Shown in pieces: positions 1-57,214 of a stretch of 57,214 nt of DNA; the first letter of the stretch is position 1; each line of letters starts with the position of its first letter. A model generated the notes under the pieces. It worked only from the letters and a program-made list of their open reading frames with translations. It searched no databases and was not told the origin of the DNA. The position numbers and the translations under genes are program-made. The DNA comes from Kocuria subflava. GTDB lineage: Bacteria > Actinomycetota > Actinomycetes > Actinomycetales > Micrococcaceae. The stretch covers positions 45,375 through 102,588 of the forward strand of contig NZ_JAAVUN010000010.1 in NCBI RefSeq assembly GCF_012163155.1, written 5' to 3'.

Positions 1-110
1 CGGGCGGCGCGGCCCCCCCGGCGCGCCGCCGGAGGCGGGGGTGCCCCCCCCTGGCGGAGGAGAGCGGGGCCACCCCCCCCACCCCGGCGTTTTTCATGCC
101 CGGTTTCGAC
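1..110. other. Extremely GC-rich segment with C homopolymers
   Basis: Three runs of 7 to 8 cytosines lie at 13-19, 44-51 and 73-80 in almost pure G/C sequence. I see no open gene here. It may be the tail of an upstream gene or terminator, or a badly resolved assembly stretch. Confidence 0.4.
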
Positions 111-139
111 CTCCTCAACCACGCCCAAGCCCTGTGAAT

Positions 140-155
140 ATACCCCTGAGGGTAT
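140..155. promoter_or_regulatory. CsoR/CstR-type operator upstream of the persulfide dioxygenase gene
   Basis: ATACCCCTGAGGGTAT has 6-bp inverted arms (ATACCC/GGGTAT). This matches the G/C-tract palindrome known for CsoR-family repressors, including persulfide-sensing CstR. It ends 59 bp before the start of the CstB-like gene and overlaps a possible TATACC -10 element, so binding would block transcription. A closely related site lies at 3263-3278. No csoR/cstR gene is visible in the window. Confidence 0.7.
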
Positions 156-214
156 TAGGTTGGAAGGTGTGAGGCGCAGCTGCGCCGTACCTACGACTCC
201 CCGAGGAGGCACTC

Positions 215-1615
215 ATGCTCTTGGAGCGCATCTACGACGAGGACCTAGCACAGGCCAGCTACTTCATTGGCTGCCAGCGCGAGAACACGGCGGTGGTGGT
301 TGACCCCCGCCGTGACATCGAGGTGTTCCAGCGCCTGGCCCACGAGCACGGCATGCAGATCGTCGCGGTGACCGAAACCCACATCCACGCGGACTTCCTC
401 TCCGGAACCCGTGAATTGGCGGCCGCCACCGGCGCGACCATGTACGTCTCTGCCGAAGGCGGCGAGGACTGGCAGTACCGCTTCGAGGCGGAGCGGCTCC
501 ACGACGGGTCCAGGCTCCAGATCGGCAACATCACCATCGAAGCCGTGCACACCCCCGGCCACACCCCCGAGCACCTCTCCTTCCTGGTCACGGACGGCGC
601 CTTCGCGGATACCCCCGGGTACATGATGACCGGCGACTTTGTGTTCATCGGAGACCTCGGTCGCCCGGATCTGCTGGACGAAGCCGCCGGCGGCATCGAC
701 ACCCGTTTCGAAGGCGCCCAGCGCATGTTCCGGAGCCTCAAGGAGAAGTTCCTGACCCTGCCCGACCACGTGCAGGTCTATCCGGCCCACGGCGCGGGCT
801 CCGCTTGCGGCAAGGCCCTCGGCGCGATCCCCTCCACCACGGTCGGCTACGAACGCAACTACGCCTGGTGGAGCAAGTACGTCGAGAACGACGACGAGGC
901 AGGCTTCGTGGACGAACTCCTGTTCGGCCAGCCTGATGCCCCGTTCTACTTCGGCCGCATGAAGAACCAGAACCGTCAGGGTCCGGACGTCATGGGTGAG
1001 CGAGGCGAGTTGCCGGAGTATTCCGCGAGCCAGCTTGCACCGCAGATCGAGTCCGGCGCTTTGTCGTTCGTGGACACTCGTCCCGTCGATGAAGTCCACA
1101 AGGGCACCGTGAAGCATGCGCTGCACATTCCGTCGGACGGCAAGATCGCCAGCTTCGGAGCCTGGGCCGTGGACCCGGACCGCAATCCAGCCCCGCTCGT
1201 CCTGCTGGCACCGAACGGCGATGCGGCACGCGAGATCTGGGACCACCTGGTGCGCGTGGGCATCGATGACGTCACGGGATACATCCCGTCCATGGACGGC
1301 CTCCCGCAGGAGACCCCCGAGGTCATCGATCCCGCGGAGCTCGAGGGCTTTGACCGCGACTTCCTTCTGGATGTCCGTGCGGTTAGCGAATACCAAGGTG
1401 GTCACATCGACGGCGCCGAGCAGCTCCACGGTGGACGTGTGTTGTGGAACCTGGAGAAGCTCCCGCAGGAGGGCACGATCGTGACCTATTGCCAGAGCGG
1501 TCTGCGCAGTTCGATTGTCGCGAACATGCTGCGCAACAACGGCTTCCAGGTCGCGGAGCTCAGGGGCTCGATCAACAACTGGATGAATAAGGGCCGGGAG
1601 GTCGTGACCGCCTGA
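215..1615 (+). CDS. CstB-like persulfide dioxygenase-rhodanese fusion
   Basis: Predicted cytoplasmic enzyme oxidising low-molecular-weight persulfides, with sulfur transfer by rhodanese domains. An ETHE1-type metallo-beta-lactamase domain (about 1-240) carries THIHAD (H56, H58, D60), H116 in HTPGH, D141 and H192. A first rhodanese domain (about 265-370) has no cysteine in its active-site loop, so it is probably inactive. A second (about 370-466) has the CQSGLRS loop with C426. This MBL, dead rhodanese, live rhodanese order is that of CstB. A GAGGAGG ribosome site precedes ATG 215. The CsoR/CstR-type palindrome upstream and the convergent rhodanese-TauE genes support a sulfide/persulfide stress role. 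A plain Blh-type hydrolase is the alternative. Confidence 0.85.
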   Translation: MLLERIYDEDLAQASYFIGCQRENTAVVVDPRRDIEVFQRLAHEHGMQIVAVTETHIHADFLSGTRELAAATGATMYVSAEGGEDWQYRFEAERLHDGSRLQIGNITIEAVHTPGHTPEHLSFLVTDGAFADTPGYMMTGDFVFIGDLGRPDLLDEAAGGIDTRFEGAQRMFRSLKEKFLTLPDHVQVYPAHGAGSACGKALGAIPSTTVGYERNYAWWSKYVENDDEAGFVDELLFGQPDAPFYFGRMKNQNRQGPDVMGERGELPEYSASQLAPQIESGALSFVDTRPVDEVHKGTVKHALHIPSDGKIASFGAWAVDPDRNPAPLVLLAPNGDAAREIWDHLVRVGIDDVTGYIPSMDGLPQETPEVIDPAELEGFDRDFLLDVRAVSEYQGGHIDGAEQLHGGRVLWNLEKLPQEGTIVTYCQSGLRSSIVANMLRNNGFQVAELRGSINNWMNKGREVVTA

Positions 1616-1634
1616 CGCACCGAAACGACACAAT

Positions 1635-1667
1635 GAGGGCCCCTCACCAAATCTGTGAGGGGCCCTC
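1635..1667. terminator. Bidirectional hairpin between converging sulfur genes
   Basis: Perfect 13-bp arms (GAGGGCCCCTCAC and its complement) flank a 7-nt loop between the stop of the dioxygenase gene and the end of the TauE gene. There is no T-tract on the plus side. Confidence 0.7.
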
Positions 1668-1733
1668 CGCCATGCGATGGCCAATCGTTCCGGAAACCGT
1701 GCGGAGGTCACCCGGGTATCGGGTCTCACATGG

Positions 1734-2597
1734 TCACGACGGTGCCGGTCGAGATCCCAGCGGACAGGCCGGAACCACCCGACACACCAGGACAGCCACA
1801 CCCGTCACGGCAGCCACGCCTGCCAGGATCAGGCCCGCCGGATCGGGAAGCTCTTGCACCAGGACCACAATGCCCACGGTCAGGACGAACCATCCGAATC
1901 CCTTGCGCAACGCCTGGGCCGGAACCCTGGCCGCCACGTTGGAACCGATCAGGGAGCCGAGGACCGCCGTCGTCGTCACGGCCGCGACCAGTGTCCACTG
2001 AAGATGCACCGAGGACAGGTGACCGACGAGCCCCACAAAGGAGTTCATGGCGATCACCATCAGGAACGTTCCCACGGCGACAGGCATGCTCAATCCGGCC
2101 AACAGCGCCAGGGCCGGGACCACGAGGAAACCGCCCCCGGCACCGATGAGACCCGTGACCATACCGACCCCCAGACCGATGGCAACCAACGTCAGGCGGG
2201 AAGATTCGGCCCGGCAGTCCGGACCGTCGCACGGACGGCGACCGCGAATCATGACCACCGAGGTTGCCACCGTCATCACGGCAAAGGCCACCATCAGAAC
2301 TGTGGGGCTGATGTGTTCACCGATCATGGCGCCCAGGAAGGCTGCAGCCATGCTGGTGGCCCCGAAGACCAGACCGGTACGCCATTGCACGAACCCGCGG
2401 CGAGCATGGGTCAGAGCGCTGATGGCGCTGGTCACGCCCACCACGAACAGGGACGTGGCGATGGCCTCCCGTGGGTCGAGTCCGGCCACGTAGGTCAGCA
2501 TGGGCACGGTCAGGATCGAACCGCCTCCGCCCAACATGCCCAGTGAGAGCCCGATGGCCAAGGCCAGGACCAACGTCGGGATCAGGAGCCCGCTCAT
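1734..2597 (-). CDS. TauE/SafE-family sulfite/sulfur-anion exporter
   Basis: Polytopic inner-membrane protein of about 287 residues with roughly eight hydrophobic segments. The N-terminal LGMLGGGGSILTVP is typical of TauE/SafE permeases, and the repeat half has a second GxGGGFLVVP motif. These proteins are thought to export sulfite, thiosulfate or sulfoacetate. The gene follows the rhodanese gene on the same strand, 38 bp downstream, so it probably shares its promoter and CsoR/CstR-type operator. TauE genes occur in cst operons. I chose ATG 2597, preceded by GGTGG; a GTG three codons upstream (2606) is also possible. The exact substrate cannot be read from the sequence. Confidence 0.85.
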   Translation of the reverse strand: MSGLLIPTLVLALAIGLSLGMLGGGGSILTVPMLTYVAGLDPREAIATSLFVVGVTSAISALTHARRGFVQWRTGLVFGATSMAAAFLGAMIGEHISPTVLMVAFAVMTVATSVVMIRGRRPCDGPDCRAESSRLTLVAIGLGVGMVTGLIGAGGGFLVVPALALLAGLSMPVAVGTFLMVIAMNSFVGLVGHLSSVHLQWTLVAAVTTTAVLGSLIGSNVAARVPAQALRKGFGWFVLTVGIVVLVQELPDPAGLILAGVAAVTGVAVLVCRVVPACPLGSRPAPS

Positions 2598-2635
2598 GCC
2601 GGCCACCGCGCCGCTGTCTCAGTGCCCACGACTGA

Positions 2636-3214
2636 TCACCGGCCGCTCGGCAGTTGGTCCAAGACGTCCTGAGGCGTGACCTCCCGGGTATCGCGGTTCC
2701 ACGGCATCTTGGCCAGCACACTGCCCATGGCGCACGTGTTGGTGGCGGCGGAGTAGGCCAAACCGGCACCGACTCCCCCGCTGAGCAGGCGCAGTTTGGG
2801 AGAGAGCAGCTGCCCACCCAGGACCCCCGCCAGCACCAGCGACCCGGCCGCCATGCGCACCTGGCGCTCCATGGCCCACGCCTGTTTGCCCTCCACGACC
2901 GCACCCCCGGCCGCCGCGTAGGCTGCGGCACCACCGTCCAGCACATGGGCGTCCTGCAGCCCCGCAGCACTCAGCCGCTGCCTTGCTTGCGCAGCACGGA
3001 CACCGGAGTGACAGACCAGGACCACGCGCTGATCCAGCCGATCAGCAATGTCCTCGGCGTGCTCGGAGAGCAGGTGCAGCGGGACGTTGTAACTGCCGCG
3101 GATGTGCAGGGACTCGAACTCGGCGGATGAACGGACGTCCACGACCGTGACATTGCCGTCCTGCATCCAGGTCAGCAGCGTGGCCGGGGCAATCTCGGTG
3201 ACATGGGTGGTCAT
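2636..3214 (-). CDS. Rhodanese with C-terminal DUF2892 membrane segment (YgaP-like)
   Basis: Single rhodanese domain (about 5-110) with active-site loop CHSGVRA, catalytic C68. A hydrophobic DUF2892-type region (about 118-175) ends in NTCAMG and MPWNR, the signature of YgaP-type membrane-anchored rhodaneses. It likely carries sulfane sulfur at the cytoplasmic membrane. GAGGAG lies 11 nt before ATG 3214, and the CsoR/CstR palindrome is centred about 56 bp upstream. With the downstream TauE gene it forms a two-gene unit converging on the CstB-like gene. Together they look like a small cst-type regulon without sqr in view. Confidence 0.88.
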   Translation of the reverse strand: MTTHVTEIAPATLLTWMQDGNVTVVDVRSSAEFESLHIRGSYNVPLHLLSEHAEDIADRLDQRVVLVCHSGVRAAQARQRLSAAGLQDAHVLDGGAAAYAAAGGAVVEGKQAWAMERQVRMAAGSLVLAGVLGGQLLSPKLRLLSGGVGAGLAYSAATNTCAMGSVLAKMPWNRDTREVTPQDVLDQLPSGR

Positions 3215-3262
3215 CGGGCACGGCTCCTCAAGCTAGGGAATGTGGCACCGTCAGTATGTCAC

Positions 3263-3278
3263 ATACCCCCAGGGGTAT
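3263..3278. promoter_or_regulatory. CsoR/CstR-type operator upstream of the rhodanese-TauE genes
   Basis: ATACCCCCAGGGGTAT has perfect 7-bp arms (ATACCCC/GGGGTAT) around a 2-nt centre. It lies 49 bp upstream of the rhodanese start and is near-identical to the site at 140-155. That implies one CsoR-family repressor governs both sulfur units. Confidence 0.75.
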
Positions 3279-3293
3279 CCTGCCCGATGTGAC

Positions 3294-3899
3294 TCAGCTG
3301 AAGTCCGGGCCCTTCTCGCGGCCACGCTTGAGCTCGTAGAACCCCGGGTAGCTGGACAGCGTCAACGCAGCGTCCCAAATCCTGCCGGCTTCCTCACCCT
3401 TGGGTGCCGGGGTGAACACGGGGCCAAAGAAGCCTACGCCGTTCACAGCGATGCACGGTGTTCCGATGTCCTGACCAGCCACTGCACGAGCAGCATCGGT
3501 GGAGGCCCGCAGGGCGTCGTCGTGGTCTTCCGAGTTGCGGGCTTCGGCAAGCTCGGTCGGCAGGCCCACCTCCTGAAGGGACTCCTCCAGCACCGCCACC
3601 AGCTGATCGTCCTTGCCGCGGCGTCCCGGGTGGATCCGGGTCCCGATGGCGTCGTACAGCGGCTTGCGGTATTGATCACCGTGGGCCTGAGCGGCAGCTT
3701 CCACCACACGCACCGGCCACATGGATTCAATGTGGCCGTGGTGGTGGTTCTCCGGGTTGTCCTCATTGAGGATGCCCAGGGAAATGACGCGCCAGTTCAC
3801 CTGGACGTCGCGGATCTGCTCCACCTCACCCATCCACCGGGAGGTCATCCACGCCCACGGGCACAGGGGGTCGAACCAGAAGTCAACGGTGTCACTCAT
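3294..3899 (-). CDS. DsbA-fold oxidoreductase, Rv2466c-like (mycothiol-linked)
   Basis: 201-residue thioredoxin-fold protein of the DsbA/FrnE group. The N-terminus VDFWFDPLCPWAWM resembles mycobacterial Rv2466c, a mycothiol-dependent reductase. The active site reads CPWA: C13 is present but the second cysteine is alanine, so a monothiol mechanism using mycothiol is likely. The GTPCIAVNG segment supplies the cis-Pro loop expected of the fold. ATG 3899 is chosen because AGGAGA lies just upstream; the 36 codons available before it look non-coding. Its stop lies 16 bp from the CsoR/CstR-type operator, but that operator faces the other gene. The natural substrate is unknown. Confidence 0.8.
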   Translation of the reverse strand: MSDTVDFWFDPLCPWAWMTSRWMGEVEQIRDVQVNWRVISLGILNEDNPENHHHGHIESMWPVRVVEAAAQAHGDQYRKPLYDAIGTRIHPGRRGKDDQLVAVLEESLQEVGLPTELAEARNSEDHDDALRASTDAARAVAGQDIGTPCIAVNGVGFFGPVFTPAPKGEEAGRIWDAALTLSSYPGFYELKRGREKGPDFS

Positions 3900-4003
3900 G
3901 AGGTCTCCTAACGCAGCAAGCGTTCTAGGGATGCATCGGCACGTTTGCCGTGCCACTGCCTCAAACTTACGACGACGCCGCCCGGGATGCCGTGTCCGGG
4001 AGC

Positions 4004-4549
4004 TCAAAGGCGGGCTGTGATCTCGCGCAGCGAACGCAGGTTTCGGGCGGTGCCGCGCCGGCCGTCAGGCAGAGTCAGACGCATGAGCCGCTCAGCCATC
4101 CGGGAGGTGGAGAGTCCTGCGGGTGTGTGCAGCCAGACAACATCGTGATCCGCGCTCACCTGGTCAGTGTCATCCGACCGCACAAGGTCAAGAGCCTGCT
4201 GGAGCATGGGAGTGGGGATGGCCGCGGGATAGAAGATGGCGTGCACACAGCGAGGATCTTCTACGGCAGGCCACGGGCAGTCAGCCAGGATGTCCCGGAA
4301 CCGACCGGCTGAGACCATGACCACGGGGACCGGGAACCCGAACTCATCCTGGATCGCGGTCTCCAAGAGCTGACGGAGCGAATCCGTGGTGCACTCCTGT
4401 GGGTCAGTGGCCACCACGTTGCCGGACTGGATGTAGGTCTGAATCTCAGTGAGGCCAATGGATTCCACCACGGCCCGCAAATCCGCCATGGGAACTTTGT
4501 GGCGCCCGCCCACGTTGATGCCACGCAACAGTGCGACTACCCGTGCCAC
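4004..4549 (-). CDS. DUF1697 family protein
   Basis: 181-residue soluble protein beginning MARVVALLRGINVGG, the hallmark start of DUF1697, with the family's TYIQSGNVV motif near residues 38-46. Length fits the family. No biochemical function is established. The gene lies 26 bp downstream of clpX on the same strand, with the DsbA-fold gene following, so it could be transcribed from the clpX side. No unusual composition or domain fusion is visible. Confidence 0.8.
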   Translation of the reverse strand: MARVVALLRGINVGGRHKVPMADLRAVVESIGLTEIQTYIQSGNVVATDPQECTTDSLRQLLETAIQDEFGFPVPVVMVSAGRFRDILADCPWPAVEDPRCVHAIFYPAAIPTPMLQQALDLVRSDDTDQVSADHDVVWLHTPAGLSTSRMAERLMRLTLPDGRRGTARNLRSLREITARL

Positions 4550-4575
4550 GGCGTGCTCAGCTTCCGTGCTGTGGA

Positions 4576-5865
4576 TCAGGCGGACTTGGATTCGTCAGCC
4601 GGTTCGGCCGTGACAACCTGCGGGGCAACACCGTCAGTCACGCTGTCCGCATCCACAATCACCTCAGCGGCATCTTCCACCGTGGGCAGATCGAACATGA
4701 CCGGCAGCAGCACTTCTTCCATGATGGCGCGCAATCCGCGGGCTCCGGTTCCCCGTTCAATGGCCTTCTCCGCAATGGCTTGCAAGGCCTCCGGGGTGAA
4801 AGTCAGAGCCACACCGTCAAGGTCGAACATCTTCTGGTACTGCTTGGTCAACGCGTTCTTGGGCTCCACCAAGATGCGCTTGAGGTCCTCATCCGTGAGC
4901 TCGTTCAACGCGGTGATGATGGGCAGTCGGCCGATGAACTCCGGGATCAATCCGAACTTCAGCAGGTCCTCCGGCATGACCTTGCCCATCAGTTCAGACA
5001 CCGGTCCGTGGGCGATCTGCTCCACGGGGGCGCCAAAACCGATGGAGGTCTTCCCGGCCCGGGACTCCACAATGTCCTCCAGCCCCGCAAAGGCGCCGGC
5101 CACGATGAACAGCACGTTGGTGGTGTCGATCTGGATGAAATCCTGCTGCGGGTGCTTGCGCCCACCCTGCGGTGGAACGGACGCGACCGTGCCTTCCAGG
5201 ATCTTCAGCAGAGCCTGCTGGACACCCTCACCGGAGACGTCCCGGGTGATGGATGGGTTCTCCGATTTGCGGGAGATCTTGTCGATCTCATCGATGTAGA
5301 TGATCCCGGATTCTGCACGCTTGACGTCAAAATCAGCGGCCTGGATGAGCTTGAGCAGGATGTTCTCCACGTCCTCGCCCACATACCCGGCCTCGGTCAG
5401 GGACGTGGCATCAGCCACGGCGAACGGCACGTTCAAGCGCCGCGCCAGGGACTGCGCCAGATAGGTCTTGCCGGAACCGGTGGGACCAACCAACAGAATG
5501 TTGGACTTGGCGATCTCCACGTCCTCGTCCCCCGCAGCGGTGGCCAACTGTAACGGCTTGCCGGACTGGGAGGCGCGCACACGCTTGTAGTGGTTGTAGA
5601 CCGCAACCGACAGCGCACGCTTGGCCGTCTCCTGGCCCACCACGTACTGCTGGAGGTGGTCGAAAATCTCACGAGGGGTGGGAAGGGCCGACTCTTCAGA
5701 GGCCTCAACCTCGGTCAGCTCTTCCTCGATGATCTCGTTGCACAGCTCGATGCACTCGTCACAGATGTAGACGCCTGGCCCAGCGATGAGCTTGCGGACC
5801 TGCTTCTGACTCTTTCCGCAGAAAGAGCACTTCAGCAGATCAGCGCTTTCGCCGATGCGGGCCAT
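4576..5865 (-). CDS. clpX: ATP-dependent Clp protease ATP-binding subunit ClpX
   Basis: Hexameric AAA+ unfoldase that feeds substrates to ClpP. The start [13 protein letters not shown] is canonical and excludes the two extra upstream codons. The N-terminal zinc-binding domain uses C13, C16, C35 and C38. Walker A is GPTGSGKT at 127-134, Walker B lies near the [10 protein letters not shown] segment, and a TSIGFG sequence provides the IGF loop that docks to ClpP. About 429 residues, normal for the family. The clpP2-clpP1 pair lies upstream on the same strand but is separated by a BCCT transporter gene. The C-terminal tail is acidic and variable, as in other actinobacteria. Confidence 0.97.
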
Positions 5866-6008
5866 GTGCACTCCTTAGAGCTGGTCGTGATCACAGGAAC
5901 CTCTTCCGTTCCCACCGGTTCTGGGCAGGACGCGTTTGCCCCCGTGTACCAGGAAGCCCACGATACGCGAGCCCACTGACAGCCACCAACGCGACACCAC
6001 TTGCACCA

Positions 6009-7649
6009 TCAAGAACGGGGCTCGGCCGGTTCCGCGCCCGCGGCGTCGTCGTTGTTGTTGTTAGTCAGGAACCGCTGCGGTAGTTGATGGGCCACGGACG
6101 GCCCGCCCGACGACGTCGGAAGAACCAGCGGATCCTTGCGCAACAACGCCACCACGGACACGGCCAACGCCAGGATCACAAAGATGAACGGTGCCGCGGA
6201 GAGCATGACCGCGGTCTGCAGGGCCTGCAATCCCCCGGCGTAGAGCAACACGGCCGCCATGGCACCGGTCAAGGCACCCCACACCAGCAACACCGGGCGG
6301 CTGGGATGCATGTTGCCATCCGTGGAAATCACGGCCAGTACGTACGTGTTGGAATCAGCACCGGTCACAAAATAGAGGACCACCAGGATGATGGCCACCA
6401 CAGAGGTGAGCAGGGTCCAGGGCAGTTGGTCCAACAGGCCGAAGAACGCGGTGTTGACGTTCTCCGCCGCTGCCTGGCCGATGGCTGTCCCCCGATTCAT
6501 GTCCATGAACATGGCACTTCCGCCAAAGACCGTGAACCAGGCGGAGAACACCACCGTGGGAACCCCCAGGACCACACCCACGAACTGGCGGATGGTCCGG
6601 CCCTTGGAGATGCGGGCCAGGAAAACTCCCACAAAGGCACCCCAGCTGACCCACCACGCCATCATGAAGTAGGTCCACCACTGCATCCATGCCAGCTCAT
6701 CCGAGGTGGCAGGCAGCATCAGGCTGATCTCCAGGAAATCCCCCGCATAGCTGCCCACCGCGCGGAAATACATGTTGATCAGATAGGTGGTGGGGCCTGC
6801 GACCAGCACAAACACCAGCAGCGCCAGTGCCAGAACCATGGTGATCTGACTCAGGTGCCGGATGCCGCGGCCCACACCACTCATGGCCGAGGCGGTGAAG
6901 ATCACGGTGATCACTGAAATGATCACCAACTGCGCAGGGATGGTGGTGAGGGCTGCGCCGGTGACCTGCTCCAGACCCTGGCTGACCTGGGCTGCCCCTA
7001 GTCCCAGGGAGGTTGTGGTGCCGAACAGCGTGGAGAGGATCACCAGGACATCCACAGCCTTGCCGACGACGCCATCTGCATGGCGTGCGATCAGGGGCCT
7101 GAGGATGGGTGAGACCAATCCCTTGTTGCCCAGCCTGTGGGTGGAGTACCCAATGGCCAACCCGAAGATCCCAAAGATGGCCCAGGCGTGCAGACCCCAG
7201 TCCAGAAACGTGAACCGCAGGGCATCCACCACGGCGTCCTGGCTTCCAGGTTCAGACAGTCCGTGCGGCGGTGTCCACAGATGGATCACCGGTTGGGCCA
7301 CGCCGTAGGTGATCAAGCCAATGCCCATGACCGCCCCCATGAGCATGGCGATCCACGCGTACGTGGGGTATTCAGGTTCAGAGTCATCCGGGCCCAACTT
7401 GATCCGCCCGTATTTGGTGACCGCCAGGACCACCAGCAACACCATGATGGCCAGCGGAATCACCAGCATGGACCAGCCGGTGTTCTCCGTCACCCAGCTC
7501 AAAGCCTGGTCGGAAGCCTCACCCACCTGCTCCGGTACGGCCGCGGCCACCACCATGATCACCAGGATCAACACCACGGAGACCCAGAACACCACCCGTC
7601 CGCGGCCGGCGTCGGGAGAATTTTCAAACACGGATGCGTCCTGAGACAT
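6009..7649 (-). CDS. BCCT-family choline/glycine betaine transporter
   Basis: About 546-residue membrane protein with twelve or so hydrophobic segments. The tryptophan-rich WWTYFMMAWWVSWGAFVG stretch corresponds to the conserved TM8 region of BCCT carriers such as BetP and OpuD. It probably imports a quaternary ammonium compatible solute using an ion gradient. The N-terminal cytoplasmic part is short and the C-terminus ends in an acidic, Asn-rich tail. ATG 7649 is preferred: AGGAAG sits 9 nt upstream and homology-like sequence begins there, giving a start 20 codons inside the longest frame. It lies between clpP2 and clpX on the same strand, an odd position suggesting insertion into the clp region. 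Substrate specificity is not readable. Confidence 0.88.
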   Translation of the reverse strand: MSQDASVFENSPDAGRGRVVFWVSVVLILVIMVVAAAVPEQVGEASDQALSWVTENTGWSMLVIPLAIMVLLVVLAVTKYGRIKLGPDDSEPEYPTYAWIAMLMGAVMGIGLITYGVAQPVIHLWTPPHGLSEPGSQDAVVDALRFTFLDWGLHAWAIFGIFGLAIGYSTHRLGNKGLVSPILRPLIARHADGVVGKAVDVLVILSTLFGTTTSLGLGAAQVSQGLEQVTGAALTTIPAQLVIISVITVIFTASAMSGVGRGIRHLSQITMVLALALLVFVLVAGPTTYLINMYFRAVGSYAGDFLEISLMLPATSDELAWMQWWTYFMMAWWVSWGAFVGVFLARISKGRTIRQFVGVVLGVPTVVFSAWFTVFGGSAMFMDMNRGTAIGQAAAENVNTAFFGLLDQLPWTLLTSVVAIILVVLYFVTGADSNTYVLAVISTDGNMHPSRPVLLVWGALTGAMAAVLLYAGGLQALQTAVMLSAAPFIFVILALAVSVVALLRKDPLVLPTSSGGPSVAHQLPQRFLTNNNNDDAAGAEPAEPRS

Positions 7650-7688
7650 GGGGGTTGCGCTTCCTGCCGGGATGGGGTGTCGTCCTAC

Positions 7689-7744
7689 TGTGACACGACT
7701 GAAGGCCACTTCCTTGCCGGGAAGTGGCCTTCAGTCGTGTCACA
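7689..7744. terminator. Perfect 25-bp-arm hairpin between clpP2 and the BCCT gene
   Basis: Arms 7689-7713 and 7720-7744 pair perfectly around a 6-nt loop. The hairpin lies 23 bp beyond the clpP2 stop and 39 bp upstream of the BCCT start. It lacks a T-tract, so it is either a long-stem terminator or an mRNA stabiliser. Confidence 0.65.
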
Positions 7745-7767
7745 CCTGGTCTGAGATCACGGGATGC

Positions 7768-8457
7768 TCAGGCAGTCACCGTCTTGGGCTTAACCGCCTT
7801 GCGGGATTCCAGAACGTGATCCACGATCCCGTACTCCTTGGCCTCGGTGGCCGTGAGGATCTTGTCGCGCTCAATGTCCCGGTTGATCTGCTCGGAGCTC
7901 TTGCCGGTGTGCAGCGCCATGGTGTCTTCCAACCAGGTCCGCATGCGCACGATCTCGTTGGCCTGGATCTCGATGTCCGAGGCCTGGCCGCCACCCTGAC
8001 CCTGCATGGCCGGCTGGTGGATCAACACACGGGCGTTCGGCAGCGCCAGGCGCTTGCCCGGGGTGCCCGCTGCCAACAACACGGAAGCAGCCGAGGCCGC
8101 CTGACCCAGGCACACGGTCTGGATCTCCGGGCGGATGAACTGCATGGTGTCGTAAATGGCCGTCATGGCCGTGAACGATCCACCGGGAGAGTTGATGTAC
8201 ATGGTGATGTCCCGGTCCGAGTCCTGAGCCTCGAGCACCAGCAGCTGCGCCATGACGTCGTCGGCGGAAGCGTCATCCACCTGGACGCCCAAGAACACAA
8301 TGCGGTCCTCGAACAACTTGGTGTACGGGTTCTGGCGGCGGTAACCGTAGGGCGTGCGCTCCTCAAAATCGGGCAGCACGTAACGGCTGGTGGGCACGTT
8401 ACCAGCGGTCGAACCCGGAAGGTACGGCGCGCCGGCCTGTCCAAACATGGAGTTCAT
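7768..8457 (-). CDS. clpP2: ATP-dependent Clp protease proteolytic subunit ClpP2
   Basis: Serine peptidase subunit of the ClpP1P2 barrel. Catalytic residues are S122 in GQAASAAS, H147 in LIHQPA and D198. The INSPGGS substrate-channel motif is intact. Counting from the second ATG gives 229 residues. That start is preferred because AAGGA lies 8 nt before it, whereas it abuts the ATG three codons upstream. It lies 61 bp downstream of the clpP1 coding region on the same strand, consistent with the obligate heteromeric actinobacterial ClpP1P2. Assignment as ClpP2 rather than ClpP1 rests on gene order and the longer N-terminal extension. Confidence 0.93.
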
Positions 8458-8518
8458 GGAAGTCATCCTTAGAAAATTGAGCCGTGATCTGGCAGAGGCG
8501 TGGTGGTCAGGGGCCCGG

Positions 8519-9169
8519 TCAGGACTCCTGGTCCTTCATGGTTCCGCCGCCACCGGAGACACCGGATGCGTTCTGGGCAATGTGGTCAAAGAAGCCGTAC
8601 TCCAGGCCGCGCTCGGCTGTGAACCAGTTGTCGCGGTCGTTGTCTTCCAAGATCCTTTCAATGCTCTGACCGGTCTGCTCAGCCGTCAGCTCTGCCAGGC
8701 GCCGCTTCATGTCCATGATCAACTCGGCCTGGACACGAACGTCAGAGGCCGTACCACCCATGCCACCGGAGGGCTGGTGCATCAGGATGCGGGTGTTGGG
8801 CGTGGCGTAACGCTTGCCCGGGGTGCCGGAGGACAGCAGAAACTGCCCCATGGAGGCTGCCAGACCGGTGGCCACGGTCACCACGTCGTTGGGGATCAAC
8901 TGCATGGTGTCGTAGATCGCCATCCCGGCGGTCACGGAACCACCCGGAGAGTTGATGTAGAGGTAGATGTCCGCTTCCGGGTCCTCGGCGGAGAGCAGCA
9001 GCATCTGCGAGCAGATCAGGTTGGCGTTGCGGTCCTCCACCTGGGAGCCCAGCCAGATGATCCGCTCCTTGAGCAGACGGTTGTAGACATAGTCGTCCTG
9101 GCCGGCAATGGGCTGGCTGTCCATCCGCGGCTGTACGGAGGAGTGCTCCGGGGTCAACGGAGAGGTCAT
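8519..9169 (-). CDS. clpP1: ATP-dependent Clp protease proteolytic subunit ClpP1
   Basis: Second ClpP paralogue, 217 residues. The triad is S106 in GLAASMGQ, H131 in LMHQPSGG and D180 in [19 protein letters not shown] is intact. AGAGGGA 7 nt before ATG 9169 fixes the start; in-frame ATGs farther upstream lack a comparable site. It is the first clpP gene downstream of tig, but a strong hairpin at 9360-9406 separates them, so it probably has its own promoter in the 190-bp leader. The C-terminus has a short Gly-rich tail. ClpP1 and ClpP2 are expected to form a mixed tetradecamer driven by ClpX or ClpC. Confidence 0.94.
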
Positions 9170-9359
9170 CAGTGCATCCCTCTTTCGCATGAGTTCACGG
9201 TCCCGGTTCTCACCGGGCCTACCTGCCGCCTGCCACCCCAAGGGGTACCTGCGCTCAGGTCTGGTCGGTCGCGTTCGAGCCTAGTTGACCGGCACGCACG
9301 GGGATCCGTTGCCCGCGCATTGTTCGCTGGCGGCGTGCCTCACCTCGGCCTGGACAGAC

Positions 9360-9406
9360 GACGACGCCCGCCGGGCAGGTTGGTCACCTACCCGGCGGGC
9401 GTCGTC
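9360..9406 (-). terminator. Terminator hairpin after tig
   Basis: Perfect 16-bp arms (GACGACGCCCGCCGGG and its complement) around a 15-nt loop, 40 bp beyond the tig stop and before clpP1. There is no T-run, as is common for actinobacterial terminators. Confidence 0.75.
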
Positions 9407-9445
9407 AATACGGTGTCGGTCAACCGTGGCGGCTCACCGCACGGC

Positions 9446-10786
9446 TCACTTCTCCTCGGATGCCTCGGCCTCAGCGGAGTCCTCGGCTGCATCCTCAGCA
9501 CCGGCCGGGGTCACGAAAGCGGACAGGTCCACCTTGTTGCCGTCGGTGTCCACAACCTCGGCCTGCTCCAGAACCTTGGCCAGGGCCTTACGACGTCGCA
9601 CCTCGCCAACCATCATTCCGGCCTGACCGGAACCATCCAGCATCTGGGCGAACTGGTTGGGGTCCATGCCGTACTGCTGGGAGGTGGAGATGATGTAGTC
9701 AATCAGCTCGGACTGCTCAACACCCAGTTCTTCCTTGTCCGCCACGGCATCCAGGATGACCTCGTTGCGGAAGGCGGACTTGGCGTTCTCCTCCACCTCG
9801 GAGCGGTGCTCGGGGGTGTCGTGATCGGCATCAGCGTTGGGGTTGTTGAAGTGCTGATCGATCTGTTCCTTGATGACGGACTCGGGCACCTCGACCTCAA
9901 CCAGTCCGACCAGCTGCTCCAGGACCTTGTCGCGGGCCTCAACACCCTGCTCCACCACCACGGAGTCGGCGGCCTGCTTCTTGAGGTCGCCGCGCAGTTC
10001 CTCGATGGTGTCGAATTCGGAGGCCAGCTGGGCAAAGTCGTCGTCGGCCTCGGGCAGCTCGCGCTCCTTGACGGCCGTGACCTTGACCTTGACGGTCGCC
10101 TCCTGACCGGAGTGCTCGCCACCGGCCAGCTTGGTCACGAAGGTGGCGTCCTCGTCAGCGGAGAGCCCGGTCACGGCCTCGTCCATGCCTTCCAGCATGG
10201 TGCCGGAGCCGACCTCGTAGGAGAGATCGTTGGCGGCGTCGACCTCTTCGTCGTCGATCAGGGCCTGCAGGTCCAGGGCGACGAAGTCACCTTCGGCAGC
10301 CGGGCGATCGATGGTCTTGAGGGTGCCAAAGCGGCTACGCAGCTCGTCCAGAGCCTTCTGCTCGTCCTCATCACCTGCGGTGCGGGCTTCCACCTCAACC
10401 TTGAGGCCCTTGTAGTCGGGAAGCTCGATCTCGGGGCGCACGGTGACCTCGATGACGGCCTTGGTGTCGGCCTCGCGGTCCTCAGCGGTGGGCTGCTGGG
10501 ACACTTCCAGCTGCGGCTGGGCGATCGGGGTGAGCTGGTGCTCGGCCAGGGCCTGCTGGAAGAAGGTGTCCATGGCCTCGTTCAGGGCGTTCTCCACCAC
10601 GAACTCGTAGCCAACACGCTGCTCGATCAGCTTGGCCGGGACCTTGCCTACACGGAAGCCGGGGACCTGGATCTGGTTGGCCAGGGACTTGTAGGTCCGG
10701 TCGATAAACGGCTTGAGGTCCGCGAACGGGATCTCCAGATCGATCTTTGCCTGGGTGGGGCTGACGTTTTCGACGGTGCTCTGCAC
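9446..10786 (-). CDS. tig: Trigger factor, ribosome-associated chaperone and prolyl isomerase
   Basis: 446-residue three-domain protein. The N-terminal ribosome-binding domain (about 1-150) contains the [17 protein letters not shown] signature (around 44-60) that contacts the exit tunnel. An FKBP-like PPIase domain (about 155-250) and a helical C-terminal chaperone domain follow, ending in a long acidic Ala/Glu tail. It folds nascent chains and can hand substrates to ClpXP. The clpP1-clpP2-clpX neighbours on the same strand are the usual context. The start is the ATG followed by [11 protein letters not shown], standard for actinobacterial Tig. Confidence 0.96.
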
Positions 10787-10943
10787 TGGCGCTGCGCTCC
10801 TGATAAGTGGGTGATGACAGGTCTCAGCCCGCGGCCCTCACACAGGCGCAGCCACTCAGCTGATCTGCTCGAGGTCACGGGCGCGGTACGCGACCGCCAC
10901 GGTCTGACACGTCCATTCGGTGCCTGACCTGCACGGTCGAACG

Positions 10944-11016
10944 TCGGGGTGACAGGACTCGAACCTGCGATCTCCTGCTCCCAAAGCAGGCGCGCTAGCC
11001 ACTGCGCTACACCCCG
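10944..11016 (-). tRNA. tRNA-Pro (anticodon UGG)
   Basis: Cloverleaf on the minus strand with a perfect acceptor CGGGGTG/CACCCCG, a T-arm GCAGG-TTCGAGT-CCTGT and an anticodon stem-loop CCTGC-TTTGGGA-GCAGG. It is 73 nt long. The 3' CCA is not encoded. Confidence 0.95.
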
Positions 11017-11285
11017 TGGGTGATCTGTGCTCCCGTCCGGCGGGCCGGACGGTCAACCGGACACCAGGTCCGGGCACAGACATCGCACGAGTCTAGCGCG
11101 CCCGGGACCGTACGCGAACTCCCGGCGATTCGGTGGTGTCCCTCCCCCACTCGATTGCGCGTGCCCGCCCTCCCACCCGCACTCGAGTTTGTCTACGACG
11201 CCGGACCTCGGGTACCGTTGCATCGCTCACTGGCACTCGCCTGGTGGCCGGGACAACCCGGCGGCCGGAATGGATTGCAGTGCGC

Positions 11286-11356
11286 GGGGATGTAGCTCAA
11301 TGGTAGAGCCCCAGTCTTCCAAACTGGCTACGCGGGTTCGATTCCCGTCATCCCCT
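11286..11356 (+). tRNA. tRNA-Gly (anticodon UCC)
   Basis: Cloverleaf with a perfect acceptor GGGGATG/CATCCCC, a D-arm GCTC/GAGC, an anticodon stem-loop CCAGT-CTTCCAA-ACTGG and T-loop TTCGATT. It is 71 nt long. The full CCA is not encoded (CCG follows the discriminator). Confidence 0.95.
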
Positions 11357-11367
11357 CCGAAGACGCC

Positions 11368-11402
11368 TGAGGCCCGGTCATCATGACCGGGCCTCAGTGC
11401 TT
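11368..11402 (+). terminator. Intrinsic terminator of tRNA-Gly
   Basis: TGAGGCCCGGTCAT pairs with ATGACCGGGCCTCA around a 1-nt centre, followed by GTGCTTT. It begins 12 bp after the tRNA. Confidence 0.75.
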
Positions 11403-11417
11403 TGCGCGGACCAACCC

Positions 11418-11487
11418 GTGAGATCACCACCAAATGATGAGATCACCGGCACCGGGGTGTCATCTCATCAACAGCCGGTGATCTCAC
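11418..11487. repeat. Nested inverted repeats with alternative pairings at a convergent junction
   Basis: GTGAGATCACC (11418-11428) pairs with GGTGATCTCAC (11477-11487), and TGATGAGAT (11435-11443) pairs with ATCTCATCA (11462-11470). GAGATCACC also occurs again at 11439-11447, so either copy can pair with the right arm. It lies between tRNA-Gly and the end of the glycosylase gene. Confidence 0.6.
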
Positions 11488-11514
11488 GCCAGCCGTGGGC
11501 ACCCATCCGGGTGG

Positions 11515-12444
11515 TCAGGTGCCAGGTGCCTGGCAGGTGGGACACCAGTACAGGGTGCGGCCCACCATTTCCGTGACCTCCACGGGAGTCTGGCAATGAC
11601 GGCACGGTTTGCCGGCCCGTTTGTAGACGTAATTGGCGTGCTCCGGCCACGCTCGCTCGTCCGGAATGCGTGGGCGATCCGCCTGGTCCGTGGTGACAAT
11701 GCGTCCCAGCCTGACGCCGATCTTCAACAGCTCCCGGTTCTCCGTCCACAGCCCACGCAGAACCTCCTCCCCCGCCTGGTTTCCAGGAAGGAAGGGATCA
11801 ACCTTTTGTCGGAAGAGGGATTCGGCCCGGTAGATGTTGCCGACTCCCGCAATCACCTGTTGTTCCATCAGCAACGCCGCAATCGGCCGTGCGGATCGAC
11901 CGGCTCGGGCCACGAACAACCCACCGGTTTCATCGGGGTCCAACGGGTCCGGCCCCAGCCGCTTCAACGCAGCGGCAGCCTCGGACACGGTTTCCACACG
12001 GCATTCCGTGGGACCCCGCAGATCCGCCCATCCGTGCTTCCCACGCAGACGCACGCGGATGGCACCGCGCGCGGCCTCGGGCACCACCCAACCGTGCTCA
12101 TCACGCGCACGCCCGTGGCCGTCATCTGCAGCAACCCGGTCAGCACGACGCCGCGGGTTGTCGGCCGTGGCCAAGGATTCGAACTGCTCGTCCCCGGCAA
12201 AAGTCCATTTCCCGTAGAGACCCAGGTGTGAACGCATGACCAGGACGTCGTCGTGGTTCTCCGGGGCGGCAAAGTGCATGTGCAGCTGCTTACCAAAGGC
12301 TTGGGCGAACACCAGGCGCCGCCCGTTGAGCAACAGTGCACCCCGGGAGAACCGCCCCTGCGGGCTGCTGACCTCCAAGAGCTGACCGCCAAAGACCGAG
12401 TTCATGCGCGCGGCCAGGCGGTGAATGGTGTGTCCTTCAGGCAC
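11515..12444 (-). CDS. Fpg/Nei-family DNA glycosylase (Nei2-like)
   Basis: 309-residue base-excision repair enzyme with AP-lyase activity. Its N-terminus MPEGHTIHR gives the catalytic Pro2 and Glu3; the MPEGHTI form is typical of actinobacterial Nei2/endonuclease VIII rather than MutM, which starts MPELPE. A helix-two-turn-helix motif lies at about 190-230, and a C-terminal zinc finger uses two CxxC pairs in GKPCRHCQTP and YWCPTCQ. It likely removes oxidised pyrimidines. Its start overlaps the rpiB end by 8 bp on the same strand, so the two are probably co-transcribed. Confidence 0.9.
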   Translation of the reverse strand: MPEGHTIHRLAARMNSVFGGQLLEVSSPQGRFSRGALLLNGRRLVFAQAFGKQLHMHFAAPENHDDVLVMRSHLGLYGKWTFAGDEQFESLATADNPRRRADRVAADDGHGRARDEHGWVVPEAARGAIRVRLRGKHGWADLRGPTECRVETVSEAAAALKRLGPDPLDPDETGGLFVARAGRSARPIAALLMEQQVIAGVGNIYRAESLFRQKVDPFLPGNQAGEEVLRGLWTENRELLKIGVRLGRIVTTDQADRPRIPDERAWPEHANYVYKRAGKPCRHCQTPVEVTEMVGRTLYWCPTCQAPGT

Positions 12445-12961
12445 CGGCTTCCGCGTCCCCGTACGGGCGGGCCGTCACATGTGAAAGGTGACCGGAGACG
12501 TCCCCGGTGGATTCGAATTCTTCGATCTGGTTGATGCGGCGCACGTGGCGGTCATCGCCGGGAAACTCCGTGGACAGAAAAGCGCGGACAATTTCCAGGC
12601 CCTCCTCCGGCGAATGCTGCCGACCGCCCAAGGCCACCACCTGTGCGTTGTTGTGCTCCCGCGCCAACTGCGCCGTGGAGATGTTCCAGGCCAGAGCAGC
12701 ACGGACGCCGCGGACCTTGTTGGCCGCCATCTGCTCACCGTTGCCGGAGCCACCCAGCACGATGCCCAGGGAGTCCAAGCCGTTGGCGCGATCCTCCATG
12801 ACCGCCTGAGCTGCGTGGATGCAGAAAGCCGGGTAGTCATCAACGGCCTCGTAGACCTGGGGACCGTGATCGATCATCTGGTAACCGTCGGCGGCCAGAT
12901 GCTCCACCAAGTACTGGGAGAGTTCCATTCCTGCGTGATCGGTGGCGATGTGGACGCGCAT
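12437..12961 (-). CDS. rpiB: Ribose-5-phosphate isomerase B-type sugar isomerase
   Basis: 174-residue LacAB/RpiB-fold enzyme interconverting ribose 5-phosphate and ribulose 5-phosphate. The N-terminus MRVHIATDHAG is canonical. The phosphate/catalytic loop reads GSGNGE (71-76), placing E76 where E. coli RpiB has its catalytic cysteine; this is the variant seen in Mycobacterium tuberculosis RpiB. AAGGAG 9 nt before ATG 12961 supports this start over the longer frame. It overlaps the Nei2 gene downstream. A related allose- or galactose-phosphate isomerase activity cannot be excluded. Confidence 0.88.
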   Translation of the reverse strand: MRVHIATDHAGMELSQYLVEHLAADGYQMIDHGPQVYEAVDDYPAFCIHAAQAVMEDRANGLDSLGIVLGGSGNGEQMAANKVRGVRAALAWNISTAQLAREHNNAQVVALGGRQHSPEEGLEIVRAFLSTEFPGDDRHVRRINQIEEFESTGDVSGHLSHVTARPYGDAEAGA

Positions 12962-13136
12962 TCGCGCAACTCCTTCACGGTCGGGCGGCACCCGGCTGAA
13001 ACCTGGGCACCTGCCAGCCTAAACCAGCGGGCTCGACCAGAACGTGACGCATGGCATCATGGGGCGAAACCCCTGCACGTCTTCCCCTCGTCAGGAAGCG
13101 CAACACCTGCGTTTCCGTTGAAAGGACTGCACCACA

Positions 13137-15695
13137 GTGCCCGGAAAGAACCTCACCCGTCAGGAGGCCGCCGAACGCGCGCAGCTCCTGGAAGTCGACT
13201 CTTATGACGTCGTTCTGGACCTCACCACCGGGGACAGCACGTTTCACACGACGACGACGGTGAAGTTCAAGGCCAAACCTGGTGCCTCCACGTTCATTGA
13301 TGCCTTCACGGCCTCGGTCAACTCGATCCAACTCAACGGGCGTGACCTGGACCCGGCCGAAGTGGCGGACGGCGTACGCATTCAGCTGCCTGAGCTGGCG
13401 GCCCACAATGAGCTGACGGTGGATGCGCAGATGTTCTACACCAACACGGGTGAAGGTCTGCACCGCTTTGTGGATCCCGTGGACGGTGAGGTCTACCTGT
13501 ACTCACAGTTCGAGGTGGCTGACACCCGACGCATGTTCCCGGTGTTCGAGCAGCCGGATCTGAAGTCGCGCTTCACGTTCACCGTGACGGCTCCGGAGCA
13601 CTGGCAGGTGGTGTCCAACCAGCCCACTCCTGAACCCACCGCCGCCGGTGAGGGTAGCGCCACCTGGGCTTTTGGTGCCACGCCCCTGCTACCGCCCTAC
13701 ATCACTGCCCTGGTGGCCGGGCCGTATGCAGCGGTCCGGGACCAGCTGACCTCAACGGATGGGCGCACCATTGCCCTGGGTGTGTTCGCGCGGCAGTCCC
13801 TGATGGAGCACGTGGACTCGGAGGAGATCTTTGAGATCACCAAACGGGGTTTTGAATTCTACGAATCCCAGTTCGACTCGCCTTATCCGTTTGAGAAGTA
13901 CGACCAACTTTTTGTGCCCCAGTTCAATGCCGGGGCCATGGAGAACGCCGGGTGTGTGACGTTCGTGGAGGCCTATGTGTTCCGGTCCCGGCCCACGCAG
14001 GCGCGGGTGGAACGCCGAGCCACCACCATCCTTCACGAGCTGGCGCACATGTGGTTCGGCAATCTGGTGACCATGCGTTGGTGGAACGATCTCTGGCTCA
14101 ACGAGTCCTTTGCCGAGTACGCCTCCACCCTGGCCCAGGCGCAAGCCACCCGGTACACGAATGCCTGGACCACCTTTGCCGCCATGGAGAAGTCCTGGGC
14201 CTTTGAGCAGGATCAACTGCCCACCACCCACCCGGTCAAGGCCGAGATCAACGATCTCGAAGACGTCCTGGTCAACTTTGACGGCATCACCTACGCCAAG
14301 GGCGCCTCTGTGCTCAAGCAACTGGTGGCGTGGGTGGGCCAGGAACAGTTCATGGCCGGTTTGCGCACGTACTTCACCCAGTACGGATGGGCCAACGCGG
14401 AGCTCTCTGATCTGATGGCCGAGCTGGAAGCGGCCTCCGGACGCGACCTCAAGGACTGGACCGCGCGCTGGCTGGAGACCGCCGGGGTCAACACCCTCAG
14501 CCCGGACTGCGTGCGCAATGACGACAACATCATCACCTCCTTTGCCATCGAACAGACCGCAACGGAGGACTACCCCACGCTGCGCCCGCACCGGCTGGCC
14601 ATCGGGTTCTACGACGTCGACGACGCCACGGGCCAACTGATCCGCAACCACCGGGTGGAGATCGACGTGGACGGCCCCCGCACCGAGGTCCCAGAACTCA
14701 TTGGCCTTGAAGCTCCGGATCTGGTGCTGGTCAACGACGACGACCTCGCCTACACCAAGATCCGCCTGGACGAGTATTCGCAGGACACCGCCACGGAGCA
14801 CCTCAAGGACTTTGCAGAATCCCTCCCCCGCGCACTGGTGTGGCAGGCCGCTTGGGACGGTGTTCACGACGCCGCCGCCCCGGCTCGCGGATACGTCCAG
14901 ACGGTGTTGAACAACGTCGGTGCCGAGACTGACTCCACCACCGTGCTGGTCCAGCTGCGCCAGTTGGACACCGTTCTGGACTCTTACATCGCAGCGGAAG
15001 ACCGGGAGGCGATCGACGTCGACGCCGCTGAGCGACTGTGGCACCTGGCCCAGGCTGCTGAACCAGGATCGGACAACCAACTGCAGTTCGTCCGCGCCTA
15101 TGCCCGCCGGGCCCGTACAGCGGAACAATTGGAACGTGTGGACGGGTTGGACTCCGGCGAGCTGCTACTGGACGGTCTGGAGATTGACACTGACCTCCGG
15201 TGGGCCCTGTTGATCTCGCTGGCCGCCGGCGGGCGGGTTGACTCTGCTGGAGTGGAAGCCGCCTTGGAGCGGGACAACACGGAGCACGGTGCCATTGCGG
15301 CCTCCCAGGCGCGTGCTGCCATTCCCACCGCAGAGGCCAAGGCCGCTGTGTGGCACGCCGTGATGGAGGAAGGCTCCATGCCCAACTCCTTGCAGGAAGC
15401 CGCCATTGCCGGTTTCCAGCAGGCACCGGATGATGACCTGCTGGCCCCGTACGCCGAGCGGTACTTCCAGGCCGTCACGGGCATCTACCGCGAGCGCTCT
15501 CATGAGATCGCCGAACAGATTGCCGTGGGCATGTTCCCCCGCCATCCGGTGCAGGCCACTGTGGATGCCGCCGATGAGTTCTTGGCTCAGCTGCCGGGCG
15601 ATCTCAACGGTCTACGGCGCTTGGTGTTGGAGGGTCGGGACCGTGTGGCCCGCGCTGTGGCGGCACAGGCCGTGGATGCGAAGGCGCAGGCATGA
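13137..15695 (+). CDS. pepN: Aminopeptidase N, M1-family zinc metallopeptidase
   Basis: 852-residue actinobacterial-size PepN that removes N-terminal residues from peptides in the cytosol. The GAMEN exopeptidase motif, HELAH (H300, E301, H304) and the downstream glutamate in NESFAEY (about E323) form the substrate and zinc sites. The C-terminal half is the helical ERAP1-like domain. Translation starts at GTG 13137 with AAAGGA about 10 nt upstream. The stop overlaps the globin start by 4 bp (ATGA), so the two are translationally coupled. It is divergent from rpiB across a 175-bp gap. Confidence 0.95.
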
Positions 15696-16333
15696 GCCAG
15701 GATTCTGCTCCGGTTCAGGGTGGCGATCCGGTTCAGGGTGGCGATCCGGTTCAGGGTGGCGATCCGGTTCAGGGTGGCGATCCGGCTGAAAACCACGCGG
15801 TCCAGGCAGCGCCTGACGCCACAGCGGCAACCAGCCCGGAGGCGGCCGCAGCTCCCAGCACGCCGTTGATTCCTGTGGGGCGCCCGCTATCCGCCATGCG
15901 TCGGCCCATGAAGCAAGTGGGCGACAACCGGGATTCGGCTGAGTCATCCGGTGGGGCCTCTGTCTCGTTCTATGACCAGATCGGCGGGCACCAGACCTTT
16001 TCCAAGCTGGTGCACGAGTTCTACAAGGGTGTGGCCGCAGACCCCGAGTTCCGTGCCATGTACCCGGAGCAGGACCTGGAACCGGCGGAACGGCGCCTGC
16101 GGATGTTCCTGGAACAGTACTGGGGTGGACCCACCACGTATTCGGAGGAGCGGGGGCACCCACGCTTGAGGATGCGCCATGTGCCGTTCCGGATCGACTC
16201 CCACGCCCGGGACACGTGGCTCAAGCACATGCGCGCGGCGGTGGACACCTTGGAGCTGTCTCCGCTTCATGAAGGCACTCTCTGGGACTACCTGGAACGC
16301 GCAGCCCACTCGTTGGTCAACGCTCCGGGCTGA
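15692..16333 (+). CDS. Group II truncated hemoglobin with repetitive N-terminal extension
   Basis: 213 residues; the globin fold occupies about 88-210 ([16 protein letters not shown] onward) and resembles actinobacterial GlbO, proposed to bind O2 and relieve nitrosative or oxidative stress. The conserved tryptophan-rich C-terminal half and H in RMRHVPF are consistent with a group II 2/2 globin. The first 85 residues are an added, likely disordered segment. It includes four perfect PVQGGD-type hexapeptides encoded by an 18-bp tandem repeat. The ATG overlaps the pepN stop. The pepN-globin pair is conserved in Micrococcaceae-like genomes; the repeat extension is not expected for the family. Confidence 0.88.
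15710..15781 (+). repeat. 18-bp tandem repeat, four perfect copies
   Basis: Unit CCGGTTCAGGGTGGCGAT repeats at 15710, 15728, 15746 and 15764, with a degenerate fifth start after it. It encodes PVQGGD-type repeats in the globin N-terminus and keeps frame, so copy number could vary without breaking the gene. Confidence 0.95.
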
Positions 16334-16351
16334 CCCTCACATCCGCCCAGC

Positions 16352-16397
16352 AGCGACGTGTGCCGCCCATCAAAGCTGATGGGCGTCACACGTCGCT
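16352..16397. terminator. Convergent-junction palindrome, GCCCATCA-core family
   Basis: 21-bp arms (one mismatch) around a 4-nt loop, with inner core CGCCCATCA/TGATGGGCG shared with palindromes at 18606, 21085 and 48142. It lies between the globin gene and the oppositely oriented unknown gene and probably terminates both. Confidence 0.7.
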
Positions 16398-16454
16398 TCG
16401 CGGCCCCTACGTTGGGGACCGAACCGTTGGGGACCCAACCGTTGCAGGTGGCTC

Positions 16455-17135
16455 TCAGCTGCGGGTCAGGACGAATCCCCCGGGGCAGGAGAGCCTGCTC
16501 CAGGATCCGTTGACGGCAACGGCCACCTGGGAGTCGTCATCCGAGCGCAGGAATCCCAACGCCCAGGCCGCAAACGCTGCACCGTCCGGGACCGTGCACA
16601 GGCTGTTGCCGTTGTTCTCACTCAGCTGCCCCCACTCGGAGACCCGACTCCACACGGCTGAGCGCACGCGCTGCACCATCTCCTTGCCCGAATCGGTGGG
16701 AACGGTCTGGGCCACTTCTTCCGTGCCGGCCTTGGCCGTGAGCACCAGGTCTTGGGCGTGAATCATGCCTGCAGGCTCCCAGCCTGACAACGACGGGGAG
16801 ATCCCGGCCCAGGATGCTTGATCGTCATAAGGAGGCAGGCGAAGCACGGCGTCGTCGGCCCCTTGGAACCGCGGCATGCGGTCCAGAACGGACCCCACGT
16901 TCACCACGGCATCCAAAGTGGACGGCTCCCCCAGTCCAGCCGTGCGCAGGCCCAGGACCGTGGGGGTGGAGTCCAACAAACCGGCACGGGTCAGCACACA
17001 GGTCCAGATCCCCACCGCACCGCCCACGCCTTGGAAGCGGACGGCGGCGTCGTCGTTGATGGTGCGAGCCCGGGTCAGGTACGTACGGACGTCCTCCACG
17101 GACGTGGGGTCCACAAGTTGGAACGAACGCCCCAT
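16455..17135 (-). CDS. Conserved hypothetical actinobacterial protein
   Basis: 226-residue protein with no family I can name. It appears soluble: there is no signal peptide or long hydrophobic segment. The N-terminal half is rich in short beta-like stretches, and it carries three cysteines (in IWTCVL, NSLCTV and RLSCPGG). Codon use matches the neighbours, so it is a genuine chromosomal gene. Its start lies 1 bp after the stop of the 4HBT thioesterase gene on the same strand, indicating an operon with that enzyme, but this does not reveal a function. Confidence 0.7.
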   Translation of the reverse strand: MGRSFQLVDPTSVEDVRTYLTRARTINDDAAVRFQGVGGAVGIWTCVLTRAGLLDSTPTVLGLRTAGLGEPSTLDAVVNVGSVLDRMPRFQGADDAVLRLPPYDDQASWAGISPSLSGWEPAGMIHAQDLVLTAKAGTEEVAQTVPTDSGKEMVQRVRSAVWSRVSEWGQLSENNGNSLCTVPDGAAFAAWALGFLRSDDDSQVAVAVNGSWSRLSCPGGFVLTRS

Positions 17136-17136
17136 G

Positions 17137-17619
17137 TCAGTGGGCCTGCGGGTGCTCGGGACGACGACGGAAGTGCACCGGCTGCGCCGAATACGCCTTC
17201 AGGAAGGTGATCTGTTCCTGGCTCAGGGCCTCCGGACGTCCTGACTCACGGCCGATCTGGACGGTGGTGGACTGGGCCATGGCAAAGATGGTTCCGCCGT
17301 CGTGATCCTGGAGATGGTAGTTGAGCACGTAGGAGGATCCACCGATGTTGGACACCCAGATCTTCACCTCAATCGGCTCTAAGCGGTAGTGCAACTGCGC
17401 GGTGTACTCCACCTCCTGGCGTCCCACCACGGTCAGGCGCTGGCCCGTGAGCTTGCGGAACGAGGTACCTTCCGGGATGCCCTCCAGGCCGTGGATGGGC
17501 ATTTCGCTCAGACGAACACGGGCATCCTCCAGGTACTGAAGTTGAACCACGTTGTTGGCGTGGCCGTAGGAGTCGATGTCACTGAAGCGCATGTGAATGG
17601 GGACGCTGAGGGAAGTCAT
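17137..17619 (-). CDS. 4HBT-family acyl-CoA thioesterase
   Basis: About 160-residue hotdog-fold protein. RFSDIDSYGHANN carries the Asp typical of YbgC/4-hydroxybenzoyl-CoA thioesterases (D-x-x-GHxNN), and the following LEDAR helix fits the fold. It hydrolyses acyl-CoA thioesters of unknown chain length. I chose ATG 17619 because the homologous region begins there; an ATG at 17628 is equally plausible and neither has a clear Shine-Dalgarno. It is divergent from the tesB-type gene, with only about 53 bp between starts, so two thioesterases share one promoter region. Confidence 0.82.
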   Translation of the reverse strand: MTSLSVPIHMRFSDIDSYGHANNVVQLQYLEDARVRLSEMPIHGLEGIPEGTSFRKLTGQRLTVVGRQEVEYTAQLHYRLEPIEVKIWVSNIGGSSYVLNYHLQDHDGGTIFAMAQSTTVQIGRESGRPEALSQEQITFLKAYSAQPVHFRRRPEHPQAH

Positions 17620-17672
17620 GGGAACCATGGAAACACACGGGGCCCACCCTTGAGCCCCGTAAAGTAACGGCC

Positions 17673-18578
17673 ATGACCTCTCAGCAGAATCCGGGCACGG
17701 AGCATGACCCCACACAAGCCTTGATCCACATGCTCAATGTGAGCGAACGAGGCGGGATTCGGACGTTGGAAGACATTTTTGTGGGGCAAACCATCTCCTC
17801 CCCACGCGGATCCGTGTACGGCGGGCAGGTCATGGCACAGTCCGTTCGCGCGGCCATGGCCACCGTGGATGAGGAGCGCACCATCCACTCCATGCACTGC
17901 TACTTCCTGCGGGCAGGCAACATCCACGAACCCATCACCTTTGGCGTGGAACGCATGCGCGACGGCAGGTCATTCTCCACTCGACGGGTGCACGCCTATC
18001 AGTTCGGCGCTCCCATTCTGTCCGGGATCTTCTCCTTCCAGACGGAATCCTGCGGCTTGGACCACCAGGACGAGTGCCCCAAGAACATGCCGGATCCGGA
18101 GGACCTGCCCACGGCCGATGACCTGTTGGGGCATCTGGATCTGCCGCAGGCAAGGGCTATTGCCAAGGAGCGCCCGTTCGACATCCGCTACATCACGCCC
18201 GCCATTTATCTGAGCCCGGCTGAGCACCAGGAACCGTTCAACGCGGTGTGGGTACGCACCCACAAGCGTCTGCCGGATGATCCGCGGCTTCACCAAGCCG
18301 CCCTGGCCTACGTGTCCGACTACGTGATGCTGGAACCGGCCCTTCGGCGCCACGGGAAGTCCTGGATCGAACCCGGCATGGCCATTGCCTCCCTGGATCA
18401 CGCCATGTGGTGGCACCGGCCGGCCCGCGCGGATGAATGGTTGCTCTACGTCCAGGCATCACCGTCTGCTTCTGGTGCCAGGGCCCTGGGAGAAGGCCGG
18501 ATGTTCGACCGTGACGGTCATCTGGTGGCCACCACCATGCAGGAGGGCATGCTCCGCTTCCCGGAGTTCCGCGACTGA
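17673..18578 (+). CDS. tesB: Acyl-CoA thioesterase II
   Basis: 301-residue double-hotdog TesB enzyme hydrolysing medium and long acyl-CoA. The GSVYGGQVMAQS segment near residues 48-59 and the C-terminal SLDHAMWWH and YVQASPSASGARALGEG segments are family signatures and contain the Asp/Thr/Gln-type catalytic positions. Length is typical. It is divergent from the 4HBT gene; downstream lies a long palindrome (18606-18664) shared with the mmuM-ettA junction. There is no obvious signal peptide, so it is cytosolic. Confidence 0.92.
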   Translation: MTSQQNPGTEHDPTQALIHMLNVSERGGIRTLEDIFVGQTISSPRGSVYGGQVMAQSVRAAMATVDEERTIHSMHCYFLRAGNIHEPITFGVERMRDGRSFSTRRVHAYQFGAPILSGIFSFQTESCGLDHQDECPKNMPDPEDLPTADDLLGHLDLPQARAIAKERPFDIRYITPAIYLSPAEHQEPFNAVWVRTHKRLPDDPRLHQAALAYVSDYVMLEPALRRHGKSWIEPGMAIASLDHAMWWHRPARADEWLLYVQASPSASGARALGEGRMFDRDGHLVATTMQEGMLRFPEFRD

Positions 18579-18605
18579 GGTCGCCTGAACCTCGCCTGAG
18601 ACACG

Positions 18606-18664
18606 ACGAACCCTCACGTGACTCGCCCATCAGCTGCTGATGGGCGAGTCACATGAGGGTTCGT
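18606..18664. terminator. Convergent-junction palindrome, GCCCATCA-core family (copy near tesB)
   Basis: 28-bp arms with one mismatch around a 3-nt loop, between tesB and the permease gene, which converge. The same palindrome and some following sequence recur at 21085-21141. No T-tract is present. Confidence 0.75.
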
Positions 18665-18696
18665 GAACAAGTGCTGCGTGAAATTTCAGTCGCGGG

Positions 18697-20118
18697 TCAG
18701 GCGGTGGCCGCTCGACGTCGTCGTTTCAGCACCGCGTAGGTCAGGTAGCACAGGGCCACGAAAGGCACGGTCCAGTACAGGGCGGCACGCTGGTTGGGGT
18801 CAAAGACGATCAGCACGCACGAGGCCAGGCTCATGACCAGCGCCAGAATCGGCACCACGGGGTAGCCGGGAACCCGGTAGGCCAGCTCGGTCACGCTGTG
18901 GCCCTCGGCAATCCACCGACGCCGGAAGTTCAGCTGGGACCACGCGATGGCCACCCACACCAGCATCACGGCCAAACCAGAGATGGAGACCAGCACCAGG
19001 TACAGGGTCTCTGCGGCGTACACCGAGCTGAGCAGCGCCAGCAGGCCACCCACCATGGAAGCGGCCAGCGCAACGGACGGCACGCCGAATCGGTTGGTGC
19101 GCCGGAACACCGCCGGAATGGTGCCCTCGTTGGACAGGGACCACAGCATGCGGGTGGAGGCGTAGAGCCCGGAGTTGGCGGCCGAGAGAATGGCGGCCAG
19201 GATCACAAAGTTCATGATGTCCGCGGCAAACGGAATGCCCATGGACCGGAAGACAGTCACAAAGGGGCTCTCATCCACCCCGGCTTCCTTCCACGGAATC
19301 AATGCGGCCATCACAATGATCGAGCCGATGAAAAACACGGTCAGACGCCACAGGGTTGCGTGAATGGCCTTGGGCACCGTGCGGGTGGGGTCCTTGGTCT
19401 CGCCAGCGGTGATGCCGATCAGTTCCGTTCCGGAGAACGCGAAAGTCACGGTGAGCATGGTGGCGAACACGGCACCGATGCCGTTGGGGAACAACCCGCC
19501 ATCGGTCAGATTGCTCAAGCCGGGGGCGCCGTCGTACCCACGGACGTTGATGATCCCCACGATCGCCAGGACACCCAACACGATGAACAGGATGATGGCG
19601 GCCACTTTGATCCCGGAGAGCAGAGTTTCCGATTCAGCAAAGGCACGCACGGAGATGGCATTCAAGGTCACGATCAGCACAATGAACACGGCACTCCAGA
19701 CCCACACCTCCGTGTCCGGGAACCACTGCTGCATGATCAACCCAGCACCGGTGAACTCAGACCCCAGCGCAATGGTCCAGGTCAGCCAATACAGGACGGC
19801 CACGGTGAAGCCGGTGCCCGGTCCGATGAACCGGGTGGCGTACACGTGGAAGGCGCCGGTCTGCGGCATCGCCACGGACAACTCGCCCAGGCACATCATC
19901 ACCAGGTACACCAACACCGCACCCACCGCGTAGGCCAGGACGGTACCGAACGGGCCGGCCTGGCTGATGGTGTAACCGGAACTCAGGAACAGCCCGGTGC
20001 CGATCACCCCGCCAAAGCTGATCATCATCAGGTGACGGGTTCCCATTTTGCGGCGCAGGGAAGGTTCGCTGGAGACCGGTTCCGAGGTGGTCTCCGTGGT
20101 GCTCTGGGGCGTCGTCAT
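18697..20118 (-). CDS. APC-superfamily amino acid permease
   Basis: 473 residues with about twelve transmembrane segments. The N-terminal [17 protein letters not shown] is the TM1 signature of the AAT/LysP-GabP-type proton symporters. It imports an amino acid. Being divergent from mmuM with a 51-bp gap, it may be the S-methylmethionine carrier (MmuP), which also belongs to this family and pairs with MmuM in E. coli; that is inference. The C-terminus is Arg-rich. The 3' junction resembles the ettA junction, hinting that permease and mmuM arrived together. Confidence 0.85.
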
Positions 20119-20169
20119 GGTCAGACCTTAAGTGCGGGCCGGGCAACCCACGGCGGTAGCGTTGCCTAC

Positions 20170-21099
20170 ATGACCCTGCGTGACCTGCTCCAACACCAAG
20201 TGGTTGTTCTGGACGGAGCAATATCAACAGAACTTGAAAAACACGGCGTGGAGACCTCCAACCAGTTGTGGGGCGCGCTGGCCCTGGATTGCGCCCAGGA
20301 CGCGGTCCGTGCCGTGCACCGCGCCTACCGGCAAGCCGGCGCCCAGGTGCTGACCACCAACACCTACCAAGCCACCGTGCCTGGATTCATGGCAGCCGGA
20401 TTCTCCGCCGACGACGCCCGCGCCCTCATCTCCCGCGGTGCCACTCTGGCGCAGGACGCGGTTCTGGCAGAGCCGAATGGTTCAGAAACCGGATCCACGT
20501 TGGTGGCGGGAAGCCTTGGCCCGTACGGGGCCTATCTGGCCGACGGCTCGGAGTACACAGGCGCCTATCAACTCAGCACGGAGGAGTTTCAGGAGTTCCA
20601 CCGCCCGCGAGTTCAGGCTCTGTTGGCAGCAGGCCTCACGCTGTTCGCGGTGGAAACCCAGCCCCGTTTGGACGAGGTCCAGGCAGTGTTGGCCTTGCTG
20701 GAGGAGTTGGCTCCTCAGGCGCAGGCGTGGGTGTCTTTCCAGCTCAGGGACACCTCCACCTTGGCGGATGGGACGCCACTGGCTGATGCCGTGGACTGGG
20801 TGGATGAGTGGGCCGCCGAGCATTCCGTTCTGGTGGCTGTGGGCGTCAACTGCGTGGCCCCGGAAGTTCTCACCCCGGCGCTCACGCTCATGGGTTCCCG
20901 CACCAACCTGCCGTTGGCCTGCTACCCGAACTCCGGGGACACCTATCATGCGCAGACCAAGACGTGGACTGCGGCGTCGTCGTCGGCGCGGTTCACCGCG
21001 TTTGTGGAGGATTGGCTGGAACTGGGAGTGCGCCTGATGGGCGGATGCTGCCGGACCGCGCCTGCAGACACGGCCCAGATACGACGAAGCCTCATGTGA
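20170..21099 (+). CDS. mmuM: Homocysteine S-methyltransferase
   Basis: 309-residue zinc-dependent enzyme that methylates homocysteine to methionine, typically from S-methylmethionine. Zinc ligands are C228 (GVNCVAPE) and the C293-C294 pair in GGCCR. The N-terminal VVLDGAISTELEKHG is characteristic. The ATG at 20170 is right for the family; the frame stays open far upstream on the antisense of the permease and that part is not coding. The last codons and stop lie inside the left arm of the palindrome at 21085. Divergent pairing with an amino acid permease suggests a methionine-salvage unit. Confidence 0.92.
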   Translation: MTLRDLLQHQVVVLDGAISTELEKHGVETSNQLWGALALDCAQDAVRAVHRAYRQAGAQVLTTNTYQATVPGFMAAGFSADDARALISRGATLAQDAVLAEPNGSETGSTLVAGSLGPYGAYLADGSEYTGAYQLSTEEFQEFHRPRVQALLAAGLTLFAVETQPRLDEVQAVLALLEELAPQAQAWVSFQLRDTSTLADGTPLADAVDWVDEWAAEHSVLVAVGVNCVAPEVLTPALTLMGSRTNLPLACYPNSGDTYHAQTKTWTAASSSARFTAFVEDWLELGVRLMGGCCRTAPADTAQIRRSLM

Positions 21100-21141
21100 C
21101 TCGCCCATCAACTGCTGATGAGCGAGTCACATGAGGGTTCG
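21085..21141. terminator. Convergent-junction palindrome, GCCCATCA-core family (copy near mmuM)
   Basis: About 26-bp arms with a few mismatches. It contains the mmuM stop codon in its left arm and lies before the end of ettA. It is a near-duplicate of 18606-18664. Confidence 0.75.
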
Positions 21142-21173
21142 CGGGCAGATGCCCGGTGGAAACCTCAACCGAG

Positions 21174-21209
21174 GGGCACGCCTCAGTCGCGGGGCACGCC
21201 TCAGTCGCG
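21174..21209. repeat. Two perfect 18-bp tandem units at the ettA 3' end
   Basis: GGGCACGCCTCAGTCGCG occurs at 21174-21191 and 21192-21209. The ettA stop codon lies in the second unit. The 18 bp from 21202 (CAGTCGCGGGTCAGGCGG) also occur at the permease 3' end, from 18687. Confidence 0.85.
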
Positions 21210-22883
21210 GGTCAGGCGGCGGTGGGTCACACGCTTGGGACGTGCAGCCTCCGGGCCAAGGCGCTCCACCTTGTTCTCCTCGTAGGACTCGAAGTTGCCC
21301 TCGAACCAGTACCAGTTGTCCGGGTCCTCTTCCGTGCCCTCCCAGGCCAGGATGTGAGTGGCCACTCTGTCCAGGAACCAGCGGTCGTGGGAGATCACCA
21401 CGGCACAACCCGGGAAGTCCAGCAGAGCGTTCTCCAGGGAACCCAGGGTTTCGACGTCGAGGTCGTTGGTGGGCTCATCCAGCAGCAGCAAGTTGCCGCC
21501 CTGCTTGAGGGTCAGGGCCAGGTTCAAGCGGTTGCGCTCACCACCGGAGAGCACACCGGCCTTCTTCTGCTGGTCCGGGCCCTTGAAACCGAACGCGGAA
21601 ACGTAGGCACGTGAAGGCATCTCCACCTGGCCCACGTTGATGAAGTCCAGACCGTCGGAGACAACTTCCCACAGGGACTTCTCTGCGTCAATGTTTTCGC
21701 GGTTCTGGTCAACGTAGGAGATCTTGACGGAATCGCCGACCTTGAGTTCGCCGTCGTCCTTCTGCTCCAGACCAACAATGGTCTTGAACAGGGTGGACTT
21801 GCCCACGCCGTTGGGGCCGATCACGCCCACAATGCCGTTACGAGGCAGCGTGAAGGAGAGATCGTCGATCAGAACGCGGTCGCCAAAGCCCTTCTTGAGG
21901 TTCTTGGCCTCGATCACCTGGCTGCCCAGGCGCGGTCCCGGGGGAATCTGAATCTCTTCGAAGTCCAACTTCCGGGTCTTCTCCGCCTCAGCCGCCATTT
22001 CCTCGTAACGAGCCAGACGTGCCTTGGACTTGGCCTGACGCCCCTTAGCGTTGGAGCGCACCCAGTCGAGTTCATCCTTGAGGCGCTTGGCCTGCTTGGC
22101 GTCCTTCTTGCCCTGGACCTCCATGCGCTTGGCCTTGGTGTCCAGGTAGGTGGAGTAGTTGCCCTCGTACGGGTAGAGGCGGCCGCGGTCCACCTCACAG
22201 ATCCATTCGGCCACGTGGTCCAGGAAGTAACGGTCGTGGGTCACGGCCAGAACGGCACCCGGGTAGGAGGCCAGGTGCTGCTCGAGCCACAGCACGGACT
22301 CGGCGTCCAGGTGGTTGGTGGGCTCGTCCAGCAGCAGCAGATCGGGCTTCTCCAGCAGCAGCTTGCACAGTGCCACGCGGCGGCGCTCACCACCGGAGAG
22401 GTTGGTCACCGGGGTGTCACCGGGCGGGCAACGCAGTGCGTCCATGGCCTGCTCCAGCTGGGAGTCCAGGTCCCAGGCGTTGGCGGCGTCAATGTCCGTC
22501 TGCAGGGAGCCCATCTCCTCCATCAGGGCATCAAAGTCCGCATCCGGCTGCGCCATCTCTTCCGAGATCTGGTTGAAACGGTCCAGCTTGGTCTTGATCT
22601 CACCAACGCCTTCTTCAACGTTGCCGAGCACGGTCTTTTCCTCATTCAGCGGCGGTTCCTGCAGCAGGATGCCCACCGTGTACCCCGGGGATAGACGTGC
22701 CTCACCGTTGGAGGGCTCGTCCAGGCCGGCCATGATTTTCAGGATGGTCGACTTACCGGCACCGTTGGGCCCCACCACGCCGATCTTGGCGCCTGGGTAG
22801 AACGACATCGTGACGTCGTCCAGAATGACTTTGTCGCCCACTTTTTTGCGGGCCTTGTTCATGGTGTAAATGAATTCCGCCAT
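21201..22883 (-). CDS. ettA: Energy-dependent translational throttle protein EttA (ABC-F)
   Basis: 560-residue soluble ABC-F ATPase with two nucleotide-binding domains and no membrane part. Walker A motifs are GPNGAGKST (domain 1) and GPNGVGKST (domain 2); signatures are LSGGERRRV and LSGGERNRL; DEPTNHLD and DEPTNDLD follow. The arm and linker between them is long and charged, as in EttA, which binds the ribosomal E-site and gates translation by ATP/ADP ratio. ATG 22883 starts the conserved MAEFIYTM; the 24 codons upstream look non-coding. There is only a weak GGTGG before it. Other ABC-F functions such as antibiotic resistance are less likely given EttA-like arm spacing. Confidence 0.94.
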   Translation of the reverse strand: MAEFIYTMNKARKKVGDKVILDDVTMSFYPGAKIGVVGPNGAGKSTILKIMAGLDEPSNGEARLSPGYTVGILLQEPPLNEEKTVLGNVEEGVGEIKTKLDRFNQISEEMAQPDADFDALMEEMGSLQTDIDAANAWDLDSQLEQAMDALRCPPGDTPVTNLSGGERRRVALCKLLLEKPDLLLLDEPTNHLDAESVLWLEQHLASYPGAVLAVTHDRYFLDHVAEWICEVDRGRLYPYEGNYSTYLDTKAKRMEVQGKKDAKQAKRLKDELDWVRSNAKGRQAKSKARLARYEEMAAEAEKTRKLDFEEIQIPPGPRLGSQVIEAKNLKKGFGDRVLIDDLSFTLPRNGIVGVIGPNGVGKSTLFKTIVGLEQKDDGELKVGDSVKISYVDQNRENIDAEKSLWEVVSDGLDFINVGQVEMPSRAYVSAFGFKGPDQQKKAGVLSGGERNRLNLALTLKQGGNLLLLDEPTNDLDVETLGSLENALLDFPGCAVVISHDRWFLDRVATHILAWEGTEEDPDNWYWFEGNFESYEENKVERLGPEAARPKRVTHRRLTRD

Positions 22884-22951
22884 GACCACCAGGCTACCCG
22901 TGGCCGCCGGTGCCCGGGGAATCCGCACCGCCCGGGCACCGGCGGTTTTCC

Positions 22952-23695
22952 TCATCGCGTAGAGCCGCTCATCACATCCGCCCCCTGCTCGGCATCCGCC
23001 TCGGACTCGTTCAGATGGAACTCCACCCGGGATTCCTGGTTCAGATCAGCAACCTCCCCTGGCTGCAGACCCACACCACCGGTCATGGGGTCATCCTCCG
23101 GAGACCACGCGGTCATCCGATCGACGACGCCGCCCTCCCCCTCTTCGAACACCTCACCGGTGTCGGGGTCACAGTTCGGTTCAGAGTCATAGGTCTGTGC
23201 CGACTCAGGGTCGGGTCCTCCACCGGTGAGGGAGTTGCCTGATTCCTGGAGCCGGGCGTCGTCGTTGCTTGTGGAGGTCACGCCCTGGTCACCTGAGGCG
23301 GTGTTCTCCTGGGTTGCGCCGTTGTTGCGCCCTCCACCTGCCCGGCTGTACTTGGCCGAGCCCAAGGCCAGGTCCGGTCCAACGGAGGTGGCCTCGATCT
23401 CCACGGTGTGCCGTTTGCGCCCGGAGTTGTCCGTCCACTCGCGGATCTTCAGACGCCCATGCACCAGAACGGCGTCCCCCACCGTCAAGGACACGGCCAC
23501 ATTGTCCGCCAAGTAGCGGTAGCTGGTGACTGTGTACCAGTTGGTGGCGCCGGCATCCACCCACTCGCCTTTGTCGGCGTCGTAACGGCGGGAGGTCGAG
23601 GCCAACCGAAAGTCGGAGACGTGAGTGTTGTTGAAGGTCTGGCGCAGTGAGGGCCTGGTGGCCACAAAACCGCGCACCGTGATCGTGTCAGTCAT
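22952..23695 (-). CDS. ssb: Single-stranded DNA-binding protein (paralogue)
   Basis: 247 residues with an N-terminal OB fold (about 1-115) including VRGFVATRPSLRQT and SVGPDLALGSAKYSR, as in actinobacterial SSBs. The C-terminal half is long, acidic and disordered. It does not end in the DDDIPF-type tip used to recruit replication proteins, so this is probably an SsbB-type accessory protein for recombination or competence rather than the essential replicative SSB. It lies upstream of ettA on the same strand, with a 68-bp gap. Confidence 0.85.
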   Translation of the reverse strand: MTDTITVRGFVATRPSLRQTFNNTHVSDFRLASTSRRYDADKGEWVDAGATNWYTVTSYRYLADNVAVSLTVGDAVLVHGRLKIREWTDNSGRKRHTVEIEATSVGPDLALGSAKYSRAGGGRNNGATQENTASGDQGVTSTSNDDARLQESGNSLTGGGPDPESAQTYDSEPNCDPDTGEVFEEGEGGVVDRMTAWSPEDDPMTGGVGLQPGEVADLNQESRVEFHLNESEADAEQGADVMSGSTR

Positions 23696-23911
23696 GAGTG
23701 CTCCTGATCAGAGGGCCGGGCCATGATGGCCGACCAGGTGGTCCCTGACCCGGGGCGGATCCCCGGAGGGTTCACCCCACTGTGACCGGTTCATGGGCGG
23801 TCGTACTGAGGCCATCTGCCGAACTGGGGAGAACCTCTGGGGGCTTGTGCGGACCGTGTGCGCTGTGGAGGAACAAGGCCTGGCCGGAGGTTGGTTAGAC
23901 TGTCTCGGCCG

Positions 23912-23984
23912 GCCTCGGTAGCTCAGTGGATAGAGCAGGAGCCTTCTAATCTCTTGGTCGGGGGTTCGACTCCCTCCCGGGGCG
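23912..23984 (+). tRNA. tRNA-Arg (anticodon UCU)
   Basis: Acceptor GCCTCGG pairs with CCGGGGC; the D-arm is GCTC/GAGC; the anticodon loop CTTCTAA gives UCU; the T-arm is GGGGG-TTCGACT-CCCTC. It is 73 nt long and CCA is not encoded. The anticodon stem has a weak closing pair. Confidence 0.93.
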
Positions 23985-23989
23985 CCCAC

Positions 23990-24032
23990 AGCCCGCCTGC
24001 CGCATGACCCTCATGCGGCAGGCGGGCTTTTT
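23990..24032 (+). terminator. Intrinsic terminator of tRNA-Arg
   Basis: AGCCCGCCTGCCGCATGA pairs with TCATGCGGCAGGCGGGCT around CCC and is followed by a T-run. It is one of the few textbook rho-independent terminators here. Confidence 0.92.
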
Positions 24033-24083
24033 GCTGCCTGCATCTCCCCCTGCGCTCCCCCGCCCTTCCACCCTTCCGCCCTT

Positions 24084-24147
24084 CCGCCGAGTAGGCCGTT
24101 TGATCGCCCCTGGGCGCTCAGGGGCGATCAAACGGCCTACTCGGCGG
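24084..24147. repeat. GATCGCCCCT palindrome, copy 1
   Basis: Perfect 29-bp arms (24084-24112 and 24119-24147) around a 6-nt loop. The right half reads AGGGGCGATCAAACGGCC. It lies beyond the tRNA-Arg terminator and upstream of the orphan gene. Same family as 25502, 43646 and 55353. Confidence 0.92.
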
Positions 24148-24162
24148 GGAAGGGCGAGGACA

Positions 24163-24181
24163 CTGACCAGCCAACGGAATG
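24163..24181. repeat. 19-bp direct repeat, left copy
   Basis: CTGACCAGCCAACGGAATG recurs with one change at 24843-24861. The two copies bracket a 661-bp segment holding the orphan gene at 24277. Confidence 0.8.
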
Positions 24182-24276
24182 ACGCCGCATGACTTATCTG
24201 GGGAGCGCATTGACTTACTTCGTATTCACGTCTACCCTCCATGTCAGACATCGAAACCACGAGCCAGAGGTATCTC

Positions 24277-24774
24277 ATGAAAGAAGTAACAGTGCCCATC
24301 CCTGAGAGCAGGATCGCGGAGTTTTACCAGAAATTTGGAGAGTTCATGGCAGACAGCACACCGGGAGCCCATGTTGAGTCAGCCCCCCGCACCCAGCCCC
24401 CTCTAGAAGTGGACGGCGATGAAGTCGCGAGGTGGATACAAGACAGCAACGCCCAGGTGCTGGCCGCTACCTTCTGGAACCATCTGTCAGACAACGGTAA
24501 AGACACACTGGGCGCACTCATCGACCGTGCACTGGACGGCGACAAGTTGAATCACATGTCACCCGAAGAACTGATAGCTGTCACACGTAACAGCAAGGCA
24601 GCCAGCGGGCTGGCGGGAGTGTTCGGCGCAGCCGGTCGTGCCACGAAGGCCGCCCGACTTCCTCGATACACAAACAAGAAGGGCAATGGGGACTGGTCCT
24701 ACATCTGGAACTGGGATGGGCAGCACTATTGGATCCCCCGCCCCATGGCCGAACTCTTGGATAAGGTTCGTTGA
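24277..24774 (+). CDS. Small hypothetical protein next to tRNA-Arg
   Basis: About 165 residues, no family recognised. The N-terminal MKEVTVPIPESRIAEFYQKF looks amphipathic and helical, and the C-terminal WSYIWNWDGQHYWIP is aromatic-rich. There are no membrane segments. I chose ATG 24277 because AGAGG precedes it; an ATG 12 codons upstream (24241) has no ribosome site. Base composition is visibly less GC-rich than its neighbours. It sits between 19-bp direct repeats and 290 bp from a tRNA, suggesting acquisition by transfer. Codon structure is clean, so I believe it is real, but its function is unknown. Confidence 0.65.
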   Translation: MKEVTVPIPESRIAEFYQKFGEFMADSTPGAHVESAPRTQPPLEVDGDEVARWIQDSNAQVLAATFWNHLSDNGKDTLGALIDRALDGDKLNHMSPEELIAVTRNSKAASGLAGVFGAAGRATKAARLPRYTNKKGNGDWSYIWNWDGQHYWIPRPMAELLDKVR

Positions 24775-24808
24775 TTGCCCCCTTCACCTGCGTCCGCCGA
24801 GTTGCCAA

Positions 24809-24842
24809 TTTCCTAGCCCATCAGCGCTGACGAGCTAGGAAA
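24809..24842. repeat. Imperfect hairpin after the orphan gene
   Basis: TTTCCTAGCCCATCAGC pairs imperfectly with GCTGACGAGCTAGGAAA. The inner GCCCATCAGC resembles the convergent-junction palindrome core, with diverged outer arms. Confidence 0.55.
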
Positions 24843-24861
24843 CTGACCAGTCAACGGAATG
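24843..24861. repeat. 19-bp direct repeat, right copy
   Basis: CTGACCAGTCAACGGAATG, one mismatch from 24163-24181. Confidence 0.8.
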
Positions 24862-24906
24862 TGCGAGGGCAGTGGCCATTTGGTGGTCACCTGCAACACT
24901 GCGCTC

Positions 24907-25455
24907 ATGGGCAAGAACTCAGCTGCACGGCTACGTACCATTCCTTCACTGACTGGCTCTGCTGCCCCACCAGATCTGGAACATCTCCCGTCAGAGCCCG
25001 TGACCATGTTCTACTCCTGGCTGGATGCCGCACTGGCAGCAGGCGTCGCCGAACCGCTGGCCGCCACCGTTGCCACGGTTGACGACGACGGTGTTCCCGA
25101 CTCCCGCACTCTCCTTCTGAAAGACGTGGATGAACACGGGTGGGCATTTGCCGGGCTGGCCTCCAGCAGGAAGGGACGTCAGCTGGCGCACAACCCCTCA
25201 GCTGCCTTGAATCTCTGGTGGCAGCCGATGGCAAGAGCAGTCCGGGTCAGGGGCGTCGTCGTCGAGGCTGATGAGGCGCAGACGCGAGCCGATCTGGAGG
25301 CGCGCAGCCCCGCCGCACGAGATGACGTGAACCCCGACGATTGGCGACTGTGGCGGATCGACCCGAGTCGCATGGAGTTCTGGCAGGGTGCTGCCGACCG
25401 GCGCCACACGCGCATTGTCTATCGACGCACTCAGGACGGCTGGTCCGTGACCTGA
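24907..25455 (+). CDS. pdxH: Pyridoxamine 5'-phosphate oxidase-family enzyme
   Basis: About 182-residue FMN-binding split-barrel protein. SRTLLLKDVDEHGWAF and SSRKGRQLAHNP match the FMN-phosphate contacts of PdxH. The C-terminal RMEFWQG and RIVYRR segments are the PNPOx dimerisation and substrate motifs. It likely oxidises pyridoxine or pyridoxamine phosphate to PLP. It is shorter than E. coli PdxH, lacking part of the N-terminus. ATG 24907 is preferred over 24859 because homology begins near there, though no clear Shine-Dalgarno is visible. A general pyridoxamine-oxidase-like flavoprotein is the alternative. Confidence 0.78.
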   Translation: MGKNSAARLRTIPSLTGSAAPPDLEHLPSEPVTMFYSWLDAALAAGVAEPLAATVATVDDDGVPDSRTLLLKDVDEHGWAFAGLASSRKGRQLAHNPSAALNLWWQPMARAVRVRGVVVEADEAQTRADLEARSPAARDDVNPDDWRLWRIDPSRMEFWQGAADRRHTRIVYRRTQDGWSVT

Positions 25456-25501
25456 CGACCGCCCACCCCGCCCCGTCTAGTGACCATTCACCTCACCCCT
25501 T

Positions 25502-25565
25502 CCGCCGAGTAGGCCGTTTGATCGCCCCTCAGAGCTCAGGGGCGATCAAACGGCCAACTCGGCGG
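25502..25565. repeat. GATCGCCCCT palindrome, copy 2
   Basis: 28-bp arms with one mismatch around an 8-nt loop, 46 bp after the pdxH stop and upstream of the SOS-box unit. It matches copy 1 almost exactly in its arms. Confidence 0.9.
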
Positions 25566-25692
25566 GGGAAGGTGGGTGGGTAGGTGGTTGCTGAACGCGG
25601 AGGGGTGCCTGGGTGACTGCCCACAGGCAACAATTCCGCTTTCATCAGCGCCTTTGCCCCACCTCTTGTGCTGTCCGAACCCATCCATACAC

Positions 25693-25708
25693 TCGAACAC
25701 ATGTTCGG
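25693..25708. promoter_or_regulatory. LexA SOS box upstream of DUF6504-dnaE2
   Basis: TCGAACACATGTTCGG matches the actinobacterial LexA consensus TCGAAC(N4)GTTCGA at all but the last position. It lies 22 bp before the DUF6504 start. It predicts DNA-damage induction of this gene and dnaE2. Confidence 0.88.
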
Positions 25709-25729
25709 ATGGATGGGGAGGTTGTGATC

Positions 25730-26002
25730 ATGCCAACAATGATCGACCAGCCGATTTCGGTGGCCGTCGCCCCTGACGGTGAGCCGCGATCTTTCATGTG
25801 GGGCCCGTACGAGTACGAGGTGGTGGGCGTACCTCAAGCCTTCTTCCGACGCCGCAAGTGGTGGCGGGAGGCCGGGGATCTTGCCCGGATAGATCAGGAG
25901 TTGTGGCGGGTTGAGGCCTCCTGCGACAGCGCTGAGTTCCGCCTTTACGATCTCCTTCGCCGCCCGGACGGTGGATGGGCGTTGTACGTCCAGTGGGAAT
26001 AG
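25730..26002 (+). CDS. DUF6504 family protein of the mutagenesis cassette
   Basis: About 90-residue protein with MWGPYEYEVVGVPQAFFRRRKWW and WRVEASCD, resembling the DUF6504 proteins that in Actinobacteria usually sit between imuB and dnaE2. Its biochemical role is unknown. GGGGAGG lies 8 nt before ATG 25730, deciding the start; earlier ATGs overlap the SOS box. dnaE2 begins 59 bp downstream on the same strand. The usual imuA' and imuB genes are absent upstream (a PdxH gene is there instead), so this is a reduced cassette or the others are elsewhere. Confidence 0.78.
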   Translation: MPTMIDQPISVAVAPDGEPRSFMWGPYEYEVVGVPQAFFRRRKWWREAGDLARIDQELWRVEASCDSAEFRLYDLLRRPDGGWALYVQWE

Positions 26003-26061
26003 TGACCGCCCAGATCAGGAGGAACTTTCACCGATAACACCCAGTAGCAACCGAGTCGCAC

Positions 26062-29000
26062 ATGTCCTTCACGCACTTGCACGTCCATTCCGGATTCTCC
26101 GCCCATTACGGCACAACTTCCCCGGAGCGTCTGGTGCAGTTGGCCCACTCCCACAGCGCACCCGCGCTTGCCCTGACCGATCGGGACGGGCTGTACGGTG
26201 CCGTCAAACACATTGGTGCCTGCATTCAGGCCGGCCTGGCCCCCGTCCTGGGTGTGGACCTGGCTGTTCATCACGACGACGGCGCTCCTCTGGGGCGGGT
26301 GGTCGTCCTGGCTCATGGCCATCTGGGCGGTGCCGGATACGCAGCATTGTGCCGGGTGGTTTCAGCTGCTCATGCTGCGGGAAGCAAACACCCGTCCATC
26401 AGTCGGACCGAGCTGGCCCGGCATGCAGCCGGCTGGGGAGCAGATGATCCTCCCGGCGCTAGTTCGCCAACGGCCAGTTCATCAGATGCAGCGCACTCCC
26501 CTGTGCTCAGCGTCCTGTTGGGCCCCGCCTCAGACGTGGGAAAGCTGGTGGAGAGACGCCAGCTGGCTGCAGCCAAGAACGCCCTGAGTGGATGGGTTCG
26601 CACCATGCCAGCGGGGTCCTTGAACCTTGAGGTGGTCTGCCATCTGGCTGAGCCTGGACAACCAGGCAGCGTCACCCCGGCCACCAGGATGTTGGGGCTG
26701 GCAGAGGCCGTGTCCCTGCCTGCGGTGCTGACCAACGCGGTGCGTTACGGGCAACCGCAGGAAGCGGTCACGGCAGATGTTGCTGATTCCACCCGCGCCC
26801 TGCTGCCACTGGATGAGGTGGTGGAACTTGACCCCACCGGGCAGGCGTGGCTGAAACCGGACACGGAGATGCTCAAGGTTGCCCGGATGGTGGTCACAGT
26901 GGGTGATCACCAGCGCAACGCCGGGGACCTTCTGGGCGCCACGGAACGTCTGGCCGAATGCTGCGCGCTGGATCCCGTCAGTGACCTGGGGTGGGGGCAG
27001 CCCAAGATGCCGGAGGCCTCCGTGATCGGTATCACCGGGGATCCCATGACTGCCCTGTGGGAGCGCGCCCGGTCCGGAATCGACCACCATTACCCGCGGG
27101 CCTCGCCCTCCATGCGCCGGAAAGTGGAAGAACGCCTGGCCCATGAGATGGCCACCGTGGAGCATCTGGGGTTTCCCTCCTACTTCCTGACCGTGGCACG
27201 TGTGGCGGACATCATCCGGTCCATGGGCATCCGGATCCAGGCCCGCGGTTCGGGTGTGGGGTCGGTGTTGAACTACCTGTTGGGCACTTCCGGCGTTGAG
27301 CCGTTGTCCAACGGGCTGTTGTGGGAGCGTTTCCTCTCCCCGGAACGCCTGAGCTTGCCGGACATCGACCTTGACGTGGAATCAGCCAGACGCCATGAGA
27401 TCTACCACCGGTTGTTCCAGGAGTTCGGGGACCAACGGGTCTGCCTGATGTCCATGACCAACACCTACCGGTCCCGGGGTGCGGTCCGGGATGCCGGGTT
27501 GGCCCTGGGGTTGCCGGAGGAGCAGATCGACCGCATTGCCAAGGAACTGTGGCGCTTTGATGCCAAACAGTTCCGCCAGGCACTTGAGGAGAAACCCGAG
27601 TTGGAGGAGATTGCCCAAGAAGTCCGCGGGTCCCAACAACTGGACCTGCTGGTGGAACTGACACAACGGTTGGACTCCCTGCCCCGGCACATCTCCATGC
27701 ACCCGTGCGGGGTGATCCTCTCGAACACCTCCCTGCTGGAGCGCACCCCGGTCCAGCACTCCGGGTTGGGGCTGCCCATGTCCCAGTTCGACAAACACGA
27801 CATGGACCCCATGGGGTTGATCAAACTGGACATCCTGGGGGTTCGGATGCAGTCCTCCATGGCTTTCGCCGTGGAGGAGATCAGGCGCAACACCGGTGAG
27901 CGGATTGATCTGGACCGGATTCCCCTGGATGACGAGCCCACGTTCCAGACCATCCGCACCACCCACACGTTGGGGATCTTCCAGGTGGAGTCCCCCGGTC
28001 AGATGGAGCTGGTGGGCAAACTGCAACCGGAGAAGTTCAATGACCTGACCGTGGACATCAGCCTGTTCCGTCCAGGCCCCATGAAGAACAACATGCCGCA
28101 GCACTATCTGGCGGCCCGTCACGGTTATGCCCGTCCGGACTACATCCACCCGCGGCTCAAGCCTTTCCTGTGGGAGACCAAGGGGGTGGTGGTTTTCCAC
28201 GAACAGGTCATGCAGATCCTTGACCAGGTCACCGGTTGTGGTCTGGGCAAAGCTGATGTCTACCGGCGTTGGTTGGGCAAACCGGAAAAAATGCCGTTCA
28301 TCCAGGACCTGGTGTATTCCAAGGGCCCGGAGCGAGGATTCGATCCCGCCGCGTTGCACAAGGTCTGGATGATTCTTGAGGGGTTCGGGTCCTTCGGGTT
28401 CGCCAAGGCCCACGGTGCAGCGTTTGCCCTGCCCACATATCAGAGTGCCTGGTTGAAGACCCATCACCCGGCTGAGTTCCTGGCGGGTCTGCTGACCCAT
28501 GATCCAGGGATGTGGCCCAAGGACCTTTTGGTGGCGGAGGCCCGCCGCCTGGGCATTCCGCTGTTGCCCATGGACGTCCAGCACTCCGGCTTGGAGTACG
28601 CCACACACCCTTTGCCGGATGGGCGTACCGGGATCCGTATGGCGTTGGGGGAACTGATGGGCAGCACGGAGGCCGAACGGGAACGGATTGCCGAGTTCCA
28701 GCCCTTCAGAACCCTTCACGACTTCCGTGATCAGGTCCGTCCCCGCCGCACCACGTTCCAGAACTTGGCCCGGGTGGGCGCCTTGGATGCCTTCATCGGT
28801 TATGACCGCAGCCGTCGTCATGACCTTCTGACCTATGTGCGTTCCATGAGTGCCCCTGCTGAGCACGTCCCGCGCCACCAGTTGTCCCTGGACTTTGCGG
28901 TGCCGGTACCTGTCCTGGACGGTGTCACCGCCTTGGATCTGCACGGTCAGCGTCAGGTGGATCTGGAGTTGCAGCAGTTGGGTCTGGGTGTCAGCGAACA

Positions 29001-29442
29001 CCAGATGCAGCGTTTCCACCCGTTGTTCCGCAGGTTGGGGGTGGTGCCCGCCAAGAATCTGGTGGATCTGCCCAACGGATCGGAGGTCTTGATCGCTGGG
29101 GTGCGCCGGGCCACCAACACCCCACCCATGCGCAGTGGTCAACGGGTGGTGTTCGTGAGCCTGGACGATGGCACCGGGGTTTCCAACACGGTGTTCTTCC
29201 CGGATGCCCAGGAACGGATCAAGAACAAGGTGTTCCGCACCAACTACATGCTGGTCCGCGGCGTGACCAAACGGGAGGGTGCCCGTGGGATCAGCGTGGT
29301 GGGTTCCATGGCGTGGGATCTTTTGGCGTTGCCGGATGCCATGGGCCAGCAGGTGCCCAGCCCCGCCGTCGTCGTGGGGCCGGCTACCCACCACAACGAC
29401 GACGCCCGCACCGGTGCGGAGGTGATCCGCCTTGCAGTGTGA
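26062..29442 (+). CDS. dnaE2: Error-prone DNA polymerase III alpha subunit DnaE2
   Basis: 1126-residue C-family polymerase. The N-terminal PHP domain (THLHVHSGFSAHYG) leads into the polymerase core, with the LPDIDLDVES motif giving catalytic D434/D436/D438 (one pair is used). Then come the fingers, tandem HhH and an OB fold near 1010-1100. The DnaE2-like C-terminal region (KTHHPAEFLAGLL, then RMALGEL) separates it from replicative DnaE1. It performs SOS-induced translesion synthesis, normally with ImuA' and ImuB. The LexA box at 25693 supports this. An AGGAGG at 26018 lies 38 nt from the only usable ATG, with an in-frame stop between, so initiation is unusual or coupled to DUF6504. Confidence 0.9.
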   Translation: MSFTHLHVHSGFSAHYGTTSPERLVQLAHSHSAPALALTDRDGLYGAVKHIGACIQAGLAPVLGVDLAVHHDDGAPLGRVVVLAHGHLGGAGYAALCRVVSAAHAAGSKHPSISRTELARHAAGWGADDPPGASSPTASSSDAAHSPVLSVLLGPASDVGKLVERRQLAAAKNALSGWVRTMPAGSLNLEVVCHLAEPGQPGSVTPATRMLGLAEAVSLPAVLTNAVRYGQPQEAVTADVADSTRALLPLDEVVELDPTGQAWLKPDTEMLKVARMVVTVGDHQRNAGDLLGATERLAECCALDPVSDLGWGQPKMPEASVIGITGDPMTALWERARSGIDHHYPRASPSMRRKVEERLAHEMATVEHLGFPSYFLTVARVADIIRSMGIRIQARGSGVGSVLNYLLGTSGVEPLSNGLLWERFLSPERLSLPDIDLDVESARRHEIYHRLFQEFGDQRVCLMSMTNTYRSRGAVRDAGLALGLPEEQIDRIAKELWRFDAKQFRQALEEKPELEEIAQEVRGSQQLDLLVELTQRLDSLPRHISMHPCGVILSNTSLLERTPVQHSGLGLPMSQFDKHDMDPMGLIKLDILGVRMQSSMAFAVEEIRRNTGERIDLDRIPLDDEPTFQTIRTTHTLGIFQVESPGQMELVGKLQPEKFNDLTVDISLFRPGPMKNNMPQHYLAARHGYARPDYIHPRLKPFLWETKGVVVFHEQVMQILDQVTGCGLGKADVYRRWLGKPEKMPFIQDLVYSKGPERGFDPAALHKVWMILEGFGSFGFAKAHGAAFALPTYQSAWLKTHHPAEFLAGLLTHDPGMWPKDLLVAEARRLGIPLLPMDVQHSGLEYATHPLPDGRTGIRMALGELMGSTEAERERIAEFQPFRTLHDFRDQVRPRRTTFQNLARVGALDAFIGYDRSRRHDLLTYVRSMSAPAEHVPRHQLSLDFAVPVPVLDGVTALDLHGQRQVDLELQQLGLGVSEHQMQRFHPLFRRLGVVPAKNLVDLPNGSEVLIAGVRRATNTPPMRSGQRVVFVSLDDGTGVSNTVFFPDAQERIKNKVFRTNYMLVRGVTKREGARGISVVGSMAWDLLALPDAMGQQVPSPAVVVGPATHHNDDARTGAEVIRLAV

Positions 29443-29446
29443 GCCC

Positions 29447-31063
29447 TCAGATGACCGTGGACTGCAACGTGTGGCGGTACTTGCCGCGGAACAACCGTCT
29501 GGTGGCGGGGTCCAGGAACCACAGGTAGGCGCCGTAGGCAATGGCGATCACCGCGGCAATGGTCCGTCCGGAGCTGAGGTCGATGTCCAGGTACGGGAAG
29601 ACGTCAATCTGATCGGAAACCGCGTAGATCATGAAGAACGCGGTCAGGAAGAACAGCACGTCCACCTGCCAGTCGGAGCGGATCCCGGTGACCGCGAACA
29701 ACGGAATCAGCCACACCACGTACCACGCTTGAATCATGGGTGCAAAGATCACGATTGCCGCAAACGACCAGGTCAAACGCCAGATGATCCTCTGATCCTT
29801 GCCAACAAACATCATGTAGAGAATCACCGGCACCGCCATGAGCTGGCCGATCCTGTGGACCAGGTCCATGGCTTCCCCGCCGTTGCCGCCCAGCAGGCCC
29901 ACCACGGCACTGGCCAACAGGCCCAACATGCCCACGGGGGCGTACCAGATGAACACGGAACCGGGTGTGGACATGGCCGAAACCCAGCCGAAGCCGAAGT
30001 CGGAGACCAGTCCCATGACCGCCATGATCACCACGGACCAGGCAAGGGTCAGGAACCAGATCAGGAACTTCCGTGGCCAGGAGGCGCCCTTACCGGCCCA
30101 CAGCAGACCGATGAACGGCAAGAACACCAAGGTGATGGGTTTGATGGCCACAGACATGGTCACCAGGAATGCCCCCAGCAAACCACCCTTCCAGTTGCGC
30201 CACGTGGCCGCAGCCAGCACGCCACCCAGAGCCAGGGCGATCATGATGGCGTCGTTGTGGGCGGCCAGGATGAAGTTGACCAGGAACAGAGGGTTGGCCA
30301 CGGACAACCACAGGGCGCGGGTGGGGTTGATTCCGTGCATCCGAGCCAACTTGGGGATCATCCAGGCCATGGCGATCACGGAGATGATGCACAACGCACG
30401 GAACAACAGCACCGATTGATCCGGTTGGGCATCCGTGATGGCCACAACCCCTTGTTCCATCCACAGGAACAGCGGCCCGTACGGCGGCGGGGACTCACTC
30501 CACAGCTGGTCAGCGCCCAGTTGGAAGAAGTTCTCAATGTAGGAGACGCCGTATTCGTAGGGATTCAACCCGGACTGCATCACACGGCCTTGACCGATGT
30601 AGGAGTAGATGTCCCGGCTGAACATGGGAATGGCCACCATCATGGGCAGCGACCACGCAATCATGGCGGCATTGATCCACTTGCGGGTGTCCGGCCCCCA
30701 GTGGTTGAGCTTCTGGCCCAGCCGCAACCATTCACGCACCAGAAGCATCCCACCCAGGGCCACCAAGATGATGGAGATGATGGCGCCGGGGGTGGTGAAC
30801 CGCAGTGCGATCACCATCGGGTTCTGCCGCAGCTCGGAGACCGCTGCCAACCACCCAACACCCAGAGAACCCACGAACAGCAGAATCGAACCCACGGTTC
30901 CTGCAATCACGGTGCGCAACGGGGACCGCCGGAGTCGTTGCTGAGAGATGACTACGGCATCCGTCGTCGTACCGGGCTCAGTGGCCGCGGCGCTGGAGTC
31001 GGCGTTGGCTGCTGACACAGGTCCCCTCTGATGTGGGCCCGGGGGCGGGTGCGTGGCAGCCAC
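29447..31063 (-). CDS. mptB: Polyprenol-phosphomannose-dependent alpha-1,6-mannosyltransferase
   Basis: 538-residue GT-C-fold membrane enzyme with about thirteen hydrophobic segments after a 45-residue Ser/Thr-rich cytoplasmic tail. The SRDIYSYIGQGR stretch in the first external loop carries the acidic motif of MptA/MptB enzymes, and NPYEYGV follows. It extends the mannan core of lipomannan-like glycolipids from decaprenyl- or polyprenyl-phosphomannose at the outer face of the membrane. It converges on dnaE2 and is divergent from orn. Assignment to MptB over MptA is by overall look and is not secure. Its presence implies a lipomannan-type envelope. Confidence 0.82.
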   Translation of the reverse strand: MAATHPPPGPHQRGPVSAANADSSAAATEPGTTTDAVVISQQRLRRSPLRTVIAGTVGSILLFVGSLGVGWLAAVSELRQNPMVIALRFTTPGAIISIILVALGGMLLVREWLRLGQKLNHWGPDTRKWINAAMIAWSLPMMVAIPMFSRDIYSYIGQGRVMQSGLNPYEYGVSYIENFFQLGADQLWSESPPPYGPLFLWMEQGVVAITDAQPDQSVLLFRALCIISVIAMAWMIPKLARMHGINPTRALWLSVANPLFLVNFILAAHNDAIMIALALGGVLAAATWRNWKGGLLGAFLVTMSVAIKPITLVFLPFIGLLWAGKGASWPRKFLIWFLTLAWSVVIMAVMGLVSDFGFGWVSAMSTPGSVFIWYAPVGMLGLLASAVVGLLGGNGGEAMDLVHRIGQLMAVPVILYMMFVGKDQRIIWRLTWSFAAIVIFAPMIQAWYVVWLIPLFAVTGIRSDWQVDVLFFLTAFFMIYAVSDQIDVFPYLDIDLSSGRTIAAVIAIAYGAYLWFLDPATRRLFRGKYRHTLQSTVI

Positions 31064-31212
31064 TCCGTGAACCGCGTGATTGCAACACAGTGAGGGGAGG
31101 ATGCCCGCGGTCCAAGGCCGTGAATCTGCGGTCGATCGTGGGCCATCCTACCGGGGGCACACCGAAGTTACCGGGGAGCCATGCGAAAGAGACTGGCATT
31201 ACAGTTGCGTGG

Positions 31213-31863
31213 GTGGCTATTTCGAATGAACGAATCGTGTGGATCGACTGCGAGATGACCGGGCTCTCCCTGGAGGATGACGCCCTGGTCGAGGTTGCCG
31301 TTCTGGTGACCGATGACCAGCTCAACGTCCTGGGTGACGGGGTGGACGTGGTCATCAAACCCACGGACGCAGCCCTGGCACAGATGAACGACTTTGTGCG
31401 CAACATGCACACCACCTCCGGTCTGCTGGAGGAACTCCCCCACGGCACCACCATGGAGGAGGCCCAGCAGCAGGTTCTGGACTACATCCGTGAGTGGGTC
31501 CCGGAGCCCGGCAAGGCGCCCTTGGCCGGCAACTCAGTGGGAACGGACCGCACCTTCCTGGTCCGGGACATGCCTGCGCTGGTGGAGCATCTGCACTACC
31601 GGGTCATTGATGTCTCCACCATCAAGGAGCTCTCCCGCCGCTGGTACCCGCGGGCCTACTTCCAGTCTCCGCCCAAGACCGGCAACCACCGTGCCCTCGG
31701 TGACATCCAGGACTCCATTGACGAACTGCGGTACTACCGCGGTGCGGTTTTTGTCCCCGATCCCGGGCCGACCTCGGATGCAGCCAAGGAGGTGGCCGCC
31801 AAGATCGTCGCCTCCCGCACCGGAGCCGACGACGACGCCCCGGCCGCCAACCCCGAAAGCTAG
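31213..31863 (+). CDS. orn: Oligoribonuclease
   Basis: 217-residue DEDDh exonuclease that degrades 2-5 nt RNA and pGpG. WIDCEMTGL gives the first acidic pair, and the NHRALGDIQDSIDELRYYR segment carries the final His/Asp. The GTG at 31213 (V-AISNERIVW) is the expected start; the frame is open for 60 codons upstream but not conserved-looking. C-terminal 30 residues are an acidic, Ala-rich tail absent from E. coli Orn. It is divergent from mptB and upstream of tRNA-His. Essential in many actinobacteria. Confidence 0.93.
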   Translation: MAISNERIVWIDCEMTGLSLEDDALVEVAVLVTDDQLNVLGDGVDVVIKPTDAALAQMNDFVRNMHTTSGLLEELPHGTTMEEAQQQVLDYIREWVPEPGKAPLAGNSVGTDRTFLVRDMPALVEHLHYRVIDVSTIKELSRRWYPRAYFQSPPKTGNHRALGDIQDSIDELRYYRGAVFVPDPGPTSDAAKEVAAKIVASRTGADDDAPAANPES

Positions 31864-31963
31864 CCATCTCACACGCGGCACACACACCCTGCGTTCATGG
31901 GTTATAGTGGTCCGCGTTGCTTTCACGGCGGGCGGTTCACACCGTCACCGTCAAACGCATCTT

Positions 31964-32040
31964 GGTGGGCGTAGCTCAGTCGGCAGAGCGCCTGGTTGTG
32001 GTCCAGGAGGTCGCGGGTTCAACCCCCGTCGCTCACCCCA
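31964..32040 (+). tRNA. tRNA-His (anticodon GUG)
   Basis: Acceptor GTGGGCG/CGCTCAC with an extra 5' G at 31964 pairing C73, the histidine identity element. The anticodon loop is TTGTGGT. CCA is encoded (32038-32040), unlike the other three tRNAs here. Confidence 0.95.
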
Positions 32041-32046
32041 TGCACA

Positions 32047-32092
32047 CAAGGTCGGATCTTCCCGGGACATCGGGAGGATCCGACCTTGTTTC
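32047..32092 (+). terminator. Terminator of tRNA-His
   Basis: CAAGGTCGGATCTTCCCG pairs (one mismatch) with CGGGAGGATCCGACCTTG, followed by TTTC. Confidence 0.85.
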
Positions 32093-32495
32093 ATTGCCTG
32101 CCCACTGGCCTGCCCGAATGCGATGTGGAGGTTAGCCGCAGGGATGTGCGCTTGCGCCACCGGTATGTGCAGTTGCGCCACTGACACGGGTCTTGCGCGG
32201 TCGGAACTGAACATCGCGGTGGCCCAACCGTGCCCAGCGGCACAGGCCCCCACACCTTCACGGCTTCAGCCCTGGCGGCGGCGACATCCACAGTGCCAGT
32301 GCCAGTTGCAGCCACGATTGTCACGGTCGTCACGTTCAAGGCTGTGACAAGACGTTCTGCCCTGTGCCGTCAGTATCAGCCCCTAGTCTTGACATCTTAG
32401 AGCACTCCCCCGGAACCAGCCGCCACCCACGGGGATCACGTGCTCCGCTGCGCTGCACCTCACGATCGGTACCACCCTGAGGAAGGGACGGCATC
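32093..32495. other. Gene-free stretch before the AhpD pseudogene
   Basis: About 400 bp without a convincing gene on either strand. It contains short repeats of TTGCGCCAC (near 32153 and 32173) and CAGTGCCAGTGCCAGTTGC. I see no promoter I would defend, though TTGACA occurs near 32387. Confidence 0.5.
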
Positions 32496-32933
32496 ATGCC
32501 GCATGTCAATCTGACCAAGAACCACCCAGCTGCCTACCAGCAGGTGGTCGACCTCGATTCCCAGCTCAGTGAGGCCGTCAAGGCCGCAGGCCTTGACCCC
32601 AAGCTCGCCGAACTGGTGAAGATCCGGGTTTAGCAGATCAATGGCTGCGCGTTCTGCCTGCGCATGCACACTCGGGACGCCATCACCTTGGGTGAGACCA
32701 CGGACCGATTGGCCGTGGTTGCTGCCTGGTGGGAGTCCCAGTACTTCTCCGCCCAGGAACAGGCTGCCCTGGCACTGGCCGAAGAGGTCACCAACATCTC
32801 CGGCCCACCCACCCGGACGTGGGATGACGATGCCCTCACCGATGAACAGGTCTCTGCCATCACCTGGTTGGTCATTGTGATGAACGCCTGGAACAGGATC
32901 GCCATACGCAGTCACTACCCGGTGACCCCGTGA
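32496..32933 (+). pseudogene. Carboxymuconolactone decarboxylase/AhpD-family gene with in-frame TAG
   Basis: The frame starts at ATG 32496 behind GAGGAAGGGA and reads as a complete 145-residue AhpD-like protein except for TAG at 32631-32633. Codon 46 would normally be serine in the VKIRVSQINGC-type motif; TCG to TAG is one base change. The redox CAFC pair (C51, C54) and the downstream helices are intact, with no frameshift. Either a recent nonsense mutation, a sequencing error, or (least likely) suppression. AhpD-family proteins reduce peroxiredoxins or act as small peroxidases. The next gene begins 25 bp downstream behind AGGAGG and could be translated independently. Confidence 0.85.
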
Positions 32934-32958
32934 CTCCTCAACACCGCAGGAGGATTAG

Positions 32959-33651
32959 GTGAAGGGCGACAAGGTTTCCGGGACCTCCTGGGACTCACTG
33001 ATCCGCAACGGGGCCTTGGTGGTGGTCCTGCTGGTCATGGTCTGGTTGGTGTTCAACGTGGATCTGCCATCCGCCCAGGAACTCGAGGACCGGATAGGAG
33101 ATTTCGGCTGGCTGGCCTGGCTGGTGTTCATCGGCGTCTATGCGGTGGTTGCGTTGACCCCGATTCCCGTGACTGTGATGGCCGTGACCGGAGGTCTGTT
33201 GTTCGGTCCGGTGATCGGCAGCGCGGTCTCCGTGGTGGGTGTGCTGCTGGGATCCTGGGGTGGGTACTGGATCGCGCGCGCCGTGGGCACCGATTTGATT
33301 CGACGCATCCTGGGTTCCCACGGTCCCCGCGTGGAGAGTTACTTGGACGGCGCCGGATTCGAGGCGGTGGCCACGTTGCGCCTGATGCCCGGTGTGCCGT
33401 ACTGGCCGGTCAACTACGGCAGCGGGGCCTTTGGCATTGACCAGAAGACGTTCTTGAGCGCCAGCGTGATCTCAGTGGTGCCGGGGCAGATTTCCTTGGT
33501 GGCCTTGGGCGCCGTCGTCGCCAATCCCACCTGGTACAACGGGGTGATTGTGATACTGGGGTGGGCTGCGGTGATCACCATGACCGTGGTGGCCTCGCGC
33601 CGCTGGAAGCGCGCCAGTCGGGAGAACCGGGAGAGCCCCGCCGCTGAGTGA
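32959..33651 (+). CDS. TVP38/TMEM64 (VTT/DedA-like) membrane protein
   Basis: 230-residue membrane protein with about five or six segments. The VALTPIPVTVMAVTGGLLFGP and GSWGGYWIARAVG motifs in the middle are the conserved core of VTT/SNARE-associated proteins, and RLMPGVPYWPVNYGSG supplies the second re-entrant motif with its Arg. Relatives are implicated in lipid scrambling and membrane homeostasis. GTG 32959 has AGGAGG immediately upstream. It follows the AhpD pseudogene with a 25-bp gap, so they probably formed an operon. The C-terminal tail is charged and cytoplasmic. Confidence 0.85.
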   Translation: MKGDKVSGTSWDSLIRNGALVVVLLVMVWLVFNVDLPSAQELEDRIGDFGWLAWLVFIGVYAVVALTPIPVTVMAVTGGLLFGPVIGSAVSVVGVLLGSWGGYWIARAVGTDLIRRILGSHGPRVESYLDGAGFEAVATLRLMPGVPYWPVNYGSGAFGIDQKTFLSASVISVVPGQISLVALGAVVANPTWYNGVIVILGWAAVITMTVVASRRWKRASRENRESPAAE

Positions 33652-33691
33652 GGTCGGCGCGGCTTTCAAGATACGACGACGGCGCCGCCCG

Positions 33692-34474
33692 TCACCTGGC
33701 CGTATGCAGCCGCCCCGGGGCCAGAGCCAACTTGATGGTGAAGGCAAGGAACAGGGACATGGGGATGATCTCCCCAGCTGTTTCGGCCAAAGCCACCGCC
33801 CTCAAAACAGGACCGGGCACGTGGCCTTGGAGCATGATGGCCAACATGTCCAGGCCGATGGCAAAAACGGCCAGCAGGATCAGGATGGCCACAAAGATCC
33901 ACGACTGCCTGCGCTCCCAAGCGCCCGCCTTCACGTAACCAATCACCAGTGGCACCAGGACCAGAACACCCAGGACGGCCCAGGTGAGCAATTCGCCGAA
34001 GTCTTCAGGCCGTAGACCGAAGGCGGCGTTGAAGCCGAACATTTCGGCAAAGACCTCGCCCACGTCCTCGTGGATCTGGAAGAGATCGTCCACCACCACC
34101 ACGAACAGCGCGAATCCCCAAGCGCCCAGAAGGAAACTGCGGTAGCTGCGGGCAAGGACTGCCAGGATGGCTGCGGCGGCAAACAATTGGATGTGCCCCC
34201 AGACCTCAATGTGGGAACCGTCGTAGTCGCCTTCCCATGCCACGGGCGCAAAGATGCCCAGCAGACCATCTTCTCTGCCGTCGCCCATAGCGTGAGCAAC
34301 ATTGGCCAGCAGGAACAGTGCATTGACGGCCAACAGGATCACCAGGCTGGCCCACACCACTGTTTTGGGGGCCGGGGGACAGGGTACCCCTGGACCAGTG
34401 GGCTCATCGGCACCCGTTTCCCATTCGGCTGCCACTGCTCGCTCATCACGGTCGCTGCGCGTACGCATGCTCAT
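33692..34474 (-). CDS. Hypothetical multi-pass membrane protein
   Basis: 260 residues with a charged, Pro-rich N-terminal tail of about 35 residues followed by six or so hydrophobic segments. An acidic loop between the third and fourth contains DDLFQIHEDVGEVFAEMFG, with conserved-looking Asp, His and Glu residues that could bind a metal. I do not recognise a family. GGGGGAGA upstream of ATG 34474 fixes the start 18 codons inside the longest frame. It converges with the VTT gene; its own upstream region is AT-rich, unlike the surroundings. No partner suggests a function. Confidence 0.7.
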   Translation of the reverse strand: MSMRTRSDRDERAVAAEWETGADEPTGPGVPCPPAPKTVVWASLVILLAVNALFLLANVAHAMGDGREDGLLGIFAPVAWEGDYDGSHIEVWGHIQLFAAAAILAVLARSYRSFLLGAWGFALFVVVVDDLFQIHEDVGEVFAEMFGFNAAFGLRPEDFGELLTWAVLGVLVLVPLVIGYVKAGAWERRQSWIFVAILILLAVFAIGLDMLAIMLQGHVPGPVLRAVALAETAGEIIPMSLFLAFTIKLALAPGRLHTAR

Positions 34475-34581
34475 GGTTCTCTCCCCCAATGTTGGTGCGG
34501 CATCCCCATGCCGCTTGTGTTTCCCCAACAGTCCATCGATTGTACCGGAGAAAATTAAGAGCGTTTTAATCTTTTGTTCAG

Positions 34582-35211
34582 CTAGGGCACAGGAACGGCA
34601 ACAGTGGTGGTCACGTTTGTCACCGCCGGAAACTGTGGCGTGGAGCTGAAACCGAACCGCGGTGACGGTCTCACATCGGTCATAGCACCCAGGGACTGGC
34701 CGTCCCAGGTGGCCACGGAATCGGTGAGTCGGTGGAGGTCATGGGCGGTATACCACTCTGTTCGGCCCTTCCCGGCCGAACCCACGGTCCGCACACCTGG
34801 CATCACGCGTGATGCCACCACATCGGTGATCCGGGCAAAGTTCAAGGTGGTCCCCACCCATCTCGGCACCGCGCGCAACAGGTGTCCCAGTGGATGGCGA
34901 GTGCCCACCGTGAACTCCCACTGCAAGGGACCAGCCGTCACAAACCAGCGTGACCCACGCGCAGTGCCGGATCGGTGAACGTGAACGTCAACCACGGCGA
35001 CGTCGTCAAAGGTGTAGGTGTTGGTGACAAAATCGGCCACCCAGGCATCAGGGGCCAGTAGGAGTCGGTGGCCGTCAGCGCGCTCCACCATGACGTCCGC
35101 GAACGGGCCGTGCGGGGTCCGGTTCCAGCAACCCAGCACCAGACGTGTCCCTTCCTGCGTCCCGACCCCTGCAATGTGTCCGTTGAAGCGCAGTCGGCGT
35201 GTTCCAGTCAT
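34582..35211 (-). CDS. Conserved hypothetical actinobacterial protein
   Basis: 209-residue soluble protein starting TGTRRLRFNGHIAGVG after Met. Beta-rich look with several DVHVHR- and WFVTAGPLQWEF-type strands and no signal peptide. I recognise it only as a type of protein common in Micrococcales and know no function. Codon use is normal. It is divergent from the PQQ-type dehydrogenase gene, starting 61 bp from it, so they may share a regulatory region. Confidence 0.65.
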   Translation of the reverse strand: MTGTRRLRFNGHIAGVGTQEGTRLVLGCWNRTPHGPFADVMVERADGHRLLLAPDAWVADFVTNTYTFDDVAVVDVHVHRSGTARGSRWFVTAGPLQWEFTVGTRHPLGHLLRAVPRWVGTTLNFARITDVVASRVMPGVRTVGSAGKGRTEWYTAHDLHRLTDSVATWDGQSLGAMTDVRPSPRFGFSSTPQFPAVTNVTTTVAVPVP

Positions 35212-35272
35212 GGACCGATGGTAAGCACGTTTCCCCTGCCATCTGACAGCATGCTTCCCGTACGATGGAGGG

Positions 35273-36499
35273 ATGACTCAGCGTTGGCGAACCTTCCACA
35301 CGTCCTTGGCGTGCCTGACCGTGGCCGGACTGGGGTTGGTGGCCTGCGGTGACGGCGGTGACGGGGCTCAAGACCAACCCACCACCTCGGTGGCCTCCCC
35401 CACCTCTGAAGATCCGAGCCAGGAGTCGCCGTCGTTCGCAGAAGCGGATGCAGGCGAACTGCCGTTTGCCGTGGAGGAGATGGGAAACTACGACTCCCCG
35501 TGGGCTCTGGAGTTCCTGCCGAACACCGAGCAGCTGCTGATCACCACCATCACCGGTGACCTGATCCTGCGGGAGACCAACGGTGACCGGCAGATCACGG
35601 TGGACGGCGTGCCAGAACCCGTGGTGCAGGGACAAGGCGGCCTGGGGGACATTGTGCTGGGCCCGAATTTTGAGCAGGACCGCACCGTCTACTTGAGCTG
35701 GGTTGAGGACGGCGACGGCGGCACGGGTGCTGTGATCGGGCGTGCCACCTTGGAGCAGACGGAGAACTCGGCCTCCCTAGGCAACCTGGAGGTGATCTGG
35801 GAGCAGCAGCCCAAGACCTCCGGTAACGGGCATTTCTCTCACCGCATGGCATTCAGCCCGGATGGCGAACACCTCTACGTGTCCTCGGGCGACCGGCAGA
35901 AAATGGAACCCGCACAGGACGTGGACAGCGGTCTGGGCAAAATCCTGCGGCTCACCCCGGACGGGGACCCGGCTCCCGGCAATCCGTTTGCGGATCGCGG
36001 TGGGGTGAGCCAGGAGATCTACAGCTACGGGCACCGAAACCCCCTGGGTCTGGCCTTCGCCCCGGATGGAACGCTGTGGTCCTCAGAGATGGGCCCGCAA
36101 GGTGGCGATGAGCTGAACGTGATTCGCGCCGGTGAGAACTACGGCTGGCCTGAGGCCTCCAACGGCTCCCATTACGGAGGGGATGAGATCCCGGATCACA
36201 GCTCAGATGACGAATTCACCGGACCCGTTGCCTGGTGGACTCCCAGCGTCTCCCCCGCAGGTCTGATGATCTACGACGGCGATACCTTCCCCCAGTTCCA
36301 GGGAGACGCCTTCATGGGCGCTCTCTCCGGTCAGGCCCTGGTCCACGTCCAGATCGACGACGACCCCGCCGTTGCAGGGGAGATCTGGGACATGGGTTCC
36401 CGCATCAGGGACGTGGCCCAGGCCCCGGATGGCAGTATCTGGGTGGTTGAAGACGGCGACGACGCCAAGCTGCTGCGATTGACACCGCCGGAGAACTGA
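35273..36499 (+). CDS. PQQ-dependent sugar dehydrogenase-like lipoprotein
   Basis: 408 residues. A lipobox LVAC at C25 after a hydrophobic signal predicts membrane anchoring outside the cell. A Gly/Asp/Ser-rich linker (26-60) leads to a six-bladed glucose/sorbosone dehydrogenase beta-propeller with SPWALEFLP, GNGHFSHRMAF, YSYGHRNPLGLAF and EMGPQGGDELN motifs. The GHRNP and GNGHFS segments match the PQQ/calcium site region of soluble aldose sugar dehydrogenases (YliI, Asd). Physiological substrate unknown. It is complete and ends just before the shikimate dehydrogenase-like gene, which faces it. Confidence 0.87.
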   Translation: MTQRWRTFHTSLACLTVAGLGLVACGDGGDGAQDQPTTSVASPTSEDPSQESPSFAEADAGELPFAVEEMGNYDSPWALEFLPNTEQLLITTITGDLILRETNGDRQITVDGVPEPVVQGQGGLGDIVLGPNFEQDRTVYLSWVEDGDGGTGAVIGRATLEQTENSASLGNLEVIWEQQPKTSGNGHFSHRMAFSPDGEHLYVSSGDRQKMEPAQDVDSGLGKILRLTPDGDPAPGNPFADRGGVSQEIYSYGHRNPLGLAFAPDGTLWSSEMGPQGGDELNVIRAGENYGWPEASNGSHYGGDEIPDHSSDDEFTGPVAWWTPSVSPAGLMIYDGDTFPQFQGDAFMGALSGQALVHVQIDDDPAVAGEIWDMGSRIRDVAQAPDGSIWVVEDGDDAKLLRLTPPEN

Positions 36500-36541
36500 T
36501 CGGAGCTGCCAGGTCCCTGCCTCAGAGTCACCGCCAGGGCA

Positions 36542-37354
36542 TCAAGCCCTGGAAATCCGCGAGGCCTCTGCCACTTGATCGTGGGTGGGGCGCACGCCGG
36601 TGTAGAGCACAAACTGTTCTGCTGCCTGCAGGGCGATGACCTCAGCACCTGTGATCACCGGCTTGCCCAGTGCACGTGCTGCCAGGACCAACGGTGTTTC
36701 CGAGGGGAAAGCCACCACGTCAAAGATCACGTTGGCCTGTGCGATCACCGATTCGTGCACTGCGAGCTCATCCTGTGCAGGCCCGCCAGCCATGCCCACA
36801 GGAGTGGCATTCAAAACCAGAGAGGTCTCCAACCCGTCGGCTGTAGGCCTCCAGGTGTGTCCGTACTGCTCAGCCAGGGCCCGTCCGGAAGTTTCGTTGC
36901 GGGCCACCACCGTGCCCGGTCCGAAACCGGCGTTGGTCAAGGCTGCCACCGCTGCTTTGGCCATGCCACCGGAGCCCAGCACCGCAAAGGATCCAGGTCT
37001 CACGTTGTGCGAATCCAGAAGGTCGTAGATGGCCTGGTAGTCCGTGTTGTACGCCGTCAGATGCCCCGCGTTGTTCACGATGGTGTTGACCGACTGAATC
37101 GCCACAGCAGAGTCCGCCATCTCATCCACCATGGCTATGACGTCCTCTTTCCACGGCATGGAAACGGCGCAACCTCGGATCCCCAGTCCCCGGACACCCG
37201 CAATGGCCTGAGTGATGTCGTCCGTGGTGAACGCCTTGTAGATGAAGTCCAGGTCCAGGACCTCATAGAGGTGATTGTGGAATCTGGTCCCAATGTTGGT
37301 GGGCCGGGCCGACAACGAAATGCACAGCTGGGTGTCCTTGGTGATCTCACGCAT
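36542..37354 (-). CDS. Shikimate 5-dehydrogenase-like (AroE-family) protein
   Basis: 270 residues. It has an N-terminal substrate domain with SLSARPTNIG, SMPWKED (catalytic-type K69) and YNTDY (D105), then a Rossmann domain with LGSGGMAKAA binding NADP. Canonical AroE has SxSxSPxxHN; the variant here belongs to a stand-alone shikimate-dehydrogenase-like group, so the true substrate may differ. ATG 37354 chosen because MREITKDTQL aligns with relatives; upstream codons are not conserved. It lies 59 bp after the cupin gene on the same strand, at the end of the SbnA-like cluster, but this type also occurs alone, so membership is uncertain. Confidence 0.82.
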   Translation of the reverse strand: MREITKDTQLCISLSARPTNIGTRFHNHLYEVLDLDFIYKAFTTDDITQAIAGVRGLGIRGCAVSMPWKEDVIAMVDEMADSAVAIQSVNTIVNNAGHLTAYNTDYQAIYDLLDSHNVRPGSFAVLGSGGMAKAAVAALTNAGFGPGTVVARNETSGRALAEQYGHTWRPTADGLETSLVLNATPVGMAGGPAQDELAVHESVIAQANVIFDVVAFPSETPLVLAARALGKPVITGAEVIALQAAEQFVLYTGVRPTHDQVAEASRISRA

Positions 37355-37413
37355 GGGGCAAGATTCCCACTTGGAAGCACTCAGCCATGAATTGTGTCCA
37401 CACATGGCACGGC

Positions 37414-37752
37414 TCAGCCGACGTCTGTGATCACCAAGGTCATACGGGACGCCTCCACGGCCGTGACCGCATGCGGCACACCGGGTGCAAGGTAAAGAAC
37501 GTCTCCCCCGGTCATTCGATGCACCGTGCCATCCACCGTGAAGTCCAGTTCGCCCGAATTGAGCACCACGGCCACAGCCCCCGGTGCGTCGTGTTCGGAC
37601 AGGCCCGCACCGGCATCAAAGGTGAACTGAACCACCCGCATGGCCGGATTGTTGACCAACATGCGGGACTGTTTGTCACCGTCCACCACGGGGTGTGATG
37701 GGGCCAATCCAGTGTGTGCAAGGGATTGGGTGACGGGAGTTGGCTCGGACAT
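37414..37752 (-). CDS. Small single-domain cupin
   Basis: About 112-residue cupin with motif 1-like segment FDAGAGLSEHDAP and motif 2-like segment GDVLYLAPGVPHAV, giving His ligands for a metal. It may bind or isomerise a small product of the neighbouring enzymes. AAAGG precedes ATG 37752. A GTG directly abutting the decarboxylase stop (37869) would add 39 low-complexity residues; I regard that part as untranslated. It lies between the Y4yA-type decarboxylase and the AroE-like gene on the same strand. Single cupins are functionally diverse, so no reaction can be assigned. Confidence 0.78.
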   Translation of the reverse strand: MSEPTPVTQSLAHTGLAPSHPVVDGDKQSRMLVNNPAMRVVQFTFDAGAGLSEHDAPGAVAVVLNSGELDFTVDGTVHRMTGGDVLYLAPGVPHAVTAVEASRMTLVITDVG

Positions 37753-37869
37753 CGCAGGCCTTTCAACGGTGGGTGGCACGGGTCGTGGTCCCACCGTAGG
37801 TCCGACAACCGACCCCTCGCCTTGACCTGGGCCAAGCACGACGACGACGCCGTCGCGCCCCTCAGCCAC

Positions 37870-39360
37870 TCACCAGGTGTCGATGGCGTCTTGAATGAAC
37901 CCAGCCCCGGATGCCACCACGTTGGTGGCCAGCGGAATCTGGTGGGAGGCACTTTCCAGGATGTGCATGAGATAACCAGCCGTGTTGGGCAGCGCAATCA
38001 CATCCCCCACGTTGACTCCCCGGGGAAAATGCAGACGCCGTTTCAGGATCAGCTCCGCCTCAATGCAGTAGGCCCCCACCAGAAAAGCACCATCGGGTGC
38101 ACTCCAGGAATCGGTGGACCCGTGGGACCCATCGACTGATTCAGCCCCTCCGGTTTCACCGGTACGGACCAGAATCGGGTCCACCAGAAAGTCCGCCGAG
38201 GTGGAGCGGCACTGGGTACGGTTCATTTCAAGGCCCACCACGGCAACGTCGTCACTGGTGTGTTTGCGGAACGCCACGCGGGCCAGAGTCAGCCCGCAAC
38301 CATCCAACATGGAGCGGCCTGGCTCGCAGTGCAGGGCCAGGCCACGCTGGCGCAATGCCTGTGCCGCAGTCACACCCGGTGCGATCTCCCCTGTCAGAAC
38401 GGACTCCAGCCATTCACCCCGTACCAGCTCCTGGTGATACGGGTAGGTGTCGCGTTGTCCCGTGACCCGGGGCCCGTCGTCGTGGTCCTCGCAGTACAGG
38501 CCGAGCCCGTCACCCCGCCAGGTCAGCGCGTCGTCGCTGCGCAGGACTGCCTGGTGGAGGGCTTGGCCAAAACGTGACCAGGCGGCGGCGTCGTCAATGT
38601 AGGACATGGGCACTCCCCCACCCATGTCAATGAACTCCACCTGATGACCGCGAGCGCGCAGCTGATCCACAAGATCGATGGCCTGCCCCAACGCTGTAGT
38701 GCGGTGCTGTGGTGCGTAGCCGTGGAGGTGGAAATGCACTCCCACCACCGGCAGGCGCTGTTCGATGTCAGTGGCCTGCTGGCTGTCCAGGAAACGCAGC
38801 CAGATGCTGCTGCGCTCGCCGAACCGTGTGGGGGTGAGTCCGTCCAGGACTTCCGGGGCCAGCCGAAGCACTGCGGGGGAACTGACGCCGGCATCACCGC
38901 TGACCTGGAGCGCCAATGTGGTTTCATCCAGATTGTCCAGGGCCACAGGCACACGGTGCGTCAGGGCATGGTGGAGCAACTCACGGGTCTTGACAGCAGC
39001 GGTCAGGATGATGCGTTCAGCCGGCATGCCCCGCTCCAGCACCTGCGTGAGTTCCCGGTGACTGCCCACGTCGATGCCATGACCCAGGTCCCGCACGGCA
39101 TCCACCAGCCCAACGGTCTTGTTGGCCTTGCGCGCCACGAACACGCGTAGATCAACACTGTGCCGGGCTGCCGCATCCACCATGTCCCGGGCGTTGCGTT
39201 GCAGGCTGGAGAAGTTGTGCACGTTGACCGGGCTGCCGAACTCCGTCACTAGGGAAGCGCACGTTTCCCGGTCGGTCAGCAGGTCAGACATCCACGGTTC
39301 CAGACGCGCCGGCAAGGCGGGTTCACCGTGGACAGCCTGCCTGAGATCACTCTGGGTCAC
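37870..39360 (-). CDS. Y4yA-type PLP-dependent decarboxylase (DapDC/SbnH-like fold III)
   Basis: 496 residues; alanine-racemase-type barrel plus beta domain. ARKANK holds the PLP lysine (K78), GGGVPMSYIDD is the PLP-phosphate glycine loop, and LHCEPGRSMLDGCG and the later VGAYCIEAELI correspond to the diaminopimelate/ornithine decarboxylase substrate and dimer motifs. Relatives include SbnH, which decarboxylates a diaminopropionate-citrate intermediate of staphyloferrin B. GTG 39360 overlaps the stop of the FAD protein by 4 bp (GTGA), so it is translationally coupled. It likely decarboxylates an amino acid made by the upstream SbnA-like and FAD enzymes. Confidence 0.85.
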   Translation of the reverse strand: MTQSDLRQAVHGEPALPARLEPWMSDLLTDRETCASLVTEFGSPVNVHNFSSLQRNARDMVDAAARHSVDLRVFVARKANKTVGLVDAVRDLGHGIDVGSHRELTQVLERGMPAERIILTAAVKTRELLHHALTHRVPVALDNLDETTLALQVSGDAGVSSPAVLRLAPEVLDGLTPTRFGERSSIWLRFLDSQQATDIEQRLPVVGVHFHLHGYAPQHRTTALGQAIDLVDQLRARGHQVEFIDMGGGVPMSYIDDAAAWSRFGQALHQAVLRSDDALTWRGDGLGLYCEDHDDGPRVTGQRDTYPYHQELVRGEWLESVLTGEIAPGVTAAQALRQRGLALHCEPGRSMLDGCGLTLARVAFRKHTSDDVAVVGLEMNRTQCRSTSADFLVDPILVRTGETGGAESVDGSHGSTDSWSAPDGAFLVGAYCIEAELILKRRLHFPRGVNVGDVIALPNTAGYLMHILESASHQIPLATNVVASGAGFIQDAIDTW

Positions 39361-41039
39361 GGCGTGCCTCCTGGTCTTTGCGTGATGTGCTCCACCACTG
39401 CCTGCGCCCATCCTTGCGGCATGGTGTGGAGGGCGCGGTTCAGGGTGTCATGACCCAGCACGTGGTCCTCCGTGGGGCGCCCGATCACCGAAAGTCCCGC
39501 CACGGCCTGCCCTGAACTGTTCAGGGCCTGCCCACTGGGCGTGACCATGACTCCTCGCCTGCCAGGCGGCACCGTCAGTGTCCCGCGTTCCAACAAGCTC
39601 AGGTACATCGGTTGGTCCGTCCCCACCACACCAGGCGGGGGCAGCACGGCATCAATCACGACGTCGGGACGGGGTTCTGATTCATCCAGGCCCGTGATCC
39701 CTGTGGCAGCGATTCCCACGCCTTGACGCATCCACAAGGCATCGACCACACCGGCCTGAATGAGTGCGGCAATCTTGCGGGCGTTGAGCAGTGGTGGGCC
39801 AAAGGCCAGGCGTTCCATGGTCACGGCCATCTGTCGGAATTGCGCCCAGTCCCCAGCATCCAGGTCACGAAAGCTCACGACCTGGACCAGCGCCGGATAG
39901 AGCTTGGCCCACGCAGCACCCAAGGCCCAGGCTGCTCCGGGATCAGCTCGTCCTTCTGCCACCTCAATGCTGCGGGTGAAAACACGCACTGCGCGGTTGA
40001 GTCTCTCGGAACCAGGTTCAGCGCCGTTGCGGGCCGTGTAGGAGACCTCCCAGGCGGCATCACTGGCGGTGCTGCGGGTGCACCTGTCCAGGATCTCCGC
40101 GGCTGCGTGCTGGACGGTGTTGATCACCTCTGTGATGGTGCACTGCGCAGCCAGGCGGACCCGTGCGTGGTCCAGGACCGTGTCCAGATCCTCCACAGTC
40201 ACGCACGGGCCGCTCTTGGCATCCAGGAACAGCCCGGACCGTGTGACGGGCAGAATCCTGGAGGGTTCCTGCCCGCTGGGGATGTAGCGCAGGTGGCCGT
40301 CCTCCCCTGTGGTGAACACGCCTCCGCGCCCTTGGGTGAGCGCCAAGCAGACATCGATGAACGTGAGAGCACCACCCCGCACAGCCACCGTTGCACCTGC
40401 CGGGATCTTTGACTGGGACAGCCATTGCTGGACCGGATAGACCTGTGGGACCAGTGGGATCTCAGCCGACCAGGTGTGTTTCAGGGCGCCGTCGTGATCC
40501 GGGGCGTGCCCGGTGGCCAACAGAACCTGCCGGTACGGTCCGTGCTGTTCACCGTCTGCGGTGTGCACCACCCACCTCGGCTCCGCGCTGTCCCCACCCA
40601 CAGCCGTCAGATCCACGGCCCGGGCAGTCACGGTGTTCCACTGGAGATCCGAGCACACCTCCTGCACGCGGTTCCAGGCGCAGTGAAGATATTCACCCAC
40701 GGTGGAGCGCGGTGGAAAGCTCTCCTGATCGCGCTGCGGAGCATGTTCGACTGCCCACTGGTGGAAGCTCGGCACAAAGCGTTCGGCGGCACCGGGTTCG
40801 TGAGCATCCACGATGCCTGCGGACACGTTCAGACGCAGATATTCAGGTTGATCCGGCGCGTAGGCGCTGCCCGCATAGGGGTTGGTGTCGATCACGTCCA
40901 CCGCAACGCGGGGAACCTCACCGCCTGCAGCCAATAGCCTGCGCACCAGGGATTCCAGGGCGAACAGTGCCTTGGGCCCGGCCCCGACCACACCGATCCT
41001 GTAGACGCCGTCCAACGCCGCCTCAGCCGAACCGTTCAT
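39357..41039 (-). CDS. FAD/NAD(P)-binding oxidoreductase of the SbnA-like cluster
   Basis: 560-residue protein with an N-terminal dinucleotide site VVGAGPKA (18-24) and features of the FAD-NAD(P)-binding family (pfam13454 type), such as NPYAGSAYAPDQPEYLRLN and VGEYLHCAW. No substrate is known for this group. Its start overlaps the SbnA-like stop by 4 bp and its stop overlaps the decarboxylase start by 4 bp, so the three are made together. In the canonical L-2,3-diaminopropionate pathway an NAD enzyme, SbnB, oxidatively hydrolyses the SbnA product; no SbnB homologue is present, so this flavoprotein could act at that step. That is inference. Confidence 0.8.
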   Translation of the reverse strand: MNGSAEAALDGVYRIGVVGAGPKALFALESLVRRLLAAGGEVPRVAVDVIDTNPYAGSAYAPDQPEYLRLNVSAGIVDAHEPGAAERFVPSFHQWAVEHAPQRDQESFPPRSTVGEYLHCAWNRVQEVCSDLQWNTVTARAVDLTAVGGDSAEPRWVVHTADGEQHGPYRQVLLATGHAPDHDGALKHTWSAEIPLVPQVYPVQQWLSQSKIPAGATVAVRGGALTFIDVCLALTQGRGGVFTTGEDGHLRYIPSGQEPSRILPVTRSGLFLDAKSGPCVTVEDLDTVLDHARVRLAAQCTITEVINTVQHAAAEILDRCTRSTASDAAWEVSYTARNGAEPGSERLNRAVRVFTRSIEVAEGRADPGAAWALGAAWAKLYPALVQVVSFRDLDAGDWAQFRQMAVTMERLAFGPPLLNARKIAALIQAGVVDALWMRQGVGIAATGITGLDESEPRPDVVIDAVLPPPGVVGTDQPMYLSLLERGTLTVPPGRRGVMVTPSGQALNSSGQAVAGLSVIGRPTEDHVLGHDTLNRALHTMPQGWAQAVVEHITQRPGGTP

Positions 41040-42052
41040 GCGTTGGCCTCCGTCAGTTCCTGCACACTGCGTTCCATCGATTCAGGTGACACGCCCAGAT
41101 GCTGGGCCACCCAGTCGTCGTCGTACACGGTGTTCATGTACGGCAGCCCACCATCATGTACCAGCATGGCCACGCGCTGCAGTCCAGGGTGTTCTGTGAG
41201 CAGCCTGGCCACCGCGTGGACCACCGCCCCGGTGGAGGCACCGGCCAGAATCCCCTCAGTCCGTGCCAGGGCCCGGGCTCCCGCCACGCAGTCCCGCTCC
41301 CCCACCCGGAGCACCTGGTCCGGCGTCACAGTCCGGGAGAGGTCCGTGACAAACCCAGCCCCCATACCGGGAAGATTGCGTGGTCCTGCCGTGCCCCCGA
41401 ACAACACACTGCCCACGGCATCCACCGCGATGACCTTGGTTTTCATGCCGTGTTCCCTGATGTAGGCAGCACACCCGCTGATGGTTCCCGTGGTGCTGCA
41501 CGCCGCCACCACCGCATCCAGCTGGTGATCGGTGGCTTCCGCGATTTCACGCATGGTGCCGTCACGGTGGGAACCCGGGTTGGCCGGATTGCCGTACTGG
41601 TAGAGGTTCACAGCGCCCGGGATCTCCTGCAGGAGCTGTTGGACCCGCTTGATCCGGGCCGTCAGAAGATCCCCGGTCTCCGGGTCCGGCTCCATGACCA
41701 GCTCGATCTTCCCGCCCAGGGCCTTGATGGCAGCAACGGTGGTGGTGTTGGCCCGTGAATCCACCACACACACGAACGTGATGCCACGGACGGTGCAGCT
41801 GCGGGCAAGAGCAAGCCCCAGATTGCCGGAGCTGGACTCAACCACCGTGCCACCCGGGGCCAGCTCGCCAGTGGCAAGTGCTGCATCCAACATGGCTGCT
41901 GCCGGACGATCCTTGGCGCTACCGCCCGGATTGACGGATTCCACCTTGGCCAGGACCTGGGTATGAGGAAAGAGTCGGGAAAGGCGTACCAACGGGGTGT
42001 TTCCCACCGCGGCTGAGATGTCATCCACGATGCGTCCATCAGGTCTAGTCAC
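41036..42052 (-). CDS. SbnA-like PLP-dependent synthase (cysteine synthase superfamily)
   Basis: 338-residue fold-type II enzyme. NPGGSAKDR carries the PLP lysine (K47). ESSSGNLGLA (about 72-81) is the SbnA-type substrate loop, unlike the GTSGNTG of the true CysK at 46525. SbnA makes N-(2-amino-2-carboxyethyl)-L-glutamate from O-phosphoserine and glutamate, a diaminopropionate precursor. The C-terminal extension (LGVSPESME) also recalls SbnA. It starts at GTG 42052; TATGCT six bases upstream would place transcription at the GTG, so the mRNA may be leaderless. It is the first gene of the coupled cluster and divergent from def. Confidence 0.87.
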   Translation of the reverse strand: MTRPDGRIVDDISAAVGNTPLVRLSRLFPHTQVLAKVESVNPGGSAKDRPAAAMLDAALATGELAPGGTVVESSSGNLGLALARSCTVRGITFVCVVDSRANTTTVAAIKALGGKIELVMEPDPETGDLLTARIKRVQQLLQEIPGAVNLYQYGNPANPGSHRDGTMREIAEATDHQLDAVVAACSTTGTISGCAAYIREHGMKTKVIAVDAVGSVLFGGTAGPRNLPGMGAGFVTDLSRTVTPDQVLRVGERDCVAGARALARTEGILAGASTGAVVHAVARLLTEHPGLQRVAMLVHDGGLPYMNTVYDDDWVAQHLGVSPESMERSVQELTEANA

Positions 42053-42064
42053 TCCATAAGCATA

Positions 42065-42080
42065 CTGCTGTTTACGGCAG
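42065..42080. promoter_or_regulatory. Possible operator before the SbnA-like cluster
   Basis: CTGCTGTTTACGGCAG is a 16-bp near-palindrome (6 of 8 pairs) located 13 bp upstream of the SbnA-like GTG, overlapping the likely core promoter. It does not resemble an IdeR/DtxR iron box. Weak evidence. Confidence 0.35.
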
Positions 42081-42201
42081 AGAACCCTTAGTCCTCCCGT
42101 AAGATGAGGTGCCGTTCAGCCTGGCCGTTCGCCGCGTCGTCGTCGGCACCCCCGGCCCCGCCGTTGACGCCCACACCTCACCCAGCCAAGGAGCTGCCCA
42201 C

Positions 42202-42783
42202 ATGCCGATCCGTCCCGTGGTCATCACCGGTGACCCCGTCCTGCACCGGCCCGCCGCCAAGGTCACCGAGTTCAACCAAGAACTGAAGAATCTGGTGGCG
42301 GACATGCACGTGACCATGGACGCCGCGCACGGCGTGGGCCTGGCCGCCCCGCAGATCGGCGTGGGCCTGCGCATCTTCACCTTTGTCTTCGCCAACGACG
42401 ACGACGCACCGGATCGCGGCGAGATCATCAATCCTGTGCTGACGGTGGGCAAGGTCTCCGAGCAGAACCCTGATCCGGACGAAGAATCCGAGGGCTGCCT
42501 TTCCGTGCCCGGGTTGAGTTTCCCGCTGAAAAGGGCGGAATGGGTCAAGATCGCTGGATTCGACGTCGACGGCAACCCGATCGGGTGGGAAGCCAACGGA
42601 TGGTTTGCCCGAGTCATGCAGCACGAGTACGACCACCTGGACGGCAAGCTGTACGTGGACCGGCTCAACACCAAGTGGGGCAGGAAGGCCAAGAAGGCGA
42701 TCCGTTCTGAAGGCTGGGGCACTCCGGGCAACACCTGGGAGCCAGGCGTGGACGAGGACCCTTTCGGTCACGGCGAGGGCTGA
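42202..42783 (+). CDS. def: Peptide deformylase
   Basis: 193-residue metalloenzyme removing N-formyl from nascent proteins. All three motifs are intact: GVGLAAPQ (44-51), EGCLS (97-101, metal ligand C99) and HEYDH (141-145). AAGGAG is 8 nt before ATG 42202, so the longer frame is rejected. C-terminal extension (RSEGWGTPGNTWEPG) is common in Micrococcales. It is divergent from the SbnA-like cluster and ends 42 bp before the YaaA gene, which faces it. Confidence 0.95.
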   Translation: MPIRPVVITGDPVLHRPAAKVTEFNQELKNLVADMHVTMDAAHGVGLAAPQIGVGLRIFTFVFANDDDAPDRGEIINPVLTVGKVSEQNPDPDEESEGCLSVPGLSFPLKRAEWVKIAGFDVDGNPIGWEANGWFARVMQHEYDHLDGKLYVDRLNTKWGRKAKKAIRSEGWGTPGNTWEPGVDEDPFGHGEG

Positions 42784-42825
42784 ACCCCGCGTCAAGTGGG
42801 GCCGGTAAGCCTCTGGCGCGTCCGC

Positions 42826-43617
42826 TCACTCCTGCTCGGGCAGAATCAGGGTCAACTCTCCTGGTTTTTTGGATGTGGGCGCTGTCAGCTCCACGACCCA
42901 CTGTTGACGCACCGCATCCGCCACAGCTTGGACCGTATTCAGTACCGCGCCGTTTGCGAGCTGGTCCACCAGGAACCGGGCCACCAGTCCGCGGGTGTGT
43001 TTGGCATTGTGGGACACCACTTTCCGTTGCCCCTTGACCATTTGGACCACCTTGATGGTCACCGTGTTTTCAGGTGCCGGTTGAAAAGCTGCGGCGTAGG
43101 TGGCTGAGCGGCAATCCACCACCACCTGACCTTGCGCCTCCGGGCACAGATGACGGTTGAGATGGGGCTTCCAGTAGGTGGACATCTTCAGGCCACCGGA
43201 CCGGCCCAGCCCGCGCAGGGCCGTGGCCCCGGACAGCCTGTAAGCCGGAATCTGGTCCGCGGCCTTCACAGCACCCCACAAGGCGGAGATCACCACCAGG
43301 ACCTCATCAGCCACCGTTCGCTGCGCCACCGTGAAAGATCCGGGATCGAGGGCGTCGAACAAGACCCCGGTGTAGACCTCCAATGCCGGTGCGGCGGGTG
43401 CTTCCAACAAGGTGGTGTTGCGTTGCACCTCAGAAGCCAAGGACGCACCAACGCCCAGGACCTCCAGTGCGTTCTTCTGGACACTGACCTTCATCAAGGC
43501 TTTGAGCGCTCGTTCCCGCTGAGGCTGCAGCTGCGGCCAGGACAACGTGGTCATGTCCACAGGGTTTCCGGAACTCGGGGCGGACTTGGTCTCTGACGGG
43601 GGCAGCAGAATCAGCAC
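42826..43617 (-). CDS. yaaA: YaaA/DUF328-family peroxide stress protein
   Basis: 263-residue member of the YaaA family, shown in E. coli to lower free iron and protect DNA under peroxide. The start MLILLPPSETKS is diagnostic, and the later YRLSGATAL and VVSHNAKHTRGL segments fit the helix-hairpin-helix DNA-binding fold. Length is normal. It is divergent from rnpB, with a GATCGCCCCT palindrome in between. No upstream regulator site is evident. Confidence 0.88.
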   Translation of the reverse strand: MLILLPPSETKSAPSSGNPVDMTTLSWPQLQPQRERALKALMKVSVQKNALEVLGVGASLASEVQRNTTLLEAPAAPALEVYTGVLFDALDPGSFTVAQRTVADEVLVVISALWGAVKAADQIPAYRLSGATALRGLGRSGGLKMSTYWKPHLNRHLCPEAQGQVVVDCRSATYAAAFQPAPENTVTIKVVQMVKGQRKVVSHNAKHTRGLVARFLVDQLANGAVLNTVQAVADAVRQQWVVELTAPTSKKPGELTLILPEQE

Positions 43618-43645
43618 CGCTCGATCCTATCGACTCACCCCTCCC

Positions 43646-43710
43646 CCGCCGAGTAGGCCGTTTGATCGCCCCTGGGTCACTCAGCAGCGATCAAACGGCC
43701 TACTCGGCGG
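43646..43710. repeat. GATCGCCCCT palindrome, copy 3
   Basis: 29-bp arms with two mismatches, in the divergent region between yaaA and rnpB. Being upstream of both transcripts it cannot be a terminator of either. Confidence 0.9.
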
Positions 43711-43754
43711 GGAGGGGCGGCGCGGGTATCAGCTGAGCGGTAGACTCACCTGCC

Positions 43755-44140
43755 GGATAGGACGGCCGGGTGACCGCGCGGTGCACGAATGTGCATCTCG
43801 AGGAAAGTCCGGGCTCCGCAGAGCAGGACGGTGGGTAACGCCCACTCGGGGCAACCCGCAGGACAGTGCCACAGAGAACAGACCGCCCGCAGCGATTCGT
43901 CGTCGTGGGTCAGGGTGAAAAGGTGGGGTAAGAGCCCACCAGCGCACCGGGTGACCGGTGCGGCTCGGTAAACCCCGTCCGGAGCAAGGTCAGACAGGAT
44001 GCGTTGGAGGGCTGCTCGCCCGAGCATCCGGGTAGGCCGCTTGAGCCCATCGGCAACGGTGGGCCTAGATGGATGGTCACCGCCACGTCACGGGTAACCG
44101 GGCGTGTGCACAGAACCCGGCTCATAGGCCGTCCTGTCCC
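43755..44140 (+). ncRNA. rnpB: RNase P RNA (class A)
   Basis: P1 pairs 43755-43767 with 44127-44139. Conserved blocks are visible: GAGGAAAGTCCGGGCTCC near 43799, ACAGAGAACAGACCG near 43871, GGGTGAAAAGGTG near 43913 and GCACAGAACCCGGCTCA near 44108, the universal CR-I, CR-II/III and CR-V regions. It provides the catalytic subunit that matures tRNA 5' ends. It is about 386 nt. Confidence 0.97.
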
Positions 44141-44156
44141 CCGAACACCCGTCCCG

Positions 44157-44885
44157 TCAGCTCGCGAAAATCGCCCCGCAGGACGGGCAGGTGGACACCT
44201 CCGTGGGATCCGCCTCCACCTCGGAGAGTTCCACCGGGCTCATGGTGGATCCGCAGGAGCCACACGTGGCACCGGTGCGGGTGGTGGCTGCCACGCGCAC
44301 CGCGTGTCCACCGGTTCGGATCTTCTGGTACCGGGAAACCAGAGCCGCGTTGTCAACAGCAGTCACGTACTGATCCCGCTCACCCGCCAGTTGTCCGTGT
44401 TCGGCCTGCATGGCCGCACCCTTCTCCTGGGTGGCTGCAACCAGTCGTTTGGCAGCGGCATCTGCTGCCTGCAACTTGGGCAAAATGGCGGATCGCTCGG
44501 TCATGAACGCATCCAGTTTTTCTCCGGAAACGGCTTTGGCGGCCCGAGCTTTCTCCACCTGCGTGGTCAGGGAATCGATCTGGCGCTGCAGGGCAGAGAC
44601 TTCCTTGGCGGATCCTCCTGCGTCCCGGCGCGCCCGGTCTTTCTCCAGGCGATCCAGCAAGTCAGTCACCTTTTGCTCGGCCAGTGCTGCGGCCTGTTCA
44701 ACATGCGCCCGCTGCGTGTTCAGTTCCTTGGCCTTGGCCACAGCGGCCTGCCTCCGTTTGAGGGCAGTGACCAACTCAGGTTCTGACTGGAGGGTCTTCA
44801 ACGATTCCTCCAGGTGCGTCATCCGCGCATCACGGCGCTGAAGTTCCAGCAGGGCGATGAAGTTCTCTGGTGTTGCCTTAGTCAT
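44157..44885 (-). CDS. Coiled-coil zinc-ribbon protein (COG1579/CdsZ-like)
   Basis: 242 residues: about 170 residues of long alpha-helical coiled coil, then a C-terminal zinc ribbon with two CxxC pairs (ATCGSCGSTMSP and STCPSCGAIF). Family members are putative nucleic-acid-binding or ribosome-associated proteins; a chlamydial relative bridges secretion cargo, but no actinobacterial function is fixed. AAGGAG 5 nt before ATG 44885. It lies 55 bp after the Nif3-like gene on the same strand, a conserved pairing in Actinobacteria, and converges on rnpB with 17 bp between them. Confidence 0.87.
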   Translation of the reverse strand: MTKATPENFIALLELQRRDARMTHLEESLKTLQSEPELVTALKRRQAAVAKAKELNTQRAHVEQAAALAEQKVTDLLDRLEKDRARRDAGGSAKEVSALQRQIDSLTTQVEKARAAKAVSGEKLDAFMTERSAILPKLQAADAAAKRLVAATQEKGAAMQAEHGQLAGERDQYVTAVDNAALVSRYQKIRTGGHAVRVAATTRTGATCGSCGSTMSPVELSEVEADPTEVSTCPSCGAIFAS

Positions 44886-44939
44886 CACATCTCCTTGGGT
44901 CCGTACCTGCTGCGTGCCATCCGACAGTTGGGAAAGAGC

Positions 44940-45839
44940 TCAGGCCCACCGGTCCTGGGGTTGCGGATGGGGGCTGGGAACCTGGAAATCCCAGGGATCG
45001 GTTCGTGCGGTGGCAACCACGACGTCGACGTCGTACCCCCGCTCCCCCAACGCAGCCTTCAGCGAGCGCGCGGCCACTGGCGCCCACAGCCATTCGCTGG
45101 CGGAATGGGAGAGATCAATCAGACACAACCCGCCGTCGTCGTGTGCGTGCATGGCCGCCTCCCGGGCTTCAGAAACCGGGTGGTGCCGCAGGTCAGCGGT
45201 GACGTAGACGTCCGCCTCAGTCTGCGCCACGTCCTCCAGAAGCGAGCCTCCCGCACCTCCGCACACTGCCACCGTCTTGATCTCTCGCCCGGCAGGCCCT
45301 GCCACCCGTACACCTTGGGCGGTGGGGGCAACGACGCCGGCCAGTCGCCTGGCCAGCTCCTCCAACGTCACGGGGGTCTCCAGTTGACCGATCCGCCCCA
45401 GTCCCGTTGCCGGATCCGAGTCCAACGGTTTCAGAGGCGAGTACTGTGCGACACCACATGCCTGAATCAATGTTTCCGAAACACCGGACGGGGCGCTGTC
45501 TGCGTTGGTGTGGCAGGCCAACAACGCAATGTGGTTCTCGATTAGGTCGTGGACAATTCGCCCTTTGTAGCCATCGGCGGCAATGGAGCTCTGCCCGCCC
45601 AGTAGGAGGGGGTGGTGAACCAGGAGAAGGTCCACTTCCGCTTCCACGGCCTCCTGCACCACGGAGGTCACCGGATCCACGGCCACCATGATCCGGGCAA
45701 CCGGGGCCTGGGGTCTGCCGATGACCAGCTCGGAAGCGTCCCAGGACTCCTGAGTGGAAAATGGCCACAGGGTGTCGGCCATCTTCACCACTTGGGCGAC
45801 TGTGGGCGCTGACTGGGTGTCCGTGTCTGCAGATGCCAT
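44940..45839 (-). CDS. Nif3-like dinuclear metal centre protein (GTP cyclohydrolase I type 2 family)
   Basis: 299-residue DUF34/NIF3 protein forming a hexameric toroid with a two-metal site. Ligand motifs seen: LLLVHHPLLLGG (double His), ACHTNAD and near the C-terminus LSHSASE with a final His/Glu. Function is unsettled; older annotation as GTP cyclohydrolase is doubtful. It precedes the Zn-ribbon gene in the same operon and is divergent from msrA, with 45 bp between starts. Confidence 0.9.
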   Translation of the reverse strand: MASADTDTQSAPTVAQVVKMADTLWPFSTQESWDASELVIGRPQAPVARIMVAVDPVTSVVQEAVEAEVDLLLVHHPLLLGGQSSIAADGYKGRIVHDLIENHIALLACHTNADSAPSGVSETLIQACGVAQYSPLKPLDSDPATGLGRIGQLETPVTLEELARRLAGVVAPTAQGVRVAGPAGREIKTVAVCGGAGGSLLEDVAQTEADVYVTADLRHHPVSEAREAAMHAHDDGGLCLIDLSHSASEWLWAPVAARSLKAALGERGYDVDVVVATARTDPWDFQVPSPHPQPQDRWA

Positions 45840-45884
45840 GTCTTCAGTCTAGGAGGGTGCAGAGCCGCCGGAATAGGCAGCAGC

Positions 45885-46439
45885 GTGACCGTGTTGGACA
45901 CCCACGTGAGACCAACGACTTTTGTACTGGCAGGCGGGTGCTTCTGGTGCCTGGACGCCGTGTATCGCATCACACGGGGTGTGCAGGCGGTTGAGTCCGT
46001 CTACACCGGCGGGCACACTTCCGATCCCGATTACCACAGCGTGTGCACCGGAACCACGGGGCATGCAGAGGCCGTGGTGGTCACCTTTGATGCGGAGGTG
46101 GTCTCTGAAAACACCATCTTGGACATCTTCTTCACGGGGCATGATCCCACCACCTTGAACCAACAGGGGCACGACGTCGGCACGCAGTACCGTTCCGCCA
46201 TGTTCCCCGCGGACCAGGGGCAGGAAGATCTGTTCCGCGCTGCTATCGACCGCGCCCAACAGCTCTTCGATGATCCAGTGGTCACAACGGTGGAGCCTCT
46301 GGGCACGCTGTATCCGGCGGAGTCCTACCATCAGGACTTCTACGCCAGGCAGCCGTTCAACGGATACTGCCAGGTGGTCATCAACCCCAAGTTGTCCAAG
46401 GTCCGCCAACGTTACGCAGAGTTTCTTACTCTGAAGTAA
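45885..46439 (+). CDS. msrA: Peptide methionine-S-sulfoxide reductase MsrA
   Basis: 184-residue repair enzyme for oxidised methionine. AGGCFWC gives catalytic C19 and the neighbouring Phe-Trp pocket; the TGHAEAV and YHQDFYAR motifs match the family. A second cysteine, C22, and one near the C-terminus (GYCQV) may act in resolving. It starts at GTG 45885 with no strong ribosome site. It stands 85 bp upstream of cysK on the same strand, making a small sulfur and methionine cluster. Confidence 0.94.
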   Translation: MTVLDTHVRPTTFVLAGGCFWCLDAVYRITRGVQAVESVYTGGHTSDPDYHSVCTGTTGHAEAVVVTFDAEVVSENTILDIFFTGHDPTTLNQQGHDVGTQYRSAMFPADQGQEDLFRAAIDRAQQLFDDPVVTTVEPLGTLYPAESYHQDFYARQPFNGYCQVVINPKLSKVRQRYAEFLTLK

Positions 46440-46524
46440 CTGCTCGATTCTCGATAGCCTGGCAGACATTGCGCCAGCGCACTGATCCACGCGCATGAAA
46501 TCCCGATTGGAAGGATGAAGACCC

Positions 46525-47460
46525 ATGGCCAAGATTTACAACAACGTCACTGACCTGGTCGGCGGAACCCCCCTGGTCCGCCTCAACGAGCTGGACAAGG
46601 ACCTCCCCGGCAACGTGGCCGTCAAGTTGGAGTTCTACAACCCGGCAAACTCCGTGAAGGACCGTATCGGCAAGGCCATTGTGGACGCCGCCGAGGCATC
46701 CGGTGAACTCAAGGCCGGCGGCACCATCGTGGAAGGCACCTCCGGCAACACCGGCATCGCCCTGGCCATGGTGGGTGCAGCCCGCGGTTACAAGGTCATC
46801 CTGACCATGCCGGAGACCATGTCCACCGAGCGTCGCGCCATGCTGCGTGCCTTTGGCGCAGAGATCGTGTTGACCCCGGGTGCTGAGGGCATGCGCGGTG
46901 CCGTGGATCGTGCCCGCGAGATCGTGGAGAACACGGAGAACGCCGTTCTGGCCCGCCAGTTCGAGAACCAGGCCAACCCCACCGTCCACTACAACACCAC
47001 CGGCCCGGAGATCTGGGAAGACACCGACGGCGGCGTGGACATCTTTGTGGCAGGCATCGGCACCGGCGGCACCATCACGGGTGCCGGCCGTTACCTCAAG
47101 GAGCAGAACTCCGGGGTGCGCCTGGTTGCCGTGGAGCCCGCCGACTCCCCGCTGCTGACCGAGGGCAAGGCCGGCCCGCACAAGATTCAGGGCCTGGGCG
47201 CCAACTTCGTGCCGGACATCCTGGACAAGGAGATCTACGACGACGTCTACGACGTCACCACCGATGACTCCATCCGTGTCGCAAGAGAGCTTGGCACCAA
47301 AGAAGGCATCCTGGGCGGCATCTCCTCCGGCGCCATCGTGTGGGCTGCCCTGGAAGAGGCCAAGAAGGAAGAGAACCGGGACAAGCTGATCGTGGCCGTG
47401 GTCTGCGACTTCGGTGAGCGTTACATCTCCACCATCCTGTACGACGACATCCGCGGCTGA
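46525..47460 (+). CDS. cysK: Cysteine synthase A (O-acetylserine sulfhydrylase)
   Basis: 311-residue fold-type II PLP enzyme forming L-cysteine from O-acetylserine and sulfide. PLP lysine K45 is in NSVKDR; GTSGNTG (71-77) is the canonical substrate loop. GISSGA near 265 binds the PLP pyridine. GGAAGG sits 9 nt before ATG 46525. cysE follows after a terminator-like hairpin; the two enzymes normally form the cysteine synthase complex. Compare the SbnA-like paralogue at 41036, whose loop differs. Confidence 0.96.
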   Translation: MAKIYNNVTDLVGGTPLVRLNELDKDLPGNVAVKLEFYNPANSVKDRIGKAIVDAAEASGELKAGGTIVEGTSGNTGIALAMVGAARGYKVILTMPETMSTERRAMLRAFGAEIVLTPGAEGMRGAVDRAREIVENTENAVLARQFENQANPTVHYNTTGPEIWEDTDGGVDIFVAGIGTGGTITGAGRYLKEQNSGVRLVAVEPADSPLLTEGKAGPHKIQGLGANFVPDILDKEIYDDVYDVTTDDSIRVARELGTKEGILGGISSGAIVWAALEEAKKEENRDKLIVAVVCDFGERYISTILYDDIRG

Positions 47461-47474
47461 TCACCCGTATGTCC

Positions 47475-47513
47475 TGCCCCTGGCGTGTGTGACCACGCGC
47501 CAGGGGCATTTTG
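47475..47513 (+). terminator. Terminator/attenuator between cysK and cysE
   Basis: TGCCCCTGGCGTGTG pairs (one mismatch) with CACGCGCCAGGGGCA, followed by TTTT. It lies 20 bp upstream of cysE and so would reduce read-through from cysK. Confidence 0.8.
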
Positions 47514-47532
47514 CCCCACCACAAGGAGTCAC

Positions 47533-48117
47533 GTGAGTTTTCTGAGCCGACTGCGCGAGGACCTGGACACTGCACGCACCCACGATCCTGCTGCTCGCAC
47601 GGATCTGGAGGTGGCCCTGAACTATTCAGGTATGCATGCCATCTGGTTGCACCGTGTCAGCCATCGCTTGTGGCAGACCGACCGCACTCGTGGTGCTGCC
47701 CGTACGGTCTCGCAGCTCGGCCGGTTCCTCACCGGCGTGGAGATCCACCCCGGTGCACAGATCGGCCGTCGCTTCTTCATCGATCACGGCATGGGTGTGG
47801 TGATCGGAGAAACCGCTGAGATCGGCGACGACGTCATGCTGTATCAGGGGGTGACCCTGGGCGGGACGTCACTGGCAGCCGTCAAGCGCCACCCCACCAT
47901 TGGTGATGGTGTCACTGTGGGCGCAGGTGCCAAGGTCTTGGGTGACATCCAGATCGGTGCAGGATCCGCTGTTGGAGCCAATGCCGTGGTGGTCAAGGAC
48001 GTTCCCGATGACTCCGTGGTCACCGGCATTCCGGGCAAGGCTCGACCCCGGACCCCGGACAAGCAGGAGCCTCTGGTGGATCCGGCCACCTACATCGATC
48101 CCGCCATGTGGATCTGA
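47533..48117 (+). CDS. cysE: Serine O-acetyltransferase (short EpsC/CysE type)
   Basis: 194-residue left-handed beta-helix acetyltransferase making O-acetylserine from serine and acetyl-CoA. [22 protein letters not shown] and the following GVTLGGTS and HPTIGDGV repeats are the hexapeptide-rich catalytic core. It is the short form lacking the long helical N-terminal domain of E. coli CysE. GTG 47533 has AAGGAG 5 nt upstream; the longer frame includes the cysK terminator and is rejected. It is partner to cysK immediately upstream. Confidence 0.93.
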
Positions 48118-48141
48118 GTAGTGCTCGGCTGACCCGCTGAG

Positions 48142-48189
48142 AAGTGTTTTGTCCCGCCCATCGCATCTGATGGGCGGGACAAAACACTT
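48142..48189. terminator. Convergent-junction palindrome between cysE and gnd
   Basis: 21-bp perfect arms (48142-48162 and 48169-48189) with inner CGCCCATC/GATGGGCG, the same core as 16352 and 18606 but different outer stem. AAAACACTTTT at the right end gives a short T-run for cysE. Confidence 0.8.
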
Positions 48190-48214
48190 TTCGGCGGGGG
48201 TGCTTGCCGTCAGG

Positions 48215-49663
48215 TCAGGAGTCGATCTCCGAACGGTCACCGCTCCACAAGGTGTGGAAGGCGCCGTCGGTGTCGATCCGACCGTAGGTGTGAGCGCCGA
48301 AGTAGTCGCGCAGGCCCTGTGTCAGGGCAGCGTTCAGGCGCGGACGGCGCAGTCCATCGTAGTAGGCCAAGGAGGATGAGAACACCGGTGCGGGAATGCC
48401 ACGCTCGGTGGCTTCCACCACCACACGGCGCCAGGACGGCAGGTACTCCTCGATGACGTCTCGGAACACCGGGGCGAACAACAGGTTTCGCGGCTCAGCA
48501 CCGTCCTTGTATGCGGCCATGATGTCCTGCAGCAGCTCGGCCCGGATGATGCACCCGGCTCGCCACAGGGAGGCGATGGTGTCCAGCTTCAAGTCCCAGT
48601 TGTGCTCACCGGAGGCCGTGGCCAGCATCTCCATGCCCTGGGCGTAGGCCACCAGCTTGGAGCAGTAGAGGGCGCGGCGAACATCCTCCACAAAGGCGGC
48701 ATCCCCCACGGTGTCGGACTCACGGACGCCAGCAGCCAGGGTCTTCTGAGCTTCCAGGCGGGTCTCACGCTCGGTGGAGGACAGGGCGCGGGCGAACACC
48801 GATTCGGCAATGGCCGTCACGGGGGATCCCAGGTCCAGGGCGGCCATGACCGTCCAGGTGCCGGTGCCCTTCATGCCGGCGGCGTCAACGATCACGTCCA
48901 CCAAGGGCTTGCCGGTCCTGGCGTCCACCTGCTTGAGCACCTCAGCGGTGATCTCGATCAGGTAGGAGGACAGCTCGGTCCGGTTCCATTCGGCGAATGT
49001 GTTGGCCTGATCGCCGGGCTCTTGCCCTGCCACGTCACGCAGCAGCTCGTAGGCCTCGCCGATCACCTGCATGTCCGCGTATTCAATGCCGTTGTGCACC
49101 ATCTTCACAAAGTGCCCGGCGCCATCGGTTCCGATCCAGGCGCAGCACGGGGTGCCGTCATCAGCCTTGGCGGAGATGTCCTCCAGCAGCGGGCCCAAGG
49201 ACTCGTAGGACTTGGCGGAACCACCGGGCATGATGGACGGGCCGTTCAGCGCACCTTCCTCGCCGCCGGAAACGCCAACGCCCACAAAGTGGATGTTCTT
49301 CTCGGCCAGAGCGGCCTCACGCCGGATGGTGTCCGGGTAATGGGAGTTGCCGCCGTCAATGATGATGTCGTCCTCATCCAGCAGCGGAACCAGCTGATCG
49401 ATCACGGCATCCACAGGAGCCCCCGCCTTGACCATGACCAGGATGCGGCGGGGCTTCTCCAATGAGTCCACCAGTTCCTGCATGGTTTCAGTGCGGATGA
49501 ACTCGCCGTCATCCCCGTGCTCGGCCAGCAGAGCATCGGTCTTCTCCACCGAGCGGTTGTGCAGGGCCACGGTGTGGCCGTGACGGGCAAGGTTGCGGGC
49601 CAAGTTGGCCCCCATCACCGCAAGGCCGGTGACACCGATTTGTGCTTTCTTCTCTTCAGCCAT
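48215..49663 (-). CDS. gnd: 6-phosphogluconate dehydrogenase, decarboxylating
   Basis: 482-residue pentose-phosphate enzyme making ribulose 5-phosphate with NADPH. The N-terminal Rossmann motif GVTGLAVMGANLARNL binds NADP; GVGVSGGEEGA and later KMVHNGIEY contain the substrate/catalytic lysine and Asn-Glu residues. Length is that of the long dimeric bacterial form. It converges on cysE across a palindrome. The upstream neighbour is the copper oxidase module, also on the minus strand but 111 bp away. Confidence 0.96.
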   Translation of the reverse strand: MAEEKKAQIGVTGLAVMGANLARNLARHGHTVALHNRSVEKTDALLAEHGDDGEFIRTETMQELVDSLEKPRRILVMVKAGAPVDAVIDQLVPLLDEDDIIIDGGNSHYPDTIRREAALAEKNIHFVGVGVSGGEEGALNGPSIMPGGSAKSYESLGPLLEDISAKADDGTPCCAWIGTDGAGHFVKMVHNGIEYADMQVIGEAYELLRDVAGQEPGDQANTFAEWNRTELSSYLIEITAEVLKQVDARTGKPLVDVIVDAAGMKGTGTWTVMAALDLGSPVTAIAESVFARALSSTERETRLEAQKTLAAGVRESDTVGDAAFVEDVRRALYCSKLVAYAQGMEMLATASGEHNWDLKLDTIASLWRAGCIIRAELLQDIMAAYKDGAEPRNLLFAPVFRDVIEEYLPSWRRVVVEATERGIPAPVFSSSLAYYDGLRRPRLNAALTQGLRDYFGAHTYGRIDTDGAFHTLWSGDRSEIDS

Positions 49664-49773
49664 GCGGCCAGCCTATCCCCGGATCAACACCGGAACGTTG
49701 TTGTGTCTGCCGGTGGTCACGCGGGCTACGTCACGTGACCCGGCCCAGCGGAGCGGGACGTGCACCGGCCTGC

Positions 49774-52533
49774 TCACTGCGTGACATGGAAGATCCCGTG
49801 CGCGCCCCGCTCGGCATCCGCCATCACGTGATTGACCAGCGGGAAGTGCCCCGGTTCATCGAACTCGAGTTCCACAAAGCCACCTTGTGCCGCTTCCAGC
49901 CCCAGGGCCTGGGACCCACCACCGGTCGTCCCAAAAGGGTCCACCCCGTTGCGCAAGCTGTAGGCGCCTTCCTTGAAGACGGTGTCGAACTGGTCTCCCA
50001 CGATGTGGAAGCTCAATGGACGGTTGGGCCCGGCATCCAACACCCAGACCCGAACCCGCTCCCCCACCCGGGCCTCCAGCGGCTGTTGGTCGTATTGGTT
50101 CGCGGCCCCGTTGAACACCACGAACGTTGGCTCAGCCCCGCTGCCGACGGCTTCCGCGTTGACGGGCCTGGCCTCATCCCTGGAAGAACCGTTCCCGTCC
50201 ATGTAGACCTCCGACTGGACCAGCACGTACTCACGATCCACCGGTGCCAGGTCTTCTGGCTCAATGATCACCGCACCGTGCATGCCCCCGGCGATGTGGG
50301 CGCTCATGGGTGCCGTGGAGCAGTGATACATCCAGATCCCAGCCCTGTTGGCGGTGAACCGGTAGGTCAGTTCCTCCCCGGGAGCAATGGTCCGCATGGT
50401 CTCATCCGGTGCCACCTCACCGGCGTGGAAGTCCACGGAGTGTCCCATGGTGCCGTTGTTGACCAGGGTGATCTCAAAGGTGTCGCCGATCTTCCCGTGC
50501 AGGGTGGGACCCACGGTGGAGCCGTTGAAGGTCCACCGCTGCTGCCACACGCCTGGGGCCACTTCCATGGGCTCCTCCGTGACCTCCAGAGTCAGCCGGT
50601 GGTCAGCTGGTTCGCCGTCGTCGCTGCCACCGGTGCTGTCCACCGGGCTCAGCACGGGATCCACGACGTTTTCCAACGTGGCTTCCGGGTCCACGGCCAC
50701 GGCATGGGATCCGCTACCGGAAGCGCCGTGGTCCATGCCGTCCATGGCCCCTCCGGATGCATTGTCCTGGGAGGCGGCGTCGTCGGTGTTCTGGGCACTC
50801 AGCGAATCGGAGTCCCCGCCCCCTTCCACGGTGAGGGTGAAGGTCATGCCCATCTGGCGGTGACCGGCCACGGTGCACCAACCCTCCATGGACTCGGAGA
50901 CCACGCCCAGGTCGATCTCCCCGGTCTGCCCCTCCCGCAGGCGTTCAGTGCGTTCGCCACCGATCTGGAGATCGTGGACGTTGGTGGGATCCGTGTTGGT
51001 CAGTTCGATGATCACGTGATCTCCGGCGTTGACCGTGGCCTGGTTGGGCGTGTAGCTCATGTCCACGGCGTCGATCTCCAGCCGGACGGTTTCACCGGTG
51101 GGCTCCACCTCCGTCTGTTGGGAACCGCCGGCTCCGGTGGCCTGCAGCCCGGCCGCTCCGGGGTCCACACCGATCCCCACGGTCACCGCCAGCAGAATGG
51201 CTGCGGCCCCCGCCATCACACCGGATCCCGTCAGGGTCTTGGGACGGGCAGCCACACCGGCTCTGGCCTGGGCGGCCTCACGGCCACCGGGACGCTCGGC
51301 CATCACGTGGGGGCGCTTGCCGTCGGCGGCTTCCTTGGCCATGGCCTTGCGCTCCGTGACAGCGGCCTTGACCCCCAGCACCATCAGGGGCAGGAAGGCG
51401 GCCAGACCCGCCAGGACGACGACGGAGGTGGCCACCTTGACCCAGGACGGCACCGGCAGCAGCCACACGGCCAACCCCAGGTTGATCACCGTCAGACGGG
51501 CCGCCGCCCACCGTTCCAGCCACGCGGAGCCGGCTTTGAGCACCCGCGGCCCACCGCCCAGGACGGAGGGCAGCAAGTAGGTCATGGCCCCGGTGACCAG
51601 TTGCAGCAGGAAACCCACCGCCCAGATCGCCCCGAGCCGAGGATAGGCCTCCGCCAGGCTGACGTCGTCAAGGCGCAGCACCGCCCAGCCCGTGGCCAGA
51701 CCGGCCACGGTGAACCACACCATGGCGGCGGCAATGGAGGCCGAGGCGAACTCCCGGGGCGGACGCTGCCGGGCGGGTCCCACCAGGCTGCGGCCCCACC
51801 ACACAAGCCCCAACGCGTAGATCACCAGACCGGCCACGGACACCGGCCGCCACCCCAGCAGCGCCCCGGCCACGGTGACCGTCAGGGCCACCAGCAGGAC
51901 GGGCAGGGCCTGGGTGGCCAGGCGTTCGGAGCGCTGGTCCATGCGCGTCCTCAGGACGGTGGGCCAGAAGGTGACCAGGGTGCCCACCACGGTCAGCCCC
52001 ACCCAGCCCAACAGCATGGTCATGGTGTGGGCGATCAGCAGGCGGGTGTGCCAGGTGTCCCCCAGGCCCCACGCCAGGGCGGCACCGAGCCCCGCCCCGA
52101 TCGGCATGCACGCGGCCGAGGCGATGTAGTAGCGCACCACGATCCGGAACCGCATGGGCAGGGCGCGGCGCAGATCGCGGACGAGTTCACCGGCGTGCCA
52201 CACCACCATCGTGGACACCACCGCAACACCCACCGCCACCAGCCACCACTGCACCGTGGGCACCCCCACGAACACGGCCAGGGAACCCAGCGCCAACAGC
52301 CCGAGTCGACGATTCTGCCGGGTCACGGCGCGTTCGTCGGCCCGGGTCTTGAGCAAGGAGGTGGTGAAGTAGGCGCTCCACACCATGATCGAGTGCGTGA
52401 TGATGCCCAGACCCACCAGGTGGATCAGCAACCACGCGGCAGAGGGGATCCACACATGGGCCAGGGAGACCGTGACGGCCATGGCCGCCCAGACCACCAC
52501 CGCGAAATCGCGCCATCCGCGCCGCCGCCTCAT
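49774..52533 (-). CDS. Membrane-anchored cupredoxin-NirK-like multicopper oxidase fusion
   Basis: 919 residues in three parts. Residues 1-440 hold about ten transmembrane segments with several membrane histidines. Residues 475-570 are a cupredoxin with type 1 ligands H520, C553, H558 and M561 or M563. A Met/His/Gly/Asp-rich linker (about 590-645) follows. Residues 645-919 form a two-domain NirK-like oxidase: type 1 H698, C738, H746, M751; type 2 H703, H737, H843; and D701 at the catalytic Asp position. The PTH-type catalytic His of NirK appears as Phe (F804), so nitrite reduction is doubtful and another copper oxidase reaction possible. The start overlaps the NnrS-like stop by 4 bp. Confidence 0.85.
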   Translation of the reverse strand: MRRRRGWRDFAVVVWAAMAVTVSLAHVWIPSAAWLLIHLVGLGIITHSIMVWSAYFTTSLLKTRADERAVTRQNRRLGLLALGSLAVFVGVPTVQWWLVAVGVAVVSTMVVWHAGELVRDLRRALPMRFRIVVRYYIASAACMPIGAGLGAALAWGLGDTWHTRLLIAHTMTMLLGWVGLTVVGTLVTFWPTVLRTRMDQRSERLATQALPVLLVALTVTVAGALLGWRPVSVAGLVIYALGLVWWGRSLVGPARQRPPREFASASIAAAMVWFTVAGLATGWAVLRLDDVSLAEAYPRLGAIWAVGFLLQLVTGAMTYLLPSVLGGGPRVLKAGSAWLERWAAARLTVINLGLAVWLLPVPSWVKVATSVVVLAGLAAFLPLMVLGVKAAVTERKAMAKEAADGKRPHVMAERPGGREAAQARAGVAARPKTLTGSGVMAGAAAILLAVTVGIGVDPGAAGLQATGAGGSQQTEVEPTGETVRLEIDAVDMSYTPNQATVNAGDHVIIELTNTDPTNVHDLQIGGERTERLREGQTGEIDLGVVSESMEGWCTVAGHRQMGMTFTLTVEGGGDSDSLSAQNTDDAASQDNASGGAMDGMDHGASGSGSHAVAVDPEATLENVVDPVLSPVDSTGGSDDGEPADHRLTLEVTEEPMEVAPGVWQQRWTFNGSTVGPTLHGKIGDTFEITLVNNGTMGHSVDFHAGEVAPDETMRTIAPGEELTYRFTANRAGIWMYHCSTAPMSAHIAGGMHGAVIIEPEDLAPVDREYVLVQSEVYMDGNGSSRDEARPVNAEAVGSGAEPTFVVFNGAANQYDQQPLEARVGERVRVWVLDAGPNRPLSFHIVGDQFDTVFKEGAYSLRNGVDPFGTTGGGSQALGLEAAQGGFVELEFDEPGHFPLVNHVMADAERGAHGIFHVTQ

Positions 52534-53687
52534 GATTCAGTCCTTTCCGATGAAGATTGCGCGGGATGCGCTGTGGAGTCTGCGCCACGGTTGGCCGTGA
52601 CCACGCTGAGCCCGGCCGTGATCAGGAACGTCATCACGGCCACCACGGTCACCACCCCGCCGGCTTGCCACAAGTGCTGGCTTCCCAGGACGTCCCCCAT
52701 GGCCCGGTAGGTCATTCCCAGGTGCAGCAACGCCAAAGGGACCCACATGACGGGACGGTAGGGCAGCGCGCGGCCCAGAACGGCGGGGAAGATGGTGGGT
52801 GCGTGGGCCATGATCATGGAAAACCCAAACCCCAAGAACACCCCGTGGACCACCAGGTCATAGGAGTAGGTGCTCTGGGGCGCTCCCGCGATCACCCAAG
52901 TCAACCCTGCGGCAGCCAACCAGACATTGCTGGCCAGCAGCGCCACGGCGTTGAACCGGCGGAAGCCCTCCGTACGGATCATGCGCCGCCCGACGTCGTC
53001 GCGGAACAGCCACGCCGCGGTCAGCACACACAGCGCACCGAGCACCCGCAGACCCGGCTCCGGCCACAGCACGGCGGCCACAGCGCTCACGCACAGGGCG
53101 AAGGTCAAGGTCACCAGGGTGGGTACGGCACGGCCACCCATGGAGATTTGCGCCAGTTCGGCGCGTTCGGAGGCAATGGTGACCACCAGGAAAACCACCA
53201 GAACCGGGATGAGATCGGGCACGTTCAGCAACCACCACAGAACGGATCCGATCAGCAGCAGGAAGGCTCCCAACGTCTGGGCCGCCACCAGATCAGCTCG
53301 GGTGCGCCGCCACAGCCCCAGCATCACCAGGACAAAGGCGGCGGCACCCTCAATCACCAGCAATTTCCCCAGTGCGCTGGGTGCCCCCAGGACCAGCATC
53401 AATGACCCTGTTCCCAGCAACCCCGGCGCCAGCAGCGCCAGAGGACGGCGGATGGCCTGGGCACGCTCGAGCGAGATGACCGTTCCCAAGAATCCCAGAA
53501 CCATCAACGGACCGTGCAGATCTGCCAACCGGTCTGAGGCCACCGGGGCCCACAGCCCCAGCCGGAGCACGGCACCGTTGAGCCCAGTCGTCAGAGAAAT
53601 CCCACCCAGGATCAACAGCGCCACGCGGATTCGTCGCAGTGCGGTGGGGCCTGGTGGAGAGTCGGTGAAAGGGCGTACTGGCGGCAC
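52530..53687 (-). CDS. NnrS-like polytopic membrane protein
   Basis: 385 residues with about twelve hydrophobic segments. DLHGPLMVLGFLGTVISLERA and HGVFLGFGFSMIMAHAPTIFPAVLG carry histidines at positions like those of NnrS, a haem-copper protein linked to nitric-oxide tolerance and denitrification. It starts at GTG 53687, only 8 bp from the perfect inverted repeat that probably controls it. Its stop overlaps the start of the copper oxidase gene, so they are translationally coupled. NnrS assignment is by resemblance only; a generic copper- or haem-handling membrane protein is possible. Confidence 0.72.
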   Translation of the reverse strand: MPPVRPFTDSPPGPTALRRIRVALLILGGISLTTGLNGAVLRLGLWAPVASDRLADLHGPLMVLGFLGTVISLERAQAIRRPLALLAPGLLGTGSLMLVLGAPSALGKLLVIEGAAAFVLVMLGLWRRTRADLVAAQTLGAFLLLIGSVLWWLLNVPDLIPVLVVFLVVTIASERAELAQISMGGRAVPTLVTLTFALCVSAVAAVLWPEPGLRVLGALCVLTAAWLFRDDVGRRMIRTEGFRRFNAVALLASNVWLAAAGLTWVIAGAPQSTYSYDLVVHGVFLGFGFSMIMAHAPTIFPAVLGRALPYRPVMWVPLALLHLGMTYRAMGDVLGSQHLWQAGGVVTVVAVMTFLITAGLSVVTANRGADSTAHPAQSSSERTES

Positions 53688-53695
53688 CCCACCAC

Positions 53696-53721
53696 ATTAA
53701 TACACGTAGAGATGTATTAAT
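53696..53721. promoter_or_regulatory. Perfect inverted repeat in the divergent regulator/NnrS-like promoter
   Basis: ATTAATACA (53696-53704) and TGTATTAAT (53713-53721) pair perfectly with an 8-nt spacer. It is strikingly AT-rich in this genome, lies within the 51-bp intergenic gap and spans the likely core promoters of both directions. It probably binds the adjacent HTH regulator. Confidence 0.75.
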
Positions 53722-53738
53722 TCAGGTACGGTACTTCC

Positions 53739-54476
53739 ATGCAGGATTTCGGCCCGCGCCCCACTCCCCACCCAGCCAACACCACCCCTGCCCAATACAA
53801 GGTTCTACGAACGGTCGCGGCACTGGGTGGCCGGGACATCCGCCATGCCGACATCGCCAAGACCCTGGGCGGGCACCCCAACGCCGTTCGCCCCCATCTG
53901 GAGGCCCTGGTCAGTGCGCAGCTGCTGTCTGCCGGAGAAATCCGCGACGGTCATCGCGGCCGCCCACCGCGGATCTATCACGTGACCAGCAAGGGCCACG
54001 CCGCCCTCAGCCAGCACACAGCAGCAGGCAACGGCGCCCTGGTGGGGGCCCTCACGGCCTTCATGCTCACCTCCGGCCACGGTCCCGAGGATGCACATCG
54101 CGTGGGCCGGATTTGGGGGGACGCACTGGAGGATTCACCCCACTCACCGACCAACGACGGCGACGCCACCCCCATCTCGCGCAGCACACCGGCAGCGGAT
54201 GCCCCCACCCAGGCGGTGACGCGCGTGGTGGACGTGATGGATTCCCTGGGTTTCGAACCCGATCTTCAAGCGGTGGAATCCGGGCACACCGTGACTCTCA
54301 AGGCTTGCCCCATGCTGGAACTGGCCCAACAGAACCCCGAATTCATCTGCCGGATCCACGAGGGACTGATCGCAGGCGTCATGGAACGTGAGGGCACACC
54401 CGCCCAGGTTCACCTGCACCCGTTTGCCACCCAGACAGCTTGTCAGGTGCACATCACGCCGCAGCGCCAGCTCTGA
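53739..54476 (+). CDS. HTH regulator with SufR-like cysteine domain
   Basis: 245 residues. The N-terminal winged helix (about 18-85) has a recognition-helix region GGHPNAVRPHLEALV. The C-terminal part has CPMLELAQQNPEFICRIHEGL with C190 and C204, and a further C235, spaced much as in SufR/MmyB-type regulators that bind an Fe-S cluster. It may sense NO, O2 or iron. TACGGT six bases before ATG 53739 suggests a leaderless transcript. Divergent from the copper-oxidase module across an inverted repeat, so most likely its local regulator. An ArsR/DeoR-type regulator without a cluster is the alternative. Confidence 0.8.
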   Translation: MQDFGPRPTPHPANTTPAQYKVLRTVAALGGRDIRHADIAKTLGGHPNAVRPHLEALVSAQLLSAGEIRDGHRGRPPRIYHVTSKGHAALSQHTAAGNGALVGALTAFMLTSGHGPEDAHRVGRIWGDALEDSPHSPTNDGDATPISRSTPAADAPTQAVTRVVDVMDSLGFEPDLQAVESGHTVTLKACPMLELAQQNPEFICRIHEGLIAGVMEREGTPAQVHLHPFATQTACQVHITPQRQL

Positions 54477-54494
54477 GCTCTGGTTTCCAGGACG

Positions 54495-55304
54495 TCACAT
54501 GGGTCGAACGGTCAGGGTTTGTGCCACCACACCCACGGGGCCGTCGTCGTCGTGAATGGTGGCAGTGGTGAGCCCGACCCCGGTTGGGCCAAAGGAGACC
54601 GAGGTGTGCAGACCCACCCAGGGCAACCGCGGCTCGCGGAAGAAGTGGGCCGTCAGATCCAGGTTGGGGAAGGCCACGGTGGTGTTCTCCGCCCTGGCCG
54701 CCACACCGTTCATCACGTCCACCAGGCCCAGGAAAGTCGCGGTGGGTGAGACCGGCTCATCCCGAACCAGGGGTGTGTCCGTGCGCAGCCACGCCATGGC
54801 GCGCCCGCGTTCCACCTCCGTACGACGTGCCGTCAGAGAGGCAATGAACCCACCGGGCCACACCTGGGAACCATTCCACGGCTGGTGGTCGCCAGGTCCG
54901 CCCACTGGATTCAATCCCACCCCTTGGATGGCGGTGGTGTTGTAGGTCTGCATGAACCATCCGCGTGCAATCACGACGTCGCGCCCGTCATGTGACAACC
55001 GCGCCTCCACCAGTTCAATGGTTCTCCCGGGACGCAGCACGGTGACGACCACGCCCACCTGGCCAATGGCAAAGGTGCCCAGGATGTCGTAGGAAACCCG
55101 CGTGAGCTGCAGGCCATTGACCCCGCGCGCCCGGCGATCAACCTCCATGCAGTGCGCCAGCAGACCGAGTGCGGGAGCGATGTGCTGCTCCTCCGGATCC
55201 CATCCCCCACCCACATGTTTGGTGGCGGCGAAAGAGGCAGGGCCGATACGCTCAAAATAGGAGTTGGTTGGCCCGTGGGCTGTGTTCTGCATCATGTGAG
55301 ACAT
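54495..55304 (-). CDS. Thioesterase-superfamily (double hotdog) protein
   Basis: About 269 residues, two hotdog repeats as in TesB-like or 4HBT_3 proteins: the N-terminal ATKHVGGGWDPEEQHIAPALGLL and the C-terminal FREPRLPWVGLHTSVSFGPTGVG segments are typical. It may hydrolyse acyl-CoA; catalytic residues are not obvious to me. ATG 55304 is preferred, but two in-frame ATGs follow at once (55295, 55292). It is divergent from the HAD phosphatase gene with a GATCGCCCCT palindrome between and converges on the regulator gene with an 18-bp gap. Confidence 0.78.
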   Translation of the reverse strand: MSHMMQNTAHGPTNSYFERIGPASFAATKHVGGGWDPEEQHIAPALGLLAHCMEVDRRARGVNGLQLTRVSYDILGTFAIGQVGVVVTVLRPGRTIELVEARLSHDGRDVVIARGWFMQTYNTTAIQGVGLNPVGGPGDHQPWNGSQVWPGGFIASLTARRTEVERGRAMAWLRTDTPLVRDEPVSPTATFLGLVDVMNGVAARAENTTVAFPNLDLTAHFFREPRLPWVGLHTSVSFGPTGVGLTTATIHDDDGPVGVVAQTLTVRPM

Positions 55305-55352
55305 CTTCACCCACCCAGCCGTTCCCCAACCACCACACCTGCCCGCCCCCAT

Positions 55353-55416
55353 CCGCCGAGTGGGCCGTTTGATCGCCCATGGATGCCTCAGGGGCGATCA
55401 AAGAGCCATCTCGGTG
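55353..55416. repeat. GATCGCCCCT palindrome, copy 4 (degenerate)
   Basis: Left arm CCGCCGAGTGGGCCGTTTGA, right arm AGGGGCGATCAAAGAGCC, several mismatches. It lies in the divergent region between the thioesterase and HAD genes, ending 27 bp before the HAD start. Confidence 0.85.
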
Positions 55417-55442
55417 CCCAGAATCACCGTGAGAGGAACCCC

Positions 55443-56285
55443 ATGGACAAGCGCAAGGTCGTCTTCCTGGACGTGGATGGCACACTCGTGGACTACCGCA
55501 ACAACATCCCGGATTCCGCTCGGGACGCCATCCGGGCGGCCCGCCGCAACGGCCACCTGTTCCTGATGAGCACAGGACGCAGCAAGGCAGAGGTGTACCC
55601 CGAGCTGTGGGAGATCGGCCTGGACGGGCTGATCGGCGGCAACGGCAGTTACGTCGAATTTCAGGACACAGTGGTTCTGGAGCAGACCATGACAGAGCAG
55701 CAATGCCGTGCTGTGGTGTCTTGGCTGCGGAACCGCGACTTGGAGTTTTTCCTGGAATGCAATGCGGGATTGTTCGGAAGCCCTGGCTTCCAGGAGGTGG
55801 CCCAGCCCACGGTCCGCCAGTACGCCCGCACCAAGGGCAACACCCATGCGGATGACCTCACGGTGCGCGACGTCTTCCCAGACATGATTCTTGGCGCCGA
55901 CCTGGTGCGCTCTGATGTGAACAAGATCAGCTTTGTCCTCAACACCTTCCAGGACCACACGGATGCCACTCAGGCATTTCCCGATCTGAAGACCGGGACC
56001 TGGGGTGGCCGCGGCAGTTCAGCACTATTCGGAGACCTGGGGGTGGCCAACATCTCCAAAGCGTTCGCCATTGAGCGGCTCCTGGAGCATGTGGGTGCGG
56101 ATCCGGCCGAAAGCATCGGTGTGGGTGATGCCGCGGTGGACATCCCCATGCTACAGATCTGCGGTGTGGGTGTGGCCATGGGCAACGGCAGCGATGACAT
56201 CAAGGCAGTGGCCGACCACATCACGGACGACGTCGAGGAGGACGGCCTGGCCAACGCTTTCCGCCACCTGGGCCTGATCGACTGA
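55443..56285 (+). CDS. HAD-superfamily IIB (Cof-type) phosphatase
   Basis: 280-residue hydrolase. FLDVDGTL gives the nucleophile and general-acid aspartates near residues 9-11; MSTGRS is motif II; KAFAIERLL carries the motif III lysine; GVGDAAVDIPML and the following GVGVAMGN are motif IV. The mid-protein C2B cap domain places it with sugar phosphatases. Substrate unknown. GAGAGG lies 6 nt before ATG 55443; the longer frame upstream runs through the palindrome and is rejected. Confidence 0.9.
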   Translation: MDKRKVVFLDVDGTLVDYRNNIPDSARDAIRAARRNGHLFLMSTGRSKAEVYPELWEIGLDGLIGGNGSYVEFQDTVVLEQTMTEQQCRAVVSWLRNRDLEFFLECNAGLFGSPGFQEVAQPTVRQYARTKGNTHADDLTVRDVFPDMILGADLVRSDVNKISFVLNTFQDHTDATQAFPDLKTGTWGGRGSSALFGDLGVANISKAFAIERLLEHVGADPAESIGVGDAAVDIPMLQICGVGVAMGNGSDDIKAVADHITDDVEEDGLANAFRHLGLID

Positions 56286-56322
56286 ACTCTGTTCACCGAT
56301 CACCGGGCGGTAGATTCATGTC

Positions 56323-57159
56323 ATGACATCGGTCAGTGTGATCATCCCGTGCTTCAACGCCGCGCCTACCTTGCCGCTTCAACTGAAGGCTCTGGCCGAG
56401 CAAGTTGATGCCCCGGAGTTCGAAGTCTTGGTGGTGGACAACGGTTCCACGGACAACGTGGAATCCGTGGTCCGCGCATTCCAAGTACCCGCAGGCATGA
56501 CAGTGCGGCTCCTGTCCGCACCGGATCACCAAGGGGCGGGTTACGCCCGCAATGTTGGAATCCGGGAGGCCGCAGCCGATCTCCTCATGTTCTGCGATGC
56601 CGACGACGTGGTGTCGCGGTGGTGGCTGGCCCATGCGCTGCGGACCTTTGAAGTGGCCGATCTCTGGTGCGGCTCGTGCATTCCGCTACCGGATCCGGTG
56701 TTCAGCCAACCCTTGGAGACCATCCGCAGGTCTTTTGGCGATTCTTCAACCTGGCAGCAACCGGTTGAGGAGCAAGGAGCTACAGCCTTCCCCGTGCTCA
56801 TGGGTGGCAACTTCGGGGCGCGCCGCACCGTGATGGTGGCTCTGGGCGGGTTCGACGCCGCCGCCCCCACCGGGGGCGAGGACAACGACTTGGGAATCCG
56901 TGCCCAAGCAGTGGGCTATCCAGCGGTGACGTGCAAAGCCACCAGGATTGGTTACAGGAATCGGCCCACACCGGCAGCAGTTCATCACAATGCGGTCAGC
57001 GCGGCCCGGGCTCACGCGCAGTTGGCTCAACGGTACGGGCTCTGGCCGCGGTCGCACTTCCGCCACTGGCCCACAGACCTACTGAAATCGGTGGCCGCAC
57101 ACTGCCGACAACTGATGCAGCCAAAGGCGCTGCTAGCGGACATGCCAATCTCCCTGTAG
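56323..57159 (+). CDS. Family 2 glycosyltransferase
   Basis: 278-residue GT-A enzyme. VSVIIPCFNAAPTL and VVDNGSTD form the nucleotide-sugar site. CDADD near 90-94 is the metal-binding DxD motif. The acceptor-side GGEDNDLGIRA (ED catalytic base motif) follows. No membrane segment or signal. It is complete: stop at 57157-57159, leaving 55 bp with no feature to the window end. It follows the HAD gene on the same strand after 37 bp and probably shares its transcript. Acceptor unknown; an envelope glycan role is a guess. Confidence 0.9.
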   Translation: MTSVSVIIPCFNAAPTLPLQLKALAEQVDAPEFEVLVVDNGSTDNVESVVRAFQVPAGMTVRLLSAPDHQGAGYARNVGIREAAADLLMFCDADDVVSRWWLAHALRTFEVADLWCGSCIPLPDPVFSQPLETIRRSFGDSSTWQQPVEEQGATAFPVLMGGNFGARRTVMVALGGFDAAAPTGGEDNDLGIRAQAVGYPAVTCKATRIGYRNRPTPAAVHHNAVSAARAHAQLAQRYGLWPRSHFRHWPTDLLKSVAAHCRQLMQPKALLADMPISL

Positions 57160-57214
57160 GCGGACACGTACCTCCCTGCTGATGGACAGCTGATCTCCCT
57201 GTCCATGGCCATGG

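Follow-up and report, generated by a model that had tools for sequence, protein, structure and literature searches.

Gene organization of the locus

The question raised by the window, a 57,214-nucleotide stretch of Kocuria subflava DNA, is what three tightly packed genes for a SbnA-like synthase, a flavoprotein and a decarboxylase would make together. L-2,3-diaminopropionate is made by SbnA plus SbnB, with L-glutamate as the nucleophile used by SbnA, and SbnH decarboxylates a later staphyloferrin B intermediate. The initial annotation had placed five genes here, and all five were confirmed, each on the minus strand. The gene for the SbnA-like fold-II PLP synthase (41036..42052, GTG start) is followed by that for the FAD/NADPH protein (39357..41039), which starts 4 bp inside the SbnA-like stop, and by that for the Y4yA-type fold-III PLP decarboxylase (37870..39360). 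Both of the 4-bp overlaps originally reported were seen, as ATGA at 41036-41039 and as GTGA at 39357-39360, the latter presupposing a GTG start at 39360 for a decarboxylase whose longer ATG ORF begins at 39411. A small cupin gene (37414..37752; Cupin_2, 35.6 bits) and an AroE-like shikimate dehydrogenase gene (36542..37405; NF009202, 427 bits, cut-off 306) complete the set.

Conservation and neighborhood of the three genes

The neighborhood comparison proposed alongside the initial annotation was run on 80 loci, retained after scanning contigs of species genomes. All three genes were present in 75 of them, in the identical order SbnA-FAD-Y4yA in 75/75, and these loci span six bacterial phyla, so that the three genes held up as a coupled unit and their linkage is beyond chance. 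The FAD and decarboxylase genes form a single fused frame in 8/75 loci, such a fused protein being encoded, for example, in Brachybacterium tyrofermentans, and no FAD-SbnA fusion was found among the ORFs listed for the loci. The string [AGT]TGA occurs at the junctions in 49/75 and 46/75 loci, counts that are not proof of overlap and not usable for it, since every TGA stop without a preceding C qualifies. Three FAD relatives were seen without the trio partners (L028, L031 and L106); their tested neighbors were phospholipase D, phosphotransacetylase, an amino acid permease, an aminomethyltransferase-type protein, a methyltransferase, and sulfur and formate/nitrite transporters, among which no substitute partner gene was evident.

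The cupin and AroE-like genes do follow the trio in the window, but conserved linkage was not borne out, with a cupin homologue in 0/15 related loci and AroE in 1/15 (tblastn E <= 1e-5; Kocuria soli, L023, at a distance of some 1.4 kb downstream), and both look like bystanders. All-against-all comparison of ORFs in the 80 loci, called by a simple ORF heuristic instead of a gene finder, revealed no constant extra neighbor, whether exporter, regulator or enzyme. Two large neighbor ORF groups (13 and 11 genera) were dispersed at variable distances from the trio, and Pfam analysis of 30 neighbors gave arginine deiminase, MFS, ABC, SDR, LacI, sulfatase and other matches, none constant, with 2/30 unmatched. 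The lack of a constant exporter beside the trio would be odd if the product were secreted.

The SbnA-like synthase and the decarboxylase

The SbnA-like protein narrowly passed TIGR03945 (SbnA; 355.6 bits, cut-off 349.95), and its best PDB relative was Staphylococcus aureus SbnA (5d84). The counterparts of SbnA R132/Y152/S185 are R133/Y153/S186, residues different from those of the window's own cysteine synthase, and across relatives these O-phosphoserine-selecting columns hold R in 75/75, Y in 75/75 and S in 73/75 (Gly in the remaining two), in agreement with the SbnA-type assignment made at the outset.

The decarboxylase matched PF02784 (Orn_Arg_deC_N) with 91.3 bits, and its relatives carry the annotation 'Y4yA family PLP-dependent enzyme'; no model named Y4yA matched it in a search of NCBIfam profiles. 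K78 (within ARKANK), which we take to be the PLP lysine, E346-R349 (EPGR) and C432 were invariant across 13 decarboxylase sequences.

The flavoprotein

The FAD protein was matched over nearly its full length to the three-domain fold of FzmM-type N-hydroxylases, with FAD-binding, NADP-binding and helical substrate domains all found, 24% identity to 8cp2, and a Pfam NAD_binding_9 match of 87.2 bits; weaker matches included Baeyer-Villiger and other flavoproteins. Such a fold marks the family of a flavoprotein, not its reaction. The catalytic Asn of class B enzymes near flavin C4a corresponds to N71 and is kept in 74/75 relatives, the remaining one being a gap. The substrate pocket, by comparison with aspartate N-hydroxylases, is changed: the columns of the aspartate-contacting Asn413 and Arg416 hold Pro and Val in the Kocuria subflava protein, with Asn in 1/75 and Arg in 2/75 relatives, the Arg412 column holds Tyr in 73/75, and the RxxRNxxR motif occurs in 0/76 trio FAD proteins, while Arg is retained in 46/75 at the column of Arg409, from the 8cp2 Arg cluster. 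An equivalence between 8cp2 Arg577 and Arg535 was dropped, the alignment being unresolved over that stretch. A class-wide search gave 684 bits for the protein itself, 623 for G070, 445 for the FAD-only G065, and at most 216 for the rest. Judged from these alignments, the protein is a predicted N-oxygenase of the FzmM type that, if the assignment is true, would act on something other than aspartate.

SbnB, NIS synthetases and metal regulation

No SbnB (TIGR03944) scored above the cut-off in any of 11 trio genomes, as the initial annotation had supposed for the window; the best score in the Kocuria subflava genome was 89.2 bits (cut-off 326.9), and 9/11 of these genomes, this one included, encode a member of the broader ornithine cyclodeaminase family (PF02423) elsewhere. 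The claim that NIS synthetases are missing stood for the Kocuria subflava genome, where IucA/IucC had no match anywhere, but not for the carriers at large, 7/11 of which carry IucA/IucC at a site apart from the trio; the accompanying search for co-occurring transporters yielded none that was constant.

Metal-responsive boxes were sought in 81 loci, made up of the window and the 80 fetched ones, over the 300 bp upstream of SbnA (less in a few loci clipped by contig ends). The scan used consensus boxes for DtxR, Zur (three forms), Fur, NikR and MntR, which diverged sites may escape. None for DtxR, Fur, NikR or MntR was found upstream of the trio in these loci; for Zur there was one weak match, in the planctomycete Aporhodopirellula, with 0.5 expected.

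Proposed pathway and alternatives

Our main reading, to which we give a probability of roughly 0.45, is that the trio is a self-contained cassette by which O-phosphoserine and an amine would be joined, decarboxylated and N-oxygenated. The SbnA-like enzyme would eliminate phosphate from O-phospho-L-serine and add an amine nucleophile, giving an N-(2-amino-2-carboxyethyl) adduct; the Y4yA-type enzyme would remove the carboxyl group from the half derived from serine, leaving an aminoethyl (ethylenediamine-type) group; and the FzmM-type flavoprotein, with NADPH and O2, would oxidize a nitrogen once, to a hydroxylamine, or repeatedly, to an oxime or nitro group. Neither SbnB nor NIS synthetase nor citrate would be needed to form this product, a small amino acid or aminocarboxylate with an oxygenated nitrogen, and the cassette probably turns serine and another amine into such a metabolite. 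Gene linkage, fusion, fold class, the SbnA-type active site and the changed substrate pocket are computed; each reaction and its place in the sequence, the choice of nucleophile, and the identity and role of the product we infer. Gene order, with FAD ahead of the decarboxylase, is no guide to reaction order.

From the first interpretation of the locus, the unit of three, the lack of SbnB and the SbnA-type residues were retained, and the flavoprotein as a substitute for SbnB was not, its fold being instead that of FzmM-type N-hydroxylases, which oxygenate nitrogen. In such a substitution the adduct would be oxidized to L-diaminopropionate and a keto acid, and Y4yA would then give ethylenediamine or a derivative. 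The 11 trio genomes without SbnB above the cut-off are consistent with it, as are a Mycobacterium avium plasmid with an ornithine cyclodeaminase gene between the SbnA-like gene and Y4yA, at the FAD position, and a Sinorhizobium locus in which an opine dehydrogenase gene adjoins the SbnA-like gene; a full-length match to an NADPH-using N-hydroxylase instead of an amine oxidase or dehydrogenase, together with the near-universal class B Asn, makes it unlikely. Similarly improbable is an order in which the flavoprotein acts first, its N-hydroxylated amino acid or amine being the nucleophile that the SbnA-like enzyme adds to O-phosphoserine, with decarboxylation later. O-ureidoserine synthase, a SbnA homologue that takes an N-hydroxy compound as nucleophile, is among the PDB matches of the SbnA-like protein, and FzmM is described as oxidizing a free amino acid (PMC10404684), but the aspartate contacts are not retained, and the fusions join FAD to the decarboxylase and never, among the listed ORFs, to SbnA.

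A reading of role, compatible with the cassette, is that cells secrete the product as a metallophore, an aminocarboxylate akin to EDDS or rhizobactin, with N-oxygenation supplying an extra metal ligand. The Sinorhizobium Y4yA/SbnA-like pair beside IucA/IucC and an MFS gene points this way, as do a family-5 solute-binding protein near the trio in Kocuria polaris and an ABC permease near it in Corynebacterium pacaense; with the metal-box scan essentially empty and no constant transporter beside the trio, we consider this role rather doubtful. We think it very improbable that the nucleophile taken by the SbnA-like enzyme is something other than an amine, such as sulfite, leading to a taurine-like or other beta-substituted ethylamine with an oxygenated nitrogen. 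The cysteate synthase model does match the SbnA-like protein, but with 172 bits it falls far short of the cut-off (600), whereas the SbnA model was narrowly passed; PcxL, of the same N-oxygenase group, is described as converting a 2-aminoethyl compound, 2-aminoethylphosphonate, to an oxime (PMC10404684). Several trio carriers have names or sources pointing to marine or saline habitats, and for this reason an osmolyte role was considered.

Comparison with known systems

Like SbnA/SbnB of staphyloferrin B, the trio has an SbnA-type synthase with R/Y/S residues, but in place of an SbnB above cut-off it has a predicted flavin N-oxygenase and a Y4yA decarboxylase, and the Kocuria subflava genome has no IucA/IucC found. 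With the L-aspartate N-hydroxylases FzmM and CreE, and with PcxL, it shares the nearly full-length three-domain fold and the catalytic Asn, but almost all trio FAD proteins have other residues in place of Asn413, Arg416 and Arg412, and the FAD gene adjoins SbnA-like and Y4yA genes. On the Sinorhizobium plasmid Y4yA likewise lies next to an SbnA-like gene, whose residues are R/S/G instead of R/Y/S, in a locus with opine dehydrogenase, IucA/IucC (NIS synthetase) and MFS genes and no FAD gene annotated. The desferrioxamine pair, described as a decarboxylase supplying a flavin N-hydroxylase, offers a likeness (PMC7347517), as does the proposed NRPS-/NIS-independent chelator route of the Amycolatopsis japonicum aes genes for [S,S]-EDDS (PMC4993170), a cluster that was also considered as a candidate identity for the locus; reviews describe the aes cluster as Zur-controlled, in contrast to the sole Zur-like match at the trio.

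The three-gene set is not described in titles or abstract openings among the matches listed from openly licensed literature. We tentatively propose a previously undescribed pathway of three enzymes, free of NRPS and NIS synthetases, by which O-phosphoserine and a second amine would give a decarboxylated small molecule with an oxygenated nitrogen (hydroxylamine, oxime or nitro). It would be of sufficient age to run largely along phylum lines in six phyla, and several lineages have the oxygenase fused to the decarboxylase. The cassette is compact, with three genes, or two in species with the fusion. If the proposal is true, it would be a minimal route to N-oxygenated ethylenediamine-type compounds across these phyla, invisible to genome mining based on NRPS or NIS genes, and would employ an FzmM-type N-oxygenase on a non-aspartate substrate.

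Gene arrangement and linkage

Family searches of the window (G000:C2:45375-102588, in a 3.03-Mb genome of 284 contigs) placed the SbnA-like gene at 41036-42052, the FAD/NAD(P) gene at 39357-41039 and the decarboxylase gene at 37870-39360, all on the minus strand and overlapping at ATGA (SbnA-like/FAD) and GTGA (FAD/decarboxylase), confirming the three overlapping genes of the initial annotation. A cupin gene (37414-37752, minus strand) lies downstream of the trio, and an AroE-like gene (36542-37405, minus strand) downstream of both. On another contig of this genome (G000:C146:25333-26682; L002, L003), a 959-codon open frame encodes a further protein distantly related to the FAD protein.

Among 99 relative genomes, 13 had an FAD match at E ≤ 1e-30, and the SbnA-FAD-Y4yA order was present in 11 of these 13 loci (own genome counted in all three figures), the FAD gene standing without partners in two. 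When the 84,980 species genomes of the genome_contigs collection were pattern-scanned with the FAD alignment, 119 relatives emerged, and the 80 best of them were analyzed further. All three genes were present in 75 of these best 80 loci, in identical order and strand in 75/75, a sample that was picked by FAD similarity and shows that the partners accompany close FAD relatives, not every SbnA or Y4yA gene. Domain gaps were below 300 and 400 nt in 72 of the 75 (exceptions L055, L087 and L105). Four of the five remaining loci (L069, L073, L094, L098) are short or end at a contig edge, so that the absent gene may reflect truncation, and the fifth, L106, is FAD-only. The trio is the unit, as had been proposed, and among close FAD relatives its genes are not mostly found apart. 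Trios of this kind are also carried by Sulfitobacter and Tsukamurella plasmids, and Y4yA genes with different partners occur on Sinorhizobium and Mycobacterium avium plasmids.

On Tsukamurella paurometabola plasmid pTpau01 (L005 9001-10434), annotation covers the 3' half alone of the trio FAD gene (hypothetical protein, 9715-10434), although its frame is already open upstream of 9001; the PLSDB gene table is incomplete. A diverged FAD relative on a Pseudosulfitobacter plasmid (L009 6986-8656) adjoins genes of acyl-CoA metabolism, in a stretch where neither SbnA nor Y4yA is annotated.

Neighboring genes and related plasmid systems

The cupin and AroE-like genes had been counted with the cluster; among 15 related loci, a cupin was near the trio in none and AroE in Kocuria soli only. 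Thirty neighbors were examined with Pfam, and a constant outside family, sought across 80 loci, was not found, the two most frequent groups occurring in 17 and 13 loci, scattered at variable distances. ABC transporter genes lie upstream of the trio in Kocuria polaris (family-5 solute-binding protein, L076 2012-8695) and Corynebacterium pacaense (permease, L091 2598-7517), and ORFs related to these are present in two loci of Brachybacterium, L038 and L042. The trio of Demequina activiva is divergent to a gene for arginine deiminase (L099 7508-8761), and ORFs of near-equal size occupy this position in L085, L100 and L107.

Sinorhizobium plasmid pSS05631a (L007 6980-13585) carries a tight run of Y4yA, SbnA-like, opine dehydrogenase, IucA/IucC and MFS genes, adjoining nodulation and type III secretion genes; it points to a possible pathway for a chelator of the rhizobactin type. 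Mycobacterium avium plasmid pMAH135 (L008 5262-10753) holds SbnA-like, ornithine cyclodeaminase, Y4yA and MATE exporter genes in one run, with the cyclodeaminase gene in the slot that the FAD gene holds in the trio.

Substrate residues, SbnB and NIS synthetases

The closest solved relative of the SbnA-like protein is S. aureus SbnA, whose Arg132, Tyr152 and Ser185 are credited with selective O-phosphoserine binding in passages of PMC12414870. Their equivalents are kept in the trio enzymes (R 75/75, Y 75/75, S 73/75; the window protein has all three), whereas the window's CysK (46525-47460), used as control, has A, F and G; action as a mere sulfhydrylase is therefore unlikely, judged from these residues. 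The Sinorhizobium-locus protein has R, S, G and both M. avium plasmid proteins R, Y, G. Window 46525-48117 holds an ordinary cysteine synthase gene, then a gene whose translation, judged by eye, resembles serine acetyltransferase.

The reported lack of SbnB held, with TIGR03944 above cut-off in 0/11 trio genomes; 9/11 carried some member of the broader ornithine cyclodeaminase family. The reported lack of an NIS synthetase held for the window's own genome, where IucA/IucC was sought and not found, but such genes occur away from the trio in 7/11 trio genomes (in the same-genus genomes G026, ~12 kb distant on one contig, and G020, ~46 kb).

Co-inheritance and proposed chemistry

Pairwise distances of the three proteins were intercorrelated (0.776, 0.655 and 0.659; permuted maxima 0.10-0.12). 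A quick FAD tree spanning Actinomycetota, Planctomycetota, Pseudomonadota, Verrucomicrobiota, Gemmatimonadota and Acidobacteriota grouped largely by phylum (6 label changes against a minimum possible 5). Kocuria polaris fell apart from the remaining Kocuria, so the cassette's history is not purely vertical. The cassette seems to be old, with patchy retention: in the window's genus, 5/27 genomes (own counted) had an FAD match.

FAD and Y4yA domains share a single frame, with no intervening stop codon, in 8/75 trio loci (Kocuria palustris, Brachybacterium tyrofermentans, Propioniciclava sinopodophylli and five Corynebacterium), and also in same-genus genome G020 (L025). This fusion fits a decarboxylase-to-N-hydroxylase supply as in desferrioxamine, where, in passages of PMC7347517, a decarboxylase feeds an N-hydroxylase; for alanosine, diaminopropionate N-hydroxylation by a different flavoenzyme is also proposed (passages of PMC7347517 and PMC11705231). 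SbnA chemistry would turn O-phosphoserine into an N-(2-amino-2-carboxyethyl) adduct, the fold-III PLP decarboxylase would leave an aminoethyl group in place of its amino acid end, and the N-oxygenase, with NADPH and O2, would oxidize a nitrogen; the target nitrogen, oxygen count, nucleophile and reaction order are what we infer. The initial interpretation is supported in part; its proposal that the flavoprotein replaces SbnB is not supported. Apart from one weak Zur-like match (0.5 expected), no metal-regulator boxes were found in the 300 bp upstream of SbnA in 81 loci, and no transporter was constant with the trio, which argues mildly against a dedicated metallophore role. The cassette brings known enzyme families together in a new combination that would make a putative small molecule.
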